This document shows, piece after piece, positions 1 to 64,000 of a stretch of 64,000 nucleotides of DNA (position 1 is the first letter of the stretch; every line of letters starts with the position of its first letter). A program made the position numbers and the translations under genes. The stretch is from positions 4,245,655 through 4,309,654 of the forward strand of contig JABAKD010000005.1 in NCBI GenBank assembly GCA_012845835.1. The letters run 5' to 3'. This DNA comes from Undaria pinnatifida. Its lineage: Eukaryota > Sar > Phaeophyceae > Laminariales > Alariaceae. The notes under the pieces are model-generated. The model saw only the letters and a list, made by a program, of their open reading frames with translations, did not search any database and had not been told where the DNA came from.

Positions 1-1436
1 CCTTAAACTACTTTAGTCCGACCATTGTAATATCTAGTTGGTGACTTAAGTCGTGCCGACTAACAGCCGTAGCGAATGCGATTAACTTTCTTTGGGACTT
101 GAGAGTGAACGAACGACGAAAACAGACGACGGTGCGGGCGTTGCCAACAGCCCTTGCCGCGTCATAGAGGCAGCAATGTATTGGCCAGAACGGTTCACAA
201 TCGCAATCTTCGACCGATGAAGACCGCTGCTTGATCGCTGAACACCACTTTGTCTTGCGTTATTGCTCATTCTATACCCAGGCCATTGCATTGCTTATCC
301 AGGATATTGCTTATCCATTGCATTGCGTGTCCAGGATGACATTTTCACATTTTTTCTCAAACATCTGGGTTCGACAACGGTAGGAGATCCTCACGCGAGG
401 AGCTTCACAAAATATTAGGCACACCGGCACCGTAGAATGGGTCAAAAACCGAAAAGCCCGGGGTTCTGGCAGGGAGGGAGGGCGGGGGGAGGGGGGTCGA
501 CATCCATTGCGAGGATATAAAAGACACGTTAAGCACGACGCCCCTCGTACCGTCGCACAGCCACACCATCGCACACCTCGGGGACAGATCACGATCAAGA
601 TCATCCCATCTAGATCACGATCAAGTCACGATCTAGATAGTCTAGATCTTATATCTGTGGTTATGGTATTTTCTGCAGGATCTGTGCAGCACAGATCCAA
701 ACCAGGAAACACGTGCCAGATCATGCAGATCATGCAGCTCCCACCCGACAGCATAATCTATAGGCCATGCAGATCATATTCACCAGGGATCTGTGTGCTT
801 TGCAAGACGCAGACCATGAACAAATATCTGGTCTGTCTGACGTGTAGACTCTTGTATATAGTCCCCGAACAGGGCGGCGGGGTGCGAGATCCATATTGGC
901 GCGCTAGCGGGGGCAACCGCCATATTCGTTAATAAGGAGGATAGCGCATCAATATATTGGGTTTGGTAATTACAGGTCGAGGGTGTCTGTAGAGATGTGG
1001 AGGCCTCAGCGGCCCTCAATACGGCGGTAGACCGCTCAGTTGAGGGACAAGAGGTGAATACGGTTGTCCTTTATCGTATTGCGGGTTTCTGTCGTGCCAG
1101 GCGATTTTGATCGCCTTATGCAGGGGTACCGCTTCCTTCTATAGGGATACCGCCTTGTCACTACCGCCTGGTTCGAGGACCACTAGAATGACACTCTACT
1201 ATTGATAGCCGTTTACTTCCTGTAGCCGGGCCGTAAAGAGCGTAAGCCCGCAACGGCCGTGGGATGTCGACAAGTCGTGGAAACGAATCTTGCGTCAGGC
1301 CCAGAGAGGCCCACAGAATGCGCACTGTGTGGCGAGTGGTTTGGATTTGCATGCACTGAGTCTGTGACGCACATGCAGCGGTAAGGGTAACATCAAATCT
1401 TCCGAGGGTCCTCACCTGGAGGAGCCCTACGAGCTA
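1..1436. other. No gene seen; GATC-rich left edge
   Basis: I see no supported gene here. Between about 590 and 800 the sequence is enriched in short GATC-containing words (repeated ATCACGATCA, AGATCATGCAG, TCTAGATC), giving many small overlapping palindromes. A similar word set recurs near 11040-11220 and 60120-60290, so it may be a diffuse repeat family. The open frames in this stretch are short, overlap on both strands and show no recognisable domain. Confidence 0.5.
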
Positions 1437-1850
1437 CCCAAAAACTGACTTGGGGAGAAAACATTACCGAAAAACTGACTCGGGGACACAACACTAACTA
1501 CCGAAAACACGAAAAAAATCGGGGAGAAAACATCACCGGAAAAATGACTTGGGGAGAACACATTATCCAAAAACTGACTTGGAGGACAAAACATTGCCCA
1601 AAAACTGGCTTGGGGAGAAAACATTAATTTTTGCCGAAAAACTAACTTGGGGAGAAAAATTTACGCAAAAGCTGATTTGGGGAGAAAACTTCACCAAAAA
1701 ACTGACTTGGGGAGAAAACGTTAACCAAAAACTGAACTGGGGAGAAAAAAATTACCCAAAAACTGACTTGGGGCGAAAACGTTACCGAAAAACTGACTTG
1801 GGGAGAAAACATTACCCATTAACTGACTTGGGGAGAAAAGTTGAAAGTGC
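1437..1850. repeat. Minisatellite, unit about 30 bp, about 13 copies
   Basis: Thirteen imperfect tandem copies of a unit close to CAAAAACTGACTTGGGGAGA followed by AAACATTACC. Copies vary from 30 to 35 bp through small indels. Because the period is near a multiple of three, frames stay open on both strands (a Leu-Thr-Trp-Gly-Glu pattern on plus), but there is no start context, no flanking coding sequence, and indels break the frame between copies. I read it as a non-coding minisatellite. Confidence 0.9.
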
Positions 1851-3613
1851 AACCCGGTAAGCATTCCCATGGCCTCGGTAGGTAAGAAAAAACCTACACC
1901 AGCATCACACAAACAGGTATTCCCAATGGTTTTAGGCAGTTCTCGTCGCTTGTCAGAATCAGCGAAAAGTCGGCAAAAAAAAACTCCCGCTATCGTCCAA
2001 AGAGTCATCACGGTACGCTGATCACATGTGCGGGCCCCCACTTATACCTCGGGTGCGCTTGCCCTCGCCAAGACAAAGAGTGCTGCCCCCACACGTGCTG
2101 TCCAAATGGAGCATTGTCGACAAGAGGCCGGGTTCAACCTAACAACTAGATAAAAAAGCGAGGGGAAAATTACGGTGTTTGCGACATTCCAAAAAGCAGT
2201 CGGGTAGAAAAACACACCAACATAAAATACTAATATTGAAACCGACGAACGTAACAACCCAAGGCCACAGCCCAACCCACGAACAAGCAGGTTAGGAGCG
2301 AAAACAAAAAGGGTGCCTACCGGGAGCATTTTGGTCTTGAAAATCCAACTTTTCGCGGATTGAGCTGGTGCTCTCGGGTAATGAAATTCAGTGGTTTCAT
2401 GATTGCTAATGTATGTAGGTTTTCCTACCCATCCAACTTTTGCATCCCCCAAACACCCTGATTAAACATTCTGGCTTCATTGTAGGCCAGACTGGTCACC
2501 CTGCGGAAGAGGACGTTCCAACCTCCTGGGCAATACAGGGTGTTTGAGATCGCCAAGTTCAGTCGGGAGTGGCAAAAAAAACAGGAAACCGTGAAATACC
2601 AAAACCTGATTGAGCGTTGCTCAAAACGAACTTAGCGAGACTGTGTTGGTCTTGGAGCTATCCCAACCAACGAACTTTATTGGTGTTCCTGCTATCAGGG
2701 CTTTGGGTAAACAAGGCCACTGTATGAGAGAGAGTACTTGTCAGTAACCATTACTGTCGTCACTTGATGATACCAAAAAAACCATCTGGTATACATTGTG
2801 AGTTTTTCAAACGAAAGACAGTTATTATAAGTCTGGTTCCGTCGCTTATCGATTTAGCGTGCAGAAGTCTTAGAGGTGTTACGTTTTGGATGTATGATGC
2901 ACAGCAGTTTACAAGCTAATCGTATCCAAAAGCTGGTACATGTAGTACGTACTGGTACATTAAGAGGGACAGTCTTCGATATCCCTCCGGAACCGGTAGC
3001 ATATAAGGCCATAAGTCCATTAAACGTTGCTTAATTAGCACTATAGGCTACATAGGGTCATGTGTTCGTACCCTGGAAATATATGGGTTAATACCGTTGT
3101 TCGAGGGTCTATTTCAAGGGTCCTTTTCTTTTTGTATGCAACGGATTTGAGGGTCCTTGTCTTTGAGCTACGAACGACGCACAGGCGCATCGCCCACATG
3201 TGCTCACTCCTATTTGCCCACCATCAGCTCTCATCTGCTGAGCAAATTAACCATCAATCAACATATCGGCCTGGGGTCGCCAACCCTTTTCTCTTCTTCG
3301 ACGCTCTTCTACAGGCACACGTAACCGTGAGTCTGCGTTAGCCTCTACAAATTACATAGGCTGCGTCTTGATCGGGTCATCCGCAAGCGCGCCTATACAA
3401 GCGTATACCAGCTACGGGCTGACACACGCTACACACCGCCACCTAAGGTTCAATCGTTTTTTTCCATTTTTTCGTGGGTTGGGTTGGTCGTGGGGTACGA
3501 TGTTCGCCACTTTTGGTCTCGGGGTATTTTTGGTTCGTCGCTTCTAAGTATGCTATTACAAAACTTTCGTAGCCAACCAAATTTGGTACCAGGCACCAGG
3601 TATCCCGCAATAC
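1851..3613. other. No gene seen; old repeat remnant
   Basis: No supported gene. The block 2120-2460 resembles, in part, the interior of the family G element at 4780-5000 (shared words around GAAACCGACGAAC and CCCAACCCACGAA) and 3460-3600 (CGTGGGTTGGGTTGG, then CCAACCAAATTTGGTACC). These are probably decayed copies of one family. The 136-codon minus-strand frame across 2042-2452 lies over this repeat and is not supported as a gene. Confidence 0.45.
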
Positions 3614-3873
3614 CTTAACCCCTTTGGGATCTCAGACGCAAACACCGACGAAAACATATGCCAATAACACTAGCAACCGGCCACATGAAGCTAGCTCGAG
3701 GTGGTGGTGCGTGGTGTAGGAGATGTGCGCGAACTGCAACGCAGGAAGCTGCGAGGCAAGCGTGCGGCACGGCGATGCTTGGATTGCCTCAAGATTGTCC
3801 TATGCGTTTGATTAGATCGCGCTCGTCGCTTTTTCTAGGGTTACTAGCTAAACATGGACCCCAAAGGGGTTAA
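3614..3873. mobile_element. MITE-like element with TTAACCCC ends
   Basis: The left end CTTAACCCCTTTGGGATC is mirrored by the right end GACCCCAAAGGGGTTAA, giving terminal inverted repeats of about 15-18 bp around a 260-bp body. The outer 12 bp match the ends of the 91-bp family D elements (9873, 30982, 50719), while the interior differs. I infer a longer non-autonomous relative of family D. No transposase frame is present. Confidence 0.6.
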
Positions 3874-4080
3874 TAGCTACACACACTGATTGGCTCACAA
3901 GGTCACGCTCTTGCTCGGTGTAGGACGGAGTACAGCGCACGGAATCGGCGTTCCCGACGGAGTAGATTTAGATGCATCTATGCAAACGTCAACGTCGTTC
4001 GTTCAATCCTCCCAGAGCGCTGCCTACTACTGCTCGACTGATACGTGGGACCCCCCCCACCCGGAAAAATTGACAATTGA

Positions 4081-4232
4081 AAGCGGCAAGCGCGAGGGCG
4101 TGAGTTGACAAAATTTGATGAATCGACGAGAAAAAAAAAAGTCGGAACGCTGAACCCTCGTATGCGCGGAAAAAACGAAGGCACACGCATGCGGGGTGAA
4201 GGAGAGACACCTGCGACCACAGCTTGTCCAGA
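4081..4232 (+). mobile_element. SINE-1 fragment, 3' part only
   Basis: This matches the body and tail of the tRNA-derived SINE-1 family best seen at 17226: the order AAGCGCGAGGGCGTGAGTT, then GATGAATCGACGAG, then GCTGAACCCT, then CACCTGCGACCACAGCTTGTCCAGAAG is kept. The tRNA-like head is missing, as in 5'-truncated retroposed copies. It is more diverged than the full-length copies, so probably older. Confidence 0.7.
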
Positions 4233-4515
4233 AGGTCACTTAGGGTAGAGCTTCATAGGAGTTGAGCTGCGAAGGAAAAGTGACGATTACACCACCTATA
4301 TTTAGCGGCTTGAACCGTAACGTATTCAAACAAGACAAGGGCCGCAGTAGAAGCGGATCGCGCGACGGACATGAGAGCCTGTTGGGCACCGCTGCAGGTG
4401 TCACTATAGTACGATGTAGTAAAGACCATTTGATGAAACACACCCCAGTCATTCTTCGTTATGACCCAGTCTCCAGCATTTGTGACTAAAACCGACTTCC
4501 GCCACAAGTTAGATA

Positions 4516-4702
4516 CAGCTGTGGTCCCTCCATAGTGCCCGTATGTGCCAGCCAGCAAAACCGGCACAATAGCGGCAACGGGCACTACTCCGCATGCTGA
4601 CACTAACTTATTCGTTGTTCACCTTCGCGCCAAAATATCCTAAGCACACTAAAACGGGCAACCGTCACTACTCAACCGGCACTATAGAAGAGACCGCTAC
4701 TG
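4516..4702. mobile_element. Family F (Tc1/mariner-like) MITE
   Basis: The element starts CAGCTGTGGTCCCTCCATAG and its right end read in reverse starts CAGTAGCGGTCTCTTCTATAG, an imperfect TIR of about 27 bp. It is flanked on both sides by TA, the target duplication expected for the Tc1/mariner superfamily. Length is 187 bp with no coding capacity. It resembles the elements at 32882-33060 and 47752-47951 in its repeated AGTGC-CGG words. Confidence 0.65.
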
Positions 4703-4779
4703 TATTGCACCTACGCCTTTCAAGCAAAACCTGTTATATTATAGCACACACAACGCTCGGCAAACAGAGTGATTGGGGA

Positions 4780-5000
4780 ATACCAAATTTGGTTTAGTCG
4801 GAAAACATATAATAATTGTAGTTAAGAAACCAATGATCGTTAGAACCCAAGGCTAACCCAAATCCACGAAAAAATAGCAAAAACGGGCCAAAAAGGTACT
4901 TCCAACTCCATGTTTCGCGGGTTGGGTTGGCCCTAGCTTATGAGGTTCGTCGGTTTCAACACTAGTATTACATATTTTCCTATTCAACCAAATTTGGTAT
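4780..5000. mobile_element. Family G MITE (ATACCAAATTTGG ends)
   Basis: The left end ATACCAAATTTGGTT continues into TCGGAAAACATATAATA. The right end in reverse complement reads ATACCAAATTTGGTT, then TAGGAAAATATGTAATA, giving about 35 bp of imperfect TIR on a 221-bp body. Each terminus contains the self-palindrome CCAAATTTGG. No transposase frame. A remnant of the family may lie at 3460-3600. Confidence 0.65.
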
Positions 5001-8000
5001 CCCGCTAACACCATAGTCTTTACCCTGATTTCCCTAAAGCCTGAAGCTCCCCTTCTCGATCCACAAGGAGACAAAATAAGCAAGCAGTTTCAATGTATGA
5101 TATGCGGAAGACATGTAATGAGCGTCCACGTGTTGGATGCGTCTCGAATAGGAGTAGGAACGGCGTTCCGTTTGGAAAGGGATGCGCGGTTAATGGTCAA
5201 ATGACTAGGGCAAGCAACAAACCAGGGCCTCGCGACAAGGAAAAACAGTCTAAAAAAGCGACCAACATTTCTTGGACAGTTTTTTTTCGTTTTTTACCTT
5301 CTTTGAAGAACCTTAAAGTGAACGCAGCTCTCAATAAGGGACCCTAGGTCCGGCCCCTTGAAGTGGACCCAATACTCAATAAGGTACTAGGTCCCTCATC
5401 ATGGGCCCATAGACTATCCCCCGGTCAAAAAACGCCACATACACCGCTGCAAAACGACCCATGTTCTCCCGCAGCGCGCCCGATGTGCCAAGTCTGATAA
5501 CGGACGTCGGTATTCGGGACCTCTCCGCCCGGGCGCACGAAGGTCCCCTGATTCCTTTAGAGTCCCAACCCCCCCCCCCTATACAAAATCGAAGTAACTT
5601 GACCGCCAAAAAGGGTTTCCAGTCGTAACGACGTTAAAGGGGGCCACCTACTTCGTGCCAATTGAAAGTTCAACCAACCAGCAGGACTGCGGTTGGTTCT
5701 GGCTACTACTGCTGTTGTTGCGGACAACGTGGCGGCAGGCGTGTGGCGTGTGTCTGTGCACTACGCCTTACCAATTTGCTCATATCACGGTATTACCCAG
5801 GTAATATCTTGGGGGTGTCATACTGATTACTGGTACATATGAGTCACGACACCGCGGGTGTGGTGTCGGACGCACCCCGGCAATAAATTGGGGGGTTGTT
5901 TCGCTGTTTCGGGCCTTTTTTTATCATCTTTCGGGTGGTGTGCTCCGGGGGGGATTATATACCACATGCCACGGGTTATACACCGTAATATACGGTAAGT
6001 ACTACAAGGTAAGGCAGAGAAGGTAGGTGCTCACCTTGCTCACCGGGGGAAGCACTATTCGAACCCTCGAGGGTTCGCACGTCCCTCCCCCGAGTACCAG
6101 ATACTGGTTCAGTCGCCGCTCGATCGATTGATCGTGTATCGCTCGCGGATGATCCCTCCATCGATGTAAGGGGCCTTTTCCCTCCGGCAGATTCCATGTG
6201 GGTACTGATGTATCCACCTGGTGTTTCGTGTGGTGTCAAGCGCGCGTGTGCACGTTTGTGTGTTGTGTGTTGTGGGCGCCACTTGAGAAGTGAGCGGCAG
6301 ATAGGAAGGGGTTTCCATCCTATCTGCCGTGCCTTTATCAAGATAGATTGAGTTGAGAAATTACAGGCAAATATATTGGAAACCCCTTCAAAATGCAATC
6401 AGCAGATCGCAGATACGTCGTAGCGCACGCCGTAACGACCGGACGCAGAGCCCAGACGCATTCTGTGGTGCCCACATGAAACCTCTAGTACCGTAAAGTA
6501 ATGTGCCTTACAAGGATTGAGGGCCCCCCTGCGAGCACTACACGTCCAATGGACCGCCCGCTGGCCGAACGAGCAGGTGGTGCTCGTATAGCAGTGACAC
6601 GAGTGAGCGGTGAGCGCCTTCTTCGCATCACCCTATGCGCAGGAGCAGCCTGCACACAACTCTGTGCATGTCGCGTGGTGTCAATGTGTCAATTTGAGGG
6701 ATTTGAGGTCGGCAGGGACGATTGCGCGGCTCCGCCGAGAGTTTTAGTAGCGTCTTGGCAGAAAAACGCAGGCGGCTGAAAGGCCAGCCTCGGCCAATAT
6801 GACCAACAACATCCGGCACTGAGGTATATCCAGGCCGCTCTTGCACATGTACATCCTTGCGGTTTCATCAGTAGGTCGAGTCTCGTTCTTAAATGAATTA
6901 AAATTAAACTCGAACGATCCCAAACCGCAAGACAGGGGGTTATAAATCTTGCGAGGGGGGCTTTTTGGTTGAAGTTGATCCTGTATCCTGCAAGCAGCAA
7001 GCCAGTTTTCATTGATTGCCCCCCACACCCCACCCTCCCCACACAACGATATCACCTCCCCCTCCGAACGCTCTACATCAATCACCACCCAGCCCTGTAG
7101 GGCACGGACACGAGGTAGATGCGGCTGCGCCACCATAGCTAGGCCGGGAGGGCCCTCTCTCGGCTGTGCTGTGGTGGGCTACTACTACCACAGCAGCTGC
7201 AGCTGCTGTGTCTTCTTCGCGTTTTTCGCCATACACATCCGTGCTCTTGTCTTTGGTTGTGTGTGTCGCCACACGCCCGCCCTTGTTTTACTCATCATGT
7301 ATGTGTCTCGCGTTTTCCGTGTTACAATCGTGCGTAGCCGCGTCCTAGCGGCAGATGGCAACCACGTGTGAAAGGCTGCCGGACAGCAGCACGGGTGAAG
7401 TTCTGTGAGGGTGCGCGCACGTGCGTGCGCACACGGTGGCACTACTCCAAAATGCATCTCGAGGACTGCTCACACACAAGACGAATGCCGTCTGTCCCCC
7501 AGTTTTTAGGACACAACACCCCGATCTACGAAGAAGGCGCATTGATTTCTGCTGTCACAGCAGTTATGCAAGAATGTTGCCGGAAATTTCCGCCAAGAAT
7601 TTTCCCAGAAATTCGTGGTGGGCATACTTACATAGTAGTGATGAAAAAAAAAGGTTTCCAATTACATTGCAGGCATTCTTCCTATCGGACCTGGAAGGCG
7701 TTATACACTCTCGATTTACTCTACAACCACCCTATATTTAAAATTTACTCTACAACCACCCCAACTCTACATCCACCCCCTATAGTCCCAAGTCATATAC
7801 CAAGTTTCCTAACTGCTGTGTGTAGTTTCAGCTGTAGCTGTACCGTAGCTGCTACGTACCTGCTAGCCATACCTCGAACACCTACACTATACAAGGTTCC
7901 CGTGCGGCGTGTTGTTGCACGCTTAAAATCCCGGGGGTGTCGCCCATTTCCAATTCCTCAAACTTACCCTCGTACCTAGTCTAGTTCCACGTGTGTCGTC

Positions 8001-8729
8001 CCCACATCGGGAGTGCGGTGCTAAACGCGGAGAACACAGGCGTCCCTACGACCTATAGCTAGGAGTATCGTAAAAGCTCTTAAAGTCTACTGAAGAGACA
8101 ATTTTAGCAACTGCGCAAGTAATGTGGGCTTTACAGCAAATAGTTTGCGTGATACGACTGAGACGTGATGAAGCTCAGAGAAAAACTTGGTCAAGGGAAG
8201 TGAGGAAAGCTCTCTCTTCTGGAATTATACGCGACAGCTAGTGAAGTTCACAGGAATTCTGATCCGTGTTGAATTTCTTATTTGAGAAAAAGGTGCGTTC
8301 TATACTAGCTTCATTGTAACGGCACTGCAGCCGTCGTCCGCCTTTTCTGCGATGAAAATACGTTGTGCAAGAAACGACCACACATTCGATTCACATTGAG
8401 CAGTACTGCCAGAAGAATCACCAGAAACGCTGTGTGGTAACTGAAAGAAGACATGCTTGCTGATCCCTACGAAGCTAATGGCCACTTGCATCTTACCGTG
8501 CACCTAAGATGCCTTATCGTTCGACTATAGCCGACATCTGCCTGAATGGCTACGACACGTCTAGATTATTTTCTACGACTAGGTATCGAAATCGGGGAAT
8601 ATTTTGATATAGACTACGAGTTCAATGTGGTCGACTAAATTTTCAACCAAACGACAGTGTGGACTATAGTCTAGTATAGTCTAATGTCGGATTTTTTACC
8701 AGACAAAGTTCCACGGGTGGGTTTTGGGG
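5001..8729. other. No gene seen; small palindromes and repeat fragments
   Basis: No supported gene in about 3.7 kb. Recognisable items are a CTCAATAAGG short direct repeat near 5329 and 5375, a family D-like tail near 5610-5637 (GGGTTTCCAGTCGTAA then GTTAAAGGGG), an imperfect hairpin CAGATAGGAAGG/CCATCCTATCTG at 6298-6325, and the perfect palindrome CACAGCAGCTGCAGCTGCTG near 7190. Open frames on both strands at 6500-8000 overlap each other and contain low-complexity runs. No domain is recognisable. Confidence 0.4.
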
Positions 8730-8784
8730 ACGGGGTTAGGGTTAGGGTCAGGGTCAGGGTCTACTGTAAAGCACGGTTAGGGTC
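8730..8784. repeat. Short telomere-like GGGTTA/GGGTCA tract
   Basis: Two GGGTTAG steps are followed by three GGGTCA steps and a further GGTTAGGGTC at 8775. It resembles a degenerate telomeric hexamer, but is only about 30 bp and contains two unit types. It could be an interstitial telomere-like seed or simple-sequence drift. Confidence 0.55.
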
Positions 8785-9470
8785 TAAAGTACTGTTTTGG
8801 GCAGTTTTTGATATTTTCCGTATCATAATACTGGAAGCATACGTACGTGGGCATACATAAACCAATTTCCTCGATTTCCATACTTTATCTTATATAATAA
8901 TCTTATTATAACAATCCAGAATTGTGCTGAAGGCGGCTCTCTTCAGGCGGGCCAAGTTTCCGCCACACGAGAATGTGCTTCAACCGCGTGACGCATGCTA
9001 CGATGTGGGTATGATAGCACAGGTTTTTTTCAGGGCCCTGTATCTCGAGGAGGAGCTCTGTATACCCCACCCAAACACTGTCTTTGTGAGACAATATGAC
9101 AGCGGCACCCAGCGAAAAGTTGCATGGCGTAGCCCTACAGTAGTAGGTATTTGATCAATAGTTTTGTAAGCCACTAAGGTAGGACCCCGTAATGAAAAAC
9201 AGGTTAGTGTAGAGTGCTCTTAATGACCGCACTAAAGTGGAACCCCGGACCACAACGGGTTATTAATAGTGTGGTACTTTTAACAGCCGCGCCAAAGTTG
9301 AACGCCGGGCTAACGCACTAACTTGAGACGACGACTGCTGTACTACTGAACCGACCCCGCCGCGAAGATTCTGGTCGTATTAACGCGGGCGCCAATACAT
9401 GGTGACGCGTTCGCTTTCAAGGGGGGCGTATTGAAAGGCATTGCGCCTGCGTTGACAGGATACATGGCAT
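8785..9470. other. No gene; CACTAAA-type repeat shared with 32.7 kb
   Basis: No supported gene. The segment 9215-9325 (AATGACCGCACTAAAGTGGA, then a C/G-rich GGAACCCCGG word and CTAACGCACTAACTTGAG) resembles 32700-32775 (AATGATCGCACTAAACTGGG, then CACTAACGCGGGACC). Internal repetition of CGCACTAAA/GCGGGA words is seen in both places. It is probably a decayed repeat of unknown class. Confidence 0.4.
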
Positions 9471-9718
9471 GGAGTCGTTCTACGGTAGCCCAACTTTTCT
9501 TTACCGAAATCGCCGATTTCGAAACCAGCTCCCGGCTGTATCTCCTGAAATGCGGTGCCCCCTGCCACCTCGATGTCATCTTTCGATGGCCTTTTGCAAC
9601 CAAGGATATACATGAAGATATTTTCTTCGTAGCATTGTTCCTCGTGTCGAGAAGCCATGAAACGTTCGTGGAAGAAAATCGCTGTTTTTTTGGGGGGGGG
9701 TATCGCAGAATCAGTCCA
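9471..9718. mobile_element. Family E MITE, copy 1
   Basis: The left end GGAGTCGTTCTACGGTAGCC and right end TATCGCAGAATCAGTCC form imperfect inverted ends. The interior shares an ordered series of words with copies at 12582 and 32170: ACCGAAATCGCCGATTTCGAA, ACCAGCTCCCGGC, GCCACCTCGATGTCATC, GTCGAGAAGCCATGAAACGT and a G-run. Length is about 248 bp. Two small frames cross it but are not conserved between copies, so it is non-coding. Confidence 0.7.
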
Positions 9719-9872
9719 TTACTTAAGAAGTCGATATTCTTCCACGTACCGCGCGGTGATGTCACGGTTGCATGCCGACTCGTGCTACGATGGAGGTGGC
9801 ACTTTTAGCGAAAACATGTTTTTCTGAATGACAAGGGCTTATCAATTTTACTTAACATAATGCCCACTTACA
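9719..9872. other. Spacer between repeats
   Basis: A short AT-leaning spacer. Around 9817-9840 (AACATGTTTTTCTGAATGAC) it resembles the interior of family A elements, so it may be a small fragment of one. Confidence 0.3.
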
Positions 9873-9962
9873 CTAACCCCTTCAGAACCCCCAAACCTCT
9901 TTCGATACTAATTCCAAGTAATCTTTCCCAAAAAACGGGTTTCCAGTTGTAAAGGCGTTAAT
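9873..9962. mobile_element. Family D 90-bp element, copy 1
   Basis: Ends CTAACCCCTT and AAAGGCGTTAATCC flank a body that matches the copies at 30982 and 50719: CAGAACCCCCAAACCTC, ATTCCAAGTAATCTT, AAACGGGTTTCCAGTTGTAA. It is more diverged than the other two. The element is too short to encode anything. The inverted ends indicate a very small MITE or a snapback element. Confidence 0.7.
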
Positions 9963-11229
9963 CCATTTCCAACTCCTGAAATTATCCTACTCTAAGTCCA
10001 AGTGTTTTGTCCCCATCTCGGGACTGCGGTGCTAAACGTGCTAAAAGGGTGAATGAAGCACCTCCGGTGTACCGTTTTGCCGTATTTTGCCATTTATTTA
10101 TTATTGTTGAATATCTACGCCATGTAATTGTTTCATCTGGTCGTAATTTTCGTTTTTCTTGAGGGTCGGGGTTTGGGTGGGGTATTGGTCTTCTCCGCCG
10201 AGAAGCCCCCAAAAAGGTATGTGCTACGGTACCCCTATCCTATGTTGTTTGTGACGGGTATATCCACACGTGGGACAGATCAGATCCCTATTGATATAGT
10301 CTATATATACGATCGCTTGGCCACAGCAGTGAGCTGTGTAAGACCCAGATAGATGGGATTTTTATTATTTTCGAGCAAGGCTTGCTTGATTGGGTCGCGA
10401 TCCTTGAGTGACCGAGGGGTGGTGGTGGTGGGGGGGGGGTGGGGGGCTTGGTCAAGACCATGCTACGAGGACCGGCTCCCTTGCTGGTAAGGAAAGCCAA
10501 GCGTCATCGCCGACGTCACTCCTGAGCGCCAGTTGCTACTTGCGTACGTCGGTCACTCCACAAGCCACGTGCGTGACGTGTTGCATACTTGAAGTAGACG
10601 TAAGGACCAAGTTAACACATATCCACTCACATCCAAGACCTAGTACGCTCCTAAAGACCAAACTACCCCTAATGCGAGCGTGCAGCTCTAGTCTATACTG
10701 TGAGCCATTCAGCGCAGGGCGTGGCCCAAGACAGGGTGCTACGGTGCTACCATTGTTATGTTCCCTACATGCCGCACATATTCCGGGGCTCATTATACTG
10801 CCATGCTATATACATGTACGTGGCTATTCCTGGATCACACGACAGTTTCCTGATCATACTACAGATTCCGAATATCACGGCCGATTCCGAATCACACAGC
10901 AGTTGAATAGCGAAAGTCAGACCTTAGTTTACCAGCAGAGATGGACCGTAGGTCTATTGCTCATATCAATAGCCCAAACTGGGTGGTACACCATAATAAC
11001 ACTATCTATGCCTCTCGGGGCAGACAAACATCTACTCAAATGTGATCTTCACGTCTTGTAGATCATGGGACCGAGTGAGAGCCGGATGATCTGACTGATT
11101 TTAGGACATGTTTATTGGGTTGGATCTGTACCAAACATGTGATTCACAGTATATCATAAGGACACAGACATGTAGTATCTGCATGATCTAGATCATTTAC
11201 CGAAATACTATCGACCGATGACGTCGGGT
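9963..11229. other. No gene seen; G-run and GATC-rich repeat
   Basis: No supported gene. A GGTGG/G-run low-complexity stretch sits at 10417-10447. The longest plus frame (10408-11061) begins in that run and has no recognisable domain. From 11040 to 11220 the sequence is rich in GATCATG, GATCTG and CTAGATCAT words, like 590-800. Confidence 0.4.
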
Positions 11230-11337
11230 GTGTGGGGTGGCAAGGGGCACCGTGTTTCAGGAGATACGGCCGTGGGCTGGTTTCAAAACCGGCGATTTCG
11301 TTAAATAAAAGTTGGGGGGGCTACCGCAGAACGGCTC
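11230..11337 (-). mobile_element. Family E MITE, partial inverted copy
   Basis: Read in reverse, this contains the family E left half: TTCTGCGGTAGCCCCCC, then a degenerate AACGAAATCGCCGGTTTTGA, then CCAGCCCACGGCCGTATCTC and a G/C-rich CACGGTGCCCC. The second half of the element is absent. It is a truncated copy. Confidence 0.6.
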
Positions 11338-11896
11338 CAGCCTATCACGGGTGTGGCATGGCCCCCTTCTCTACTAAAAGTTGCTATCGGCGAATGTTTC
11401 GACCAACCCATCGCTCGCGTTTCGTGGCCCGACTCCTTCCTGTAGCTCGCTTTCGGAAATTCATTCAACCAAGCGATGACTGATGTGGTACGGCCAGCAT
11501 CCCTAAACCAGCTTGAGTTTGGGCGCGCATTTAATCACTCCATCGCTGTAGTCGTCTTGCCGACCGATTAGCGGTCACTGGGGCTCGGCGTAGACTGTAA
11601 CGAGCCAATCGAGGGAGTCGCGTGGCCGGCAGCACTGCGGCGGCTGTCTTTTAGCGACAGGTTTGTCCAAGTAGCGGGGGCGGCCGTGTGGCCTGCTTCC
11701 TTGCGGCTACCGGTATTTCGGGAGGAGTTCTTCGAACAAGACGGTGGGTCCGATTGCCCCCCCATCAGCGACTTATTTGGTCACGCGGGTAAATGCTGTA
11801 AAACGTTGGGTGTGGCGCGTGCTTCGATATAGGTAGCACTGTTCGTCTGAAATGTTTCCGAATGACAGGTGTTCTAAACCCAACATCGTCGTGAAT
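11338..11896. other. No gene seen
   Basis: About 560 bp without a supported gene, repeat or RNA. Short minus-strand frames (11568-11765, 11765-11968) have no recognisable features. Confidence 0.35.
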
Positions 11897-12069
11897 AGGC
11901 CATGTTTTCTTTTTGCATGATGATTTTTGTCGTGTACCTAGGCCACGGTATTTTTTATCCGGTTTCATAGCAGTTTTGTTTGTTTTTTCAGATCAGTTTT
12001 CGGCAGAGGTCTTAAGCTCCCAAAATGAGGAACCTAAGAAAAAAACGTTGTGCAGACCAATGCTACGTA
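11897..12069. mobile_element. Family A MITE fragment
   Basis: Shares the ordered interior words of family A: ATGATTTTTGTCGTGTACCTAG, GGCCACGG, ATCCGG, then TTAAGCTCCCAAAATGAGGA and GCAGACCAATGCTACGTATG at its right end. The left TIR is missing. Family A full copies are at 58862, 62142, 57023 and 45141. Confidence 0.5.
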
Positions 12070-12325
12070 TGTTGTTTTACCCCCTTTTGGGCACCTTGTT
12101 TTCAGCGGCTCGGTGTCACTCGCGCGAGTGACCCCCCTGTTTCTTGCGGTCACAGGCTTCCTTTCCTCTTTCTTTCCTTTCGTGCCGTGTAACACTCTCG
12201 ATATTTATACGAAAAGAAATGGTTGTCTGCGCTGCACCAAAAAAATCGCCGAACGTGTTCATGTTCGTGAGGTACAGAGTCGCTCGCGCGACTGGCTCAG
12301 ACCCGGTGGGGCATCCCCCTACCGA
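12070..12325. mobile_element. Family C MITE, copy 1
   Basis: Contains the two hallmarks of family C: the palindrome GTCACTCGCGCGAGTGAC near 12115 and a second palindromic word GTCGCTCGCGCGACTGGCTC near 12279, with an interior TTCTTGCGGTCACAGGC and GTTCGTGAGGTACAGAG. It ends in a C/G-rich CCCCCTACCGAAGGGGG. The left TIR is degraded (TTTTACCCCCTTTTGGG). About 256 bp, non-coding. Confidence 0.7.
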
Positions 12326-12424
12326 AGGGGGACATTTTCGTCGTTTTTTCTCCGAGGCTATTTGGTTAAGAAGGAACAAAATCCTAAGCCTGAAAGAAAA
12401 CCCCACATGGCCTGGGTAACTGTT

Positions 12425-12581
12425 GACCATCAATAGGTGGTTGGAGCCGTAAGCAGGTAGTTTGGTCCATAAACAGGATATTGTGAATCGTAAACCGGTA
12501 CTTGTAAACAACAAACAACTGATTATTGTAAACCATCAATCGGTAGATGCACACAGCCATAACCAGCTAACTAATTGGAAC
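12425..12581. repeat. Minisatellite, unit about 21 bp (left array)
   Basis: About seven degenerate units of the type GGTAATTGGAAACCATAAAT (for example GGTTGGAGCCGTAAGCA, GGTAGTTTGGTCCATAAACA, GGATATTGTGAATCGTAAAC). The array continues at 12843-12945 after a family E element, and again at 13960-14085, so it predates the insertion. Confidence 0.65.
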
Positions 12582-12842
12582 GAGTCGTTCTACGGTAGCC
12601 CCCCCCAGATTTTCTTCAACGAAATCGCCTGTTTTGATACCAGCTCACGGCCGTACCTCGCTGAAATATAGTGCTCGTTGTCACCCCGCGACGTCATCGT
12701 TCAATAGCCCTTTAACTTTGCGGACAAGAAAATACGTGGAGACATGGTTTTTTATAGCTTCTTTCCTCGTGTCGAGCAGCCATAAAACGTTCGTTAAAAG
12801 AATATCGTTGGTTTGGTGGGGGGGGCTATCGTAGAATCAGTC
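12582..12842. mobile_element. Family E MITE, copy 2, inside a minisatellite
   Basis: The left end CGAGTCGTTCTACGGTAGCC and right end GGCTATCGTAGAATCAGTCG are clear imperfect inverted repeats. The interior order (ACGAAATCGCC, ACCAGCTCACGGCCG, GACGTCATCGTTC, TCGTGTCGAGCAGCCATAAA, G-run) is the same as in copies at 9471 and 32170. It is flanked on both sides by the same 21-bp minisatellite, which marks the insertion. Confidence 0.75.
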
Positions 12843-12945
12843 GAACCATACATAAGTAGTTTTTTATACCACATAAAAATCGGTTATCGTAAACCATATT
12901 TGGGTAATTGGAACCGTAAATCTGTAATGGCAAACCATTCGAGAA
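12843..12945. repeat. Minisatellite, unit about 21 bp (right part of interrupted array)
   Basis: Units such as CGGTTATCGTAAACCATATT and GGGTAATTGGAACCGTAAAT continue the array at 12425-12581 on the far side of the family E element. Confidence 0.6.
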
Positions 12946-13959
12946 CCGGGCGGGGCCGCCGATGGGCGGCCTCGCCCTCCATGGTTGCGCAAAAGCGACG
13001 CGACTGAGAACGAGGGACAAGGTAATGGACCGTAGCAAGAGGTTGAGGTGCCACATGTATTTGAAACATATATATGCCATTGAAATTATGGGTTTTGTCG
13101 GGAGTGGTTTCGCGCACGGGCATATGTGAGGTAGGTACTGGTGCACTGCATAGAGGAATTGGAAATAAGACATAAAAACGCAATTTACAAAAGGAGGTTG
13201 TGAATAGTAGGGAGGACTGTGGTGTTGTGGATAGGCGAGAAATAGATAGACGGGAAGAAAATGGAAAGAACGCAGCGGTTGAAAAACAAATGTAAACCAA
13301 TGGATGAAACGTAGTATATGTAAGGAAAGGTCGCCCAACGACGCCCTGCTGCTGTTGTTGCTGCTGCTTCTGCCAATGTGCTCTGTGCTCTACGGCAATC
13401 ATGCGAAGGCTGCCTGACGACGCCACCGGGGGGGGGCGGTTGCGGGTTGTCCCGCTTTCTGGTGTTGCACGCATACGTCACGTAGATATATGCTGGTTTG
13501 TTTCTCACGCGATGTTTTTATTCGCCCGGGGCAATTGCGGGTTGTCCTGGCCAACAACATTTTTGTCCGGATCCAAACTCAAAAAAAATGCCAAACTTAA
13601 TCCTAACCAATTTGGAAGATCTGGGCTAATTTGAGCCCATCTTGGTCCTGTTTTTTTTTAAGTTGATTTTTTTTTTGGGATCGGGGGAATAGAAGTAGGC
13701 CAAACACTACCCAAATTGGAGCAACGCAAACACCGTACACCCTCTGATTTTGGGCACCCGTGACTCTGCTCGCACGCCGAATCTCGTGCCGGGGAAAGGT
13801 GTGCGCAGATGCGAAAGCATTGCACTGCGTTAAGCTTTCCGAAGTGTAAGATGTTGAAAGGCCTCGCGGAGCTGAAGGGAGTTGTGAAGTGTACTGTTTT
13901 GAGAGTAGGGCGAATTGCCCCACATGCACGGGATCGTTCACACGTTATACCAGATATAA
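12946..13959. other. No supported gene
   Basis: No supported gene. Long minus frames at 12826-13508 overlap each other in three frames and cover a (GTT/GCT)n-like run near 13346-13370 (CTGCTGCTGTTGTTGCTGCTG), which keeps several frames open. Around 13563-13625 short AT-rich words resemble family G. Nothing else is recognised. Confidence 0.4.
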
Positions 13960-14085
13960 CTTAGGCATATTTGATAAGTAGGTATTTGGAAACTTTAAAT
14001 GGGTAATTGGAAACCATAAATAGGTAATGATAAACCATTGATAGGCAATCGGGATACAGAAATAGGAAAGTGTAAAGCACAATTG
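13960..14085. repeat. Minisatellite, unit about 21 bp (second array)
   Basis: Five units including GGTATTTGGAAACTTTAAAT, GGTAATTGGAAACCATAAAT, GGTAATGATAAACCATTGAT and GGCAATCGGGATACAGAAAT. This is the same family as 12425-12945, about 1 kb away. Confidence 0.65.
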
Positions 14086-14829
14086 GGATTCGAACGATAT
14101 TAGGCAGTGTAGTAATTTGTCGATCACGCGTGTGCCAGTCGGAAACCTTTTGTCCAAAATGTGCTCGTACCGCTCTCTGGTCAAGAGGAACTCTGGATGT
14201 GTAGGAGGATGCCATGCCGAACGTGGACGAGTTTGACGCGAAGAAGGCTGACACGCTAGGTAGCAATATTAGCGGAAATAGTATCGGTATTCTAGGAGCT
14301 ACATGATGGCAAAAAATGCGAAGCAGGAGGCGAACAGGATACGAGGCAGAATGCTACTTTATGTTATGTTAATAAATGATAAGGAAAAGAGACCTGGAGC
14401 GCGCCCAAATGTTGGAGTTGTCTTGACTAGGAATGGGAACGTTGTTATGCCGCGATAGGAATGTGTGGGCAATGGCCAAGTCACTGTGGCAAGAAGCAAT
14501 TTAAATGAGTACGCCCCTGCTCGTCTCCGCGGTCGTCAAAGCACCTCACGGCGCCTTGCGCTTGGTGTGAGTTAAATATGTCTACGTGGCCGGTGACAAC
14601 CCGGCGTGCGTCTGCCCCGGCATGTTAGAGATGTGCAAGGGCCTATGGCCCTCAAGACTACCATTCTGTTCGGAAACACAGTAAACATTTATTTTAATGT
14701 CAATTTCCAAAGATTGCTTATTTTTGCGGACAGAATGGTACGGGCTTGCTGTGATCACGCCACCCCCGACCTGCTCTGCGCTTGGCTCCGTACCAAGGTT
14801 GAGGTGGACGGGTCACCGTTCGTTAGGGA
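14086..14829. other. No firm gene; one short coding-like frame at 14214-14306
   Basis: A 30-codon plus frame at 14214-14306 begins MPNVDEFDAKKADTLG and is biased to G/C at third positions in its first half, which would fit a first exon with a donor near the CTAG-GTAGCA word. There is no partner exon that I can join, so it stays a weak candidate. A second G/C-rich frame at 14587-14665 (YVAGDNPACVCPGMLEMCKG) is equally unsupported. Confidence 0.25.
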
Positions 14830-15103
14830 GCCATCGCACGGTAGGGGTGAATGCAGCATCAGATAGTCCCTTGAAGCTCTCCTCACATGAGGAGCTCAAT
14901 ATCTCACTCTGAAAAATGATTCGGAAGGCATTCGTTTCGCCCAACCCGACCAAGCTTCTGTGCCTAGTAGTGTCCTACAAAAATGTGTACTCGCGAAATT
15001 TTACTTGACTAATGACTAACCGGTAGTTCCTCGCTTGAGGAGCTCAATCGGGCACAAAGATATACTAGTTAATCTCACAACTACAACCCCTACCGTGGGA
15101 TGA
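14830..15103. mobile_element. Family B MITE, copy 1
   Basis: The left end CATCGCACGGTAGGGGTGAA and the right end ACAACCCCTACCGTGGGATGA are inverted repeats. Inside, CTCACATGAGGAGCTCAATA and CTCGCTTGAGGAGCTCAATC form a second, inner pair of palindromic words. The interior (GCCCAACCCGACCAAGC, TTACTTGACTAATGACT) recurs in opposite orientation at 36999-37273 and 44811-45050. About 274 bp, non-coding. Confidence 0.7.
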
Positions 15104-15105
15104 CT

Positions 15106-15347
15106 CCGGGTGGCGGGGCTTTGGTTGTTTGTGCAGTGTGGCTCGGGGTCACTCGCGCGAGCGACCCCCGCTTGTTCCTTGCGGTCTTGACTTTTCGGCA
15201 TGAAATTTGCGCAAAGGAATGATAATCTACGTTTCTGCGCGACAAAAAACCCTTGAAGTTTTGCGGTCCGTGATGTGCAGAGTCACTCTTGCGAGTGGCG
15301 AAAGCGCCAGTAGCGAGTAGGAGGGTATTGTACTACAATGCCGTAGC
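15106..15347. mobile_element. Family C MITE, copy 2
   Basis: Family C words in order: GCTCGGGGTCACTCGCGCGA at 15140, TCCTTGCGGTCTTGAC, then GATGTGCAGAGTCACTCTTG with a second degenerate palindrome, GCGCCAGTAGCGAG and a G/A-rich right end. It abuts the family B copy at 14830-15103 almost exactly, so one may have inserted next to the other. Confidence 0.65.
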
Positions 15348-15530
15348 CTTTGGGCTGGGTACAATATACGGCACACCTGTGAGGCGAGGAAAATTCCTGT
15401 TCGGCGTCTAAGGGTGTGATGGAGTGCTCTAGACTATACCATAGCATTTGGTCTGGGTACAAAAGAAGGCACACCTACGAGGCGAGGAAAGTTCTTGTTT
15501 GGCGTCTAGAGGTGTTACAGATTGCTCTTC
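15341..15530. repeat. 98-bp tandem duplication
   Basis: Two direct copies with a 98-bp period. GCCTTTGGGCTGGGTACAA with GGCACACCTGTGAGGCGAGG in the first matches GCATTTGGTCTGGGTACAA with GGCACACCTACGAGGCGAGG in the second, and both continue into GGCGTCTA. No coding function is evident. Confidence 0.7.
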
Positions 15531-16104
15531 GTAGAAGCCGTGTCATGGTTGGGGTGAATGTCACAAACTTTAGCTTTGCACGCATCATTCACAACGTAGA
15601 GGTATTCCTCTCGTCGCGTGCATTTGTGCACGCGGCTCGGCTGTCATGTACCCGCAAGAGGTTACCCGATTCTATCTCACAAGCTACCTTCAATTATGCG
15701 CAACCTCTCAACATCATCACGGCCCAAAGCTACCCGAGTTGACATATAGACCACAAGGCTACCAAGACTAACACCTGGGAAAGTGTCCTTAGAGGCTCGG
15801 CTGTCGTAGTCCTGGCCCTCGCGTGCCATCGCTATCTCTTGATACAGCGCTGGCACACGAGAAGAATCAAGCATGCGAAAGAGTGAGGCACCAGGGAGAG
15901 CACAAATCTTCAACAAGACCTGGAAGGCATGTATATTTCTTTGGGGTCCACCCGATCTTGCCCCCATTTCCCTACATGCCAACCCCTGAGTGGAAACCCC
16001 TTCTTAGACCCAGAAAACCACCGTAACATCCTCCCCAGCTGGTTGGCCAGGGAAAGGACAGCCATGTGATGCTATAGACGGTGGTTTCAAGTTTGTCTAC
16101 ATCA
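15531..16104. other. No gene seen
   Basis: No supported gene. The start of a degenerate 113-bp repeat unit (CCAGCTGGTTGGCCAGGGAAAGGAC) is visible near 16033 and is better preserved at 16965-17190. Confidence 0.35.
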
Positions 16105-16620
16105 CCCAAGACCGAAGAAGGAAAGTCCGGCCTAGTTACTCCGTTCAGGAAAAGCCTTCCTCAGCACGCACCAGATTTCACGTGCGCCGAAAAACTGACA
16201 AAAAGAGGGGGATGCTGTTTCTTGGACACTCCCCAAAAGGCGCTTCGTATGCCAACCAAACTGGTAGGGACAAACCCGGCCGACTTACTCCGTTAGGAAA
16301 ACCCCCTCCCAGCACGCCAAGTGCGCCGCAAAACTAATATCCCGAGAGGAGCGCTGTTTTTCTCGAGCACCTCCCCGAAACGCGCTATGCCAACCAAACA
16401 GGGAGGCAAAAACCCGGCCGAGTTACTTCGTTAGGAAAGCTCCCTCCCAGCACGCCAAGTGCGCCGCAAAACTAATATAACGACAAGAGCGCTGCTTTCT
16501 CGTCCCCGCCCCCCCCCAAATGCGCTATGGCAACCAAACTGGGAGGGAAAAATCGGCCGGGTTACTCGGTTAGGAACCCCCTTCCCCAGCACACCAATGG
16601 CGCCGCAAGAACCGTCTAAT
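16105..16620. repeat. Tandem repeat, unit about 138 bp, about 3.5 copies
   Basis: The word CCAACCAAACTGGTAGGGAC at 16251 recurs as CCAACCAAACAGGGAGGC at 16389 and GCAACCAAACTGGGAGGG at 16530. GCCGCAAAACTAATAT recurs at 16325 and 16463, with a more diverged form at 16187. Each unit also carries CGGCCGAGTTACT-CGTTAGGAAA and CCCAGCACGCCAAGTGC. The period is 138-141 bp. The plus frame 16459-16794 is a by-product of the repeat. Confidence 0.85.
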
Positions 16621-16964
16621 GTAAATGTGCCCCCCGCTGCATCTCCCTTCCCCAAACATGACCCGACCAGGGGTAGGGATCGGCCGCGTCTGATGCGCTG
16701 GAGTCGTGGATCATTTTATGTGTGCCTTCTTGGCTTTATTCTTGTTGCTGGATTTCCCTCCCTTGGCGTCCGTCTCGCCCATCTTCGGTTCTGAAACGTA
16801 AAGAGCGGCGCCCGGGGCTGCAGCCGGCAAGAGGCTAGAAGAAGGTCATGGCAGATAGTAATAATCCGACGGCGACAACCGTGGCGACACTCAAGTATTA
16901 AGTTGGTTCTGAGCCCCGATATCCGCGATAACGTACCAACTGTCCTACTCTATGAATTGGACAC
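16621..16964. other. No gene seen
   Basis: A spacer between two tandem-repeat arrays with no feature that I can support. Confidence 0.35.
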
Positions 16965-17190
16965 ACCACACCGTCGCAACCTCCTCTCCAACTGGTTGGC
17001 TAGAGAGAGGCCAGCCAGGCGATACCCAAGACGGTGTATACTACCAGCAAAGAAACCTACATGAAGGCAGCCACAACCACAATGTCCCCGTCAATACCAC
17101 AACCTGGTTGGCTCGAGAGAGGTCAGTCACGCGATACCCAAGACGGTGTATGGTGACAACAAGGAAACAGACGTATATGCAGACACAACC
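16965..17190. repeat. 113-bp tandem repeat, two good copies
   Basis: AACTGGTTGGCTAGAGAGAGGCCAG and CAGGCGATACCCAAGACGG in the first unit match AACCTGGTTGGCTCGAGAGAGG and ACGCGATACCCAAGACGG in the second, followed in both by GTGTAT and ACAACCACAA. A third, older unit lies at about 16030-16100. Confidence 0.75.
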
Positions 17191-17225
17191 ACAAATTTCA
17201 AGTTACTACCGAGCCGACTGCTACT

Positions 17226-17528
17226 AGGTAGCCCCGGTGGCGTATCAGGTTATCCTCGAGCCTGGTATAGGTCAATTTCGTGAGTTCGAACCCCCCCGAG
17301 TGCATACTCGTATAAATTCGTGGGGACTTTTTCTTGTGCACAAATTGACTTACGGAAAGCGCGAGAGCGTGAGTTAGCAAAACTCGATGAAAAATCGACG
17401 AGCAGTGTGGGATCGCTGAACCCTACGCGCGATAAAAATTGAAGGCAAAAACTGAAGGAAGAAGGACGGCACCTGTGACCACGGCTTGTCCAGAAGCTGG
17501 AAAGTAGAAGTGTGTGAAAAAAAAAAAC
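17226..17528 (+). mobile_element. SINE-1, full-length copy (tRNA-derived head)
   Basis: The 5' part has an RNA polymerase III box A (TGGCGTATCAGG, 17238) and box B (GAGTTCGAACC, 17282) whose starts are 44 bp apart, the spacing found in tRNA genes. A tRNA-unrelated body follows (CGTGGGGACTTTTTCTTGTG, AAGCGCGAGAGCGTGAGTTA, GATGAAAAATCGACGAGCAG, CTGTGACCACGGCTTGTCC) and an A-rich tail ends the copy at about 17528. At least four other copies share this order. The head does not fold into a complete tRNA cloverleaf with paired acceptor ends, so it is a SINE, not a tRNA gene. Confidence 0.85.
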
Positions 17529-17659
17529 TTACCTGGATGTATTCTCGTCGACAAACTTGGCGCATCCATGACCCATGCGTAATCTATGCGGCAAGACTTG
17601 GTTATGAAGATTGCCGTCGTTGAACAAGGAACCAATCATGGACGCCGATCATGACGGGC
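17529..17659. other. Spacer
   Basis: A short spacer after the SINE tail. Nothing recognised. Confidence 0.3.
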
Positions 17660-18015
17660 ATCACGCGCAATATAGAGGTGGTGAGCAAGCACTGGGCTCA
17701 TGTTATCACGGGCCAACATGTTTTCTCACAAGGTAACATCTCCCGCTTGCTCAGCGGCAAATGCTGCGTTGTATTTATTTGCTCGTGAGCAAACATCATT
17801 TGATCACGAGCCAACATGGGTTTGCTCATGAGCAAACATCATTTGATCACGAGCTATCACTATGTAATCACGAGCAAAGCAGGTTTTCTCATGAGTAAAC
17901 ATCATTTGATCACGAGCAAACACCATTTGATCACGAGCAAATATGGTTTTGCTCATTAGCAAACATTTGATCACGAGCAAACTCGGTTTAGGCAGACATC
18001 GTTTGATCACCAGCG
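17660..18015. repeat. Palindrome-rich tandem array (TTTGATCACGAGCAAA)
   Basis: About ten imperfect units combine TTTGATCACGAGCAAA with TTTGCTCATGAGCAAACATC. Both words are near-palindromes, so the array can form many small hairpins and contains repeated TGATCA and CATGAG sites. Units are about 20-45 bp with irregular spacing. The minus frame 17804-18082 is a by-product. Confidence 0.8.
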
Positions 18016-19857
18016 AACATTGAGGTTGGACTCGAGGAAGCAGAACAATGAAAGGGAGTTTGAGGCGATGCATGTCCAACATTGTAAAGGGTAGCGTGAT
18101 AACAGCTCACCCGATAATGGACTATAGTAGTGTCGTTAGTCGATTGTGTGTGCAAATTAAGTGGAAACGTTACAAAGGACAAACGCTCGACCGCCAATCA
18201 ATTTGGTGATTACTGTCGTGCTGGCCCAGCGATCGGTTCTCAGCTCGTTTACTAGTGAGACCACAGTACATTTGCTACTCTAGTTCGAAGTACATTGCCC
18301 TCCAAAACTTGGTTCCTGTTGTGAATCGGTCAACAGTGATCTTCAACAGATGCCGCCAGTTGACATGACATCACATGAAATCCTGCCTCAGCGGTAAGAG
18401 CGCACAAAGAGCGGAATGCGCCGTTTACATCCGCGTCGTATTTAGCAGTTCCGCCAATAATGGCATTAATCGAGTCCGGCACACACGTAAAAAGATTGGG
18501 GTGTTCTATCACCTCAGTATCTTTCTAGCCATGCATGCCGTAGCTCCAATGAACTCGAGGAAGCACCCGGCAACCCTCAGGCCTAGCGATTGCGCTCGTA
18601 CGGGGCGTTGCATGCGGCACGTTCGTGACGACGGGCGCATTGAGGCTGTGTATTTGTTGTAGTCACCCCTGCATACAACAGGCGTCGAGCACGACTACAA
18701 ACACGCATGTACGGACGGCAACCGAGCGTGCATGCACGCATCGCCTACATTGCACCAGATAAGCGCGACATCGAGCGTATATATGAAACTTACCTATTAC
18801 TGTCCCCTGTATACGAAACATAATATCATAGTCACCGAATGCCCATGCAGGACTGTAAGCACGGAAGGAAGCATATAGCAAGCGTTGAGGATGGATACAT
18901 CGCAACATTGGTAGGGTTGGCTGCACCTTTAGCACCATGGCATCTCTTCTAGCTTACGCCCTCGGAAAATATTCCCGTTCGGTTATGCTCGTAGCGACTG
19001 CTCGCCCACTAAGCCCAACGGCATACCCATGAGCCATCATCCCCCAAGCTCAGCCTGTCTCGGTTACAGGAGACACCAGAATATGCCCCGTGGTTTGCTT
19101 CAAGCCAACTGGATGAAACCTTACAACGCTTCTTAAAGCCTTCCTTAGGTAGCGCGTATTCACGGGTGGTGGGCAATGTAAAATATACATACCTGCATAC
19201 CCAAATGTAGACCGGGGGGTAGGGAATGTACAATGTACTACTTCTATATCATAGTAAATTGCATCTGAAAATTTACAATCCATGTATTTGTTTCGTTCTT
19301 TCGTAATCTATAGACTATTTTGGCTCTTGAAGAGAATTGCATGGATTGCCTACTGATGTATTGACGATTTAGTGTTAACTGCAAGGATGTAAACATGCAC
19401 CAATCTATGGGAAAATCGCGACCAGCCACCACCCTTCGCCTGGTCTTGCAGACCATACGTGACGAAGGGTGGGGACTGCGCACTGGGAATATACGATGCG
19501 TCGTAGTGGGCTGTCAGATCACTGCCTCAAGACAGGCCCACCGTTGGACGCATGAGAGATAAAATATGTGGGACTACTTCACTCGTCATACCGGAAATTC
19601 CGGAGTGCGGGCTCTGCTGAATGAGGCTTACCACGCGACCCTTTCCAGAGTGGTGGTTGGGACTCAGCGCTCGCTCACCCACACTAAATCTCTCACAGAA
19701 TACAGACACAGGAGATCGTTGCCTACAGAACGCCTCTCCGGACAACGAACTCAGCGATGAACTCTCCACTGGATTTACTGTCGAGATCTTTTCTGTTTAG
19801 TAATGGATTATTTATGATTTCGATAAAGTTCGTGACACAAAAGGGTGATCCTATTCA
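18016..19857. other. No firm gene; weak coding-like frame on minus at 18330-18512
   Basis: A 60-codon minus frame at 18330-18512 reads like protein (CVPDSINAIIGGTAKYDADV) but has no recognised domain and no joinable exon. At 19527-19769 both strands are open for 64-80 codons, so no direction can be preferred. The rest holds nothing that I can name. Confidence 0.3.
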
Positions 19858-20205
19858 ATCTGTGCGCGGAACCTATAAAGTCCGTTCTAGAGGGGGAAAA
19901 AATCTGACGGCTGGGGAAGTAATGCATCCATTTATCATGCGTATTCTGTAAGTCGTATCACCAGTGAGGGGAAGGCGGAGTTTTAAGGCGGGCGGGGGGC
20001 GAGGGGGAGGGGGGTTGAACAGGAAGGGGGGAGGAGGAGGGGGGTTGAAAAGGAAGGGGGGAGGAGGAGGGGGACACATCAATCTGTGCGCTGAAACTAT
20101 AAAACCCGTTTTTGAAGGGGACGACATGTGGCCTGTGGAAGGAATGCATCATCAGTTTATCCTGTATATCCTGTAAGTCGTGTAACCGGTGAGGGGAGGG
20201 CGGAG
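19858..20205. repeat. About 219-bp direct repeat, two copies, third copy at 49.3 kb
   Basis: ATCTGTGCGCGGAACCTATA (19858) matches ATCTGTGCGCTGAAACTATA (20079), and each is followed by a GGGG-rich word, GTGGAAG-type AATGCATC, TCCTGTAAGTCGT and CGGTGAGGGGAGGGCGG. Between the copies lies a G/A-rich tract with runs of GGAGG. A third copy at 49289-49390 keeps the same order. Confidence 0.75.
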
Positions 20206-20305
20206 ATTTTTAATGGGGGATGGGGCGGGAGGTTGAAAAGGAGAGGGGGGAAGGGGTTCCAACAGTTTTAGGTCGCATAAACATATAAAATGACTACTAG
20301 CTAAT
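20206..20305. other. Spacer
   Basis: A short G-rich spacer leading into the CAC array. Nothing recognised. Confidence 0.3.
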
Positions 20306-20435
20306 CACCACACCACCACCACCACCACCACCATCACCACCACCCCGTACACGGTACATACGCCTGATGGTGGTGGTGGTGGTGGTGGTGGTGGTGGTGG
20401 GGGGGGGGTGGTGGCGGCGGCGACGGTGTTTGAAG
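20306..20435. repeat. (CAC)n and (GTG)n in inverted order around a short core
   Basis: A (CAC)n run at 20306-20345 is followed by CCCCGTACACGGTACATACGCC and then by a (GTG)n run to about 20413 and GGCGGCGGCG. The two runs are reverse complements, so the strand can fold into a long triplet-rich hairpin with the core as its loop. The same design is repeated at 20595-20715. Confidence 0.85.
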
Positions 20436-20594
20436 TGGTGGGTCCTGACAGCTGCGAACACACCGCGCTGTATCGTACTTTTACGTTTAGCCATTATCAC
20501 CAGGTAAACAGAAGCGCAAAACAACCGATCTCTACAGATGATACTGTCACCTTTCTGTACTACTGGGTCGTGTACCACCATCATCGACGTACGA
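20436..20594. other. Spacer between two triplet hairpins
   Basis: A unique-looking spacer between the two CAC/GTG structures. The plus frame running across it is kept open by the flanking triplet runs. Confidence 0.35.
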
Positions 20595-20715
20595 TATCAC
20601 CGCCACCACCACCGCCACCACCATCACTAATCCCATTGTACTCGGTACATACTCCTGCGGCAGCGGTGGTGGTGATGGTGGTGGCGTTGGCGGTGGAGGT
20701 GGCGCTGGTGACGTT
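20595..20715. repeat. Second (CAC)n/(GTG)n inverted pair
   Basis: CACCGCCACCACCACCGCC is followed by CCCATTGTACTCGGTACATAC and then GGTGGTGGTGATGGTGGTGG. The core matches the first hairpin core (GTAC-CGGTACATAC), which suggests that the two structures are diverged duplicates. Confidence 0.8.
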
Positions 20716-21043
20716 TGTTTGCAGTGTGCTCTAAACTGATATTCCTACTCGTCCTGGTGTGTGTTCTTCATAAAACTGTTGCTTCCATCCATCAACAAAT
20801 CAATTCAAGGTTTCTGCGCCCCACAAAACTGCTATTTCCACCCATCGACACAACGACCACAGAATCAAGTGCAAAGGTTTCTGCGCTGACGCGCATCGAT
20901 TAATGGCAACGCTTTATAAAACTCAACAACTGTACTGCTATAAATACTATTATATTGTTGCAGCTGTATGTATCAAGTTGAGCATGATAGACTATAGACT
21001 AGTCTAGTCTATAGACTAGACTTGTAGACTATATACCTGGTAT
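20716..21043. other. No gene; CTAGTCTATA palindrome cluster
   Basis: No supported gene. At 20988-21040 the words ATAGACTAGTCTAGTCTATA and GACTAGACTTGTAGACTATA form overlapping palindromes that end in ACCTGGTATA. Related TAGTCTA/CCTGGTATA words occur at 8610-8690, 22490-22530, 24550-24590, 32028-32050 and 60930-60945. Confidence 0.45.
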
Positions 21044-21341
21044 ATTTTTTTTGACACACATTTACTTTCCAGCTTCTGGACAAGCGGTGGTCACAGGTGT
21101 CGTCCTTTCCCCCCCCGTTTCGTGCCTTCAATTCTTATCGCGCATAGGGTTCAGCAATCCCACTGTTCGTCGATTTTTCATCGAGTGTTGCTACTCACGC
21201 TCTCGCGCTTTCCGCAAGTCAATTTGTGCTTAAGAAAAAGTCTCCACGAATTTATACGAGTGTGCACTCGGGGGGATTCGAACTCACGAAACTGACCTAT
21301 ACCAGGCTGGAGGATAACCTGATACGCCAACGGGGAGACCG
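21044..21341 (-). mobile_element. SINE-1, full-length copy on minus strand
   Basis: Reverse-complement copy of the element at 17226. The tail side begins TTTACTTTCCAGCTTCTGGA, the body includes CGCGCATAGGGTTCAGCAAT and CTCTCGCGCTTTCCGCAAGT, and the head carries box B (TTCGAACTC in this orientation) and box A (CCTGATACGCCA). Nearly the full length is kept with few indels. Confidence 0.85.
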
Positions 21342-22983
21342 ATCACGCACGCATGACAATAATACAAAAACCGTTATATACAGCAGTTATTAATATTCAG
21401 GAGTTTGATAAGTTAGTTGAAGACGTCTCCCTCTCACGCTTCTCATTCCCATCTTTCTTGCAATTGTCTGGTGTACTGGCTTGCAAGTGACTTGCCCCCC
21501 TCGCGTTCGTTGCGGGTTGCATGTTGATGGTGACGAATGACCGAATCACCTCGCTTGCTGTACATGTAAATCTGTGTTGTAGTTTGTGACCGCCGCGCTC
21601 GTCTCTCTAGGAGACATCGTGGCACGGACGCTGCTTATGCTGGAAGTAGATGGGTAGAAATGCCAGTTTAATATATAAGGAACGCACACAAAGTCTGTGG
21701 TGCAGTCTTGGCTTCGGTATTTTTTACGAGTCACCACTAAGTGACCACACATTTTGTAGTCATTAACCGTTCCGCATGTTTTGTTTTCCTGCTGTATGTA
21801 GGCGACGGTTGAGTAGCAGCGGGAAAAAATAAAAATAAACAGAAATAAACAAGTAGACTAATCCAGATCGATGTGCACGACTTCTGAACGAAAGAATAGC
21901 ATGATGAGCAAGAATGAAACAAAATGCATCCTTCTGTGTAGGCCTGTGGTTGATCCTAGAACTCAAGTATAGAACACGAACCCAAAACAGTTGGAAGCCA
22001 GTCACAGCACTAGTATTCATACGCAGGTGTTGTATCTGGGTCACTTCACCTCAGAAGCAGGTACTGCTCGTCCTTTAGTCAATCACGTGGTTCCTGTATG
22101 TACGATAGCGTCATTTTTCACTTTTTTTTAGAATGTATTTGTGTTTGGATCAAAAGTGACGACAGGTGTTCCTGGTGTAGTTATGGCCCATAAGATCATA
22201 TTCGAGATTCAAACCATGCCGACAGATATGCTTAGAACATAATGCAACAGTTCGGTCGTGGTCCTTCATTTTCTTCAGATTTGTTTCGGCGCTTTGCCTT
22301 GCCATACGCAACATTCGCGCCAAAAAGGAGACCCCCGCACAATCTCGGGATGGTGCTGCACTCTGTCTTGTGTATACGACGAGATCGGCGACAAAGAGTA
22401 TTGGAAAGTGAGGTTCGACCGCGCTAATTCCGGGTCCTGCACTATCAATAAAAAGGGTAATGCGGTGCCACGACTGACTCTATTTCAGCATATATATGCC
22501 TGGTATATATACCTGGTATAGTCTAATGTGAATACCCTCTGGGTATGAATGAATTTCAGATTCTAGACCGTCCGGATGACTGTACGATGGTGTCACCTCA
22601 GCTTCATACAGACAACCATTAGGGGCCTTAGTCTTCTGGATATACACGAACAACCACGCCTGGCTCTCTATCTATCAGGTAAGTGAAGAGTGAAAAGTGA
22701 AATGCATAGTCTATTCATGACAGAAATAAATCGCGTATAACCATTTTACAGGGATCGGGTAGTTGGACCTAATCGTACTATCCGTAATACGACGGTCACA
22801 AACGACGAGACGAACGTAACACATTGAAATGCAGCAAGGTGATTTGGCTGTGCGATGCCAACACCAATAAAGAGCAAGCAGGCCAAAAACAAAATATACA
22901 AGCCAGTACACCTTGACTTGCAGTACCATGACGACTACCTGGTAGTTTGTACGAGTGCGCATATACATTCACGTATATGTGTA
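21342..22983. other. No gene seen
   Basis: About 1.6 kb without a supported gene. Overlapping frames at 22242-22521 have no recognisable domain. CCTGGTATATATACCTGGTATA at 22499-22520 is a short palindromic word of the type found near other TAGTCTA clusters. Confidence 0.35.
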
Positions 22984-23286
22984 TATTTGCACACTTCCCA
23001 CTTTCCAGCTTCTGGAAAAGCCGTGGTCACAGGTGTCGTCCCTTCTCCCCCCCGGTTCTTGCCTCCATTTTTATCGCGCATAGGGTTCAGCAATCCCACT
23101 GCTCGTCGATTTTTCACCGAGTGTTTCTAACAAAACGCTCTCGCGCTTTCCGCAAGTCAATTTGTGCGCAAGAAACATTCCCCACGAATTTATACCAGTA
23201 TGCACTCAGGGGGATTCGATCTCACGGAACTGACCTATACCAGGCTCGAGGATAACAACCTGATACGCCACCGGGGCGACCGGCTG
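22984..23286 (-). mobile_element. SINE-1, full-length copy on minus strand
   Basis: Same order as the copy at 21044: TTTCCAGCTTCTGGAAAAGC, CGCGCATAGGGTTCAGCAAT, CTCTCGCGCTTTCCGCAAGT, then the tRNA-like head with box B and box A in reverse. It ends at CACCGGGGCGACCGGCTG. The plus frames across it are repeat-derived. Confidence 0.85.
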
Positions 23287-23561
23287 CAAATATTTCGACG
23301 CGAGTTGTCAAGGAAAGAAGTACTGAATTCGTCTTGCGAAAAAAATGAAGGCACGTACCGTAGTGGGGAGGCGGGGGGGGTGGGGGGGGTATGTGACCCC
23401 GGATCTGAGTCAGTACCGGTAGGGAGTGCGAGAGCAGTGCAAGGAAAATAAATGAGACGAAAACAATAGTCTAGACCTATATTCATACATAAATACGAGT
23501 GTGCATAGACTATATGTGTGCATGAATAGTCTGTTTTATTAGACTATGTATTTTTATTTTC
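23287..23561. other. Spacer with G-run and TAGACTAT words
   Basis: Holds a G-rich run at 23363-23388 and AGACTATATGTG/AGTCTATGC words. No gene. Confidence 0.35.
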
Positions 23562-24237
23562 ATACATCTACTTTCCAGTCTCTGGACAAGCCGTAGTCAC
23601 AGGTGGTGTCGTCCCCGCCCCCCCCCCCCCCGGTTCTTGCCTTCAATTTTTGTCGCGCATAGGGTTCAGCAGTCCCACTGCTCGTCGAGTTTTCCTTGAG
23701 GCTCTCGCGCTTTCCGCAAGTCAATGTGTGTGTGTTGTCTTCACTTTAAACCGTTCAGTTTATGCAACGAACGACATCACTACGACACCCAGAGTCCGTG
23801 CCGATTCTTCATTCTAGAGAGATATTATACATTTCCCAGGCCACAGACTGCGAAACAGAGCAAACCGAACAGTCGCAATTCATCAAAGTAAAGCAAGTGA
23901 AGCGCTAGCGTACCGGGTACGATAACACAATAAAACAAGCCAGATCATTAAAAAAAAATAGAAAAAAAAGGAAAAAAATAAATAAAATAGAACAAGTAAA
24001 AAATAGAACAAAGCAAAACAAACGACAGCAGCAGGTGTTCTAAAACGTGCTGCAGAGGAACAGACACCTGTTGTTGCACGGACAAAACAGCACGACGTCG
24101 AGTCAAATTATAAGCGCGAGAAAAAATCCCCGACGAATTTATACGAGTAGTATGAACTCGGGGGGGGGCTCGATCGTACGAAACTGACCTATACGAGGCT
24201 CGAGGATAACCTGATACGCCCCCTGGGCGACCGGCTG
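23562..24237 (-). mobile_element. SINE-1 copy split by an insertion of about 370 bp
   Basis: The tail/body half lies at 23562-23737 (CTTTCCAGTCTCTGGACAAG to TCTCGCGCTTTCCGCAAGTC). The head half lies at 24108-24237 (CCCCGACGAATTTATACGAG to CCCTGGGCGACCGGCTG). The intervening 23738-24107 is unlike any other SINE copy: it contains an A-rich stretch at 23950-24030 and an inverted pair CAGGTGTTC/GACACCTG near 24032-24072. The inserted piece has no recognised family. Confidence 0.75.
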
Positions 24238-24527
24238 TATCCTTAGCTGATGCGTGTCATTCATCCGATCACTCGCGCAGGCACAAAGGTTTACCATGTG
24301 CAATCATAGAGGTTCATATTTTGAATGGTCTTCCCACTCGAGTCCTAGGTGAGCATGTTTCGAACCACTTGATCGCTCGACACTTGCGTCTTCATGGCCA
24401 AGACAGCAGGACTTTGAAGCCTTACCCTTGCTGTTGCTTCTTCCCCACTTGATATGAGGATCAGATCGTGGGTCTATGCGTCCAGCACACGCCCCCGGAG
24501 TGCACGAAGGACGGAGGCATCGACCGT
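24238..24527. other. Spacer, nothing recognised
   Basis: No gene or named repeat seen. Confidence 0.3.
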
Positions 24528-25000
24528 CGACTACGTAGCTCAGTGGGTAGTGCTATAGACTAGTCTATAACCAACAAAATACCAGGTATATGTTTGCTGC
24601 GAGTCCTTCAATTGACTCCCTCCAACTTCGTCACAGAGATCTCCGGAGCTCCCCCGTTGCCACTCACTACCACCGTAGTGCTCAGGAGCAAACTATCACA
24701 ACCATTCACTTCTCCAGCGCGCACGCTCGCAAAGACGTCATTTTCCCCTGTTTTTCTCCCCCGGAAAAAAAGCGGAAATATCAAGTCGGTGGGCTTCGAA
24801 CCCGCGACATATATTTTGTTAGTTACATAGCACTACCCTACGTAGCTCGGTGGGTGCGCTATGTAGCCAACAAAATATACGTTGTCGAGTTCGTGAACTG
24901 ATTCTCACCGACTTCTTTTCAGCGATCCATGACTACGTAGCTCAGTGGGTAGTCTAGTGCTATAGTCTACAACCAACACACAGGTTCAAGAACACAAACA
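24528..25000. mobile_element. SINE-2-like: three tRNA-like heads
   Basis: The word GACTACGTAGCTCAGTGGGTAG occurs at 24528 and 24931, and CTACGTAGCTCGGTGGGTGC at 24839; each contains a good box A (TAGCTCAGTGGG). At 24843 a degenerate box B (GAGTTCGTGAA) follows with its start 44 bp downstream, as in tRNA genes. On the minus strand of 24785-24840 a good box B (GGGTTCGAAGCC) belongs to a head-to-head partner with a damaged box A. No copy has pairable acceptor ends, so these are decayed tRNA-like elements. Confidence 0.6.
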
Positions 25001-25549
25001 AGTATGACGTTCGCCAAACCGAATCCCTCGTACATTTTTCGAAATCGCGCCCTCAGAGACGTAACACACCCATTCATACTCAACTACTGTTTCAAGCGTG
25101 ATGTTTGCTCATTTTCTCCCGCGTTGTCGAGTCAATATCATAGGTTTCTTTTGCTCTCCCCTCTCTAGCTGTTCTGCGTACCCTCTCTGCTCTTACGCCA
25201 TGAGTATTAATAATGGGTTTTGGAAAAGCTGTGCGTAATGACGCGTTACTGTAGGACGTACGTAAGTAGTAGTCAAAGTGCGAGCACCCTCTGGCATCCC
25301 CCTAAGCCAGCACAGTACTACTGCCAGTACAGTACACTACTGGCAGTACATACTGGAACAGGGCCCAGCCGTCCTAGTAGTTGGTCGATAAGTTGAACGG
25401 TTAGTCTATGGTGGCAACTAACCCTGTTTTCCGTTGTGTCGGAATTTTCCAAGTATTCGCTGTACACTGTCTCTTCTCTACCATAATCGTTTGATCTCAT
25501 CATCTGCAACACGGGGCGATGTTCCTTTTCTTATTCCTGTGCACCCAAC
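25001..25549. other. No gene; small palindrome
   Basis: No supported gene. CTACTGCCAGTACAGTAC and ACACTACTGGCAGTAC at 25317-25349 form an inverted pair. Confidence 0.35.
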
Positions 25550-26335
25550 ATAGGTGCGGGCAGCCCTATCGGAGCGACTACTGGCCGTTTCGTGTGACCA
25601 TTCCAAGTGTGTGGCAGAGCTTTTGCAAGGGCTTTTTCGTGCGTTGCGCACTTGCAGCTCATCTCTTCCCCCGCCCACAGGACATCGTTCATGACGGCCC
25701 AGCTTTACCACGATACGCAGGGGTCGATTCGAGCGACTTTCCACTGCGTCGATTTCCCAAAAGAGCACTGCTGTGCACACCCAATATTCCTATGACAAAT
25801 TGACACCCGATGGTCTCAAGAACCTTTTCGCTGTGGCGCGAATTCTGACCCACGCAGGCAAATACGGCGTCAAATAATTAGGCGATCGCCTCAGCGCCTC
25901 CGTATGGCTCGAGGAAGTCTACTCCAAGCGGCGCGAGTGGGAGGAGGTTTCTCGGCAGTTGGATGAGAGTCTTGATAATATGAACACTCGTTCCTGGCGG
26001 GATGGGGGGCCGGAAGGGGGAGATGAAGGGAACGGTGACGTGCGGAAGATAGTGCTCGAGTTGGGCTGGGATGGGGGACGCAGGAAGGCAACAATCATCT
26101 CGCAGGAGCACAGAGATGTTTCGGACGTGACGCAGGTCACACTCGAACAATCGGAGACCGCGGACGTCACGTTGCTCTTGCCATTTGGGTAAGTTGGGGA
26201 GTACAAGTCCCTGTTATATATCCATGTTGCAGTGTCATTGGTTGCTTGCCCCCGGCACCTCTCTGTGTTGTTACTCTCCCAAATATCTGGCACGTGCGCG
26301 CTGTCCGCAAAACCAATCGTGTCGCTCGAACTGTC
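25550..26335 (+). pseudogene. Coding-like fragment cluster, family unknown, broken by stops
   Basis: One plus frame gives several protein-like stretches. Segment 25552-25689 follows a TAG stop or acceptor and reads VRAALSERLLAVSCDHSK and onward. Segment 25740-25869 includes YDKLTPDGLKNLFAVARILT and ends at an in-frame TAA. Segment 25873-26188 includes SVWLEEVYSKRREWEEVSRQ and ends at a perfect GTAAGT donor. A GTAAGT...TTGCAG interval of only 44 nt (26189-26232) then joins in frame to a protein-like stretch (LPNIWHVRAVRKTNRVARTV) that stops at about 26335. GC-rich third positions support real coding history. The stop codons, and the change of best frame near 25690-25740, suggest a decayed gene or missed exons. 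I do not recognise the family. Confidence 0.4.
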
Positions 26336-26786
26336 ACCACGATTAGCCTCTGAGTGGGGAACCACGAGTTGCGCAGGTGTCATCGTGCCTCTTTTTGCTT
26401 GTTACACGCGCGCTATTACGTACGATATTCCTCGTGATACCCAACTTTTCCCTCGTCACTAACCGCACTCTCCCCACCGCGTCAAATCTTGAATTAGTAA
26501 AGACTGCGGGAGGTTTGCCGGGCGTTCGACTGCCAGGCGACCCCGTCGTGCATGATGTGCCTGAAGAAATCAGCTGGGCGACGAGAAGGCGGCTGTTGCC
26601 CCCCAGTACTACCCGCAACAGACCCCGCTATGGGAAGTTCTGACGGCGGTAGCGCTGACCAGGAGCTGGAGATGAGCGATGCAGGGTCCACTGTCCATCC
26701 GCAGTACATTGAGGTCCATCCGCAGTACATTGAGGCTCAACAGTCGCGCACATGTGGTTGATCGTCGACACGATCTTCAATTGTAG
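26336..26786. other. Coding-like scraps, no firm frame
   Basis: Two plus frames overlap at 26377-26643 and 26552-26761. The second ends in a direct 24-bp duplication giving VHPQYIEVHPQYIEAQQS. Neither has a recognised domain. They probably belong to the same decayed region as the flanking fragments. Confidence 0.3.
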
Positions 26787-27132
26787 ATGAATCTATCGAG
26801 TCAGCGATCAACATTGTCACTTGCTGCCCACGGTTCGTTGCTTGCTTCATGCCAGGTACACAAGGCGTCCGCGGTACGAATCTTCACTGGGCTGCATTTC
26901 GGCACCTCATCACGCGATCGAGTCATACGTGTGGAGGGAATGACGCCAGCAAGTGGATCTGTTTCGCCCCTTTTCCCCGCTGATATTGACAACCCCCGAC
27001 CATAGTTGCAGGCGGGCGACCCCTTTGCCACGCTCATCACCCTGCCTTCGGAACGCGACCAACCCGCCACCAACACTCTTGCGATTTGGTCGGCATGTGC
27101 TCCACCGATCACGGACAATCGGGTAGGACGGC
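26787..27132 (+). pseudogene. Coding-like fragment, family unknown
   Basis: Two protein-like pieces on plus are separated by a TAG stop or a very short gap near 27003. The first contains VRIFTGLHFGTSSRDRVIRV (26787-27005). The second contains AGDPFATLITLPSERDQPAT and ends at a TAG near 27145. A TTGCAG acceptor-like word at 27005-27010 sits just before the second piece. I cannot name the product. It may be a continuation of the 25550 fragment. Confidence 0.35.
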
Positions 27133-27225
27133 TCGGGGACAGGTAGTACAGGGACGCGCGTTGTGAACCTGATCGCAGTAGCTGAATCGTCTTTCGAGTG
27201 GGAGTAATGAAAACTGGATTCTCAT

Positions 27226-27600
27226 GTGTATACGTGCCCTCTCAAGCTTGCAATGGGCTTCGACCCAGAGATTGGCGTGAACGCAACTTATGTCTTCAAC
27301 TTGGCTGAATTGACGATCTTGAGGGATGTGCTTGTAACGACCATGGCGGACGTCAAGAATTGGTCATCAACTCCTGTCATGCGTCATACTCCTTCCGCTG
27401 GTACCTCTCCTCTTCCTGTGCATGCCGACCTCAACTACGTTTTCGGTGAACCTGAGGCATCGGAGCCAGGGGCGGCGTCGTGTCCTCGGGGGAAGGTTGA
27501 TTGTTCCAAGGACTCCTCACATATTGGTTTGAGCAAACTTTGCCTGCATGTGGGAGGGAATATCCTCGAGGACGAGGTACGGCATGTATACAAGCACTAG
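27226..27600 (+). pseudogene. 124-codon open frame, family unknown
   Basis: A plus frame with GC-biased third positions. It includes MGFDPEIGVNATYVFNLAEL and LHVGGNILEDEVRHVYKH at its end, stopping at a TAG. No signal peptide, membrane segment or domain is recognised. Its position between two other coding-like pieces on the same strand suggests an exon or relic of the same locus. It could also be an independent short gene, since the frame itself is intact. Confidence 0.3.
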
Positions 27601-27779
27601 TTGTAGGTCATGGTCCTTAGTCGTTGTTATTTATGTGTGGGGTACTGTATCTGCCGTCACTGCAAAGGTGAAGATGCTTTTTTTCTTTAGTCGATTGTCA
27701 AAGCTACTAGGCTACTATTCACAACATGGATTTCCTCGAACTCATGTAAATATGTTACATTTAGCCCCGCTATTCGCCC

Positions 27780-28032
27780 GGGCTTCAACCCTTTTTCCGC
27801 AGGACTTGCAAGGTTGTTGCTCCTGTGGCGGGAAGAGCTGAAAAACATGGGCGAACCACTACCCGACGGGCAAGAAAGCACCGCAGGTTCATTCGAAGTG
27901 CATTGTCGCTCCGAAGGTCGAAGGGGGGAGGTCCGCGTTACTGCCTTGTTCAAAAGTTGGCGTCGAAGTATAGCGCAAGTGCACCATGCACGAACGTCCC
28001 CACCTGCAGTGTTTTTACTATGAGCCCGCTCG
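27780..28032 (+). pseudogene. Coding-like fragment, frameshifted relative to the acidic ORF
   Basis: In the frame of the downstream acidic ORF, 27814-28023 reads LLLWREELKNMGEPLPDGQE and onward, then meets a TGA. A second frame from 27986 reads FYYEPARWVWNHGMAHHVRS and onward to 28172. Both look like protein, which suggests one or more frameshifts in an old gene across 27780-28200. Family unknown. Confidence 0.35.
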
Positions 28033-28899
28033 ATGGGTATGGAATCACGGCATGGCACACCATGTGCGAAGTCTCCACGGCGCCGAGTCTTTGATGAGGC
28101 CAGGAGTACCCGATGTTGCGAGATGGATGGCCACGTACAAGGTGGGCATGGGGGGAAACCAATGCCGTGCTTGAGATGCTGCGCGCTGCGTCCTCGAGGA
28201 AGCGGCACGCAGCTGGAACAGTCCGCGTGGCGCTTACACCGCAGAGGAAGGCAAACGGACGTGTTCGTCGTGATAACCCTTCGAAGGGTGGAAACGAGCT
28301 CACTGTCCGAGGTTTCTGGAGGATCCAGCATTGACGACGACGTGTTCGTCGTGATAACCCTTCGAAGGGTGGAAACGAGCTCACTGTCCGAGGTTTCTGG
28401 AGGATCCAGCATTGACGACGACGAGGGCGGCGGCGAAGACAAGGACGAGGAGGACGATCGGGCGGATGAGGAGGATGGGGAGGACGGTAAGGATGACGAG
28501 GACGAAGAGGACCGCGACGACGATGAGGACGACGGGAAGGACGGGGAACAAGACGAGGGCGGCGGCGAAGTCAAGGACGAGGTGGACGACAAGGACAGGG
28601 AGGATGAGGAGGACTGGGAGGATGACGAGGACGAGGAGGACAAGGACGAGGATGAAGAGGACAACAACGCCGACCACGGAAACGTAGCAACGGATGGCAG
28701 TGAAAGGGGCCGGAAGAACGAGGAAGGCTTTCGGTTGAGCTCCGCAAACAATGGGCAAGATGGAAAAATCAGTCGCGAGTTGTCCCCAAACGTCGCTGAG
28801 AATGACCGCGATATCAGTAGTGGAGTAGATGATGTTGGATCGGCTGCGCGGGTCAGCAGCAGGGGGCGGGTGCGCACGAAGAAAGGCGTTTCGATTTAG
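28033..28899 (+). CDS. Acidic Asp/Glu-rich hypothetical protein, possibly the 3' end of a decayed gene
   Basis: A 288-codon plus frame. Residues 1-75 are basic and Cys/Arg-rich. Residues about 76-129 are an exact 27-residue tandem duplication (VFVVITLRRVETSSLSEVSG and so on). Residues about 131-216 are an almost pure Asp/Glu tract, and the tail ends with Ser/Arg/Lys (RVSSRGRVRTKKGVSI). Acidic tracts of this kind are common in nuclear and chromatin-associated proteins, but that is only a composition argument. The first 75 residues compete with two other protein-like frames, so the true start or exon boundary is uncertain. The 396-codon frame on the opposite strand is a Ser-rich mirror of the acidic tract. 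Confidence 0.35.
   Translation: MGMESRHGTPCAKSPRRRVFDEARSTRCCEMDGHVQGGHGGKPMPCLRCCALRPRGSGTQLEQSAWRLHRRGRQTDVFVVITLRRVETSSLSEVSGGSSIDDDVFVVITLRRVETSSLSEVSGGSSIDDDEGGGEDKDEEDDRADEEDGEDGKDDEDEEDRDDDEDDGKDGEQDEGGGEVKDEVDDKDREDEEDWEDDEDEEDKDEDEEDNNADHGNVATDGSERGRKNEEGFRLSSANNGQDGKISRELSPNVAENDRDISSGVDDVGSAARVSSRGRVRTKKGVSI
28258..28422. repeat. Exact 81-bp tandem duplication
   Basis: The 81 bp starting GTGTTCGTCGTGATAACCCT at 28261 are repeated without any visible change from 28342. The period is a multiple of three, so the acidic frame is kept. Perfect identity points to a recent event or to selection on the unit. Confidence 0.95.
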
Positions 28900-29149
28900 T
28901 GGAGTGAATCGCGTGGTGAAAACTACTGTGGCAAACGGCGCGGCGAAGGACGTAAACCCTGGTGGGAGGAACGAAGCTTAATGATGAGGGGCGTGGAGTT
29001 TTCTATTAATAGTGCGCTATTTTCTTTCTTTGGCACATTGTACAGGGTAGCCGACCTTGGGTGGATCAAAACGTAGGTTCTTGCCTTTCTCGGCAGAAAG
29101 CTTGCAGATCGATAGATACCAGACCGGGTCATCCACACCTGTGTATGCC
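28900..29149. other. Spacer downstream of the acidic ORF
   Basis: No feature recognised. Confidence 0.3.
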
Positions 29150-29470
29150 CTGGCAACGACAATCCAACCGGGAAACCAACCATTGTCGGCGCCTGATATC
29201 GTTGACACCTCGTGTGCTGTCTGCGTTCGTATATGTCCTGTACGCCAATTGCCGCCGTCGAAAAAGTATAATGTGTCGTATATACGAGGGATGTGATGTA
29301 GTGTTACGTTGTTTGCCTCGATGTGAGGGTAGGCCTCTTCGGCACGATTGTCACACTAACCGTAGCACTAGTCTAACCATAAAAAAACAGAAAATGTGGT
29401 GATTTTGTTTTTGAGGGCCCGTTGGGGGGGAGGGGTTGGTTAGGTGTATGCTATCCGAGTCTCCGGGCGT
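29150..29470 (+). repeat. Dispersed repeat, copy 1 (partner at 30195)
   Basis: Shares an ordered series with 30195-30560: CCATTGTCGGCGCCTGATATCGT against CCATTGACGGCGTCTGATGTCGT, then GACACCTCGT, CCTGTAC, GGGATGTGA, GATTGTCACACTAACC against GATTGCCACACTTAACC, and GTGTATGCTATC against GTGCATGCTATC. Identity looks moderate. Class unknown. Confidence 0.65.
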
Positions 29471-30194
29471 CCTCGCGACCCCACGTCGAACTATTATTAT
29501 TCAGCTTCAAGCCTTGGGGGGGGTACCTGAAACCTCAAACGGCGTACTAAATTCTACATAAAAATCGAACACAGGTGACAGCAGAGAGCCCCCCCCCCCC
29601 CCACCCTGCTAGACATAAGGCCTTCCATCGTGCTATAATATTACTGAGAGACGACCTGTAGGTCACAGCTACGTAGTGACGACGACTTCAGCCGTAGTGG
29701 GTGGTACAAAGCGGCTATGAGCTCGCTCCTAGGGGAATCAGGAGGCCCCCAGGAGTCGTGGGATCGGCAAGTTTCATGGCGCGGCGCGCCGACAACTGTT
29801 TACTGTAGCTGCGTGGTAAAGCCTTGACACCACATATCCTGTAGTATTATACCCTATCTGGTACCTAGTATCCAGTATCATACCCGTACATACATGTGGT
29901 ACGTGTGGTACCATGTGGTACCACGCGGGTATCACCAGCACCTTTTTACCCTTGCCTTGCCGCCGAGTTGCAGCACAATCCTTGCTCGCACAGGCGAATC
30001 TTGACACTACTGTAGCAGTAGTAGAAGCTCTTCCCGCAGCTGCTACAGCAGCAGCAGTCGAACACTACGAGCCGTTGCTTTGCGTGTGTTAACGCGTTGC
30101 CGCTGGGGGGACTTCGGTGCCCCCTGTTTCGACGACGCGCTTATTCATAGCTAAACCCTCTTACTGCGGTACTGCTGTGCAGCACCCGTGCGAT
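29471..30194. other. No gene; GGTACC palindromes
   Basis: No supported gene. TGTGGTACCATGTGGTACCA near 29910-29932 is a double palindrome. A C-run at 29588-29603 and GCAGCAGCAG-type runs at 30008-30060 are low complexity. Confidence 0.35.
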
Positions 30195-30560
30195 CATGGT
30201 ATGGCACTCGACTGTCTCAGGACCAAATCCATTGACGGCGTCTGATGTCGTGGACACCTCGTCTGCTACCAGCCTTTGTATGTACATACCCTGTACACCA
30301 CTACTACTGCTGTCGACACCACTGCCCGAAAAAATGCAATTCCGAAAAAATGGGATATGTCGTACGACATACGGGGGATGTGAGATGTGATGTTGCATTG
30401 CTTGCCTTGTGGTTTGAGGCTACGCTTCTTTGGAAAGATTGCCACACTTAACCATGACAAAAAAAACATTGTGGGGGGAAACACATGGAGGGTGTAGTCA
30501 GGTAGGTGCATGCTATCTCAGCGTCTTCGGGATGACATTGCAGAGTGGAACCCGCGGCTC
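30195..30560 (+). repeat. Dispersed repeat, copy 2 (partner at 29150)
   Basis: Second copy of the unclassified repeat described at 29150, about 1.05 kb downstream in the same orientation. It carries extra TACTACTGCTGTCGACACC sequence in its centre. Confidence 0.65.
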
Positions 30561-30724
30561 TAAACCCTTGGCAGCATGTTTTTTCTTTTTTCGACATACG
30601 CCTGTGTGTTCTGAATGTTTAGCTTGTAGCCCGCACGTCAAAATACTTGTACACCTCGGTCGAGCACAACCTGTGTTCGTGCCGATGAACGCAATTATAT
30701 GTACGGTATGGGGAGTCACCGCTA
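30561..30724. other. Spacer
   Basis: Nothing recognised. Confidence 0.3.
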
Positions 30725-30981
30725 TTTTTAAGTAGGGGCTTTTTTCTTTCAGTGTGAGTGGTTGGGGTCACTCGCGCGAGTGACTCCCCTGTTACTTTGC
30801 GGTTTTCAGCTTGCTGTGTGCTGCTGCTATCATCTGACGTTTCATGAACCGCCAACGGAATGGTAGGCTACGCTGTGGCAATTGTAATCGCCCAAAGAGT
30901 TTTCGTCCGTGAGGTGCAGAGTCATTCGTGCGAGTGGTGGAAACCCGGCAGTAGAAAATGGGGGTACCGCCCCTACCTTAC
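30725..30981. mobile_element. Family C MITE, copy 3
   Basis: Carries GGGGTCACTCGCGCGAGTGA at 30764, TTACTTTGCGGTTTTCAGC, CGTCCGTGAGGTGCAGAGTC, a second degenerate palindrome at about 30924 and a right end GGGGTACCGCCCCTACC. The right end runs directly into a family D element. Confidence 0.75.
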
Positions 30982-31072
30982 TCAACCCCTTTAGAGCCCC
31001 CGAACCCCTCCCTATACTAAATCCAAGTAATTTTGTCCCCTAAAACGGGTTTCCAGTTGTAAAGGGGTTAAG
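30982..31072. mobile_element. Family D 91-bp element, copy 2
   Basis: Ends CAACCCCTTTA and TAAAGGGGTTAAG are inverted repeats. The interior (GAGCCCCCGAACCCC, ATCCAAGTAATTTTGTCCCC, AAACGGGTTTCCAGTTG) is nearly identical to the copy at 50719-50809. The high identity over 90 bp suggests recent spread or conversion. Confidence 0.8.
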
Positions 31073-31633
31073 TCCGGTACACCTCCCCCCTGGGATAGAC
31101 AAAGCGCTCACCGACCACAAGGCGGACATACACATCCCACATACAGCAAAAAAAGTAAAGAAAATAAAACTATGGCGTAAAACAACGAACGCGAGGACTA
31201 CGCAAACAAGCCGAACAGACATCGTTGATTGCAGGGGGTGCAGTGTGCAGGGGACACACACCAAAGAGAGAAAACGACACCACACTCGCCAACATGTATA
31301 TGTCGGAATGGGACCACAAACTGCGGGTTGTGGGTTTTGGGATGCATGTCTGGATACAGCGGTGAGTGTGTGTTCTTCGCACAAAACAGATGTTTCCACC
31401 CATCTACATCGAGCACAACCAGTGTTCGTACGGTCGCCTCCCCTCTGAGATGGAGCAAACGAGCTCTCTCCGTGGTCACAAACTACTAGACTAGACTACA
31501 TACATGGCAAAAAACGGGATATCACACCCAACACAACAACACGACACGCAAAAAATATTGCAAAAATACGGCGAGGTGAGTTGGCCGTGCATTTTTTTTT
31601 TTTTTTTGTTGGTATATCGGTAGTAAGAGCTAT
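31073..31633. other. No gene seen
   Basis: No supported gene. Overlapping frames on both strands at 31040-31489 have no recognised domain. A T-run of about 18 lies at 31591-31608. Confidence 0.35.
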
Positions 31634-31935
31634 ACGACTTTCTGGGCAAGCCGTGGTCACAGGCAAGGTCACAGGATCTTCCCTTTCCCTCCTCCTCGGT
31701 AGGCGCCTTTATAATTAGTTTTCACTCATTGGACTATAACAGGGTTCGGCATCCTTCCCCCGCGTTTCAGGTTGTATGCTCATTGATTTTTCATCAGGTT
31801 TTTGCTAACCCGACCCTCTCTCGCTTCCTGCAGTTATTATTGTTATTAATAGTTGTCACCTTTTTGCGTAATAAGACAAAGTCTGACGAGCGCTGCGACT
31901 ATGCATACGGGTGGGTTCGAGCCCACGACCATGAT
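31634..31935 (-). mobile_element. Diverged SINE-1-like element
   Basis: The tail side keeps TTTCTGGGCAAGCCGTGGTC ACAGG, the middle keeps TTTTCATCAGGTTTTTGCTA and CTCTCTCGCTTCCTGCAGTT, and the head side has a good box B on minus (GGGCTCGAACCC). Box A is unclear. The same order of blocks as SINE-1 with low identity suggests an old copy or a sister family. Confidence 0.55.
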
Positions 31936-32169
31936 TGACGTTAGTAGGGATGGGATTCACATGATACCAACTACTATACTATACTATACTATACTATACT
32001 ATACTATACTATACTATACTACTACATCATTAGTCTAGACCTACCTGGTTCTATCGAACCTCTAGCGGGGACGCCGAGATAAACGTCAGCTGCTGTAATA
32101 TATTAGACACGAAGGCAAAACATACGCAAGCCAGCTCACCAGGCTATTTGTATTTGTACAAAATGAAAG
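31936..32169. repeat. (ACTAT)n microsatellite at 31973-32024 with flanks
   Basis: About ten perfect ACTAT units, ending in ACTACTACATC, followed by a TAGTCTAGACCTACCTGG word like those near other TAGTCTA clusters. The remaining flank holds nothing that I can name. Confidence 0.8.
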
Positions 32170-32427
32170 GAATCGTTCTACCGTAGCGCCGCCTGCTTTT
32201 TCTTACGAAGAAATCGCCGGTTTCGAAACCAGCTCCAAGCCGCATCTATCTCCTGGAATTCGATGACCCTCGCCACCTCGACATCATCGTTCCACAGTCC
32301 TTGTTGCAAGCAAGCAAATATGTCAAGATGTTATTTGTCATAGCATCCTTTCTAGTGCCGCGCAGCCATGAAACGTAGACAAAAATCGCCGGTTTTAGGG
32401 GGGGGCTATCCTCGCAGAATCGGTCAA
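32170..32427. mobile_element. Family E MITE, copy 3
   Basis: The left end GAATCGTTCTACCGTAGCGCC and right end GGCTATCCTCGCAGAATCGGTC are imperfect inverted repeats. The interior keeps ACGAAGAAATCGCCGGTTTC, AACCAGCTCCAAGCCGC, CGACATCATCGTTCC, CGCGCAGCCATGAAACG and a G-run. About 258 bp. Confidence 0.7.
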
Positions 32428-32881
32428 AACGAGAAAATAACCAGAACTAAGGGAGGAGAAAAAACCCAAAACAAAATCCGTGCGTACCTCGTACAAATGA
32501 TATAAAAATATCGTGCTAAAGGGACTAGTTAAACATTCACGAAATGGATGGAGGTGTGTGCTTGGTTTTAGTCTACATCATGGTCCCTCTTTGGTGCGGA
32601 GCCTTGCCAGAAGATGCGCAGCACTCGCATTAAAGAATGCGGGACCTCAAACTAGCCCGCTAAATTCCGGCACACTAACTAGAGGATGACGTCGTGAGTT
32701 GTGAGTCGCGACAAGAGTGATAATGATCGCACTAAACTGGGACGCCGCGCACTAAATTTCGCACTAACGCGGGACCATGACACCTGCTGTGCACCCCTTC
32801 CTTGCCTCTCCATGTCTCGGAGGGTGGTGTCGGCATTTATTTGTGTTCTCTTTACACTCCTGGTCGGGTGTATCTGGCATA
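32428..32881. other. No gene; CACTAAA-type repeat
   Basis: No supported gene. 32617-32790 holds repeated GCACTAAA/GCGGGAC words related to 9215-9325. Confidence 0.4.
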
Positions 32882-33060
32882 CAGTAGGTGGCCCTATATA
32901 GTGCGGGTCATATAGTGCGGATGTCCGATATTGTGCGGGTGAAATCGTTTGGCACAATATAGACCCCTCTATAGTGGCCGGTTTTATATAGTGCGGGTGC
33001 GCGGTATAGTGCGGGTAAATTTTCGTGACACATATCCGCACTATATAGGGCCACCTACTG
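32882..33060. mobile_element. Family F (Tc1/mariner-like) MITE with perfect TIR
   Basis: A perfect 25-bp terminal inverted repeat beginning CAGTAGGTGGCCCTATATAG is present at both ends of a 179-bp element. The flanking dinucleotide on each side is TA. CAGT termini and a TA target duplication are hallmarks of Tc1/mariner elements. Inside, ATATAGTGCGGGT-type words are repeated. No transposase is encoded, so it is non-autonomous. Confidence 0.85.
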
Positions 33061-33691
33061 TAATAATAGGTGTCACCATGTGCACCCCAACATTGCCGGA
33101 GGGAAAAAAAAAACAAAACAGTTACGGCCGTACGTATCACATACGTCTTTTTCCATTCCCATCATATACTCTCCTCGTTGACAGCATCGACAACAGAATC
33201 ACGCTTAGGAGCGGTACACTGGCACCAGGACACAGGCTAGAAACCTGACTACTACTGGCCTAGAGAAGTCTGGGTTTCTTAGGAGGGGTCGTGTTCTGCA
33301 CGATAACTTCGGCACGTGCACCCCCTGGTTTCTTATATTATTGCGACTAATATCGGCGTGTCTTTCTTATTTCCCTGTTTCTTGCTGGGTGTGCGCCGTA
33401 TGTACTGCTGTTGTACTCTGTGTAGTGTTTATTGCTGAGGTCAAGCTGACTTTCCCTCCTTTTTGCTGGACCCTGGCAACGGTTTCACCAGCGGCCTGCA
33501 TGGCCTCTGTAAACAGCCGCCGGCTCGCGTGGCGCTCAATCTGTTCGCACGAGGTTTCGCGAATAATTGTCTGTGTACACATCATATTTATTACGCGAAG
33601 AGTTGGGATTGCTCTCGACTCTGACCACGGAGATTGGCATCGGCTGCTGCTGCTGCTGCTCCACAGATCCGTTCGGGCATCTTTGCTCATG
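33061..33691. other. No firm gene; protein-like minus frame at 33367-33717
   Basis: A 116-codon minus frame includes IIRETSCEQIERHASRRLFT and EAMQAAGETVARVQQKGGKV, which read like a helical protein, while the plus strand is open for 135 codons across the same bases. No domain is recognised and its 5' end lies in a family A fragment. It is a weak candidate for an exon relic on the minus strand. Confidence 0.25.
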
Positions 33692-33815
33692 GCGCCTAGG
33701 CATACAACGAAAATCACGAAAAAAAATGGCTGCTTTCCGACGATTTAGTGTTAAGGAGCGCCACCCTTCAGAAACCGTTCCAGAAAAAGGGCTACCTCTA
33801 TCGTATCATGGGTCG
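33692..33815. mobile_element. Family A MITE, 3' part
   Basis: Keeps the family A right half: CCTAGGCATACAACGAAAAT, CCGACGATTTAGTGTTAAGG, AGCGCCACCCTTCAGAAACC and the right TIR GGGCTACCTCTATCGTATCATG. The left half is absent. Confidence 0.65.
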
Positions 33816-34403
33816 CTTGCTTATTATATTTCTACACGACGCAAGGAAAATGTTCGTTTTCGCGAGAAATACGCCATGCATGGTGGGTGAGAGCTGCAAA
33901 ACGACATGTGACAGGGTTGTGAGATTCGTACCCAAACGAACCATTGTGGTGGCTTTGGTCTTCCTTCTTCTTGCTTCATTTTTTTTTTCGTCCGTAGTTT
34001 CGATCAAATATCACCGAAAAGCCTCGAACAAATAATGCCAACTGGAACCTCAAGCGACAGCACAGTTTTTTTCCTAGAGTTCCAAAACGAACTTTGGCGG
34101 GTATGTCCGTTTGACAAGACGATTCTACTTGTCGTTGGCCTTTTTCCGTTCCTTATTTTTTGCTTCTTCAGGTGCGTAATATGAATAGAAATATCTTGCC
34201 ATGACGGACACCCCCGCCAATTTTTCTTTTCCAATTCTCTTGAGCCACTACGCTATTGTTTGAAAACAAACATTTACACGTATAGACTATATGGTAGCCC
34301 TACACATACCGCTGGAGTCAGACCGTACTCTTCCAACCCCACCTTCCACTAACGGATTAATCTGGCAACTCCTCCTCGGGCTGATTGCAAAGGCCGCGCC
34401 AAG
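33816..34403. promoter_or_regulatory. Upstream region of the beta-helix gene
   Basis: This region precedes the ATG at 34404. A weak TATA-like word (GTATAGACTATATGG) lies at about 34280, some 120 bp before the ATG. I see no stronger promoter signal, and no other gene. Sequence near 34025-34130 (GGCATTATTTGTTCGAGG-type and AGTTCCAAAACGAACTTTGG) has no assigned family. Confidence 0.25.
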
Positions 34404-36600
34404 ATGAAGGGCTCCCTGGTGCGGTCGTCGATTGCGCTCCTGCTGCTATCACCCAGCCAAAGGTCGGTGGCAGTGCCTTGTACGTCGTCCGAGGTTTTCG
34501 TACCGTCTGTGGTGAGCGACACAGCTGGGGCCTTGCAATTGGCAGAGGCCCTCAACTGCTCGGCGGGGGGGTCGTTTGACGTGGAGTGGGTGGGCTCTGT
34601 CGTGATGGAGGAACCCATCCGCGTGTTCGGAGGCACATCGCTTAGCCTGACGGGGACCTCAGACAAAACCTCGATTCTTGATGGAACCGGTCAGAGCTCC
34701 TTGTTCGAAGTGCACAGTGGCAGTGCCCTCCATCTGTTTCGTCTGGGACTAACCAACGGCGCGGGTGTCCAAGGGGCAGTAATACACGCCACAGAATCCT
34801 ACGTAACCATGGCTGGTTGCACGGTCTCCAACAACACCGGCGACTATGGGGCGGGAATATTCCTCAAAACTTCCACGCTTGAGACTGAAAATTCCTCGTT
34901 TACTGGTAACATGGCGTCCAAAGACGGAGGTGCATTATACATGAGCGCATCGGTAGTGACTGTTGGCCGAAACGTCCTTTTTGAAGGCAACAACGCGTCA
35001 AGCGGTGGCGCGGCGTACCTGACCGATGGCTCGGCTTTCGTGATTGCTGGTGATACAGTCTCTTTTACAAGAAACACCGCTGCCGTGCACGGGGGTGGTG
35101 TTCATGCCCAGCACTCAACAGTGTCTGTGTCGAACACAGTCGAGTTTGTCGGAAACAGCGCAGAGTTTGGAGGTGGCGCCCGCACATACAACTGCTCGAT
35201 TTGGATTCACGGAGATGTAATGTTTTCGAATAACTCTGCGAGTGGCAGGGGAGGTGCGTTGCAGGGTGATTTTTCAATCATAAATTTCGTGGGCACTGCT
35301 ATGTTTCGGAACAACTCAGCATCCATCAGCGGCGGAGGTATCACCATGTGGAACACAGACATGCACGTGCAGGACTCCGGTAAAATCGAGTTCGTGGGAA
35401 ACACGGCAGGAATAGGAGGCGCGGCTTACATTGGCGCCGGTACTCTCTACATTGAAGGCGAAGCACTCTTCCGAGAAAACGTCGCAAACTTAAGGGGTGG
35501 TGCGGTGAACAGCGACTTCTCCTTCATAAACATATCAGGCAACACTGTGTGGGTGACAAACCGCGCACCCGAAGTGGGCGGGGGGCTGAATATGTGGGAA
35601 TCAAACATGTCCGTGCAGGCTTCTGGCAGTGCGGCATTTGTCGGGAACCACGCGGGTCATGGAGGCGGTGTGTCAGTGACCGGTGATGTGTCGGAGGGCG
35701 GCGGTACGCTTTCGGTCGTAGGTGAGATTGGTTTTATAGATAATCTCTCGGACAAGGGGGGAGGTGGCCTTTTCAGTGGCCTCTGCACTATTCTCGTGAG
35801 CGGTGTTGCGTACTGGGAAGGAAATCTGGCGGGGAAGGGGGGTGGAGCGCTTGAGATGTCGAAGTCAACTCTGTTGGTGCAGTCTCAGGGCACAACGAAG
35901 TTTGTCGGCAACACCGCCGAGTATGGCGGCGCCGTATACTCCCATGCCTCCACGATTTTGGTTGACGGCAACCTAACATTTGCAGAAAATTCCGCGGTTG
36001 ACCGCGGCGGTGCTTTGTTCAACAACTTCGCCGTCGTCAACATCTCAGGCACCGCTGTATTCGAAAACAACACCGCACCGGTCAAAGGCGGGGGATGCTT
36101 CTCATGGTCATCGGGTTTGCACGTCGAGGGCGGCGGTAACATAGTATTCTCAAACAACAGTGCGACGGTCGGAGGGGGCCTGACGCTCGGCGGCTACGCC
36201 ACTATGACCGTTACCGGTATGTCGACCTTCTCCAACAACACCGCCGATGTTGGGGCTGGCATCAAAATGGAACAGTTTTCGTCGGGAAGCTTTGCGGGTG
36301 CAGTGACCATGTTCGGCAACAGTGCTTCTTCGAGTGGCGGGGCTATGCATTGCGAGTCTCCAACCCTGCTAAGTATCGACGGGGTGAAGTTTGTATCGAA
36401 CTACGCGGGCGTTAGTGGGGGAGCGATAACTACGCTTTTAGCGGGAACCGAGATAAGCGCGGTAGGAGCGGGCGCGAAGCCTGCGGTAATATGGAACTGT
36501 GAATTTACTGACAACACGGCTGTCGACGCTGGTGGAGCCGTGTTCATTGCTGGGGGCTTTGTCAACATCGCGGGTTCTCAATTCCGCGGCAACCTTGCAG
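34404..36600 (+). CDS. Exon 1: signal peptide and most of the beta-helix
   Basis: Codes for residues 1-732 plus one base. After the signal peptide and a Cys-containing lead-in (VPCTSSE, LNCSAGG), roughly 20 or more rungs of 25-35 residues follow. Each is of the type F-x-x-N-x-A/S-x-x-x-G-G-A/G followed by a strand segment with S-x-L/V-x-V. The Asn and Gly positions are those that shape turns in pectate-lyase-like beta-helices. The exon ends at CTTGCAG with a GTGAGT donor at 36601 (phase 1). Reading through the donor would give an unrelated tail that stops at 36734. Confidence 0.9.
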
Positions 36601-39600
36601 GTGAGTCGACGACGGTTTTGCCCCTATTCGAAGAATTGGGGTGTGGTACTATTAATAAGTCATCCTTAAAGGGTGTTGGCACAGGCTTGCGCTGGTGGTG
36701 GTTGTACTACCTGGCTGGTGCTTGCAACGCCTAGAAGATGATTCGAGTTGATTACGCAGCTTTGTGGGTCAGAAATACTTGGGGCGTTCTACGGAACTTT
36801 GCAGACCCAGGAAGTACTCGTAACCTGTGAGGAGACGCGCGGATCAAAGCCGACCAGATAATAACGGTGTAGGGAGAGGGTCTGTATCTCGAACTCTAGA
36901 ACAATGCCGGTGTCTACAGTAGAAGCCCAAGACGTCTATTGATGGTGTACTGCCAGTTCATGAGGCCTGTAGGACATTTGGACCGTGTAACGCCAATGAC
37001 TCATCCCACGGTAGAGTTTGCACTGTTTGTGCCAAAAAAAGGTATACCGTCGGTCCGATTGAGCTCCTCAAGTGAGTAGCTACTAGTAGCGGGCAGTCAT
37101 TAGTCAAGCACATTCACGAGTATAGTTCTATACTTTTAGTACGATAATAAGGCATAGACGCTTGGTCGGGTTGTGCGAACGAATGCCTTCGAGATCATTT
37201 TTTCGGGTGAGATATTGAGCTCCGCATGTGAGGACCTCAGGGACTGATGCTCGTGCACCCCTACCGTGTAATGCTAATTATATCGAAACCTAACCCCTGT
37301 GGATTACTCTGAACTCCTACCGTGTAGTTGTCTCCAAGCTAAAAGGTTGTGAAATGAAATGTGGTAGAAGGGTTCCTGCCCCTCTTTTAACTCCTGCTCA
37401 AGCTTCGTAATATTTTATGTCAGGTGCATGCACGTGTTACGATACACAGGCTTTTGCAGTGACGCGCCATCTGCAAGCAATGCCATCAGCGACCCCCTCA
37501 AACCTACCGGGGCACGTTGCCATGACAACGCCTCTTTAGAGAGAAAAACGCAAAAGTTTTCAACGTTTTTGTTACTGTATGTCGCACTGAACTCTAAACT
37601 GCACGCGGAGGAGCGTTTGGTCGCCCATGCCTTTTTGCGACACCTACCTCCGCGTCATGTTGGACATTGCCAGGGCGTTCCGGTGGCGCTGCCCTAGTAT
37701 CGACTGTTACTCGACTCGATCATAGTGGGGCAGGCAGGCGGAGTACCCTCTATTTGACCCCAGATATGATGTACGAATAAAGGAGCTGGATGTAAGGCAA
37801 ATCTAACGCATGACACGCCCTGGAAACACGCACTTCCTTTTGCGACTGCCTCTACCCTTGCTGAAAACCCCAGGGCGTTCCGGTGGCGCCATCCTAGCGT
37901 CGGGGGTTACTCAACTCGATCACTGCACCCTCGAGGGCAATGAGGCAGGCGTGGGGGCAGCCGTCACGAGCACGGTTTCGGTATCGCTTTGGTCCACAAA
38001 CTTCACGAATAACACGTTGTTGTGCGACAACGATGACCTCGTTCTGGATTGGACGGACGTGAGTACTATCGACGAAGAGTGGTTCGACAGGGGAAACATT
38101 TTTTGGCTAAATCAAATTTGAAGCGACGGGACACCTTAACCCCGATACAAGTGAATGCATACGCTGTTTTGAGGATAAACTGCTAAGATTTAGTGTGGGA
38201 CAATTGTGTCCTGTAAGGGGTGTCTGAGGAACTATCCGATACCCTTAGGACATCCAATTTTTGCGGGTTAGGCTATCGTTTCTCATCATGTCGTCTGCTC
38301 CGCCGTCGGACAATGATGAATGCTTTTATCTAGCATGCTTCCAGTTAATCAAAGTGGCCATAATCAGGTATACCCGGCGCTTTGTGGCAGAAATTGGGTG
38401 ACTTTCTTTTTCAGTGACAGCAATGAGCCCAGGACGCCATTTCATTGGCCAACGCCAACCACAACCCGAAGCTGACCACAGTTAATTCCGCTGGATTCAC
38501 CCGATTTTGGCTACGCCCCCGTCCCAAAGGTACTCGGTTATTATACCCTCCTACCTGAGAACGGCCGGACTGTTCGAGCACAACGGCCCACCGCTTAACA
38601 TCCGCGTTCCAACCGAGTTCAGTCCTTCGTTACTGACGAAGGTGGACAATAACCATATCTCTGCTTGATGTCCACGCGTTGTTCTTGTACCATAACAGAT
38701 GAATAAATACCCATCACCCGCTACACTTATTGTCGAGAGCATACCCGCTCATTCAGCAAATGATTGTTGGTTGCTGCTGGAGAGCAGATGCAGTAGTCAT
38801 AGATACGTTAATTCCAGAAGCAACGAGCCGACGCGTGTGCCGCTATGGTGTGTTGGGGTTGGGGGCTTTGCCACTTGTCAATCAGTAATGCATCCGCCCC
38901 CAGCCCGCTCCCAGCTCCCGCTCCCAGCGCACCAGCGAGGCACACGCGTCGGCTCGTTGCGCCTAGCACGCACGTGCCTATGTCGGCTGATGCAGCCGCT
39001 ATCTAGCATCAACCAACAACCAATCATTGACGAACGTGCGGGCAAGCTCTGTCCCACACATACCTGCCGCGGTGATGGGTGATTTTTCTTCATGTGTTAT
39101 GGTACAAGAACACCGCGTGGATATCAAACAGATGGTCCTGATCTGTCTTCGTCGGTAACAGAAGCATGGACTCAGATGGACCTCGGATGGTACGTGGTGG
39201 AACGTTGCGGTCGAGCAGCCCAGGCATTTTCGGGACGGGAGATATAGTAATCGGGTGTCTCAGAGGGGTTTGAGTAGCCAAAATCGGGTATACCCGACGG
39301 AAATGAGGCCAGCTTCGGGTGGTAACGGGCGTTGACCAATGAAATTACATCCAGGTTACTGCATTGCAAATTTACCCTATTTTAGCATCAAAGGCGTTGG
39401 GTATACATGATCATGGCCAATATTGTTTGGGGAGAGTTGTATGGTAGGGTGTAGACTAATGTATTTGTCTATCACGGGGCGGTATACGTGATCTACTTCG
39501 TTAGGACAGGTCAATGCCCTTTATTGGGTTAACACTTTCAATGCTTATCAAAGTGTGGTTTTGGGCGAGATATAGAGCCCCGCAAGCGAAAAGCCCGGGA

Positions 39601-42600
39601 AAATTTAGATCCATCCGTACCGAGGCATGAATGCTTATCCCGACGCGGAAGTAACAGGCACGCTCCATTCCACCTCAAAAGGATTCTGCCTTTGCTATGC
39701 CTAGACGCCAAGTTGACCGAGGCGAGACACATGCGCACATCAATTTAAAAACACAACCTCTGCTTCTTCCGCTCTGGTCATAAACTGACTGTACACACGC
39801 ATCCTCCCTTTCGTCGTCAACAGGAGGCACCGATTCATTTATGAGCTCACTAATACCAATCGTGAAGGAGGCCTCGTTTTTCGCTTTGTCCCGACACCAT
39901 CAACTGACGTATGCGCTCATCAAATCGATATCACCAGGCCTCTGCCTTTGGATCATCGTGCGAGTCTTGTACCGATGGCTGCTTCAATTGTACAGTGGCG
40001 AATCCCGACAGAGTGCAAGCGTGCCAGCCGGTGCTGACGCACACGACGAGCCCCGAAGCCACCGGCACCATCGAAACGCTCGAGCTGCTGGAAGGCTTCT
40101 GGAGGACGTCCGCCACGAGCCAGGACATCCGCGAATGCTACGAGACCAGCGCCTGCAAGGGCGGGGTGGACGATTACTGCAGCGAAGGGTACCATGGACC
40201 ACGTGAGTTCCTTTAGATGGCTTATCCCCCCAAAAAACAAAAATCAAGTATTTCGCGGGTTATAACCTGGCCCGCGGGTTGGGTCAGGAGATTTTTGCGT
40301 TTCGAGTCGGGCCAGGCCAGGAGGTGTTGGAAATCTCACCGGCCCCATCACGTCGCGTGAAAAGGGATTTCGGCATCTCACGGATAGGGTCGGGACGGAA
40401 CCAATTTACGATACGGCATTTCTTGACGGGCCTTTTTTTTCAGTGACTCGGAGCCAGTCGCGCGAGTGAATACTACACCCGTGTGCTCTTCGATATCGCA
40501 ATTTTCACTAATAATAGCGAATTTTTCGTTAACTTGCCCCAACCACCCACTGCTCGGTCCACGGTTGAGAGAGGTATTGTGCAATTTGAGAGGGGTGGCC
40601 TAAGCAAAGCAAAGATTATGGTATGCCCCTACCGTAGAGACTTAGCATTGGGTCGCCCTGACCCGATCCGACCCGCGAAACGTGACCCGCAAAATGACTC
40701 AGAAAACGTGTTGGTTGGTTGGTTGGTTGGTTGGTTGGTTGGTTGGCTGGTTGGTTGGTTGGTTGGCTGGTTGGTTGGTTGGTTGGCTGGTTGGTTGGTT
40801 GGTTGGTTGGTTGGTTTGTTCTCGGTTTGCCCATACGAGAAGAGTCACGCCCCCAAATTCTCGATTCTCGCGACCCCTTGTCCTGGGATACTCTCGGTAG
40901 ACCAACCTGGGTCTCCGTAACCAAGATGATGCCCCGATGAAAGAAGCACCCAACTTTTGCTAGGCTCCACACTCGAGGATTGTAGAAAAAAATAAGATTT
41001 TTGAGAAACCAGCGAAAGCGAAACCCGACGCACAATTTGGCGGCCTAAGCATACCACGAACAAAAATACAGGCCATCTGAGGTGGTTACATTGATGCTGC
41101 CCCAGGTCGCGATTCCGCGTCCAGTGAACAGGTGTAAACTAGCCCCGAGTAAGCAGTTTTACAAACCCCTGGACTGCGTGCTGCACCTGTCCAATGTGCA
41201 GCACAGGTCGTCGCAAGGAAAATTGGCACTCCAGTTGGGTCCTTTTTCTTGTTCCTGTTGTCCCAGTAGGACGGCAGCTTAAGACAACTCCCCCCCCAAA
41301 ACTGATTTGTTTTAAAAAATAAAGCCGATATCGGATAAAAAAACTTAAACATGGCCTAGGTATACAACGAAAGTCACGATGATTTTGGGTTAAGGAGCGC
41401 CACCCTTCAGAAAAACCGATTAAGGAAAAAGTGCTACCTCTAGATCGTAGCGCAGGTCGTGTGCGTGGCGGGTACCCGGTGTCCCAAGATATGCGCCTTT
41501 ATACTGCAGTAGCTGAATCACATTGTTGGATGGCAAGCATGAACAGTTGACAATACTCAAGGGGATGGTTCCTGCTCACCCCCCGCTCGCTTGTTTCCGT
41601 GGCAGTTTGTGCCGTTTGCGCGAACGGGTACACGACGGGACTGGGATACACCTGTTTAAAGTGCAGCGCGGAGCGTCGCAATGCAACCGTCACGATGGCG
41701 GCAATTGTTCTTGCCGCTGTTGTGGCCGCGGCTGCAGTAAGCGTAACGCTGCTAGGGAATCCCGCAAGTCCATCAGCAGCCAGGAGATGGATTTCCTGCG
41801 GACGTTTCGGGGGACTTCGATCCGGTCCGAAGCACGCCAATATGTCTCAGGTGCCGAAGATTCTCATCGTTTCGTGGCAAATCGTCACCCAGGCAAGTGC
41901 GAAGTGTTAGCCCGGTTGACGAGTCAGAGAAAAAACAGATGAAGACAGGCAATGAAGACTGTGGTACTAGCCCGTACCTGGTTGGGAGTTGTTGTATTCA
42001 ATGTACGAGCTCACGCCAAGGGGTCTTACATAACGGACCGGCGGCCTCAGCATGATCTTGCTCGCACTGATTAATGCACGCTCTTACTATTTGCCAGCGG
42101 GTGAGAAAACAAAACTAGCGCGTATTTTTGGTGCTCCCTTTCGTTCCCAAAACGGCCAACACGATGTACACTACCTTCTTTGCTCAACAAGCACGCGTGC
42201 TACCGTAGATCTAGCCCTTTGTGGAACAATGGATTCCGACGTGACACATCGAGTGTAGATCGTTTCTCAAACGTGGTCTTAAGTCTTATTTGGCTACCAT
42301 GGAATGAACCACCAGGATTCTACTATTAATAGGCGAATATCGTCTCAGGTTGCAGACTCATTCTGCCGATATCCATCAAAAACGATCTTCCCCTTCTTCG
42401 ATGCGTCGCTTTGTCCTGCCGTTGCCCTGTCCGCAGGGTAGTTTTCCATGTTGGCAAGTGTAGCTCACCCGGACATGTACGTGGTGATCCTCGATTGCAT
42501 CAGCGTCGGGCACATGCCGCGGTAGCGGTTCACCTTTTTTTTCCGGGGCTCCTCACTCGAGGATATTCATCCCTCACCCGAAAAACGCAATCCGATGAGC

Positions 42601-44586
42601 AAATCCGTGGCCGAGGTACGCCAAACGATTATCTTCGCAAAACAAAAGCGACATTCCAACGGTGTCGAGTTAAGAAGTGCCGTTATTCAGAAAATGTAAT
42701 TGGCAAAAACGTGCTACCTTTATCTTAGAACGCGTCGACCGTCAACATTACCTCTAGTTGCACGCTCTCGAGTGCCCCATGTTCGGTAGGGGTGCTGAGC
42801 GCAGCCGCCCTTACGATAGCCCTGGTCGGTTCAATTATCCATCTGCCAACGCCCTGCATCACAATGGTACCTGGGTTTCTGACTATTTTGTCCCGTGTAC
42901 GACGCTCTGTTCCTAATTTGAATCGTGGGTTCGAGCCATTTGTCCCGCCGGTAGTTTTCCGTGGCAGCATAGCCGGACGTGTACGAGACCTGTATTCCTC
43001 ACGCACATCAACGAGTGTTCAACCTTGATGTGGGGTGGACACTCTCGGCGGGTTGCCGTGTCGGCACCGAAATGGGGTTGGACGTCTAACATGGCTATGA
43101 ATCCATGCGGGGTGAACCACGAACATTCTTTTATGTGAACCTGGTTTCAGGATCCGGACTCATTTGCCATTATTGGTCGACGAGTTGCTCCTTGTTTGTA
43201 CCTTGTTGTCAGCGTCCAGTCCCGCCCTCGCCGTTACCCGTCAGAGGGCCGTTTCAAGTTTGTACCGTGCTTGCCGGTCGCCCTTCTCTGGTGGTTCTCC
43301 GAGGTGGCGAGCGTATAACATCCGGACGTGTGTATGGTGTATTCCGTAAGGGCACCAGCGGGGCCAACCAAACCCTTGGTTGGATGCGCTCGAGTACCCC
43401 ATCACCGGTGGAAAAAATGATCGTATCCCCTTATACCGTAGCCCTGTTTCATGTCATTATCCATCAAACGACACTCTGCTCCGTATTTGAGCTGCTTTGT
43501 GTTTCGACCACCGTTCCCCTCATACCATGCCCTGCTCCGTGTTTGTGCTTTCTGTCCGACCATGCGTTATATCGTGTGCAGTTTTCCATGGTAGCGAGCG
43601 TAGCATACCCGGACATGTACGAAGTGTTCCTCAAACACATAAACGTGGTCAACCTCAACATCGGCTGGATGCTGTCGGCAGGGTGCGTCATCGACACCGA
43701 CTTCTACGACAAGCTCTTTCTGTCTACCCTTTCACCGTTGGTGGTCGTCTGCGGGGTGGCCACATCGCACACGGTCATCAACAGCCGCTTGAGGTCGACC
43801 GACGGCCGGGAGGCGCGCGCGCGAAATGACAGAAGGCACGCATCGGTTTTGTTCTGGGTGTCCTTCCTGGTGTACTCTACAGTATCCTCCACCATATTCC
43901 AAACCTTTGCCTGCGACGAGTTCGACACCGGACTCTCTTATATCCGGGCAGACCATAGCCTGGAGTGCAATACCTCCACACACACGTGGTTCATGGTATA
44001 CGCTGGCATAATGGGGATAATATACCCTCTTGGCATCCCTTTTTGCTACGCCTTTGTTCTTTTCAAGGGTCGGGAAGTCCTGAAGGGTGAGGAATCTCGT
44101 GACACAGTTTCCACCGACGTGGGCGTGTTAAGGGAGCTGTGGATGTCGTACCGGCCACAAGCGTACCTCTACGAAGTTGTGGAGTGCGCGCGTCGTGCAG
44201 TGCTGTCCGGTGTGATCGTCTTCATTTTTCCGAACACCGCAGGACAAGTAGCCACAGCCTTCTTGCTGGCTCTCTTTTTCGCCGCCGTGTTTATGGCGTT
44301 GGATCCATACACCAGCCGGTGGGATACTTGGGCCGCTCGTACGGGCCACATGGTTGTCCTGATGAGCATGTTCGTGGCGCTCTTGCAGAAGGTGAACATA
44401 GCCGAAGACGATAACTTCAGCCAAGACGTGTTTGCGGGTGTTCTAGTGCTTGCGAACGTGGCAATGATTTTGGCGGCCGGGGCGGAGATATGTGGGATGT
44501 GCGTTACCACTGTTTGGGAAGCGCGGCAGTCTGTCGCCGTTCAGAGCAGGGCAGTAGCAGCGCGTTCGACGCAGAGCATTTCGTGA
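34404..44586 (+). CDS. Beta-helix repeat, Cys-rich, multi-pass membrane protein (POMP-like), five exons
   Basis: The joined exons 34404-36600, 37874-38058, 39938-40202, 41606-41892 and 43582-44586 give 3939 nt, exactly 1313 codons with the stop, with phases matching at every join. Order of parts: signal peptide (residues 1-23, hydrophobic SIALLLL core); a right-handed parallel beta-helix region to about 790, built from rungs such as [12 protein letters not shown] and [13 protein letters not shown] with many Asn-X-Ser/Thr sites; a Cys-rich neck ([32 protein letters not shown]); a first membrane segment ([17 protein letters not shown]); then about six more membrane segments to near the C terminus. 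This order is typical of a family that is expanded in brown algae and annotated as polymorphic-outer-membrane-protein-like or parallel beta-helix proteins. A cell-surface or adhesion/receptor role is inferred; ligand and function are unknown. Start chosen as the ATG that gives the signal peptide. Confidence 0.85.
36999..37273. mobile_element. Family B MITE, copy 2 (in intron 1)
   Basis: The left end ACTCATCCCACGGTAGAGTT and right end TGCACCCCTACCGTGTAATG are inverted repeats. The interior contains GATTGAGCTCCTCAAGTGAG, TAGTCAAGCACATTC, GCTTGGTCGGGTTGTGCGAA and TGAGATATTGAGCTCCGCAT, matching the copy at 14830 in reverse orientation. About 275 bp. Confidence 0.75.
37634..37745 (+). pseudogene. 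Pseudo-exon 2: decayed copy of the intron1/exon2 boundary
   Basis: The word CAGGGCGTTCCGGTGGCGC at 37671 is identical to the real boundary at 37871, exactly 200 bp downstream. The following 30 bp and the preceding 40 bp (TTTTTGCGACACCTACC against CTTTTGCGACTGCCTCTACC) are clearly related. The acceptor AG and the phase are kept. Read in the gene's frame it gives [20 protein letters not shown] and stops at a TAA at 37778-37780, with no donor before it that I recognise. Confidence 0.8.
37874..38058 (+). CDS. Exon 2: last beta-helix rungs
   Basis: 185 nt. It completes the split Gly codon from exon 1 and continues [40 protein letters not shown] and a final [14 protein letters not shown]. The rung motif (SGGAILASG) shows that it still belongs to the helix. 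It ends in phase 0 at a GTGAGTAC donor at 38059. Reading through the donor gives an unrelated tail. Confidence 0.85.
38059..39937 (+). other. Intron 2 (GT-AG), mostly a foldback element
   Basis: 1879 nt, from GTGAGTACTATC to GATATCACCAG. More than half is the inverted-repeat element at 38356-39418. The rest (38122-38355 and 39419-39937) shows no other feature. A CAACAG acceptor-like word at 39818-39823 is also in phase but would lead to a TGA after six codons, so I chose the acceptor at 39936-39937. Confidence 0.8.
38356..39418. mobile_element. Foldback element, about 1.06 kb with arms of about 0.5 kb
   Basis: The left arm 38356-38855 and right arm 38928-39418 are inverted copies. Outer ends: GGCCATAATCAGGTATACCC against, in reverse complement, GGCCATGATCATGTATACCC. 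Mid arm: TTTCATTGGCCAACGCC against TTTCATTGGTCAACGCC, and CCGATTTTGGCTAC in both. Inner ends: TTGTTCTTGTACCATAACAG and AGCCGACGCGTGTGCC, mirrored. Only about 70 bp separate the arms. No intact transposase frame is seen. It could be a foldback-type transposon or two long TIRs left after loss of the centre. Confidence 0.8.
39938..40202 (+). CDS. Exon 3: Cys-rich neck
   Basis: 265 nt, phase 0 start, phase 1 end. Reads [20 protein letters not shown], then [40 protein letters not shown] and [18 protein letters not shown]. The paired cysteines are typical of small extracellular disulphide-bonded modules next to the membrane. It ends at CCAC with a GTGAGTTC donor at 40203. Confidence 0.85.
40405..40638. 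mobile_element. Family C MITE, copy 4 (in intron 3)
   Basis: It has GGCCTTTTTTTTCAGTGACTC leading into a damaged palindrome AGTCGCGCGAGTGAA at 40455, and ends GTATGCCCCTACCGTAGAGA. The second internal palindrome is lost. It is older than the copies at 51007 and 30725. Confidence 0.6.
40710..40818. repeat. (TTGG)n microsatellite
   Basis: About 27 units of TTGG with three TTGGCTGG variants at a regular 28-bp spacing. All three plus frames read Trp-Leu-Val-Gly repeats and the minus frames read Asn-Gln-Pro-Thr repeats, which produces several long false open frames. It is intronic. Confidence 0.95.
41343..41460. mobile_element. Family A MITE, 3' fragment (in intron 3)
   Basis: Keeps ATGGCCTAGGTATACAACGA, CGATGATTTTGGGTTAAGGA, GCGCCACCCTTCAGAAAAAC and GTGCTACCTCTAGATCGTAG, in the same order as the right half of full family A copies. 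It is close in sequence to the fragment at 33692. Confidence 0.65.
41606..41892 (+). CDS. Exon 4: end of Cys-rich neck, first membrane segment, linker
   Basis: 287 nt. The first two bases complete the Leu codon split by intron 3, giving [19 protein letters not shown], then [14 protein letters not shown], the membrane segment [20 protein letters not shown], a basic linker and [16 protein letters not shown]. It ends in phase 0 at CACCCAG followed by GCAAGT at 41893, the consensus of GC-type donors. The exon 5 join restores the conserved order of the family (SWQIVTQ followed by a short segment, then YPDMYEVFL). Confidence 0.85.
42410..42515 (+). pseudogene. Pseudo-exon 5, copy 1
   Basis: From 42441 the bases GTTTTCCATG, then GGCAAGTGTAGCTCACCCGG and ACATGTAC follow the real exon start (43581) without an indel for at least 40 bp. 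The acceptor is TAG at 42439-42441. In the exon 5 phase it reads [20 protein letters not shown] and then SVGHMPR before a TAG stop. Confidence 0.8.
42540..42735. mobile_element. Family A MITE, diverged (in intron 4)
   Basis: Contains GGGGCTCCTCACTCGAGGAT, CGAGGTACGCCAAACGATTA, GTCGAGTTAAGAAGTGCCGT, TATTCAGAAAATG and a right end ACGTGCTACCTTTATCTTAG. These match the family A interior order with many substitutions. The left TIR is not found. Confidence 0.5.
42930..43070 (+). pseudogene. Pseudo-exon 5, copy 2
   Basis: From 42955 TTTTCCGTGGCAGCATAGCC GGACGTGTACGAG continues through ATTCCTCACGCACATCAACG, GTTCAACCTTGATGTGGGGT GGACACTCTCGGCGGGTTGCCG to GGCACCGA. It follows exon 5 for about 115 bp with several indels. 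It has a TAG stop after five codons and is clearly dead. Confidence 0.75.
43262..43400 (+). pseudogene. Pseudo-exon 5, copy 3
   Basis: GAGGTGGCGAGCGTATAACA TCCGGACGTG, then GGTGTATTCCGTAAGGGCAC, GGGGCCAACC and CTTGGTTGGATGCGCTCGAG follow exon 5 from 43589 to about 43680. The acceptor region is not preserved. This copy sits closest to the real exon. Confidence 0.65.
43582..44586 (+). CDS. Exon 5: multi-pass membrane domain
   Basis: 334 codons and a TGA. Begins [20 protein letters not shown] and [20 protein letters not shown], then membrane segments around [104 protein letters not shown] and [20 protein letters not shown] conserved-looking loop [19 protein letters not shown] lies between two of them. 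The tail after the last segment is short and polar. Frame upstream of 43582 is open but belongs to the intron. Confidence 0.85.
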   Translation, partial: FSMVASVAYPDMYEVFLKHINVVNLNIGWMLSAGCVIDTDFYDKLFLSTLSPLVVVCGVATSHTVINSRLRSTDGREARARNDRRHASVLFWVSFLVYSTVSSTIFQTFACDEFDTGLSYIRADHSLECNTSTHTWFMVYAGIMGIIYPLGIPFCYAFVLFKGREVLKGEESRDTVSTDVGVLRELWMSYRPQAYLYEVVECARRAVLSGVIVFIFPNTAGQVATAFLLALFFAAVFMALDPYTSRWDTWAARTGHMVVLMSMFVALLQKVNIAEDDNFSQDVFAGVLVLANVAMILAAGAEICGMCVTTVWEARQSVAVQSRAVAARSTQSIS

Positions 44587-44810
44587 AGCCACGGTGCTTA
44601 ATCGACCTCATCCAGCCACGAACAATTCGCGAGTATACCTCATCGTCTACATGGTGCATCGCAAATAGCATCGCGAATAGTGCGCAGGCGGGAGAATAGC
44701 CTGCGCGTACCGTTAGCATTGGGTTACCAATGGTCAGGACGAACGACGTGGGTTTACGATAAAACATAGAGTTAGAGTGACGACGCGTGTTTTCGATAGA
44801 GGTAACTCTT
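44587..44810. other. 3' flank of the gene
   Basis: No polyadenylation signal that I can assert. A family A-like end GACGCGTGTTTTCGATAGAG lies at 44780-44800, just before a family B element. Confidence 0.3.
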
Positions 44811-45050
44811 GCGTCATCCCACGGTGGGGGTTTGCACTTTCTGGGCCAGGCGTTTCTGGCCGGGTGAGCCCCTCAAGTGAGGATTTGCCGGTCAATCTGA
44901 CACCTTTTGCGAGTATGAATATTTGTTTAGGGATAAAAGCGAATGAAAGTGTTGGCCGGATTGGGCGAACGAGTAAATGTCTTCGGGAAGCCATGCTTTG
45001 GGTGAGATATTGAACTCCTCATAAGATGACTCCCTTTTCGGCCACTGCAT
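44811..45050. mobile_element. Family B MITE, copy 3
   Basis: Starts GCGTCATCCCACGGTGGGGG. The interior has GGCCGGGTGAGCCCCTCAAG, GTTGGCCGGATTGGGCGAAC and GGGTGAGATATTGAACTCCT, as in the copies at 36999 and 59150. The right TIR is degraded. Confidence 0.65.
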
Positions 45051-45140
45051 TTTCCGTACAACCACTGGGCTTCTTAACCCAATCTCGTCGGAACGTGATT
45101 GCTATCTCGCAAACAGAACGTGTTTTTATATTGCTTAGAT
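45051..45140. other. Spacer
   Basis: Nothing recognised. Confidence 0.3.
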
Positions 45141-45404
45141 GACGCATGCTGCGGTAGGTGGAGATGTCATCACAATTTTGATTCTGAGGCACGTAACTTT
45201 AGGAGCTCTATACCTCTGCCCCAAAAACGAATTTGGGGGGGAAACAAAGTTCTGCCCAATGATTAATCGCATGGCCCTACAGGTATAAAAAGCGAAATTA
45301 TTCCATGAAAACTTTGTGAGGTTCCGACGATTTTTGGTCAAGAAATCCGGTCCTTCTGAAAGCATTTTCATGCAAGAATTTCTCCCTCCATCGTAGCATG
45401 CGTC
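45141..45404. mobile_element. Family A MITE, full copy
   Basis: The left end GACGCATGCTGCGGTAGGTG and right end CCTCCATCGTAGCATGCGTC are inverted repeats. The interior follows the family: AGGAGCTCTATACCTCTGCC, TTCCGACGATTTTTGGTCAA, TCCTTCTGAAAGC. 264 bp, non-coding. Confidence 0.75.
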
Positions 45405-45949
45405 AGACCATGGAACTGCTCATCTGTATGTGTTTTTCTGGTTTTTTTTTTCAAAATCAGTTTTTGCCGTAAGCGAGGTTCCCCCCCGAGGGAAAAACGC
45501 CTGCCCCTTCCGTAGCGTGTGTCTGGCAATCCAAGCAAGCGAGGGACAAACGGAATTTCCCACGCACATCTACGACGGAAGTGCGGCGGCTTTTGATCGT
45601 ACTTGGTGCCCAAGGTGTTTCATTATCCCGGCTCGGGGGAAACCCACACGTTTCAGGCACGTTCCCCCCTGTGGCACTGTGCACGTGTGCCTCGGCCAGG
45701 TGGACACTCGTCTCACCACATCCGGGTTGCGCTCTACACTGTGCTTGAGATACTTGTGCTTTATGCATTTTTTGGATCCTAAAAATCGTGAGTACCTGCC
45801 TTCAGCCCGACCCCGCGCCTTGCCAAGTGACACTGAGGGAGAATTTCCCCCCTACGCGGCCTATAATCCAAGCACTTAACTCGCGATAGGGTTGAGGGGC
45901 GCCGGCAAGGTGCAGCACAGGGAAAGGAGGCCTGAGTATGAATCCGACC
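45405..45949. other. No firm gene
   Basis: A 149-codon plus frame (45430-45879) and two minus frames overlap the same bases. None has a recognised domain, so no direction is supported. Confidence 0.3.
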
Positions 45950-47160
45950 AAGCATCGGCGTGGTTGCTCAGAGTTCGTATTTGCCGAGGATCCGAGCAGG
46001 CGTTTTGGGCGGTACATGGCGCACACTCTAGGTTAATGACCACTACCAGCCTACCAGCGGATCGTCGAGCCGTTCGAGGGCTTCAGTTTCCAAATGGCTG
46101 GAGCGCGCGGTATAGTGCAGTATACGGATGGGAGATCTGAAAACGATCGCGTCTGCCAAGGATCGGCATGGGAATCTAGACAGTTTGTCTCTACGCACGA
46201 TCGAGGTAAGGATTGGGGTCACGAGTGGCTCCTCCTAGGTTTTTGAGCATTCTAAGGACTTGGGCCATGGGTGGCTTATCCTTGGTTTTTGAGTACCGCC
46301 AGCTGATCATCGAGCTATCCGAACGCTTTAGCCGCCATATGTTTGGAGCACGCGGGTATGATACAAACAAAACTAAAGAAAGATCTGTGAGTCGTATCTG
46401 CCGAGGATCGGCGAAGGAGTTCAGGGTATATCCCCGCCGAAGCTCGACGTAGGAGTTTGGGCCATGAGTGGCTCACATTGGGGCATTGAAAAAACCCAGC
46501 CTTCGTCGAACGGTCGAACAAATTTAGCCCACGAACGGTCGAGGGGCGTCAGCATGGTGCAATATACAGGGAGGGGAGAGGGCTGGATACGTCTAGCACG
46601 GATCGGCGTCGTCAACGTGTGATGCTACGATAGAGGTAACCTTCAATATTGTTGACGTTTTTGTTTCTGGATGATGACAATTCTTGGCCCCAAATCGTCG
46701 GAATGTTCGTTCTTGTTTTTCACTCTCTGTTTTTTTCTTTCCTCTCGTCCCATGGGTTTGTTCATGGGGTTTTCACATTCGGTTTACTAAAAAAAATGAC
46801 GGTCGTGGGTGAAGTTCAGAACACCTCAAGTGTAGAACATTGCAGGGCAACAACCAGTGCACATCTATCGTACGTAGCATGTGTCAGGTCTGAAAATCGG
46901 AGTAAGAGTTTGGGTCATAAGTGGCTCACATTGGGCTGAAGAGCAATTTCAGCTGATCGTTGAGTTGTTTAGTGTCTTTTATCCGAAGATAGTTGGGGGG
47001 GAGAGGGTCGGTATGGTACAATATGAGAATGAGAGGTCCGGGATATAATCTCCCGGCGATCGGCGTTGGAGTTCGGAGTATATCCAAGTTGAGGACCGTA
47101 GTTGGCGTTTTGGCCATGAATTTCTTGTATTGGATAAATGAGTGGAACCAGCGCATCTTC
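45950..47160. repeat. Decayed repeats of about 200-260 bp, four or more units
   Basis: Units contain, in order, CTGATCATCGAGCTATCCGA, GGAGAGGG or GCGGGTATGATAC, CGAGGATCGGCG, AGGAGTTCAGGGTATATCC and GGAGTTTGGGCCATGAGTGG CTCACATTGGG. Matches occur around 46210-46260, 46290-46500, 46510-46615 and 46905-47110. A family A element (46617-46887) is inserted between units. Confidence 0.6.
46617..46887. mobile_element. Family A MITE, inserted in decayed repeat
   Basis: The left end GTGTGATGCTACGATAGAGG and right end CATCTATCGTACGTAGCATG are inverted repeats (the right one with a small insertion). The interior has CCCCAAATCGTCGGAATGTT, GTCCCATGGGTTTGTTCATG and AGAACACCTCAAGTGTAGAA. The surrounding repeat continues on both sides. 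Confidence 0.65.
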
Positions 47161-47751
47161 GAATGATTCCACGACTTTCATCGCAAAATGGTTGGGAAGA
47201 GCGATCTGCAAGGAATCGTGAGATACGAGCGTAACATGCTCCTGGCCGTGCTGATGCGCCGTCTCGGTATTAGTTGGAGAAATTAAAGAGAAAATTTAGC
47301 TGTGAGATCGAGACGGCTGTCGAAACTCGTATAGACCTGCGTGTGGTGTTTCGATGGCGCGTGTAGCGGGGTGTGCGTGCCCTCATGAAGGGTACAGGCT
47401 GGTGATCCCATATAGCTGGCTGGTACCAGGGTAGCAGACGGTTGACAGAACAAAACTGTTTTTGCTTCGTCGCTATTGTTGGGTCTCGAACGGGTTACAG
47501 TCGTATATATATTAATATTGGTTTTGAGACTTCACACGGGAAAATTCCAAAAAGTAATGACTTTAGCATCGACCACACGAATCAGCCCAGCCAGTTGGGA
47601 CAGTGTGTGTGTTCTTAATGTGCACAGAGGAGAGCTGTGCGGCACCCGTGCGACATGGCGGTACTCTTATTTTGATACTGCTGCACTCTCCTACTGGAAT
47701 CTTGATGATAGCATCGCACTCGTTAGGTGGTCTTCCTTCAGCCACCACAGT
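47161..47751. other. No gene seen
   Basis: No supported gene or named repeat. Short frames at 47476-47847 run into the family F element. Confidence 0.35.
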
Positions 47752-47951
47752 CAGTGGACGTCTCTCAATAGTGCCGGTCGAGTAGTGCAGGTTGCCCGTA
47801 TAGTGCCTGTGAAATCGCTTGGCACCACAGCTGGGAACGACCGGTAGTGGCAGTGTGCGGAGTAGTGCCGGTTGCCGTTATATTGCTGATATTTCCCTCT
47901 ATAGTGCACATATCGGCAATACGAATATATATAGAGGGGACACTTCTGCTG
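47752..47951. mobile_element. Family F-like MITE, diverged
   Basis: Starts CAGTGGACGTCTCTCAATAG and ends, in reverse, CAGCAGAAGTGTCCCCTCTA. The interior TGTGAAATCGCTTGGCACCA matches GGTGAAATCGTTTGGCACAA of the copy at 32882, and TAGTGCCGGTTG-type words are repeated. No clear TA duplication, so the ends may have decayed. Confidence 0.5.
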
Positions 47952-48307
47952 CACATGGGTCCCAACTGGGATAATAACAGTGTGGAACACCGGTATTGGT
48001 TTAGAAGCAGCCGGGGTTCTATAGACCGAGCGTTCAAACACCCTTGAACGCTGGTCATTTGCGCTTGACCGACCGTCTCGTGATACGTTTTTGCTGCCGC
48101 GGGCAGACAGGCCTCGAGACTCACGACGACCATTTAATCATTTTTCCAACTGTTGCGGCTTCCGCATTCTCTAACCACGCCCAACCACGCCCAACCACGT
48201 GTATACCACACGCGCCGCTTCGCAGGTCCAGCCCAGATGATGCCGGCGCCCGACCTCCGCCGGTCGAACAAATAATGCCATCGCTCTCTATAGTGCCGGT
48301 TGAAAAC
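47952..48307. other. Spacer with family F scraps
   Basis: CCAACCACGCCCAACCACG at 48179 is a short direct repeat, and CTCTATAGTGCCGGTTGA at 48286 is a family F end fragment. No gene. Confidence 0.35.
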
Positions 48308-48530
48308 TCGTGCTATCATAGAGGTATACCCGTTTTTGGCCTAACTCGTTTCTGAATGACTGGGCGCGCCTTAACCCAAAGTCGTCGTGTACCTAGGCCA
48401 TGGGGTTTCTCATTCGCGATAAAGCAGGTTTATTTTTCATCCGGGATCAAATCAGTTTTTAGTTGTCTTAACCTCCTAAACTGTCGATTTTACGTCTTCT
48501 CCTCGAATCCATCTGCTAAATCACGGAGGT
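48308..48530. mobile_element. Family A MITE, 5' part
   Basis: The left end CTCGTGCTATCATAGAGGTA is followed by the family interior TTTCTGAATGACTGGGCGCG, TTAACCCAAAGTCGTCG, GTACCTAGGCCATGGGGTTT and TTAACCTCCTAAACTG. The right TIR is missing. Confidence 0.65.
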
Positions 48531-48557
48531 GAGTACGTCACCGTTACGCGTGGCGAT

Positions 48558-48817
48558 TCACGGCGTAGGCGCCGGCACGAAAATTGCCACCTCCCAGAGC
48601 TCTGCCGTCCGTTTAATGGCGTCGAGGGCGTTGGAGAAGTTGTAGTCATTTAGGATGAGCCAGTTTATATCCCTCGTGGTGCTCCCGGGTGCGTAGTGCT
48701 ACCTGCTCCACCCGCCATCGACACCCGACCCCCCCATAAATGCCTTGTCTCGCGGTTGATCTGCTCCAGCGGCGCAACAGCAGCATCAGCGGCAGCAGCA
48801 CATCTTTTGAACATCAT
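48558..48817 (-). pseudogene. Short coding-like fragment with a frameshift, family unknown
   Basis: On minus, an ATG at 48817 opens MMFKRCAAAADAAVAPLEQI, NRETRHLWGGRVSMAGGAGS and stops at 48665. In a second minus frame 48698-48558 reads APGSTTRDINWLILNDYNFS, NALDAIKRTAELWEVAIFVP and APTP then TGA. Both halves look like real protein and overlap around a GSTT motif shared by the two frames, as expected from a single small indel near 48670-48700 or a sequencing error. About 90 residues in total. I do not recognise the family. It could also be one exon of a larger minus-strand gene. Confidence 0.4.
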
Positions 48818-49288
48818 ACGTATATATGCTGCACGTAGCCCAGTGACTTATGTTGTATACCTCGCACTGATGAACATGTAACACACCTCGCCTGTCAAAA
48901 CGGTTGTATCCGCCCTTCTACCTGTGGAATGTTGGCGCCTAGCTACTATTCCCCCCGTTGTCGCTGCGCTCTTCGCGACGCATCTGGGAGGTACTCGCAC
49001 CGGACAAGACCCCCGGAGCTAAGCACATACTGCCGCGTGCTTCATTTCGCCGAGCGACGCAGAGCTCATGGACACCCATACCGGTGTGTTTGTTACTATG
49101 TAGACAATCTGCGATAACAGCCGTGAGATCGAAGATTGAATCGAAACCCACCTTTATTACAATGTGTGTTACTCCGGCTCGCACCTTAAGGCTGGGTGTG
49201 CGTCCACCTTAAGGATATAGGTCAATGGGCTCCCCGTAGAACTAGATTATACCAGGATCAGCAGGGTGATAGTAATTAATCTGTCCAC
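48818..49288. other. No firm gene; protein-like minus frame at 48939-49184
   Basis: An 81-codon minus frame (HIVIKVGFDSIFDLTAVIAD and onward, ending RREERSDNGGNSS) lies upstream, on the minus strand, of the fragment at 48558-48817. It might be a preceding exon, but no clean donor and acceptor pair joins them by eye. Confidence 0.25.
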
Positions 49289-49390
49289 GGAAACTATAGA
49301 CTAAAACCCATTTTAAGGAGGTCAAAAACTCTGACGGCTGTGGAATGTGCCAGTCAGTAGAGTATGTAAATCCTGTAGTCGTATGACCGG
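49289..49390. repeat. Third copy of the 19.9-kb direct repeat
   Basis: TCTGTCCACGGAAACTATAG, AACTCTGACGGCTGTGGAAT, ATCCTGTAGTCGTATGACCG and GTGAGGGAGGAGCGGGG follow the order of the copies at 19858 and 20079. Confidence 0.65.
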
Positions 49391-50539
49391 TGAGGGAGGA
49401 GCGGGGAAATTTCCAACATTTTTCGATCGCATAAAGGAATACGAGCTTTCTGCACGCGTGGTGCCAGGTCTAGGTGATGGTGGGGTCGGCGGGAAGGGGG
49501 GCGGGGGGCGAGGGTTTATTGAAACTTGAAGACCATACAAATGAATTGGAGCTACTGCATAGATGGCTCGGATGGCGTAGAGGTGATACCACCTGTCGGG
49601 TAGCGTTGATATATCTCTGGGCTATTTTGGTTTTTGGTGGGGCGGCGTGGGAGGGTGGGAGGGAGGTGTTTGGGAAAGAGGGGGGTGTACTCGATGTTCA
49701 TGCATGGCCGTAGTCGTAAGAGGGAAGGTGGTCTTTTATTGGGAGGGGTTGTTTCGCGGGGGAACGATGGACAACATCAAGAAAACCTGGCGGAGTTTTA
49801 CTGGAAGCAATACTTTGGCGGTGCGTTCTGCTGACGTTTTAGCGAGGAACGGACCCCCTCTCCGGCAACAAATCTAGCCCGGACCGGGATTTGTGTTTCA
49901 GAAAATATCTCTAGATGTTGTTGTGTACTATTGACGCTAATGCTGGTATTGGTCAGCCGATATCAGTAATATCGCACTGCTGTAGGTTTCCCGCGCAGTT
50001 TAATACCGGCACTACTACTGTAGACTATGTAGAGTTCGTACGTTTTCAGCTACACCATCTAGTCAAATGAGTGCGTACTACGCCAGCCGTCGATGCAGAC
50101 GCTGTGCGTGTTTCACATTAGCACGCATATAATAATCAAGTATTTAAGAAACATAGAATTAAGAAAGCCAGCTGCCTGACATTTCCACAGGATACAGTAA
50201 ATCAGAGAATCTTCGTATGTATTTGTTTTAAGTCAGCGTGGAACGGACCTATTCTTCGACAAGAAACCCGGCCTTGACCGTCGCTCCCTGTCTGTCTCGG
50301 AATACTGTACGCCTGGCGCTCATACTGTATCGCTGTTCGAACGAGCGTCCTGTACTGTGCTTTAGGGCTGCACACTATCAGTTACGAGTCAATGCGCCGG
50401 CGGTACCTCGGCCGGTGGGTCTGACTCTGGGTATTGGTTAAGCTAAGCGCAATACCGAGGACCGGGTGTTGAAGATACGATAAACGAGCAGCCACCAGGG
50501 GTGATGCAGGGGAGTCAATTTTTTTAACCTATATATTGC
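49391..50539. other. No gene seen
   Basis: G-rich stretches at 49480-49515 and 49633-49690. Overlapping plus frames there are low-complexity. Nothing else recognised. Confidence 0.35.
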
Positions 50540-50717
50540 AGTGGTGCGGGCTCACTCGCTCGTGTGTCACCCCCCCCGTTATGTTGTGGTCTCGAGATCT
50601 CCGCGATTTTTTAAGTTGGCGATCTGAATCCGCCCCAATATGGATAAGGTAAAAGCTACGCCGCGCCAAAACAATATATCGCCTGAATGATTCTTCGTCC
50701 GTGAGGCATACTGCATG
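50540..50717. mobile_element. Family C MITE, truncated by a family D element
   Basis: Keeps GTGCGGGCTCACTCGCTCGT GTGTCACC, TTATGTTGTGGTCTCGAG and TTCTTCGTCCGTGAGGCATA. At CTGCATG the family C sequence stops where the 91-bp family D element begins, and its right end is not found after it. Confidence 0.6.
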
Positions 50718-50718
50718 C

Positions 50719-50809
50719 CTTAACCCCTTTAGAGCCCCCGAACCCCGCCCCATAATATATCCAAGTAATTTTGTCCCCAAAACGGGTTTCCAGTTGTAAA
50801 GGGGTTAAA
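50719..50809. mobile_element. Family D 91-bp element, copy 3
   Basis: Ends CTTAACCCCTTTA and TAAAGGGGTTAA. The interior differs from the copy at 30982 at only a handful of positions. It sits at the broken edge of a family C element. Confidence 0.8.
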
Positions 50810-51006
50810 GTGGCTCTTGAGTTTCCGCATGCCGGCAGCTACACCAATGGCCAATATATTGTAAAAAACGTATGGACGTGACTATTATTGCCAGCATGTC
50901 ATAGTTTGACATTCCCTACTACTAGTGTTTATCCACGTCATCCTGCGTCCTGCGGACATTGGCGATAGCAGGGCTCTTATTAACAAAAACATGGACTCCC
51001 GACCCA
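50810..51006. other. Spacer
   Basis: Nothing recognised. Confidence 0.3.
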
Positions 51007-51263
51007 GGCTACGGTAGGGGGGTCCCCTTTTGGGCCCTTTATTTCAGTGGATAGGGGTCACTCGCGCGAGTAACCCCTATTTTTCTATGCAATCTTACGT
51101 TTTCTTCATGTTTTACATTGACGAAATCAATCCGCAATGCAAAGGTGATCTAAGCTTCGCCAAACCAAGTGCCTAAACCATCTTCATCCGTAGGGTACAG
51201 AGCTACTCGTGCGAGTGGCTCAAACGCACCAGTGAAAATGGGGGTACCCCCCCTACCGTAGCC
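51007..51263. mobile_element. Family C MITE, best-preserved copy
   Basis: The left end GGCTACGGTAGGGGGGTCCC and right end ACCCCCCCTACCGTAGCC are near-perfect inverted repeats on a 257-bp element. Subterminal palindromes are GTCACTCGCGCGAGTAAC (51058) and CTACTCGTGCGAGTGGC (about 51203). No transposase. This copy defines the family structure. Confidence 0.85.
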
Positions 51264-52754
51264 TTAGTCTCCCCGCTAATCCCCGCTAACGAAATGCCTC
51301 ACTACTATCTGTTTGACGAAACTCATTTATTTGCACACGTTTGGGCTTGCCAACGCCACTTTTGCTTCCGAGCGAGGAAAATCCAGGGACGACGATGTCT
51401 CGGCCTGGTCCTTGGAATCGCTGCGATAACTCACTTGCATACTCTACAGTAAAAAACGTCGCGTGTACGGTGTCTGTTGATGATTTCTCCGGTCGATGGT
51501 GTTCGTACAAACAGCCTGTCGCCTGGAACGGACCAATATGATATCAAAGATGGATCCAGCCTGGACCACCGCCCAGTGTCCAGAGTGTATTAGATACAAA
51601 GCGCTACCATTAAGTACCAAGTACCGGTATTAATGATGTAGGTCTCCTGTACCGTAGAGCTCTGTCTATAATAGCTAGAAGCCAGTCGACCGACTGCACG
51701 TACGTGTCGGCGGCAATAATCCTTACGCTTTGTGTGCCTATACCATATGTATTTTGTGGAATATACCTGGTACCGGGTACGTAGATCAGTCGGCGAAATA
51801 TAAGGATCGTGTTTTCTACTAATGCTACTACCTAAGCGGTGATTACATTTTCGGGAAAGCGAGGGGGGGGGATAAACCAACACAGCCCCCATTGAAGTCC
51901 GTGTAAAAGCTGACGGCTGAAATGTAGCTCTCTGACTGAGAGATTTCAGCCATGGGCCAGCCAGACACTGCATATCCGCCCGCGGCTGATTGATTCCGGT
52001 GCTGTGTCTACTTTTAAATGCAAAGTCAATATCATGTAGTTCTAGAAGCTAATTCAATCAAGGAGATGTGCTGTGAAGCGATCTCTCGGTGATGGTGCCA
52101 TTTATTTTAGCTGCTGCTGCTGTATGTCACAGCACCGCGGCAATACATCCCACAACAAACTGTGCACCATGCATACAGTGCCGTATTTTCGGCGCGGCTT
52201 GGAACAATCCGCTACCGGTATTTCATCATTACAGAGAATCACATCATACTAGTAATCATAACTCACGATGAAGAAAAAGAACTAGATATTCTCCAGTTTT
52301 TGCCACGACAAATAAATGCATGATATTTGGTTCTGATGTCTATGTTCCACTTACTTCCGGAAGTAGTAGTCAACGCGGTGGACAGATGAAAGCACTAGGC
52401 TACAACTAACTAATGATGCTAATTTTGTTTTTTTATTGTGTTTATTTCGCTCGATCAGACGTTCAATTTCTTGCCTCGGATAGTCGGATTGCGAAAACAA
52501 AACGAATGCAATGAATAATGTAGTGTTGGGCCTTGGCATCTTGTCATAAATCCTATCCATTCATTCGGCAAAGTACACAAGAAACGACGTCGTCGTGTCG
52601 GCATCTCGTATACAAGAGGCGGCCGCCAGAACGTCCGCGCGACATCACCCCCTCCTTGGCCCTAACGCATGCTACTACTACGAGAGTAGACTAACACCAT
52701 ACTTTTTACAAGACTAAGACAAAATACAAAGAACTTGCTGTGCGATGAACCATC
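51264..52754. other. No gene seen
   Basis: About 1.5 kb without a supported gene. The minus frame 51590-51973 has no recognised domain. CCCCGCTAATCCCCGCTAA at 51272 is a short direct repeat. Confidence 0.35.
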
Positions 52755-52900
52755 TCATGGCCTACGTATACAATGAAACGCGTGGCCAAGAAATGGAAGA
52801 GATGCCGGCGACTTTGGTTTAATTATAAAATGGCCACGACATTCAGAGGCCGTTTAAACCAAAACAATGCTACCTACAATATCTATCGTAGCTCGCCCCT
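52755..52900. mobile_element. Family A MITE, 3' part
   Basis: CATGGCCTACGTATACAATG, GCGACTTTGGTTTAATTATA, CATTCAGAGGCCG and CAATATCTATCGTAGCTCG follow the family A right half. Confidence 0.5.
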
Positions 52901-53344
52901 AAAGCACCCCGCCAAAGGCCAAGGTAGGGCTGTAAAATCGCGCTGCTAACAAATCAACGACTTGGCTGTTGTTGGACTTCGTTGATGCTCGCAAAAAACC
53001 GCGGGCGCACCAACAATCTCTTTCTTTCCCTCTGGTTGCCTGTTCAGGCATTCCTTCTCCTTATTGCTTCTTCTGCCGTTCATTTGCGCATTTTGCGGAC
53101 GTCCGCGTTTTTGTTTGATCGATTGTGTCTGAGCCGTGATTTTTTCGTGGCTCACGATCGATGCGTTTTGGTCTGGAGATATTGTCATACAAGCTCGTTG
53201 GCTGAGTTATTCACTAGCCAACTCTCAACATTATTTCGCCGTCAAGTAAAAAAGCCAAGTCCCGCTGTGGCCGAAAGCACAACAACAAGACAAAGCACCG
53301 TGCTGCTGCGGAGGCGCACAATACTATTTCTCAGGCTTCTCCCA
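52901..53344. other. No firm gene
   Basis: A plus frame 52982-53347 (121 codons) has a hydrophobic start (LFLSLWLPVQAFLLLIASSA) that resembles a signal peptide, but the minus strand is also open and the rest has no domain. Not supported. Confidence 0.25.
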
Positions 53345-53605
53345 TAATACCTCACCCTGAAGGAGCTGTATAGACTACACCTCCGTTCCGAAAACCTGTC
53401 GTTGAGTGAAAACATTTGTGATACCCTAATAACAATCCCATAGCCTTGTGGTGTATATACAGAGAACAAACAATCAATGAAAATTTTCCCGACGAAAACG
53501 AAAAGCAATGAAATTCCGTCGATTTCGGGTGAAGGAGCCGCAGTCGTTCAGAGAGCGCGGGTCAGCGAAAAAGTGCTCTTACAGTACCTCTTTTTTGTCT
53601 GATGT
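53345..53605. mobile_element. Family A MITE, diverged
   Basis: CACCCTGAAGGAGCTGTATA near the left, AATTCCGTCGATTTCGGGTG AAGGAGCCGCAGTCGTTCAG and GTGCTCTTACAGTACCTC near the right follow the family order. The TIRs are decayed. Confidence 0.45.
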
Positions 53606-55884
53606 CATGCTTCAGAGTAAGAACTAGCCAAAAAATGTTATATATAGCAGGAACAAGAAAACAACAACAGTTACTCCAAGAGCAAGAAAGAAGTTTTCCC
53701 CGTTTTTTTTATAACATATTCCTCCGTGAAGGTACCCGCACCCGTTTAGGAATAAATACCGAATTAACTATCACACAGTATAGCTGGTACCTAGCAAAGA
53801 CGATGTTCAGTAATAATAGTAAAAAATTGTTGACCCAGACAGAGAGAGGCTGAGGTTCTAGTCTATTTGTAGGAGATGGTGTTATACGCCAAGTTCAGTA
53901 GACGTAATGGCTTCCAATTTCTTGCTGTCGTGTACATCGAAGCCTGGCTTTATTTTATACCCTGTTTCCTATTTTTCTTATTTGTTGTAGGTGTCCTGCG
54001 TTGTGGCCGTGCGACCGAACGATCGATCTGCGGAGCATCTACTGGCCACACCGCCGCCCACAACCGATAACGCTTCGTATCAAGCCGGCGGGATCCTTTT
54101 CGTGGAAATGTTTCTGAACGTGTGTCCCCTTGTACCGGATGAAATAGCACCGCCTGCACGGGTGAAATCCAGTATAGCCACAGGCCACTCGGCAATCGAG
54201 CCACGAACCACTCTCCCACTTCCTAATCTTCTCGCCACACCAACCAACCAGTTCCTTCTTCGGCACAACGCACATTCTCTCTATACAGGTGAGACGCATT
54301 ACATTCTTCTCTGTCTGGAGGGAAACTTGACTGTGTAACCTCTCTTCTCCTTATTATGGCTATTATTGTGCGTCCTCGACGCTGGAATAATTCTAGCACA
54401 CACTGTATACAAAGCTAACTTGATTAGACCTTTCAACGTGATCTCGAGAGTACACGTTCACACACCAACCATGTACAACCACCAATCACCCATTAATCAG
54501 TGAAGATGTTTTACTGCAGGAATAATAGAACTACCAGAGGTACTAATAATACTTCAGGCTAACGAAAAATCCGCCTCCCGCGAACATAACGCGCAGGGGT
54601 TACAAGGAGATGGACAATCGTAACGTTTTACTGAGCAAGGGCGTTTGGAAACAACAATAATTTATTATAATAGGCGGTATTGAGTGTCTTGAGGATATCA
54701 TAGACTAGTAGCCCTGAAGAAAACCGCCAGGCCGCTGGGGCAACGGAGGAAGAGTCCGGAAGATTGCGGCCAATGAACTGGGGATGCAACGCAGACTAGG
54801 AATATGTATAAAATTAAGACGGAAAAGAAAGAATGTGCTGGGGAAGGGAAAAAAATAAGGAACTGGTAGGCGGAAGTTCATAGAATAAGACATCCTTCTC
54901 CATTACGGAAGGATGACCAATTTGGACGGTACCTACGCTGCATCGCCAGAGGGTGGAAACGAAATAAAAAGGATACGCGCGTTGGGGTGTTTCGTAGTCA
55001 AGGAGGGTTGCACCCACTTCGGCGCGTGTATACGATAAAGTTGCACTCTCCTTGTGTAGCCAACCGGTTTCTGATTAGCGGAGCCGTGCCCCAACCGTGC
55101 GCCAATTGGGGAATCATTGTACCCAATAGCGCCTGAGAGAATTATATTTTTTGTTCCACACTATCATTTTAATTCCGTTGTATGCTACACTCACTCCTAG
55201 GAATAGGCGATGAGGTGGTTCATCGGGTTCTTCACTTTCAATCATCTTCAAGGTCACACAGTGTAGAGCTCCTGACGCGAGGGGGCTCGAAAAGCACGCG
55301 TGCACACCCTTGCAGCAGTAGCAGCGGGTGTCACCTTACGCCCAGCTAGCTCATGATATTCGCCGATACTCTTAATTAATGGGCTTTTGTGGTCCAGGTA
55401 TCATCGCGGGTCACCCGTGATATTTCTGGTATCATGGTGATCTTGACACGTCGGCTCCCGCCAGCTAGTTTGGCAGCCTCTTCGTAACGCCTTCTTTTCA
55501 GTGCTCGCAAATGATACAATAAATACTAAAAACAAAATTATGTCCATACCTGGTATTGGTTTGTACATACCAGTCAGGGTCTAATACAAGGCATTTGTCC
55601 TAACTATAAGCCGATGTAAACATGGTATATGTTTCGGCCAGACTGGCTATATATACATATTGTGTATGTATGTTACCCATCCTCTAGTCAGTGTGCAGCA
55701 GGCTGTTCAACTTGGATCTCTCGCGTAAACATTACCAAAAGGTAGAAGAGAAAACCAAGAGGGGACCCCTTGAAACAGCAGGAAACCCACATGCATGCAA
55801 GGCTGCGGTGGGAGGGTACCCCCATTTCCACTATGCCCGGTTTTCGCCAGTCGCATGATGAGTGACTGTTGATATTTTACTTTG
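53606..55884. other. No gene seen
   Basis: About 2.3 kb without a supported gene. Frames at 53950-54338 are open on both strands over the same bases. Nothing else recognised. Confidence 0.35.
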
Positions 55885-56188
55885 TTTCTTCACACAAATC
55901 TACTTTCCAGCTTCTGGACAAGCCGTGGTCACAGGTGTCGTCTCTTGTCCCCCCCCGGTTCTTGCCTTCAATTTTTACCGCGCATAGGGTTCAGCAATCC
56001 CACTGCTCGTCGAGTTTTTCATCAAGTGTTGCTAACTCACGCTCTCGCGTTTTCCGCAAGTCAGTTTGGGCACAAGAAAACCTCTCACGAATTCATACGA
56101 GTATGCACTCGGGGGGATTCGAACTCACGAAGCTGGCCTATGATACCAGGCTCGAGGGTAGCCTGATAAGCCACTGGGGCGACCGGCT
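55885..56188 (-). mobile_element. SINE-1, full-length copy on minus strand
   Basis: Tail side TCTACTTTCCAGCTTCTGGA, body CGCGCATAGGGTTCAGCAAT and ACGCTCTCGCGTTTTCCGCA, head GGGGGATTCGAACTCACGAA (box B) and CCTGATAAGCCACTGGGGCG (box A). All blocks are in the family order. It is one of the least-damaged copies. Confidence 0.85.
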
Positions 56189-56309
56189 CAATGTACCTCA
56201 CCGAGAAAAAAAACTTTATGGAGGAGATGTTTTCGGCGCAGCGTACCTTTTCACATTCCGTTCGTTGTGGATTCATATCGAAAAATGAACAGATCACGAC
56301 ACCTTAAGG
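56189..56309. other. Spacer
   Basis: Nothing recognised. Confidence 0.3.
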
Positions 56310-56383
56310 CCGTCAAAGGAATGGGAGGAGGATCACTCGCGCGAGTGACCCCAAAAGCGCCCCCCCCCATACCGTACGTAGTT
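56310..56383. mobile_element. Family C MITE, internally deleted
   Basis: A single palindrome ATCACTCGCGCGAGTGACCC is joined, after a short gap, to the C/G-rich right end CCCCCCCATACCGTACGTAG. About 74 bp, so roughly 180 bp of interior is missing. Confidence 0.6.
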
Positions 56384-56764
56384 TTTGTCATCTCTTCTTC
56401 CTCCTTTCAGCACCAACATGCTGCTTGCGGCTGATATCATGTGCCTGCTGCTGTTCCGTCGGTCATCTGACAGTGCGTAGCAGCACGTGTCTTGTCCCAA
56501 CCATCATAGCATATCACCCACAAAATGAATAGAAGTTCAGAATCCTATTGCTTATTGTACGGCGATGAAGAGACCACCCAATCGATGCTGGAATGCCTCG
56601 AACAAGAAAGACCCAATCATTGCTGGAACGTGATATTGTCTAATTCATATCGAACAAAGGAGGAGCGCCACTCGCACCGTAATACAAAAGAAGCACCACG
56701 GATACGACACCACAGCGCAATATATACAAGAAAAAAATCCACGAACGTTTTTTTTCGTCTGTGA
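56384..56764. other. No gene seen
   Basis: Short plus and minus frames overlap. Nothing recognised. Confidence 0.35.
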
Positions 56765-57022
56765 TTGCAGGGTTCGCTTTTCGCCCAAAGTATATTCTGA
56801 ACAACTGGGCTCCTTAACCTTCCTTTAACCAAAATTTGTCGGAACGGCATTCTTGTTTCATTTTTTTCTTCTGTATACCGTACCTAGAGGGCACGGGCTT
56901 GTTCACCCGGTTGCGCTCTCACGTTTCTCAATTCCGTTTGTGGGTGTGGTTCCGCGTCCTGAAAAAAAATATCCAGAAGAACCCATCGATCAGACATTGT
57001 TCCAACCGTATGTTCCGTGAGG
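56765..57022. mobile_element. Family A MITE, diverged, next to another copy
   Basis: GCTCCTTAACCTTCCTTTAACC AAAATTTGTCGGAACGGC, CCGTACCTAGAGGGCACGGG and a G/C-rich right part match the family A left half. It abuts the copy at 57023 without a spacer. Confidence 0.5.
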
Positions 57023-57284
57023 GATGCGTGCTACGCTAGAGGTGTACCTTTTTTTGGCGTTTTTTTCTGAATGGCGGTTCTCCTGAACCCAAAATCGTCG
57101 GATATACGACCTTTTTTTAGCACGATTCTCGTCTTGTACCTAGGCCATGGGGTTTTTCTCCCGGTACCAGGGGTAGTATTTTTATTTTTTTCAAACCATT
57201 TCTTAGGGAGAGTGGTATGTTAAGCTCCTAAATCGAGGGGTAGTACTAGAAAAAAACTGGTGCACCTCTATTGTAGAAGACATC
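57023..57284. mobile_element. Family A MITE, full copy
   Basis: The left end GATGCGTGCTACGCTAGAGG and right end GCACCTCTATTGTAGAAGACATC are inverted repeats. The interior has CTGAATGGCGGTTCTCCTGA, CCCAAAATCGTCGGATATAC, TTGTACCTAGGCCATGGGGT and TTAAGCTCCTAAATCGAGGG. 262 bp. Confidence 0.75.
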
Positions 57285-58861
57285 TTAATTAAGGCGTGCC
57301 GGTACCGACGGTATTTTTGATGGGACTGCCGGCCTTACCGCAGTGTTGTAGATACCGTTGTTAAGGTCATAACCGAACACGCAAGAAGTTGACGGGCGCG
57401 AGAGATTGATTCGTACCGAGCGCGCCGTCATAAGTAGGCAGGGTGTTGTGGTTGTATGGAACACCCGGGGGTACTATTATTCGGTGTCGTATTTATTTGT
57501 ACCGAACAAATACCTCGGGGATACTTTGTTTGGTACACGTGCCCTACTAAACATACAGCGCTCTTGAGGTTTTCAAACGATACCGCTTTTTCTCCCCGGC
57601 CTCTGGACGCACCGAAGGCCTTCAATTCACCAGTCAGTGCTACTTACAGGCATGCAGGCAGTGGCCAAATCGATACTATTGGTAAAGAAACAGCAAACCC
57701 GTATATTCCTCTTGAGCTGCACACAAGGAAAATCATACCGAACGCAGCGACGCCTGGTGGGAACTCATAATAATAGGTTTCGTGAAGCAAAACAGGCTGA
57801 TTTTGACAAGTTACATGGCGGATAGTTTTTCGCCAAAGAAACAACACGGCGCGTCACGGAGCATGAACTATGACTGTCCTGCTGGGCTCTTCGTCTGCTC
57901 TCTTATGTAGGTAGAAACAACAAGGCAGCACTGACCGACTCCTGGCTATCTAGTCTATAGGCCCAACACGGATTAAAAAGTGTGCACAAGCCGCCATAAC
58001 GTTGCCCGTTCTTGATATTCAACGATGTGCAGAAAAAGGAGCTTCAACTGCGAACAATCCACACACATTCTTGTTTGTTGCCAGGAAAAAGAGGAAGATT
58101 TTGTAAAATTTCTATTATTCTAACGACAACGTCACTCAACTACTGTGTGCGAGTTCGACAAATTTAGGGTCGATATGCATATATATTTGCAAGCTGCGTT
58201 GTTGGTACTCAAGTCTTGTAGAAAAATATGAGGGTGAGTTTTTTTCCACTTAATAATGGGAGCGGTCCTGTGATTTTTTTTTCTTTTTTCTTCTTTTTGG
58301 TACATTCAACATTAATATCAATACATTTTGTTTTTCTCCACAATAATAACTATGGCGGGTTTTGGCATTTTTTCTCTGTCTAGGTGGTGAATTCTGAGCT
58401 AGATCCAACATACAATCTATTATTATATTATTGCATATGTTTATTACAGCAATTTTCACTATAATACTGATCTAGCAGCACATGTACCATGGTGGATGGT
58501 TTGTGTGTGGTTCTTCGCTGTCCCTGTGCCCTTGGCGACGAACGTTCTTCTTACCTTAAAGTTTGCCCATTTTGTCCCCTCAGCTTCTGAGTTCCCTCAC
58601 CACCAACCGTCCGCTCGGCCTCTCTCGTTTGATGCCTACCTTTCCTTTCAGGAAGCGCAAGAAGAATAAACTGTTTGCAGAGAGAGCCAGTCAGGATTTG
58701 AAATGTTGACGCTACGTAGACGCTTTTTTTTTCAAATGTTAGCGTGTCGTCGACATGCGATTGAGCTACTTTTTTTTTTTTTTTGTACGCTACCTATTCT
58801 CCAGCACTATATGACATGACTCTGTTAAGGAGTTGTCTCACGCACGGTAGGTAGGCGTTGC
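57285..58861. other. No gene seen
   Basis: About 1.6 kb without a supported gene. Includes T-rich low-complexity runs near 58275-58300, 58725-58735 and 58771-58784. Confidence 0.35.
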
Positions 58862-59148
58862 GACGCGTGCTACGATAGAGGTGAACCCCTTTTTGGTCCG
58901 AGGTTGGTTCTTTAACTTGGGAGCGCAAGACCTTTCTATACCCAAAGACCGATTTGGAGAACAATCAAACTGCTATAATAGACCGGATGAAAATCCCATG
59001 GGCTGGGGTACACGACCGTGATCATGGAAACAAAAATGGCCTATTTTTTTTTTTTCCCGACGATTTTGGGTTGAGGAGCCCCGTCATCCAGAAAACATTT
59101 TGACCAAAAAAAGGTATACCTTAATACCTCTATCGTAGCATGTGCGTC
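58862..59148. mobile_element. Family A MITE, best-preserved copy
   Basis: The left end GACGCGTGCTACGATAGAGG and right end ACCTCTATCGTAGCATGTGC GTC are inverted repeats with only small differences. Inside, GAGCGCAAGACC and GTTGAGGAGCCCCGTCATCC form an inner, partly complementary pair. 287 bp with no transposase. This copy defines family A. Confidence 0.85.
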
Positions 59149-59149
59149 T

Positions 59150-59345
59150 TGTACATTTTTATGGGGGAAACGTTTCTGGCCGAGTGAAATCCTCGAGCTG
59201 TGCAACCCTCGGTTAGTAACATTGTTTTGCGTGTAGATTTGGTATGTTGCGGGATTAGTTCGTGAAAATGTAGGTCGGGTCGCGCGGACGAACGAATGTC
59301 TTCGAATATCACGTTTCGGGCGTGAGGTATACTCAAGTCCAGTAT
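59150..59345. mobile_element. Family B MITE, partial
   Basis: ACGTTTCTGGCCGAGTGAAA, TAGGTCGGGTCGCGCGGACG, AACGAATGTCTTCGAATATC and CGTGAGGTATACTCAAGTCC match the family B interior in order. Both TIRs are missing or damaged. It adjoins a family A copy, as also happens at 44780-45050. Confidence 0.6.
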
Positions 59346-60774
59346 AAGTAGTGTTAAGAGGTCAGAAACTTCTGCTGCGCCGCTAGCGCGGGACGAGGCC
59401 AGGACGTGGCCAAGACGCCGTCTTAGGCCCGATAACGTAGATATAGTCAGCGTTGATCTGCCTTCTTACTTAGTGTTACGTTGTCAGAGACGCACGCAAC
59501 GGTTTACCCATTTGATGATGATGCGCCTTTTTTTTCCAATACTTCCCACATAATAAGGAGCTCTACGCCCGAACCCAAATCAAAACCCAAAGCCTGATTT
59601 TGAAAAAAAAGGTGAAAGTACAACACGATGAAGAGATCCATCGCCTATTATTAATTGGCATATAAAAAAGAAAACACGATGCTAATAAAACATTAGATGC
59701 AGACGAGGTTTGGGTAATAAAGGAACCCCGTCATTTATTCTGAAAGCACGCTTGCCGAGGTGTGCAATAATATCTCCTCGACCTTTTAATTAAGAAAAAA
59801 ACCCCTGGATGGGATCAGTGCGGGGTGCGCCTCGAAGTTTCAGCGAGCGCTAAATAAAGGTCGTTTTTGCGTACGCAGCTGAATATTCAGCCGCCCGGCA
59901 AAACAATCGTTCTTCCCTATCGGAGCAAACAAAACATAATTATTCACCCGCCATTCATTATCATTTCCGGGGTTTTCTTTTTCATGTTTGTTTGGTGCTT
60001 AGCACTGACCCCAGCCAATAATTGCACACATCATAGGTGGGATATATAAGAGCCCTGTTAATGAACTGTACATTTCCCGGAAGACAGATGTTGGCCTCCA
60101 CACGAATATAGATGATCTATCATCATGCTCCCGGATTGGAGCTGTATGGCCTACGGCATGACCTAGCACAATATCATGTTCGTTCGTGGATTGCATCTGT
60201 GCTGCACAGATCCCGATCAACGTGTGCACCTGTTGTGCATCATATATATGTACATCGATATAGTTTAGTTCATCTCGATCTTGATCTGTCCGGTGTGTCA
60301 CAACGTCGACGGCACCTTAAAAATACCGTTATTAATAGTACAATTAGCATAACGAAAAATGCGTCCGGCAGAACAATTGTGATCCCTCCCGGTCAGAGCA
60401 AACGAAGGAGCAAGGTTGTCCTCCACCTACGGAGACAACTATGCTTGGTTCTGAACGACAGCACTTCGAAGCACTACCATTCGCAAGTTTGCCTACGTAC
60501 AACGCGCGGCATGATGAGTGCTCCGCAACGTCGATTACTCATAAACAAACGTCTTCAAACACCAGAAAGAAGAAACAAAAACATAGTTACTTTTGAGATA
60601 ACTATCCTATCCTCTCATCGGCCGTCTTGCGCCGTTTTGCGCAACAACTCCAATCAAACACGCTTGGCACACACACATGGTTTACTCAATCCTTGTTCGT
60701 TCTTTGACCATTTCCACTGCAGCACTTCAACAATAATTCCACACTTGCTCTAGGCAGTGTGTCCTCCTCCGAAC
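59346..60774. other. No gene seen
   Basis: About 1.4 kb. The long plus frame 60112-60753 has no domain. 60120-60290 is rich in GATC words (GCACAGATCCCGATCAACG, CATCTCGATCTTGATCTG), like 590-800. Confidence 0.35.
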
Positions 60775-61075
60775 GACGCGTGCTATTATGATGATAGAGG
60801 CAGCAGTATTCGGCTGAAACGTTTTCAGATTGACGGGTGTCCTTGTTAAACATCAACAACCTGTTTATCAGATCGTCGGAACCTTCATTCTTGTTTCGCG
60901 ATACTTTTCGTCTTATTATACGAGTACTGGTATAGTCTAGTCGACAACTGTACCTGAGCCATCGCATGGCTGCGATGCAGCGGATTCTAAGAATTTTCTG
61001 AGCTCCTAACATGAGGAGCTCAATCGGACAGGTATTTTATCAGTTAATCCAACAACTGCAACCTCTACCGTGGCG
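60775..61075. mobile_element. Chimera of family A left half and family B right half
   Basis: Starts CGACGCGTGCTATTATGATG and has CAGATCGTCGGAACCTTCAT TCTTGTTTCG, as in family A. From about 60995 it switches to TGAGCTCCTAACATGAGGAG CTCAATCGG and CAACTGCAACCTCTACCGTGG, the right end of family B. It may be a composite or an insertion of one into the other with loss of sequence. Confidence 0.5.
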
Positions 61076-62141
61076 GTGGTAAAAGTAGTAGCAGCAGCAG
61101 TAGTTGTAGTTGTAGTAGTAGTTGTTGTTATAGTAGTAGTAGGTTTATCGGGTCTATCTAGCACTTTTATTATTTTTGTGCAAATCACTTTTTTTTGGGT
61201 GGGGTATAGACTAGACTCGTAGAGCTCTTCAAGTGATTAACCACAAGGAAACAAAGACGCACGAGCTACTACTACTGTAGTATTAGTAGCAGCTGTCCCT
61301 CAAACTCAAAAACGCTTGTGCAGTTTTAAGCCATGCGTCCACACTAAATTTACTGCAAGTATTGCGCCTGCTCTACTAACGAATGCCGCTAGTGTTCAAC
61401 ACTTCATCATTTCCCTCGACCGTCTCACGTTCGGATTTGACTCAACCCAGGGCTAACGGTGGCGGTGGTACACCCACGGAATAGCACGCTCTAAGGAGAT
61501 GGCTCGACTCCTTATCCTCACCACGTTGCTGGCAACATTCAACGTCATCGCTGGCGCCTCGCTGTTTTCTTGGAGTGAGTTGCACACGGACCAGCACGTC
61601 CATTTGGGACTGAAACAGTACTATAATGCACAACTAGTAGTGTACGTAGTCTCCGAATGAATTTAAAAAGGTAGACTGGATGGTTCACCACCCCTGTGCT
61701 AATAGAGCAATCCTGTTATTATAAAAATAATATAAAAATAATATTATTGTAGTGCCGTGATGCATGACATCGTGTGTATGCCTGTGCAGCAGTATACGGC
61801 TCAGTGTCGCTCCGCCAAGAAAACAATACTACTATTGAAAATGCAAACAGGTGCGCATTCGACGGCTCAGTATCCCTCCAGACTACATGTAGAACGATAC
61901 TACTGCTTGCTGTGTAGTATGCTTACCGGTACACATTGGGCAGCGTACAGCAATCCCTCTACCAATATGGCAGTGCTAGTCAATGACGCCTGCCACGACA
62001 GAGAGAGGGCGGCACCTTTTTGAAACTTTGTATTTTTGCATTTTATTTGGGAACTCATCCTCATTATTAACCCAATATTATTGTTGAAAGGTTATCTTGT
62101 GCTTGTTTGATCTCCTTTTTAATATTTTATACCTAGTCCAT
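61076..62141. other. No gene; GTA/GTT-rich run
   Basis: 61080-61140 is a degenerate GTAGTAGTTGT-type triplet run. No supported gene. TAAAAATAATATAAAAATAATATT at 61722-61745 is a short direct repeat. Confidence 0.35.
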
Positions 62142-62390
62142 GACGCTTGCTACGATGGAGGTGCACCACGTTTTTTTCTGAGATGCTCCTCAATTAGGGA
62201 GCTGAAGACCTCTCCCACAACAGGTTTAGAGAAGAAAAAAACTGCTACACACCGGATGAAAATCCAACGGCCTAGGTACACAACGAAAATCATGCGAAAA
62301 ACACGGCATTTTTCCGACGATAGTATTAGTAGGTTAACGAGCCCCGTCATTCAGAAACCATGTAGGCCAAAAGAAGGCATAGCATGCGTC
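62142..62390. mobile_element. Family A MITE, full copy
   Basis: The left end GACGCTTGCTACGATGGAGG and right end AAGGCATAGCATGCGTC are inverted repeats. The interior has GATGCTCCTCAATTAGGGAG, AACGGCCTAGGTACACAACG and GAGCCCCGTCATTCAGAAAC. 249 bp. Confidence 0.75.
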
Positions 62391-62545
62391 CCATGATAAT
62401 GCTCATCGGTTGGAACTTGAAAGTTTCTCAACTAAGGACCCGCATAAAACGAACAGATATGGCGGAACACTCTACCGTACCATTTGGCGAATGGACACAG
62501 ACGGTACAACATTGACGGTGTAATATTCCGCTACCAGTAGAACAC
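62391..62545. other. Spacer
   Basis: Nothing recognised. Confidence 0.3.
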
Positions 62546-62645
62546 TACCACTACTACTACTACTGCTACTGCTACTACTAATACTACTACTACTTCTACT
62601 ACAACCAGCACCACTACCACCTACGCTACTACAGTACTGCTGCTT

Positions 62646-62685
<40 letters not shown>

Positions 62686-62713
62686 CACTACTACTACCAC
62701 TACTACTACTATC
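62546..62713. repeat. (CTA)n microsatellite with interruptions
   Basis: CTACTACTACTACTGCTACT at the start, a central degenerate part, then a purer CTA run from about 62645 to 62713. Length is about 168 bp. Confidence 0.9.
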
Positions 62714-63239
62714 AATAGGCGGTTTGACATTTCTCTAGACCACTACCGCGATATGATAGAGAATACTAGCGTGTGCATGTATTCACTGATTAGTCCAGCA
62801 TCCCTCTCCACTATTGGAGAACGGTAATACCGCTGCTGTGGTGTATGCATGCCAGCACACATTAGGCGGTTCAATACGTCTCAACTGATTTAACAATACT
62901 GAATACCACCGTATCCCCGTTGTAAAATACGGATAACACGTCTATCCGTGTCTTTCTGGTTGTCTGTTAGGCTGTCATAATGATCTAGCCATTGAGGGGG
63001 TTTCGGCCTCGTCTTGCAGTATGGGTAGGGAGGGCGGGCGGCACAACCATCAGAACACCAGGTCTCATGACGCGCCGATCTGTGGCCGTAGCGAGTTGAA
63101 CGTTCTCGACAACCCCGAGGCAGTCCTCACAGCGATCAAGCCATCCTTGCTGCTTTCAGAGAACGTTGTCGATTATCGCCGTTAATTGGCGTTGGAAATC
63201 CTTGCCAGAAAACTAGAAGCCGCTGGTCCTTTCCCATCG
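62714..63239. other. No gene seen
   Basis: No supported gene or named repeat. Confidence 0.35.
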
Positions 63240-64000
63240 CCAGTTCGGAAATCCTTCCTTACATCTACAACTCCGACCAACCGGAGACGAAAACGGTGGT
63301 CCCCCGGATGGACACCGCCCCGAACGTAGTAGAAACCACGACCTCATCGGTTGATCGCTGATAGACTGTGGCTCAAGGTTTCTCCGCAGCCGAGGCTGAC
63401 ACGGTACAATCTCCAGGTCAGAAATCCTCCCATAAATGTCTACCTACAACCCGGGGACGAAAAAGGCGATGCCCGGAGTCTGTACCGCCCTGCACGATGT
63501 AGAAACCCCACATCTATGCACTGATGGTTGATTGGTCGGGGCTCCTAGAGTCAGCGCGCTACCGCAGTTGCCCTCGGCAGATCGTCAAGATCCGGTCGTA
63601 CCCGGGGAGGATAGGGTCCCCAGATCCAAATTCTTACTATCCATATGAAAATCCAACAACCCAGGGACGAACACGATGATCCTCCGGGTCGATACCGCCC
63701 CATACGCTGGGAAACCCCACCCGCCATCCCCTGATTATGATTGGCCGGGGCTTACAGAGCCAGCGCCCTGCGGATGTGTTGACCCTCGGACCAACGCCGA
63801 GGTCCCGCAGCATATGTGGAGGACAAGGTCCCATCCCCCGATTAGGAATACCTCGACGCATGTAAAACCCCAACGACCCGGGGACGAACACAATGATTCT
63901 CCTGATCGACACTGCCCTGCACGATGTAGAACCCCCACCCTCTGATTGCCGATTGGCTGTACTTTGGCTGGAGTTCATAGAGCCAGCGCGGGGCGATAGT
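63240..64000. repeat. Tandem repeat, unit about 170-217 bp, at least four copies, runs off the edge
   Basis: The anchor word CCGGGGACGAA recurs at 63281, 63451, 63661 and 63878, each time followed by GATG-type, TC-GGGT, ACCGCCC, ACGATGTAGAAACCCCAC and CTGATTG-TGATTGGCCGG, GAGCCAGCGC blocks. Spacings are 170, 210 and 217 bp. Frames of up to 113 codons on both strands are by-products of the repeat. The array continues past the window. Confidence 0.85.

Follow-up and report, generated by a model that had tools for sequence, protein, structure and literature searches.

Why should an intron of a kelp gene hold sequence that resembles the start of the exon behind it, and do such copies serve the gene or simply accumulate there? 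We addressed this question for intron 4 of a gene in Undaria pinnatifida, which lies in a 64,000-nucleotide stretch of DNA (hereafter, the window). A first-pass annotation of the window had reported three decayed copies of the exon 5 start in this intron, in duplicated units that also carried upstream intron sequence, and had read them as ongoing modular exon duplication.

The host gene consists of five exons whose splice junctions are conserved, which marks the window as eukaryotic; scans against viral contigs, phages, PDB, Rfam and tRNA models found nothing. Exons 1–4 span 34398–41892 of the forward strand (exon 1 to 36600, then 37874–38058, 39938–40202 and 41606–41892), as placed from exon blocks conserved in paralogues and from junctions. 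The start of exon 1 is not fixed, 34398 being the point where the paralogue match begins. Intron 4 (41893–43581, forward strand) has a GC donor (CAG/GCAAGT) and an AG acceptor, and its junctions are conserved in the three nearest paralogues, here called A, B and C. Exon 5 (43582–44586, forward strand), the coding part of the terminal exon, is an open frame of 1005 bp encoding 334 amino acids plus the stop, and its protein was 68, 65 and 64% identical to those of three paralogues. A GC donor (41893–41898 in the window) was also seen in A, B, C and members L033 and E; of the 17 members with a located exon 4, 6 thus had GC and 11 had GT. A 22-bp match between 41887–41908 and 43607–43628 spans the exon 4 donor and was taken as chance. 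Elsewhere in the window, intron 3 contains a GTTG tetranucleotide array of 27.8 copies (40710–40820), and a perfect 81-bp tandem duplication (28258–28423) adjoins an acidic low-complexity stretch and lies within open frames on both strands.

Exon 1 carries Chlam_PMP / POMP_repeat repeats (Pfam PF02415, 3.5e-26; NCBIfam TIGR01376, 4.4e-32). A Pfam scan of the exon 1, exon 4 and exon 5 frames (E 0.1) did not find the chlamydial autotransporter C-terminal domain, and exon 5 had no confident family match, with only a sub-threshold YitT_membrane hit in Pfam and none in NCBIfam or PDB. Judged by these profiles, the host gene shares the polymorphic-outer-membrane-protein repeat but is not a member of that family. 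We searched the genome assembly, which comprises 511,146,479 bases in 68 contigs. The exon 5 protein had 123 matches, fragments included, and by our own count 60 of them ran from query position 1–3 to at least 298 without a stop. The exon 1 protein had 84 matches; several matches to the two proteins contained in-frame stops, and together they point to a large family.

Alignment of the units showed that the three decayed copies in intron 4 are real and that, with the intact exon 5 as the last of four units, they make up one head-to-tail array; the positions given in the first-pass annotation were right to within a few bases. The exon part of relic 1 (42442–42512) matched exon 5 at 54 of 71 positions (Gumbel p 2e-9) and ended at exon position +70. 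Relic 2 (42955–43070) matched at 84 of 125 columns with gaps (p 1e-12) and reached +119, in keeping with the earlier estimate that this copy could be followed for about 115 bp. Relic 3 (43295–43392) matched at 65 of 98 positions (p 1e-7) and ended at +96. None of 1000 dinucleotide shuffles per pair equalled any of the three relic-to-exon scores. The diagonals between the relics and exon 5, whose absence from a dot-plot had been named as the refutation, were visible in self-BLAST. All three window relics contain a stop in the exon 5 frame. Differences between copy 1 and the exon fell at codon positions 1, 2 and 3 in 5, 3 and 7 cases, which is a very small sample. When every exon was first compared with every intron, exon 2 against intron 4 scored 33.5, with 31.5 for the best shuffle, a weak result obtained with preliminary exon limits and 60 shuffles.

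The units themselves, whose boundaries in the array alignment were chosen by eye, all lie on the forward strand. Unit 1 (42262–42538) comprises an intron part, which pairs with that of unit 3, and relic 1, placed by its alignment to exon 5. It also contains a dispersed repeat that the first-pass annotation had overlooked, at 42539–42742 with a core at 42581–42738 (boundaries approximate; roughly 0.15–0.25 kb, no strand assigned). At least 39 other places in the genome matched within 42513–42755 (query 621–863), and the repeat also matched 11802–11964, 33706–33815 and 57023–57150, among other places in the window. The stretch 42743–43070 holds the end of relic 1 and then unit 2, with roughly 180 bp of intron ahead of relic 2; it matched the true exon 5 unit (43365–43700) over 344 columns at 61–62% identity (E 2e-20). 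Unit 3, with its intron part and relic 3, occupies 43071–43392, and the intron part of unit 4 (43393–43581), directly before the true acceptor, pairs with that of unit 2 (p 2e-4 on intron sequence alone). Units 1–4 are thus head-to-tail copies containing both intron and exon sequence, that is, a tandem duplication across the intron–exon boundary. The claim that the copied unit spans the splice boundary was borne out in a specific form, since the upstream intron sequence is shared in pairs, unit 2 with the true unit and unit 1 with unit 3. The intact exon 5 is the last copy, and the upstream copies are cut short on the exon side at no more than +119 of 1005 bp. A whole-exon duplication with both splice sites was not found, only exon parts to +70, +119 and +96 being aligned; when full exon 5 was used as the query, its best match in intron 4 still ended at +119.

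The array also preserves a likely order of events. With intron sequence alone, unit 1 paired with unit 3 (p 8e-8) and unit 2 with unit 4, while the other four pairings gave p values of 0.003 to 0.06. Across six alignments of 104–242 gap-free columns, 11–29 sites favored grouping units 1 and 3 apart from 2 and 4, versus 3–11 for 1 and 4 apart from 2 and 3, and 2–5 for 1 and 2 apart from 3 and 4. Relics 1 and 3 were also sisters in two trees of the exon parts (support 71 and 90). By eye, the unit 1/unit 2 and unit 3/unit 4 junctions fall at a like exon point, and the unit 2/unit 3 junction falls elsewhere. Because the intron parts pair 1 with 3 and 2 with 4, the simplest history would be a duplication of about 310 bp followed by duplication of the resulting dimer of about 620 bp.

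The age of the array was judged against the nearest paralogues. Intron 4 measures 1689 bp in the window versus 321, 306 and 562 bp in A, B and C, and no relics were found in intron 4 of these three genes. When their introns were compared with the array units, 0 of 15 alignments scored above the best shuffle. Because those introns fail to align while the units align mutually, the array seems to postdate the split from A, B and C. Trees of the exon sequences gave weaker support for this dating: placing the relics outside the group of the window gene and A, B and C was rejected (p-AU 0.032), but neither a grouping with A (p-AU 0.09) nor one that joins them to B and C (0.15) was. Identity of the relics was 66–75% to the window exon and 58–71% to A, B or C. 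At the level of sequence, no new spliced intron was seen, the window gene and A, B and C sharing exon blocks and junctions. Intron 2 of paralogue B contains a direct repeat of its own, 272 bp long, 94% identical and 420 bp apart (around G000:C52:3003700-3004400, a place converted by hand).

Relics were not confined to intron 4. A relic of the acceptor and the exon 2 start lies in intron 1 (37633–37740, forward strand; 80/119 to the true copy at 37838–37951, in which exon 2 starts at 37874; p ~3e-8). Intron 3 holds a relic of exon 4 positions +33 to +118 (41171–41261, forward strand; 60/93 to the true copy at 41638–41723); it was the weakest of all, with p values of 4e-5 and 8e-5 and a score of 51 against 49 for the best shuffle, and was missed by the BLAST criterion. 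The shuffle test showed no relic of an adjacent exon in intron 2. Relics of the previous exon in the following intron were absent from all 16 tests in the window gene and A, B and C. At p < 1e-3, the three paralogues had next-exon relics in 0 of 12 introns and previous-exon relics in 0 of 12 (these tests used a hand-set exon 2 end in paralogue B, some 23 bp late), and none of the 17 members with a located exon 4 had an exon-4-end relic. Every relic found touches an exon start and none an exon end. By the shuffle test, 3 of 4 host gene acceptors had a relic versus 0 of 12 in A–C; by the BLAST criterion it was 2 of 4 (P 0.026). The 3 of 4 would give P 0.001 at the BLAST-based rate, a figure for which the two criteria were not measured alike, and the choice of this gene for its relics bears on both per-gene P values.

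We then compared 29 family members before exon 5 (the window gene, A, B, C, E, L033–L050 and L052–L057), a non-random set composed mostly of best matches, over 1352–1400 bp of upstream sequence (2000 bp for the window gene, 800 bp for L052–L057). The shuffle test found relics at p < 1e-3 in four: the window gene, L038 and L053 with three copies each, and L057 with one. L038 and L053, whose upstream sequences were 93% identical, are distant members that are near-identical to each other and carry a separate three-relic array of the exon 5 start in intron 4 (594–1277 in L038), whose relics in L038 reach at most about exon +156. The tree tests rejected a single origin for the window array and that of L038 (p-AU 9e-5; 5e-5 with L057 included) but not a topology in which each array groups with its own exon (p-AU 0.43). 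The best topology placed two L038 relics apart from the L038 exon, with low support (32) for their position, and the L038 array may therefore be older than the divergence of L038 from relatives such as L057. Comparison of L038 with L053 gave divergences of 5.6, 5.7 and 7.4% for the relics of this array, of 5.4, 3.2 and 6.5% for the intron gaps and of 3.1% for the exon start, each segment containing few differences (3–14). Because relic and intron divergence are alike, such relics seem to evolve about like intron, within the limits of these small numbers. The duplication was thus repeated, as first claimed: intron 4 saw two rounds, and further relics formed separately in introns 1 and 3 and in other family members. 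Its description as ongoing found no support, since the array units are only ~52–64% alike. The term modular exon duplication was only partly right: the copies are repeated and boundary-spanning, but they are partial (to about +119 at most here, and about +156 in L038), and each window copy bears a stop.

How unusual are such copies in this genome? In 20 stretches of 10 kb (200 kb; L013–L032), at set places on two contigs only (C52 and C56), we counted 55 clusters of decayed local direct repeats, or 2.75 per 10 kb. Clusters were defined as direct repeats 80–1500 bp apart and were unscreened for transposon pairs; the direct copies lay mostly ~100–900 bp apart. Six window blocks contained 15 such clusters, the intron 4 array itself included, and 26 shuffled controls contained none. 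The downstream copies of decayed local repeats covered 6.9% of bases (bootstrap 5.0–8.9), a rate at which 2.0 of 29 acceptors would be expected to carry a relic. Scored alike, with BLAST, 3 of 29 did (window, L038 and L053; at most two independent; P for three or more, 0.32), and the 4 of 29 from the shuffle test gave P 0.14 at the same background rate. Acceptor relics do not look special to the exon 5 family. A simulation with approximate intron lengths put the acceptor share of tolerable duplications touching an exon at 56%; thus, finding only acceptor cases among few events is not strong evidence of bias.

In our judgment, the intron 4 copies are most likely a neutral by-product of pervasive local tandem duplication. 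Small tandem duplications would have copied a segment running from intron 4 across the acceptor into the first 100–120 bp of exon 5, with some decay between the ~310-bp round and that of the dimer. After each event, the most downstream copy would still be the full exon behind its own acceptor; as long as splicing goes to that site, the protein would stay the same, and the cut-short upstream copies would decay as intron. Introns 1 and 3 would owe their relics to similar events, and intron 4 of distant members would have been hit separately. As for the mutational process itself, we infer replication slippage, template switching or unequal exchange. Because local tandem duplication is common in the genome, the relics are real but probably ordinary, and the window copies seem inert. 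It is unlikely, in contrast, that they were kept as decoy or alternative 3′ splice sites, whose use would end the protein soon after exon 4, without the exon 5 region. Among the 67 AG sites of intron 4, scored with a matrix from 40 acceptors, the relic 2 site (42954; 8.3) all but tied with the true acceptor (8.5), which itself lay below the lower quartile (9.5) of those 40; the relic 1 sites (42436 and 42441; 5.2 and 4.5) ranked 4th–5th. Entry at 42441 would read 27 codons to a stop and entry at 42954 five, and GC donors are a class often linked to alternative splicing. However, exon-start bases that the relics inherited account for part of their scores, the AG of relic 3 is gone and no such site stands among the top-scoring ones, the L038/L053 relics diverge about as fast as intron, and the nearest paralogues share the GC donor yet lack relics. 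We infer that splicing takes place at the true acceptor, 43581. A bolder version, in which copying of an acceptor and a terminal-exon start recurs independently in the PMP-repeat family and leaves live decoy acceptors, making intron 4 an evolving isoform switch, strikes us as even less likely; if true, occasional decoy use would yield truncated ectodomain forms without the exon 5 part.

Origins other than local tandem duplication of an exon start fared worse. That the relics were once mutually exclusive or alternative whole exons, later cut short, has a precedent in a report on brown algal ROCO genes, which describes tandem LRR exons with alternative splicing (PMC11378527), and yet it seems very improbable here. 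No window relic extended past about exon +119, the best match to the full-exon query included, and exon 5 is terminal and ~1 kb long; because two junctions fall at a like point (by eye) and no relic passes ~+119, the copies look cut short at birth. More improbable still is their arrival from other family members by gene conversion or ectopic insertion. The family is large, with its 123 exon 5 matches, the relics resemble the window exon only slightly more than they do A, B or C, and the groupings with A or with B and C stood unrejected. Against this, the intron sequence of the units was shared in register with the true exon 5 unit and occurred at no other place among the genome matches listed (the search skips very common words and scores the best candidates alone), and relics outside the window/A/B/C group were rejected, as described above. 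Least credible of all is chance similarity or low-complexity sequence: single shared words are short and the copies only 66–76% alike, but this origin was refuted by the dinucleotide shuffle tests (p 1e-12 to 1e-7).

Under local tandem duplication, the locus offers a readable case of intron lengthening by duplication across an acceptor, with a likely order of events. Because downstream copies of decayed local repeats take up roughly 7% of the bases sampled, acceptor-spanning relics should be common in this kelp genome, and they should not be taken for exon shuffling without more evidence. Should the relic acceptors turn out to be in use, this family would become a test case for the origin of isoforms by partial duplication.

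Short local tandem duplications are known in eukaryotic genomes. The intron 4 array resembles them in consisting of decayed direct copies, and the one difference is that its segment happens to take in an acceptor and coding sequence. Among the top-ranked matches in the open-licence literature, we found no report of such relics in the exon 5 family. Brown algal ROCO genes (PMC11378527) shuffle whole LRR exons of 72 bp and phase 2 that are kept as coding modules. They share with our case a brown algal host, a large gene family and repeated exon-scale duplication inside genes; unlike their whole coding exons, the copies in the host gene are partial, stop-bearing and left in introns. Closest in kind is the potato RdRp gene, in which a tandem duplication across an intron–exon boundary led to intron gain (Ma, Lan and Niu 2016, PMC4974935). 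There too, the duplication crosses the boundary between an intron and the following exon and carries the acceptor and exon start. In potato the outcome was a new spliced intron, whereas the kelp copies decayed within an old intron over at least two rounds, with no new intron apparent from sequence. On the layout of its units, the intron 4 array is a boundary-spanning tandem duplication of the potato RdRp kind, without apparent intron gain.
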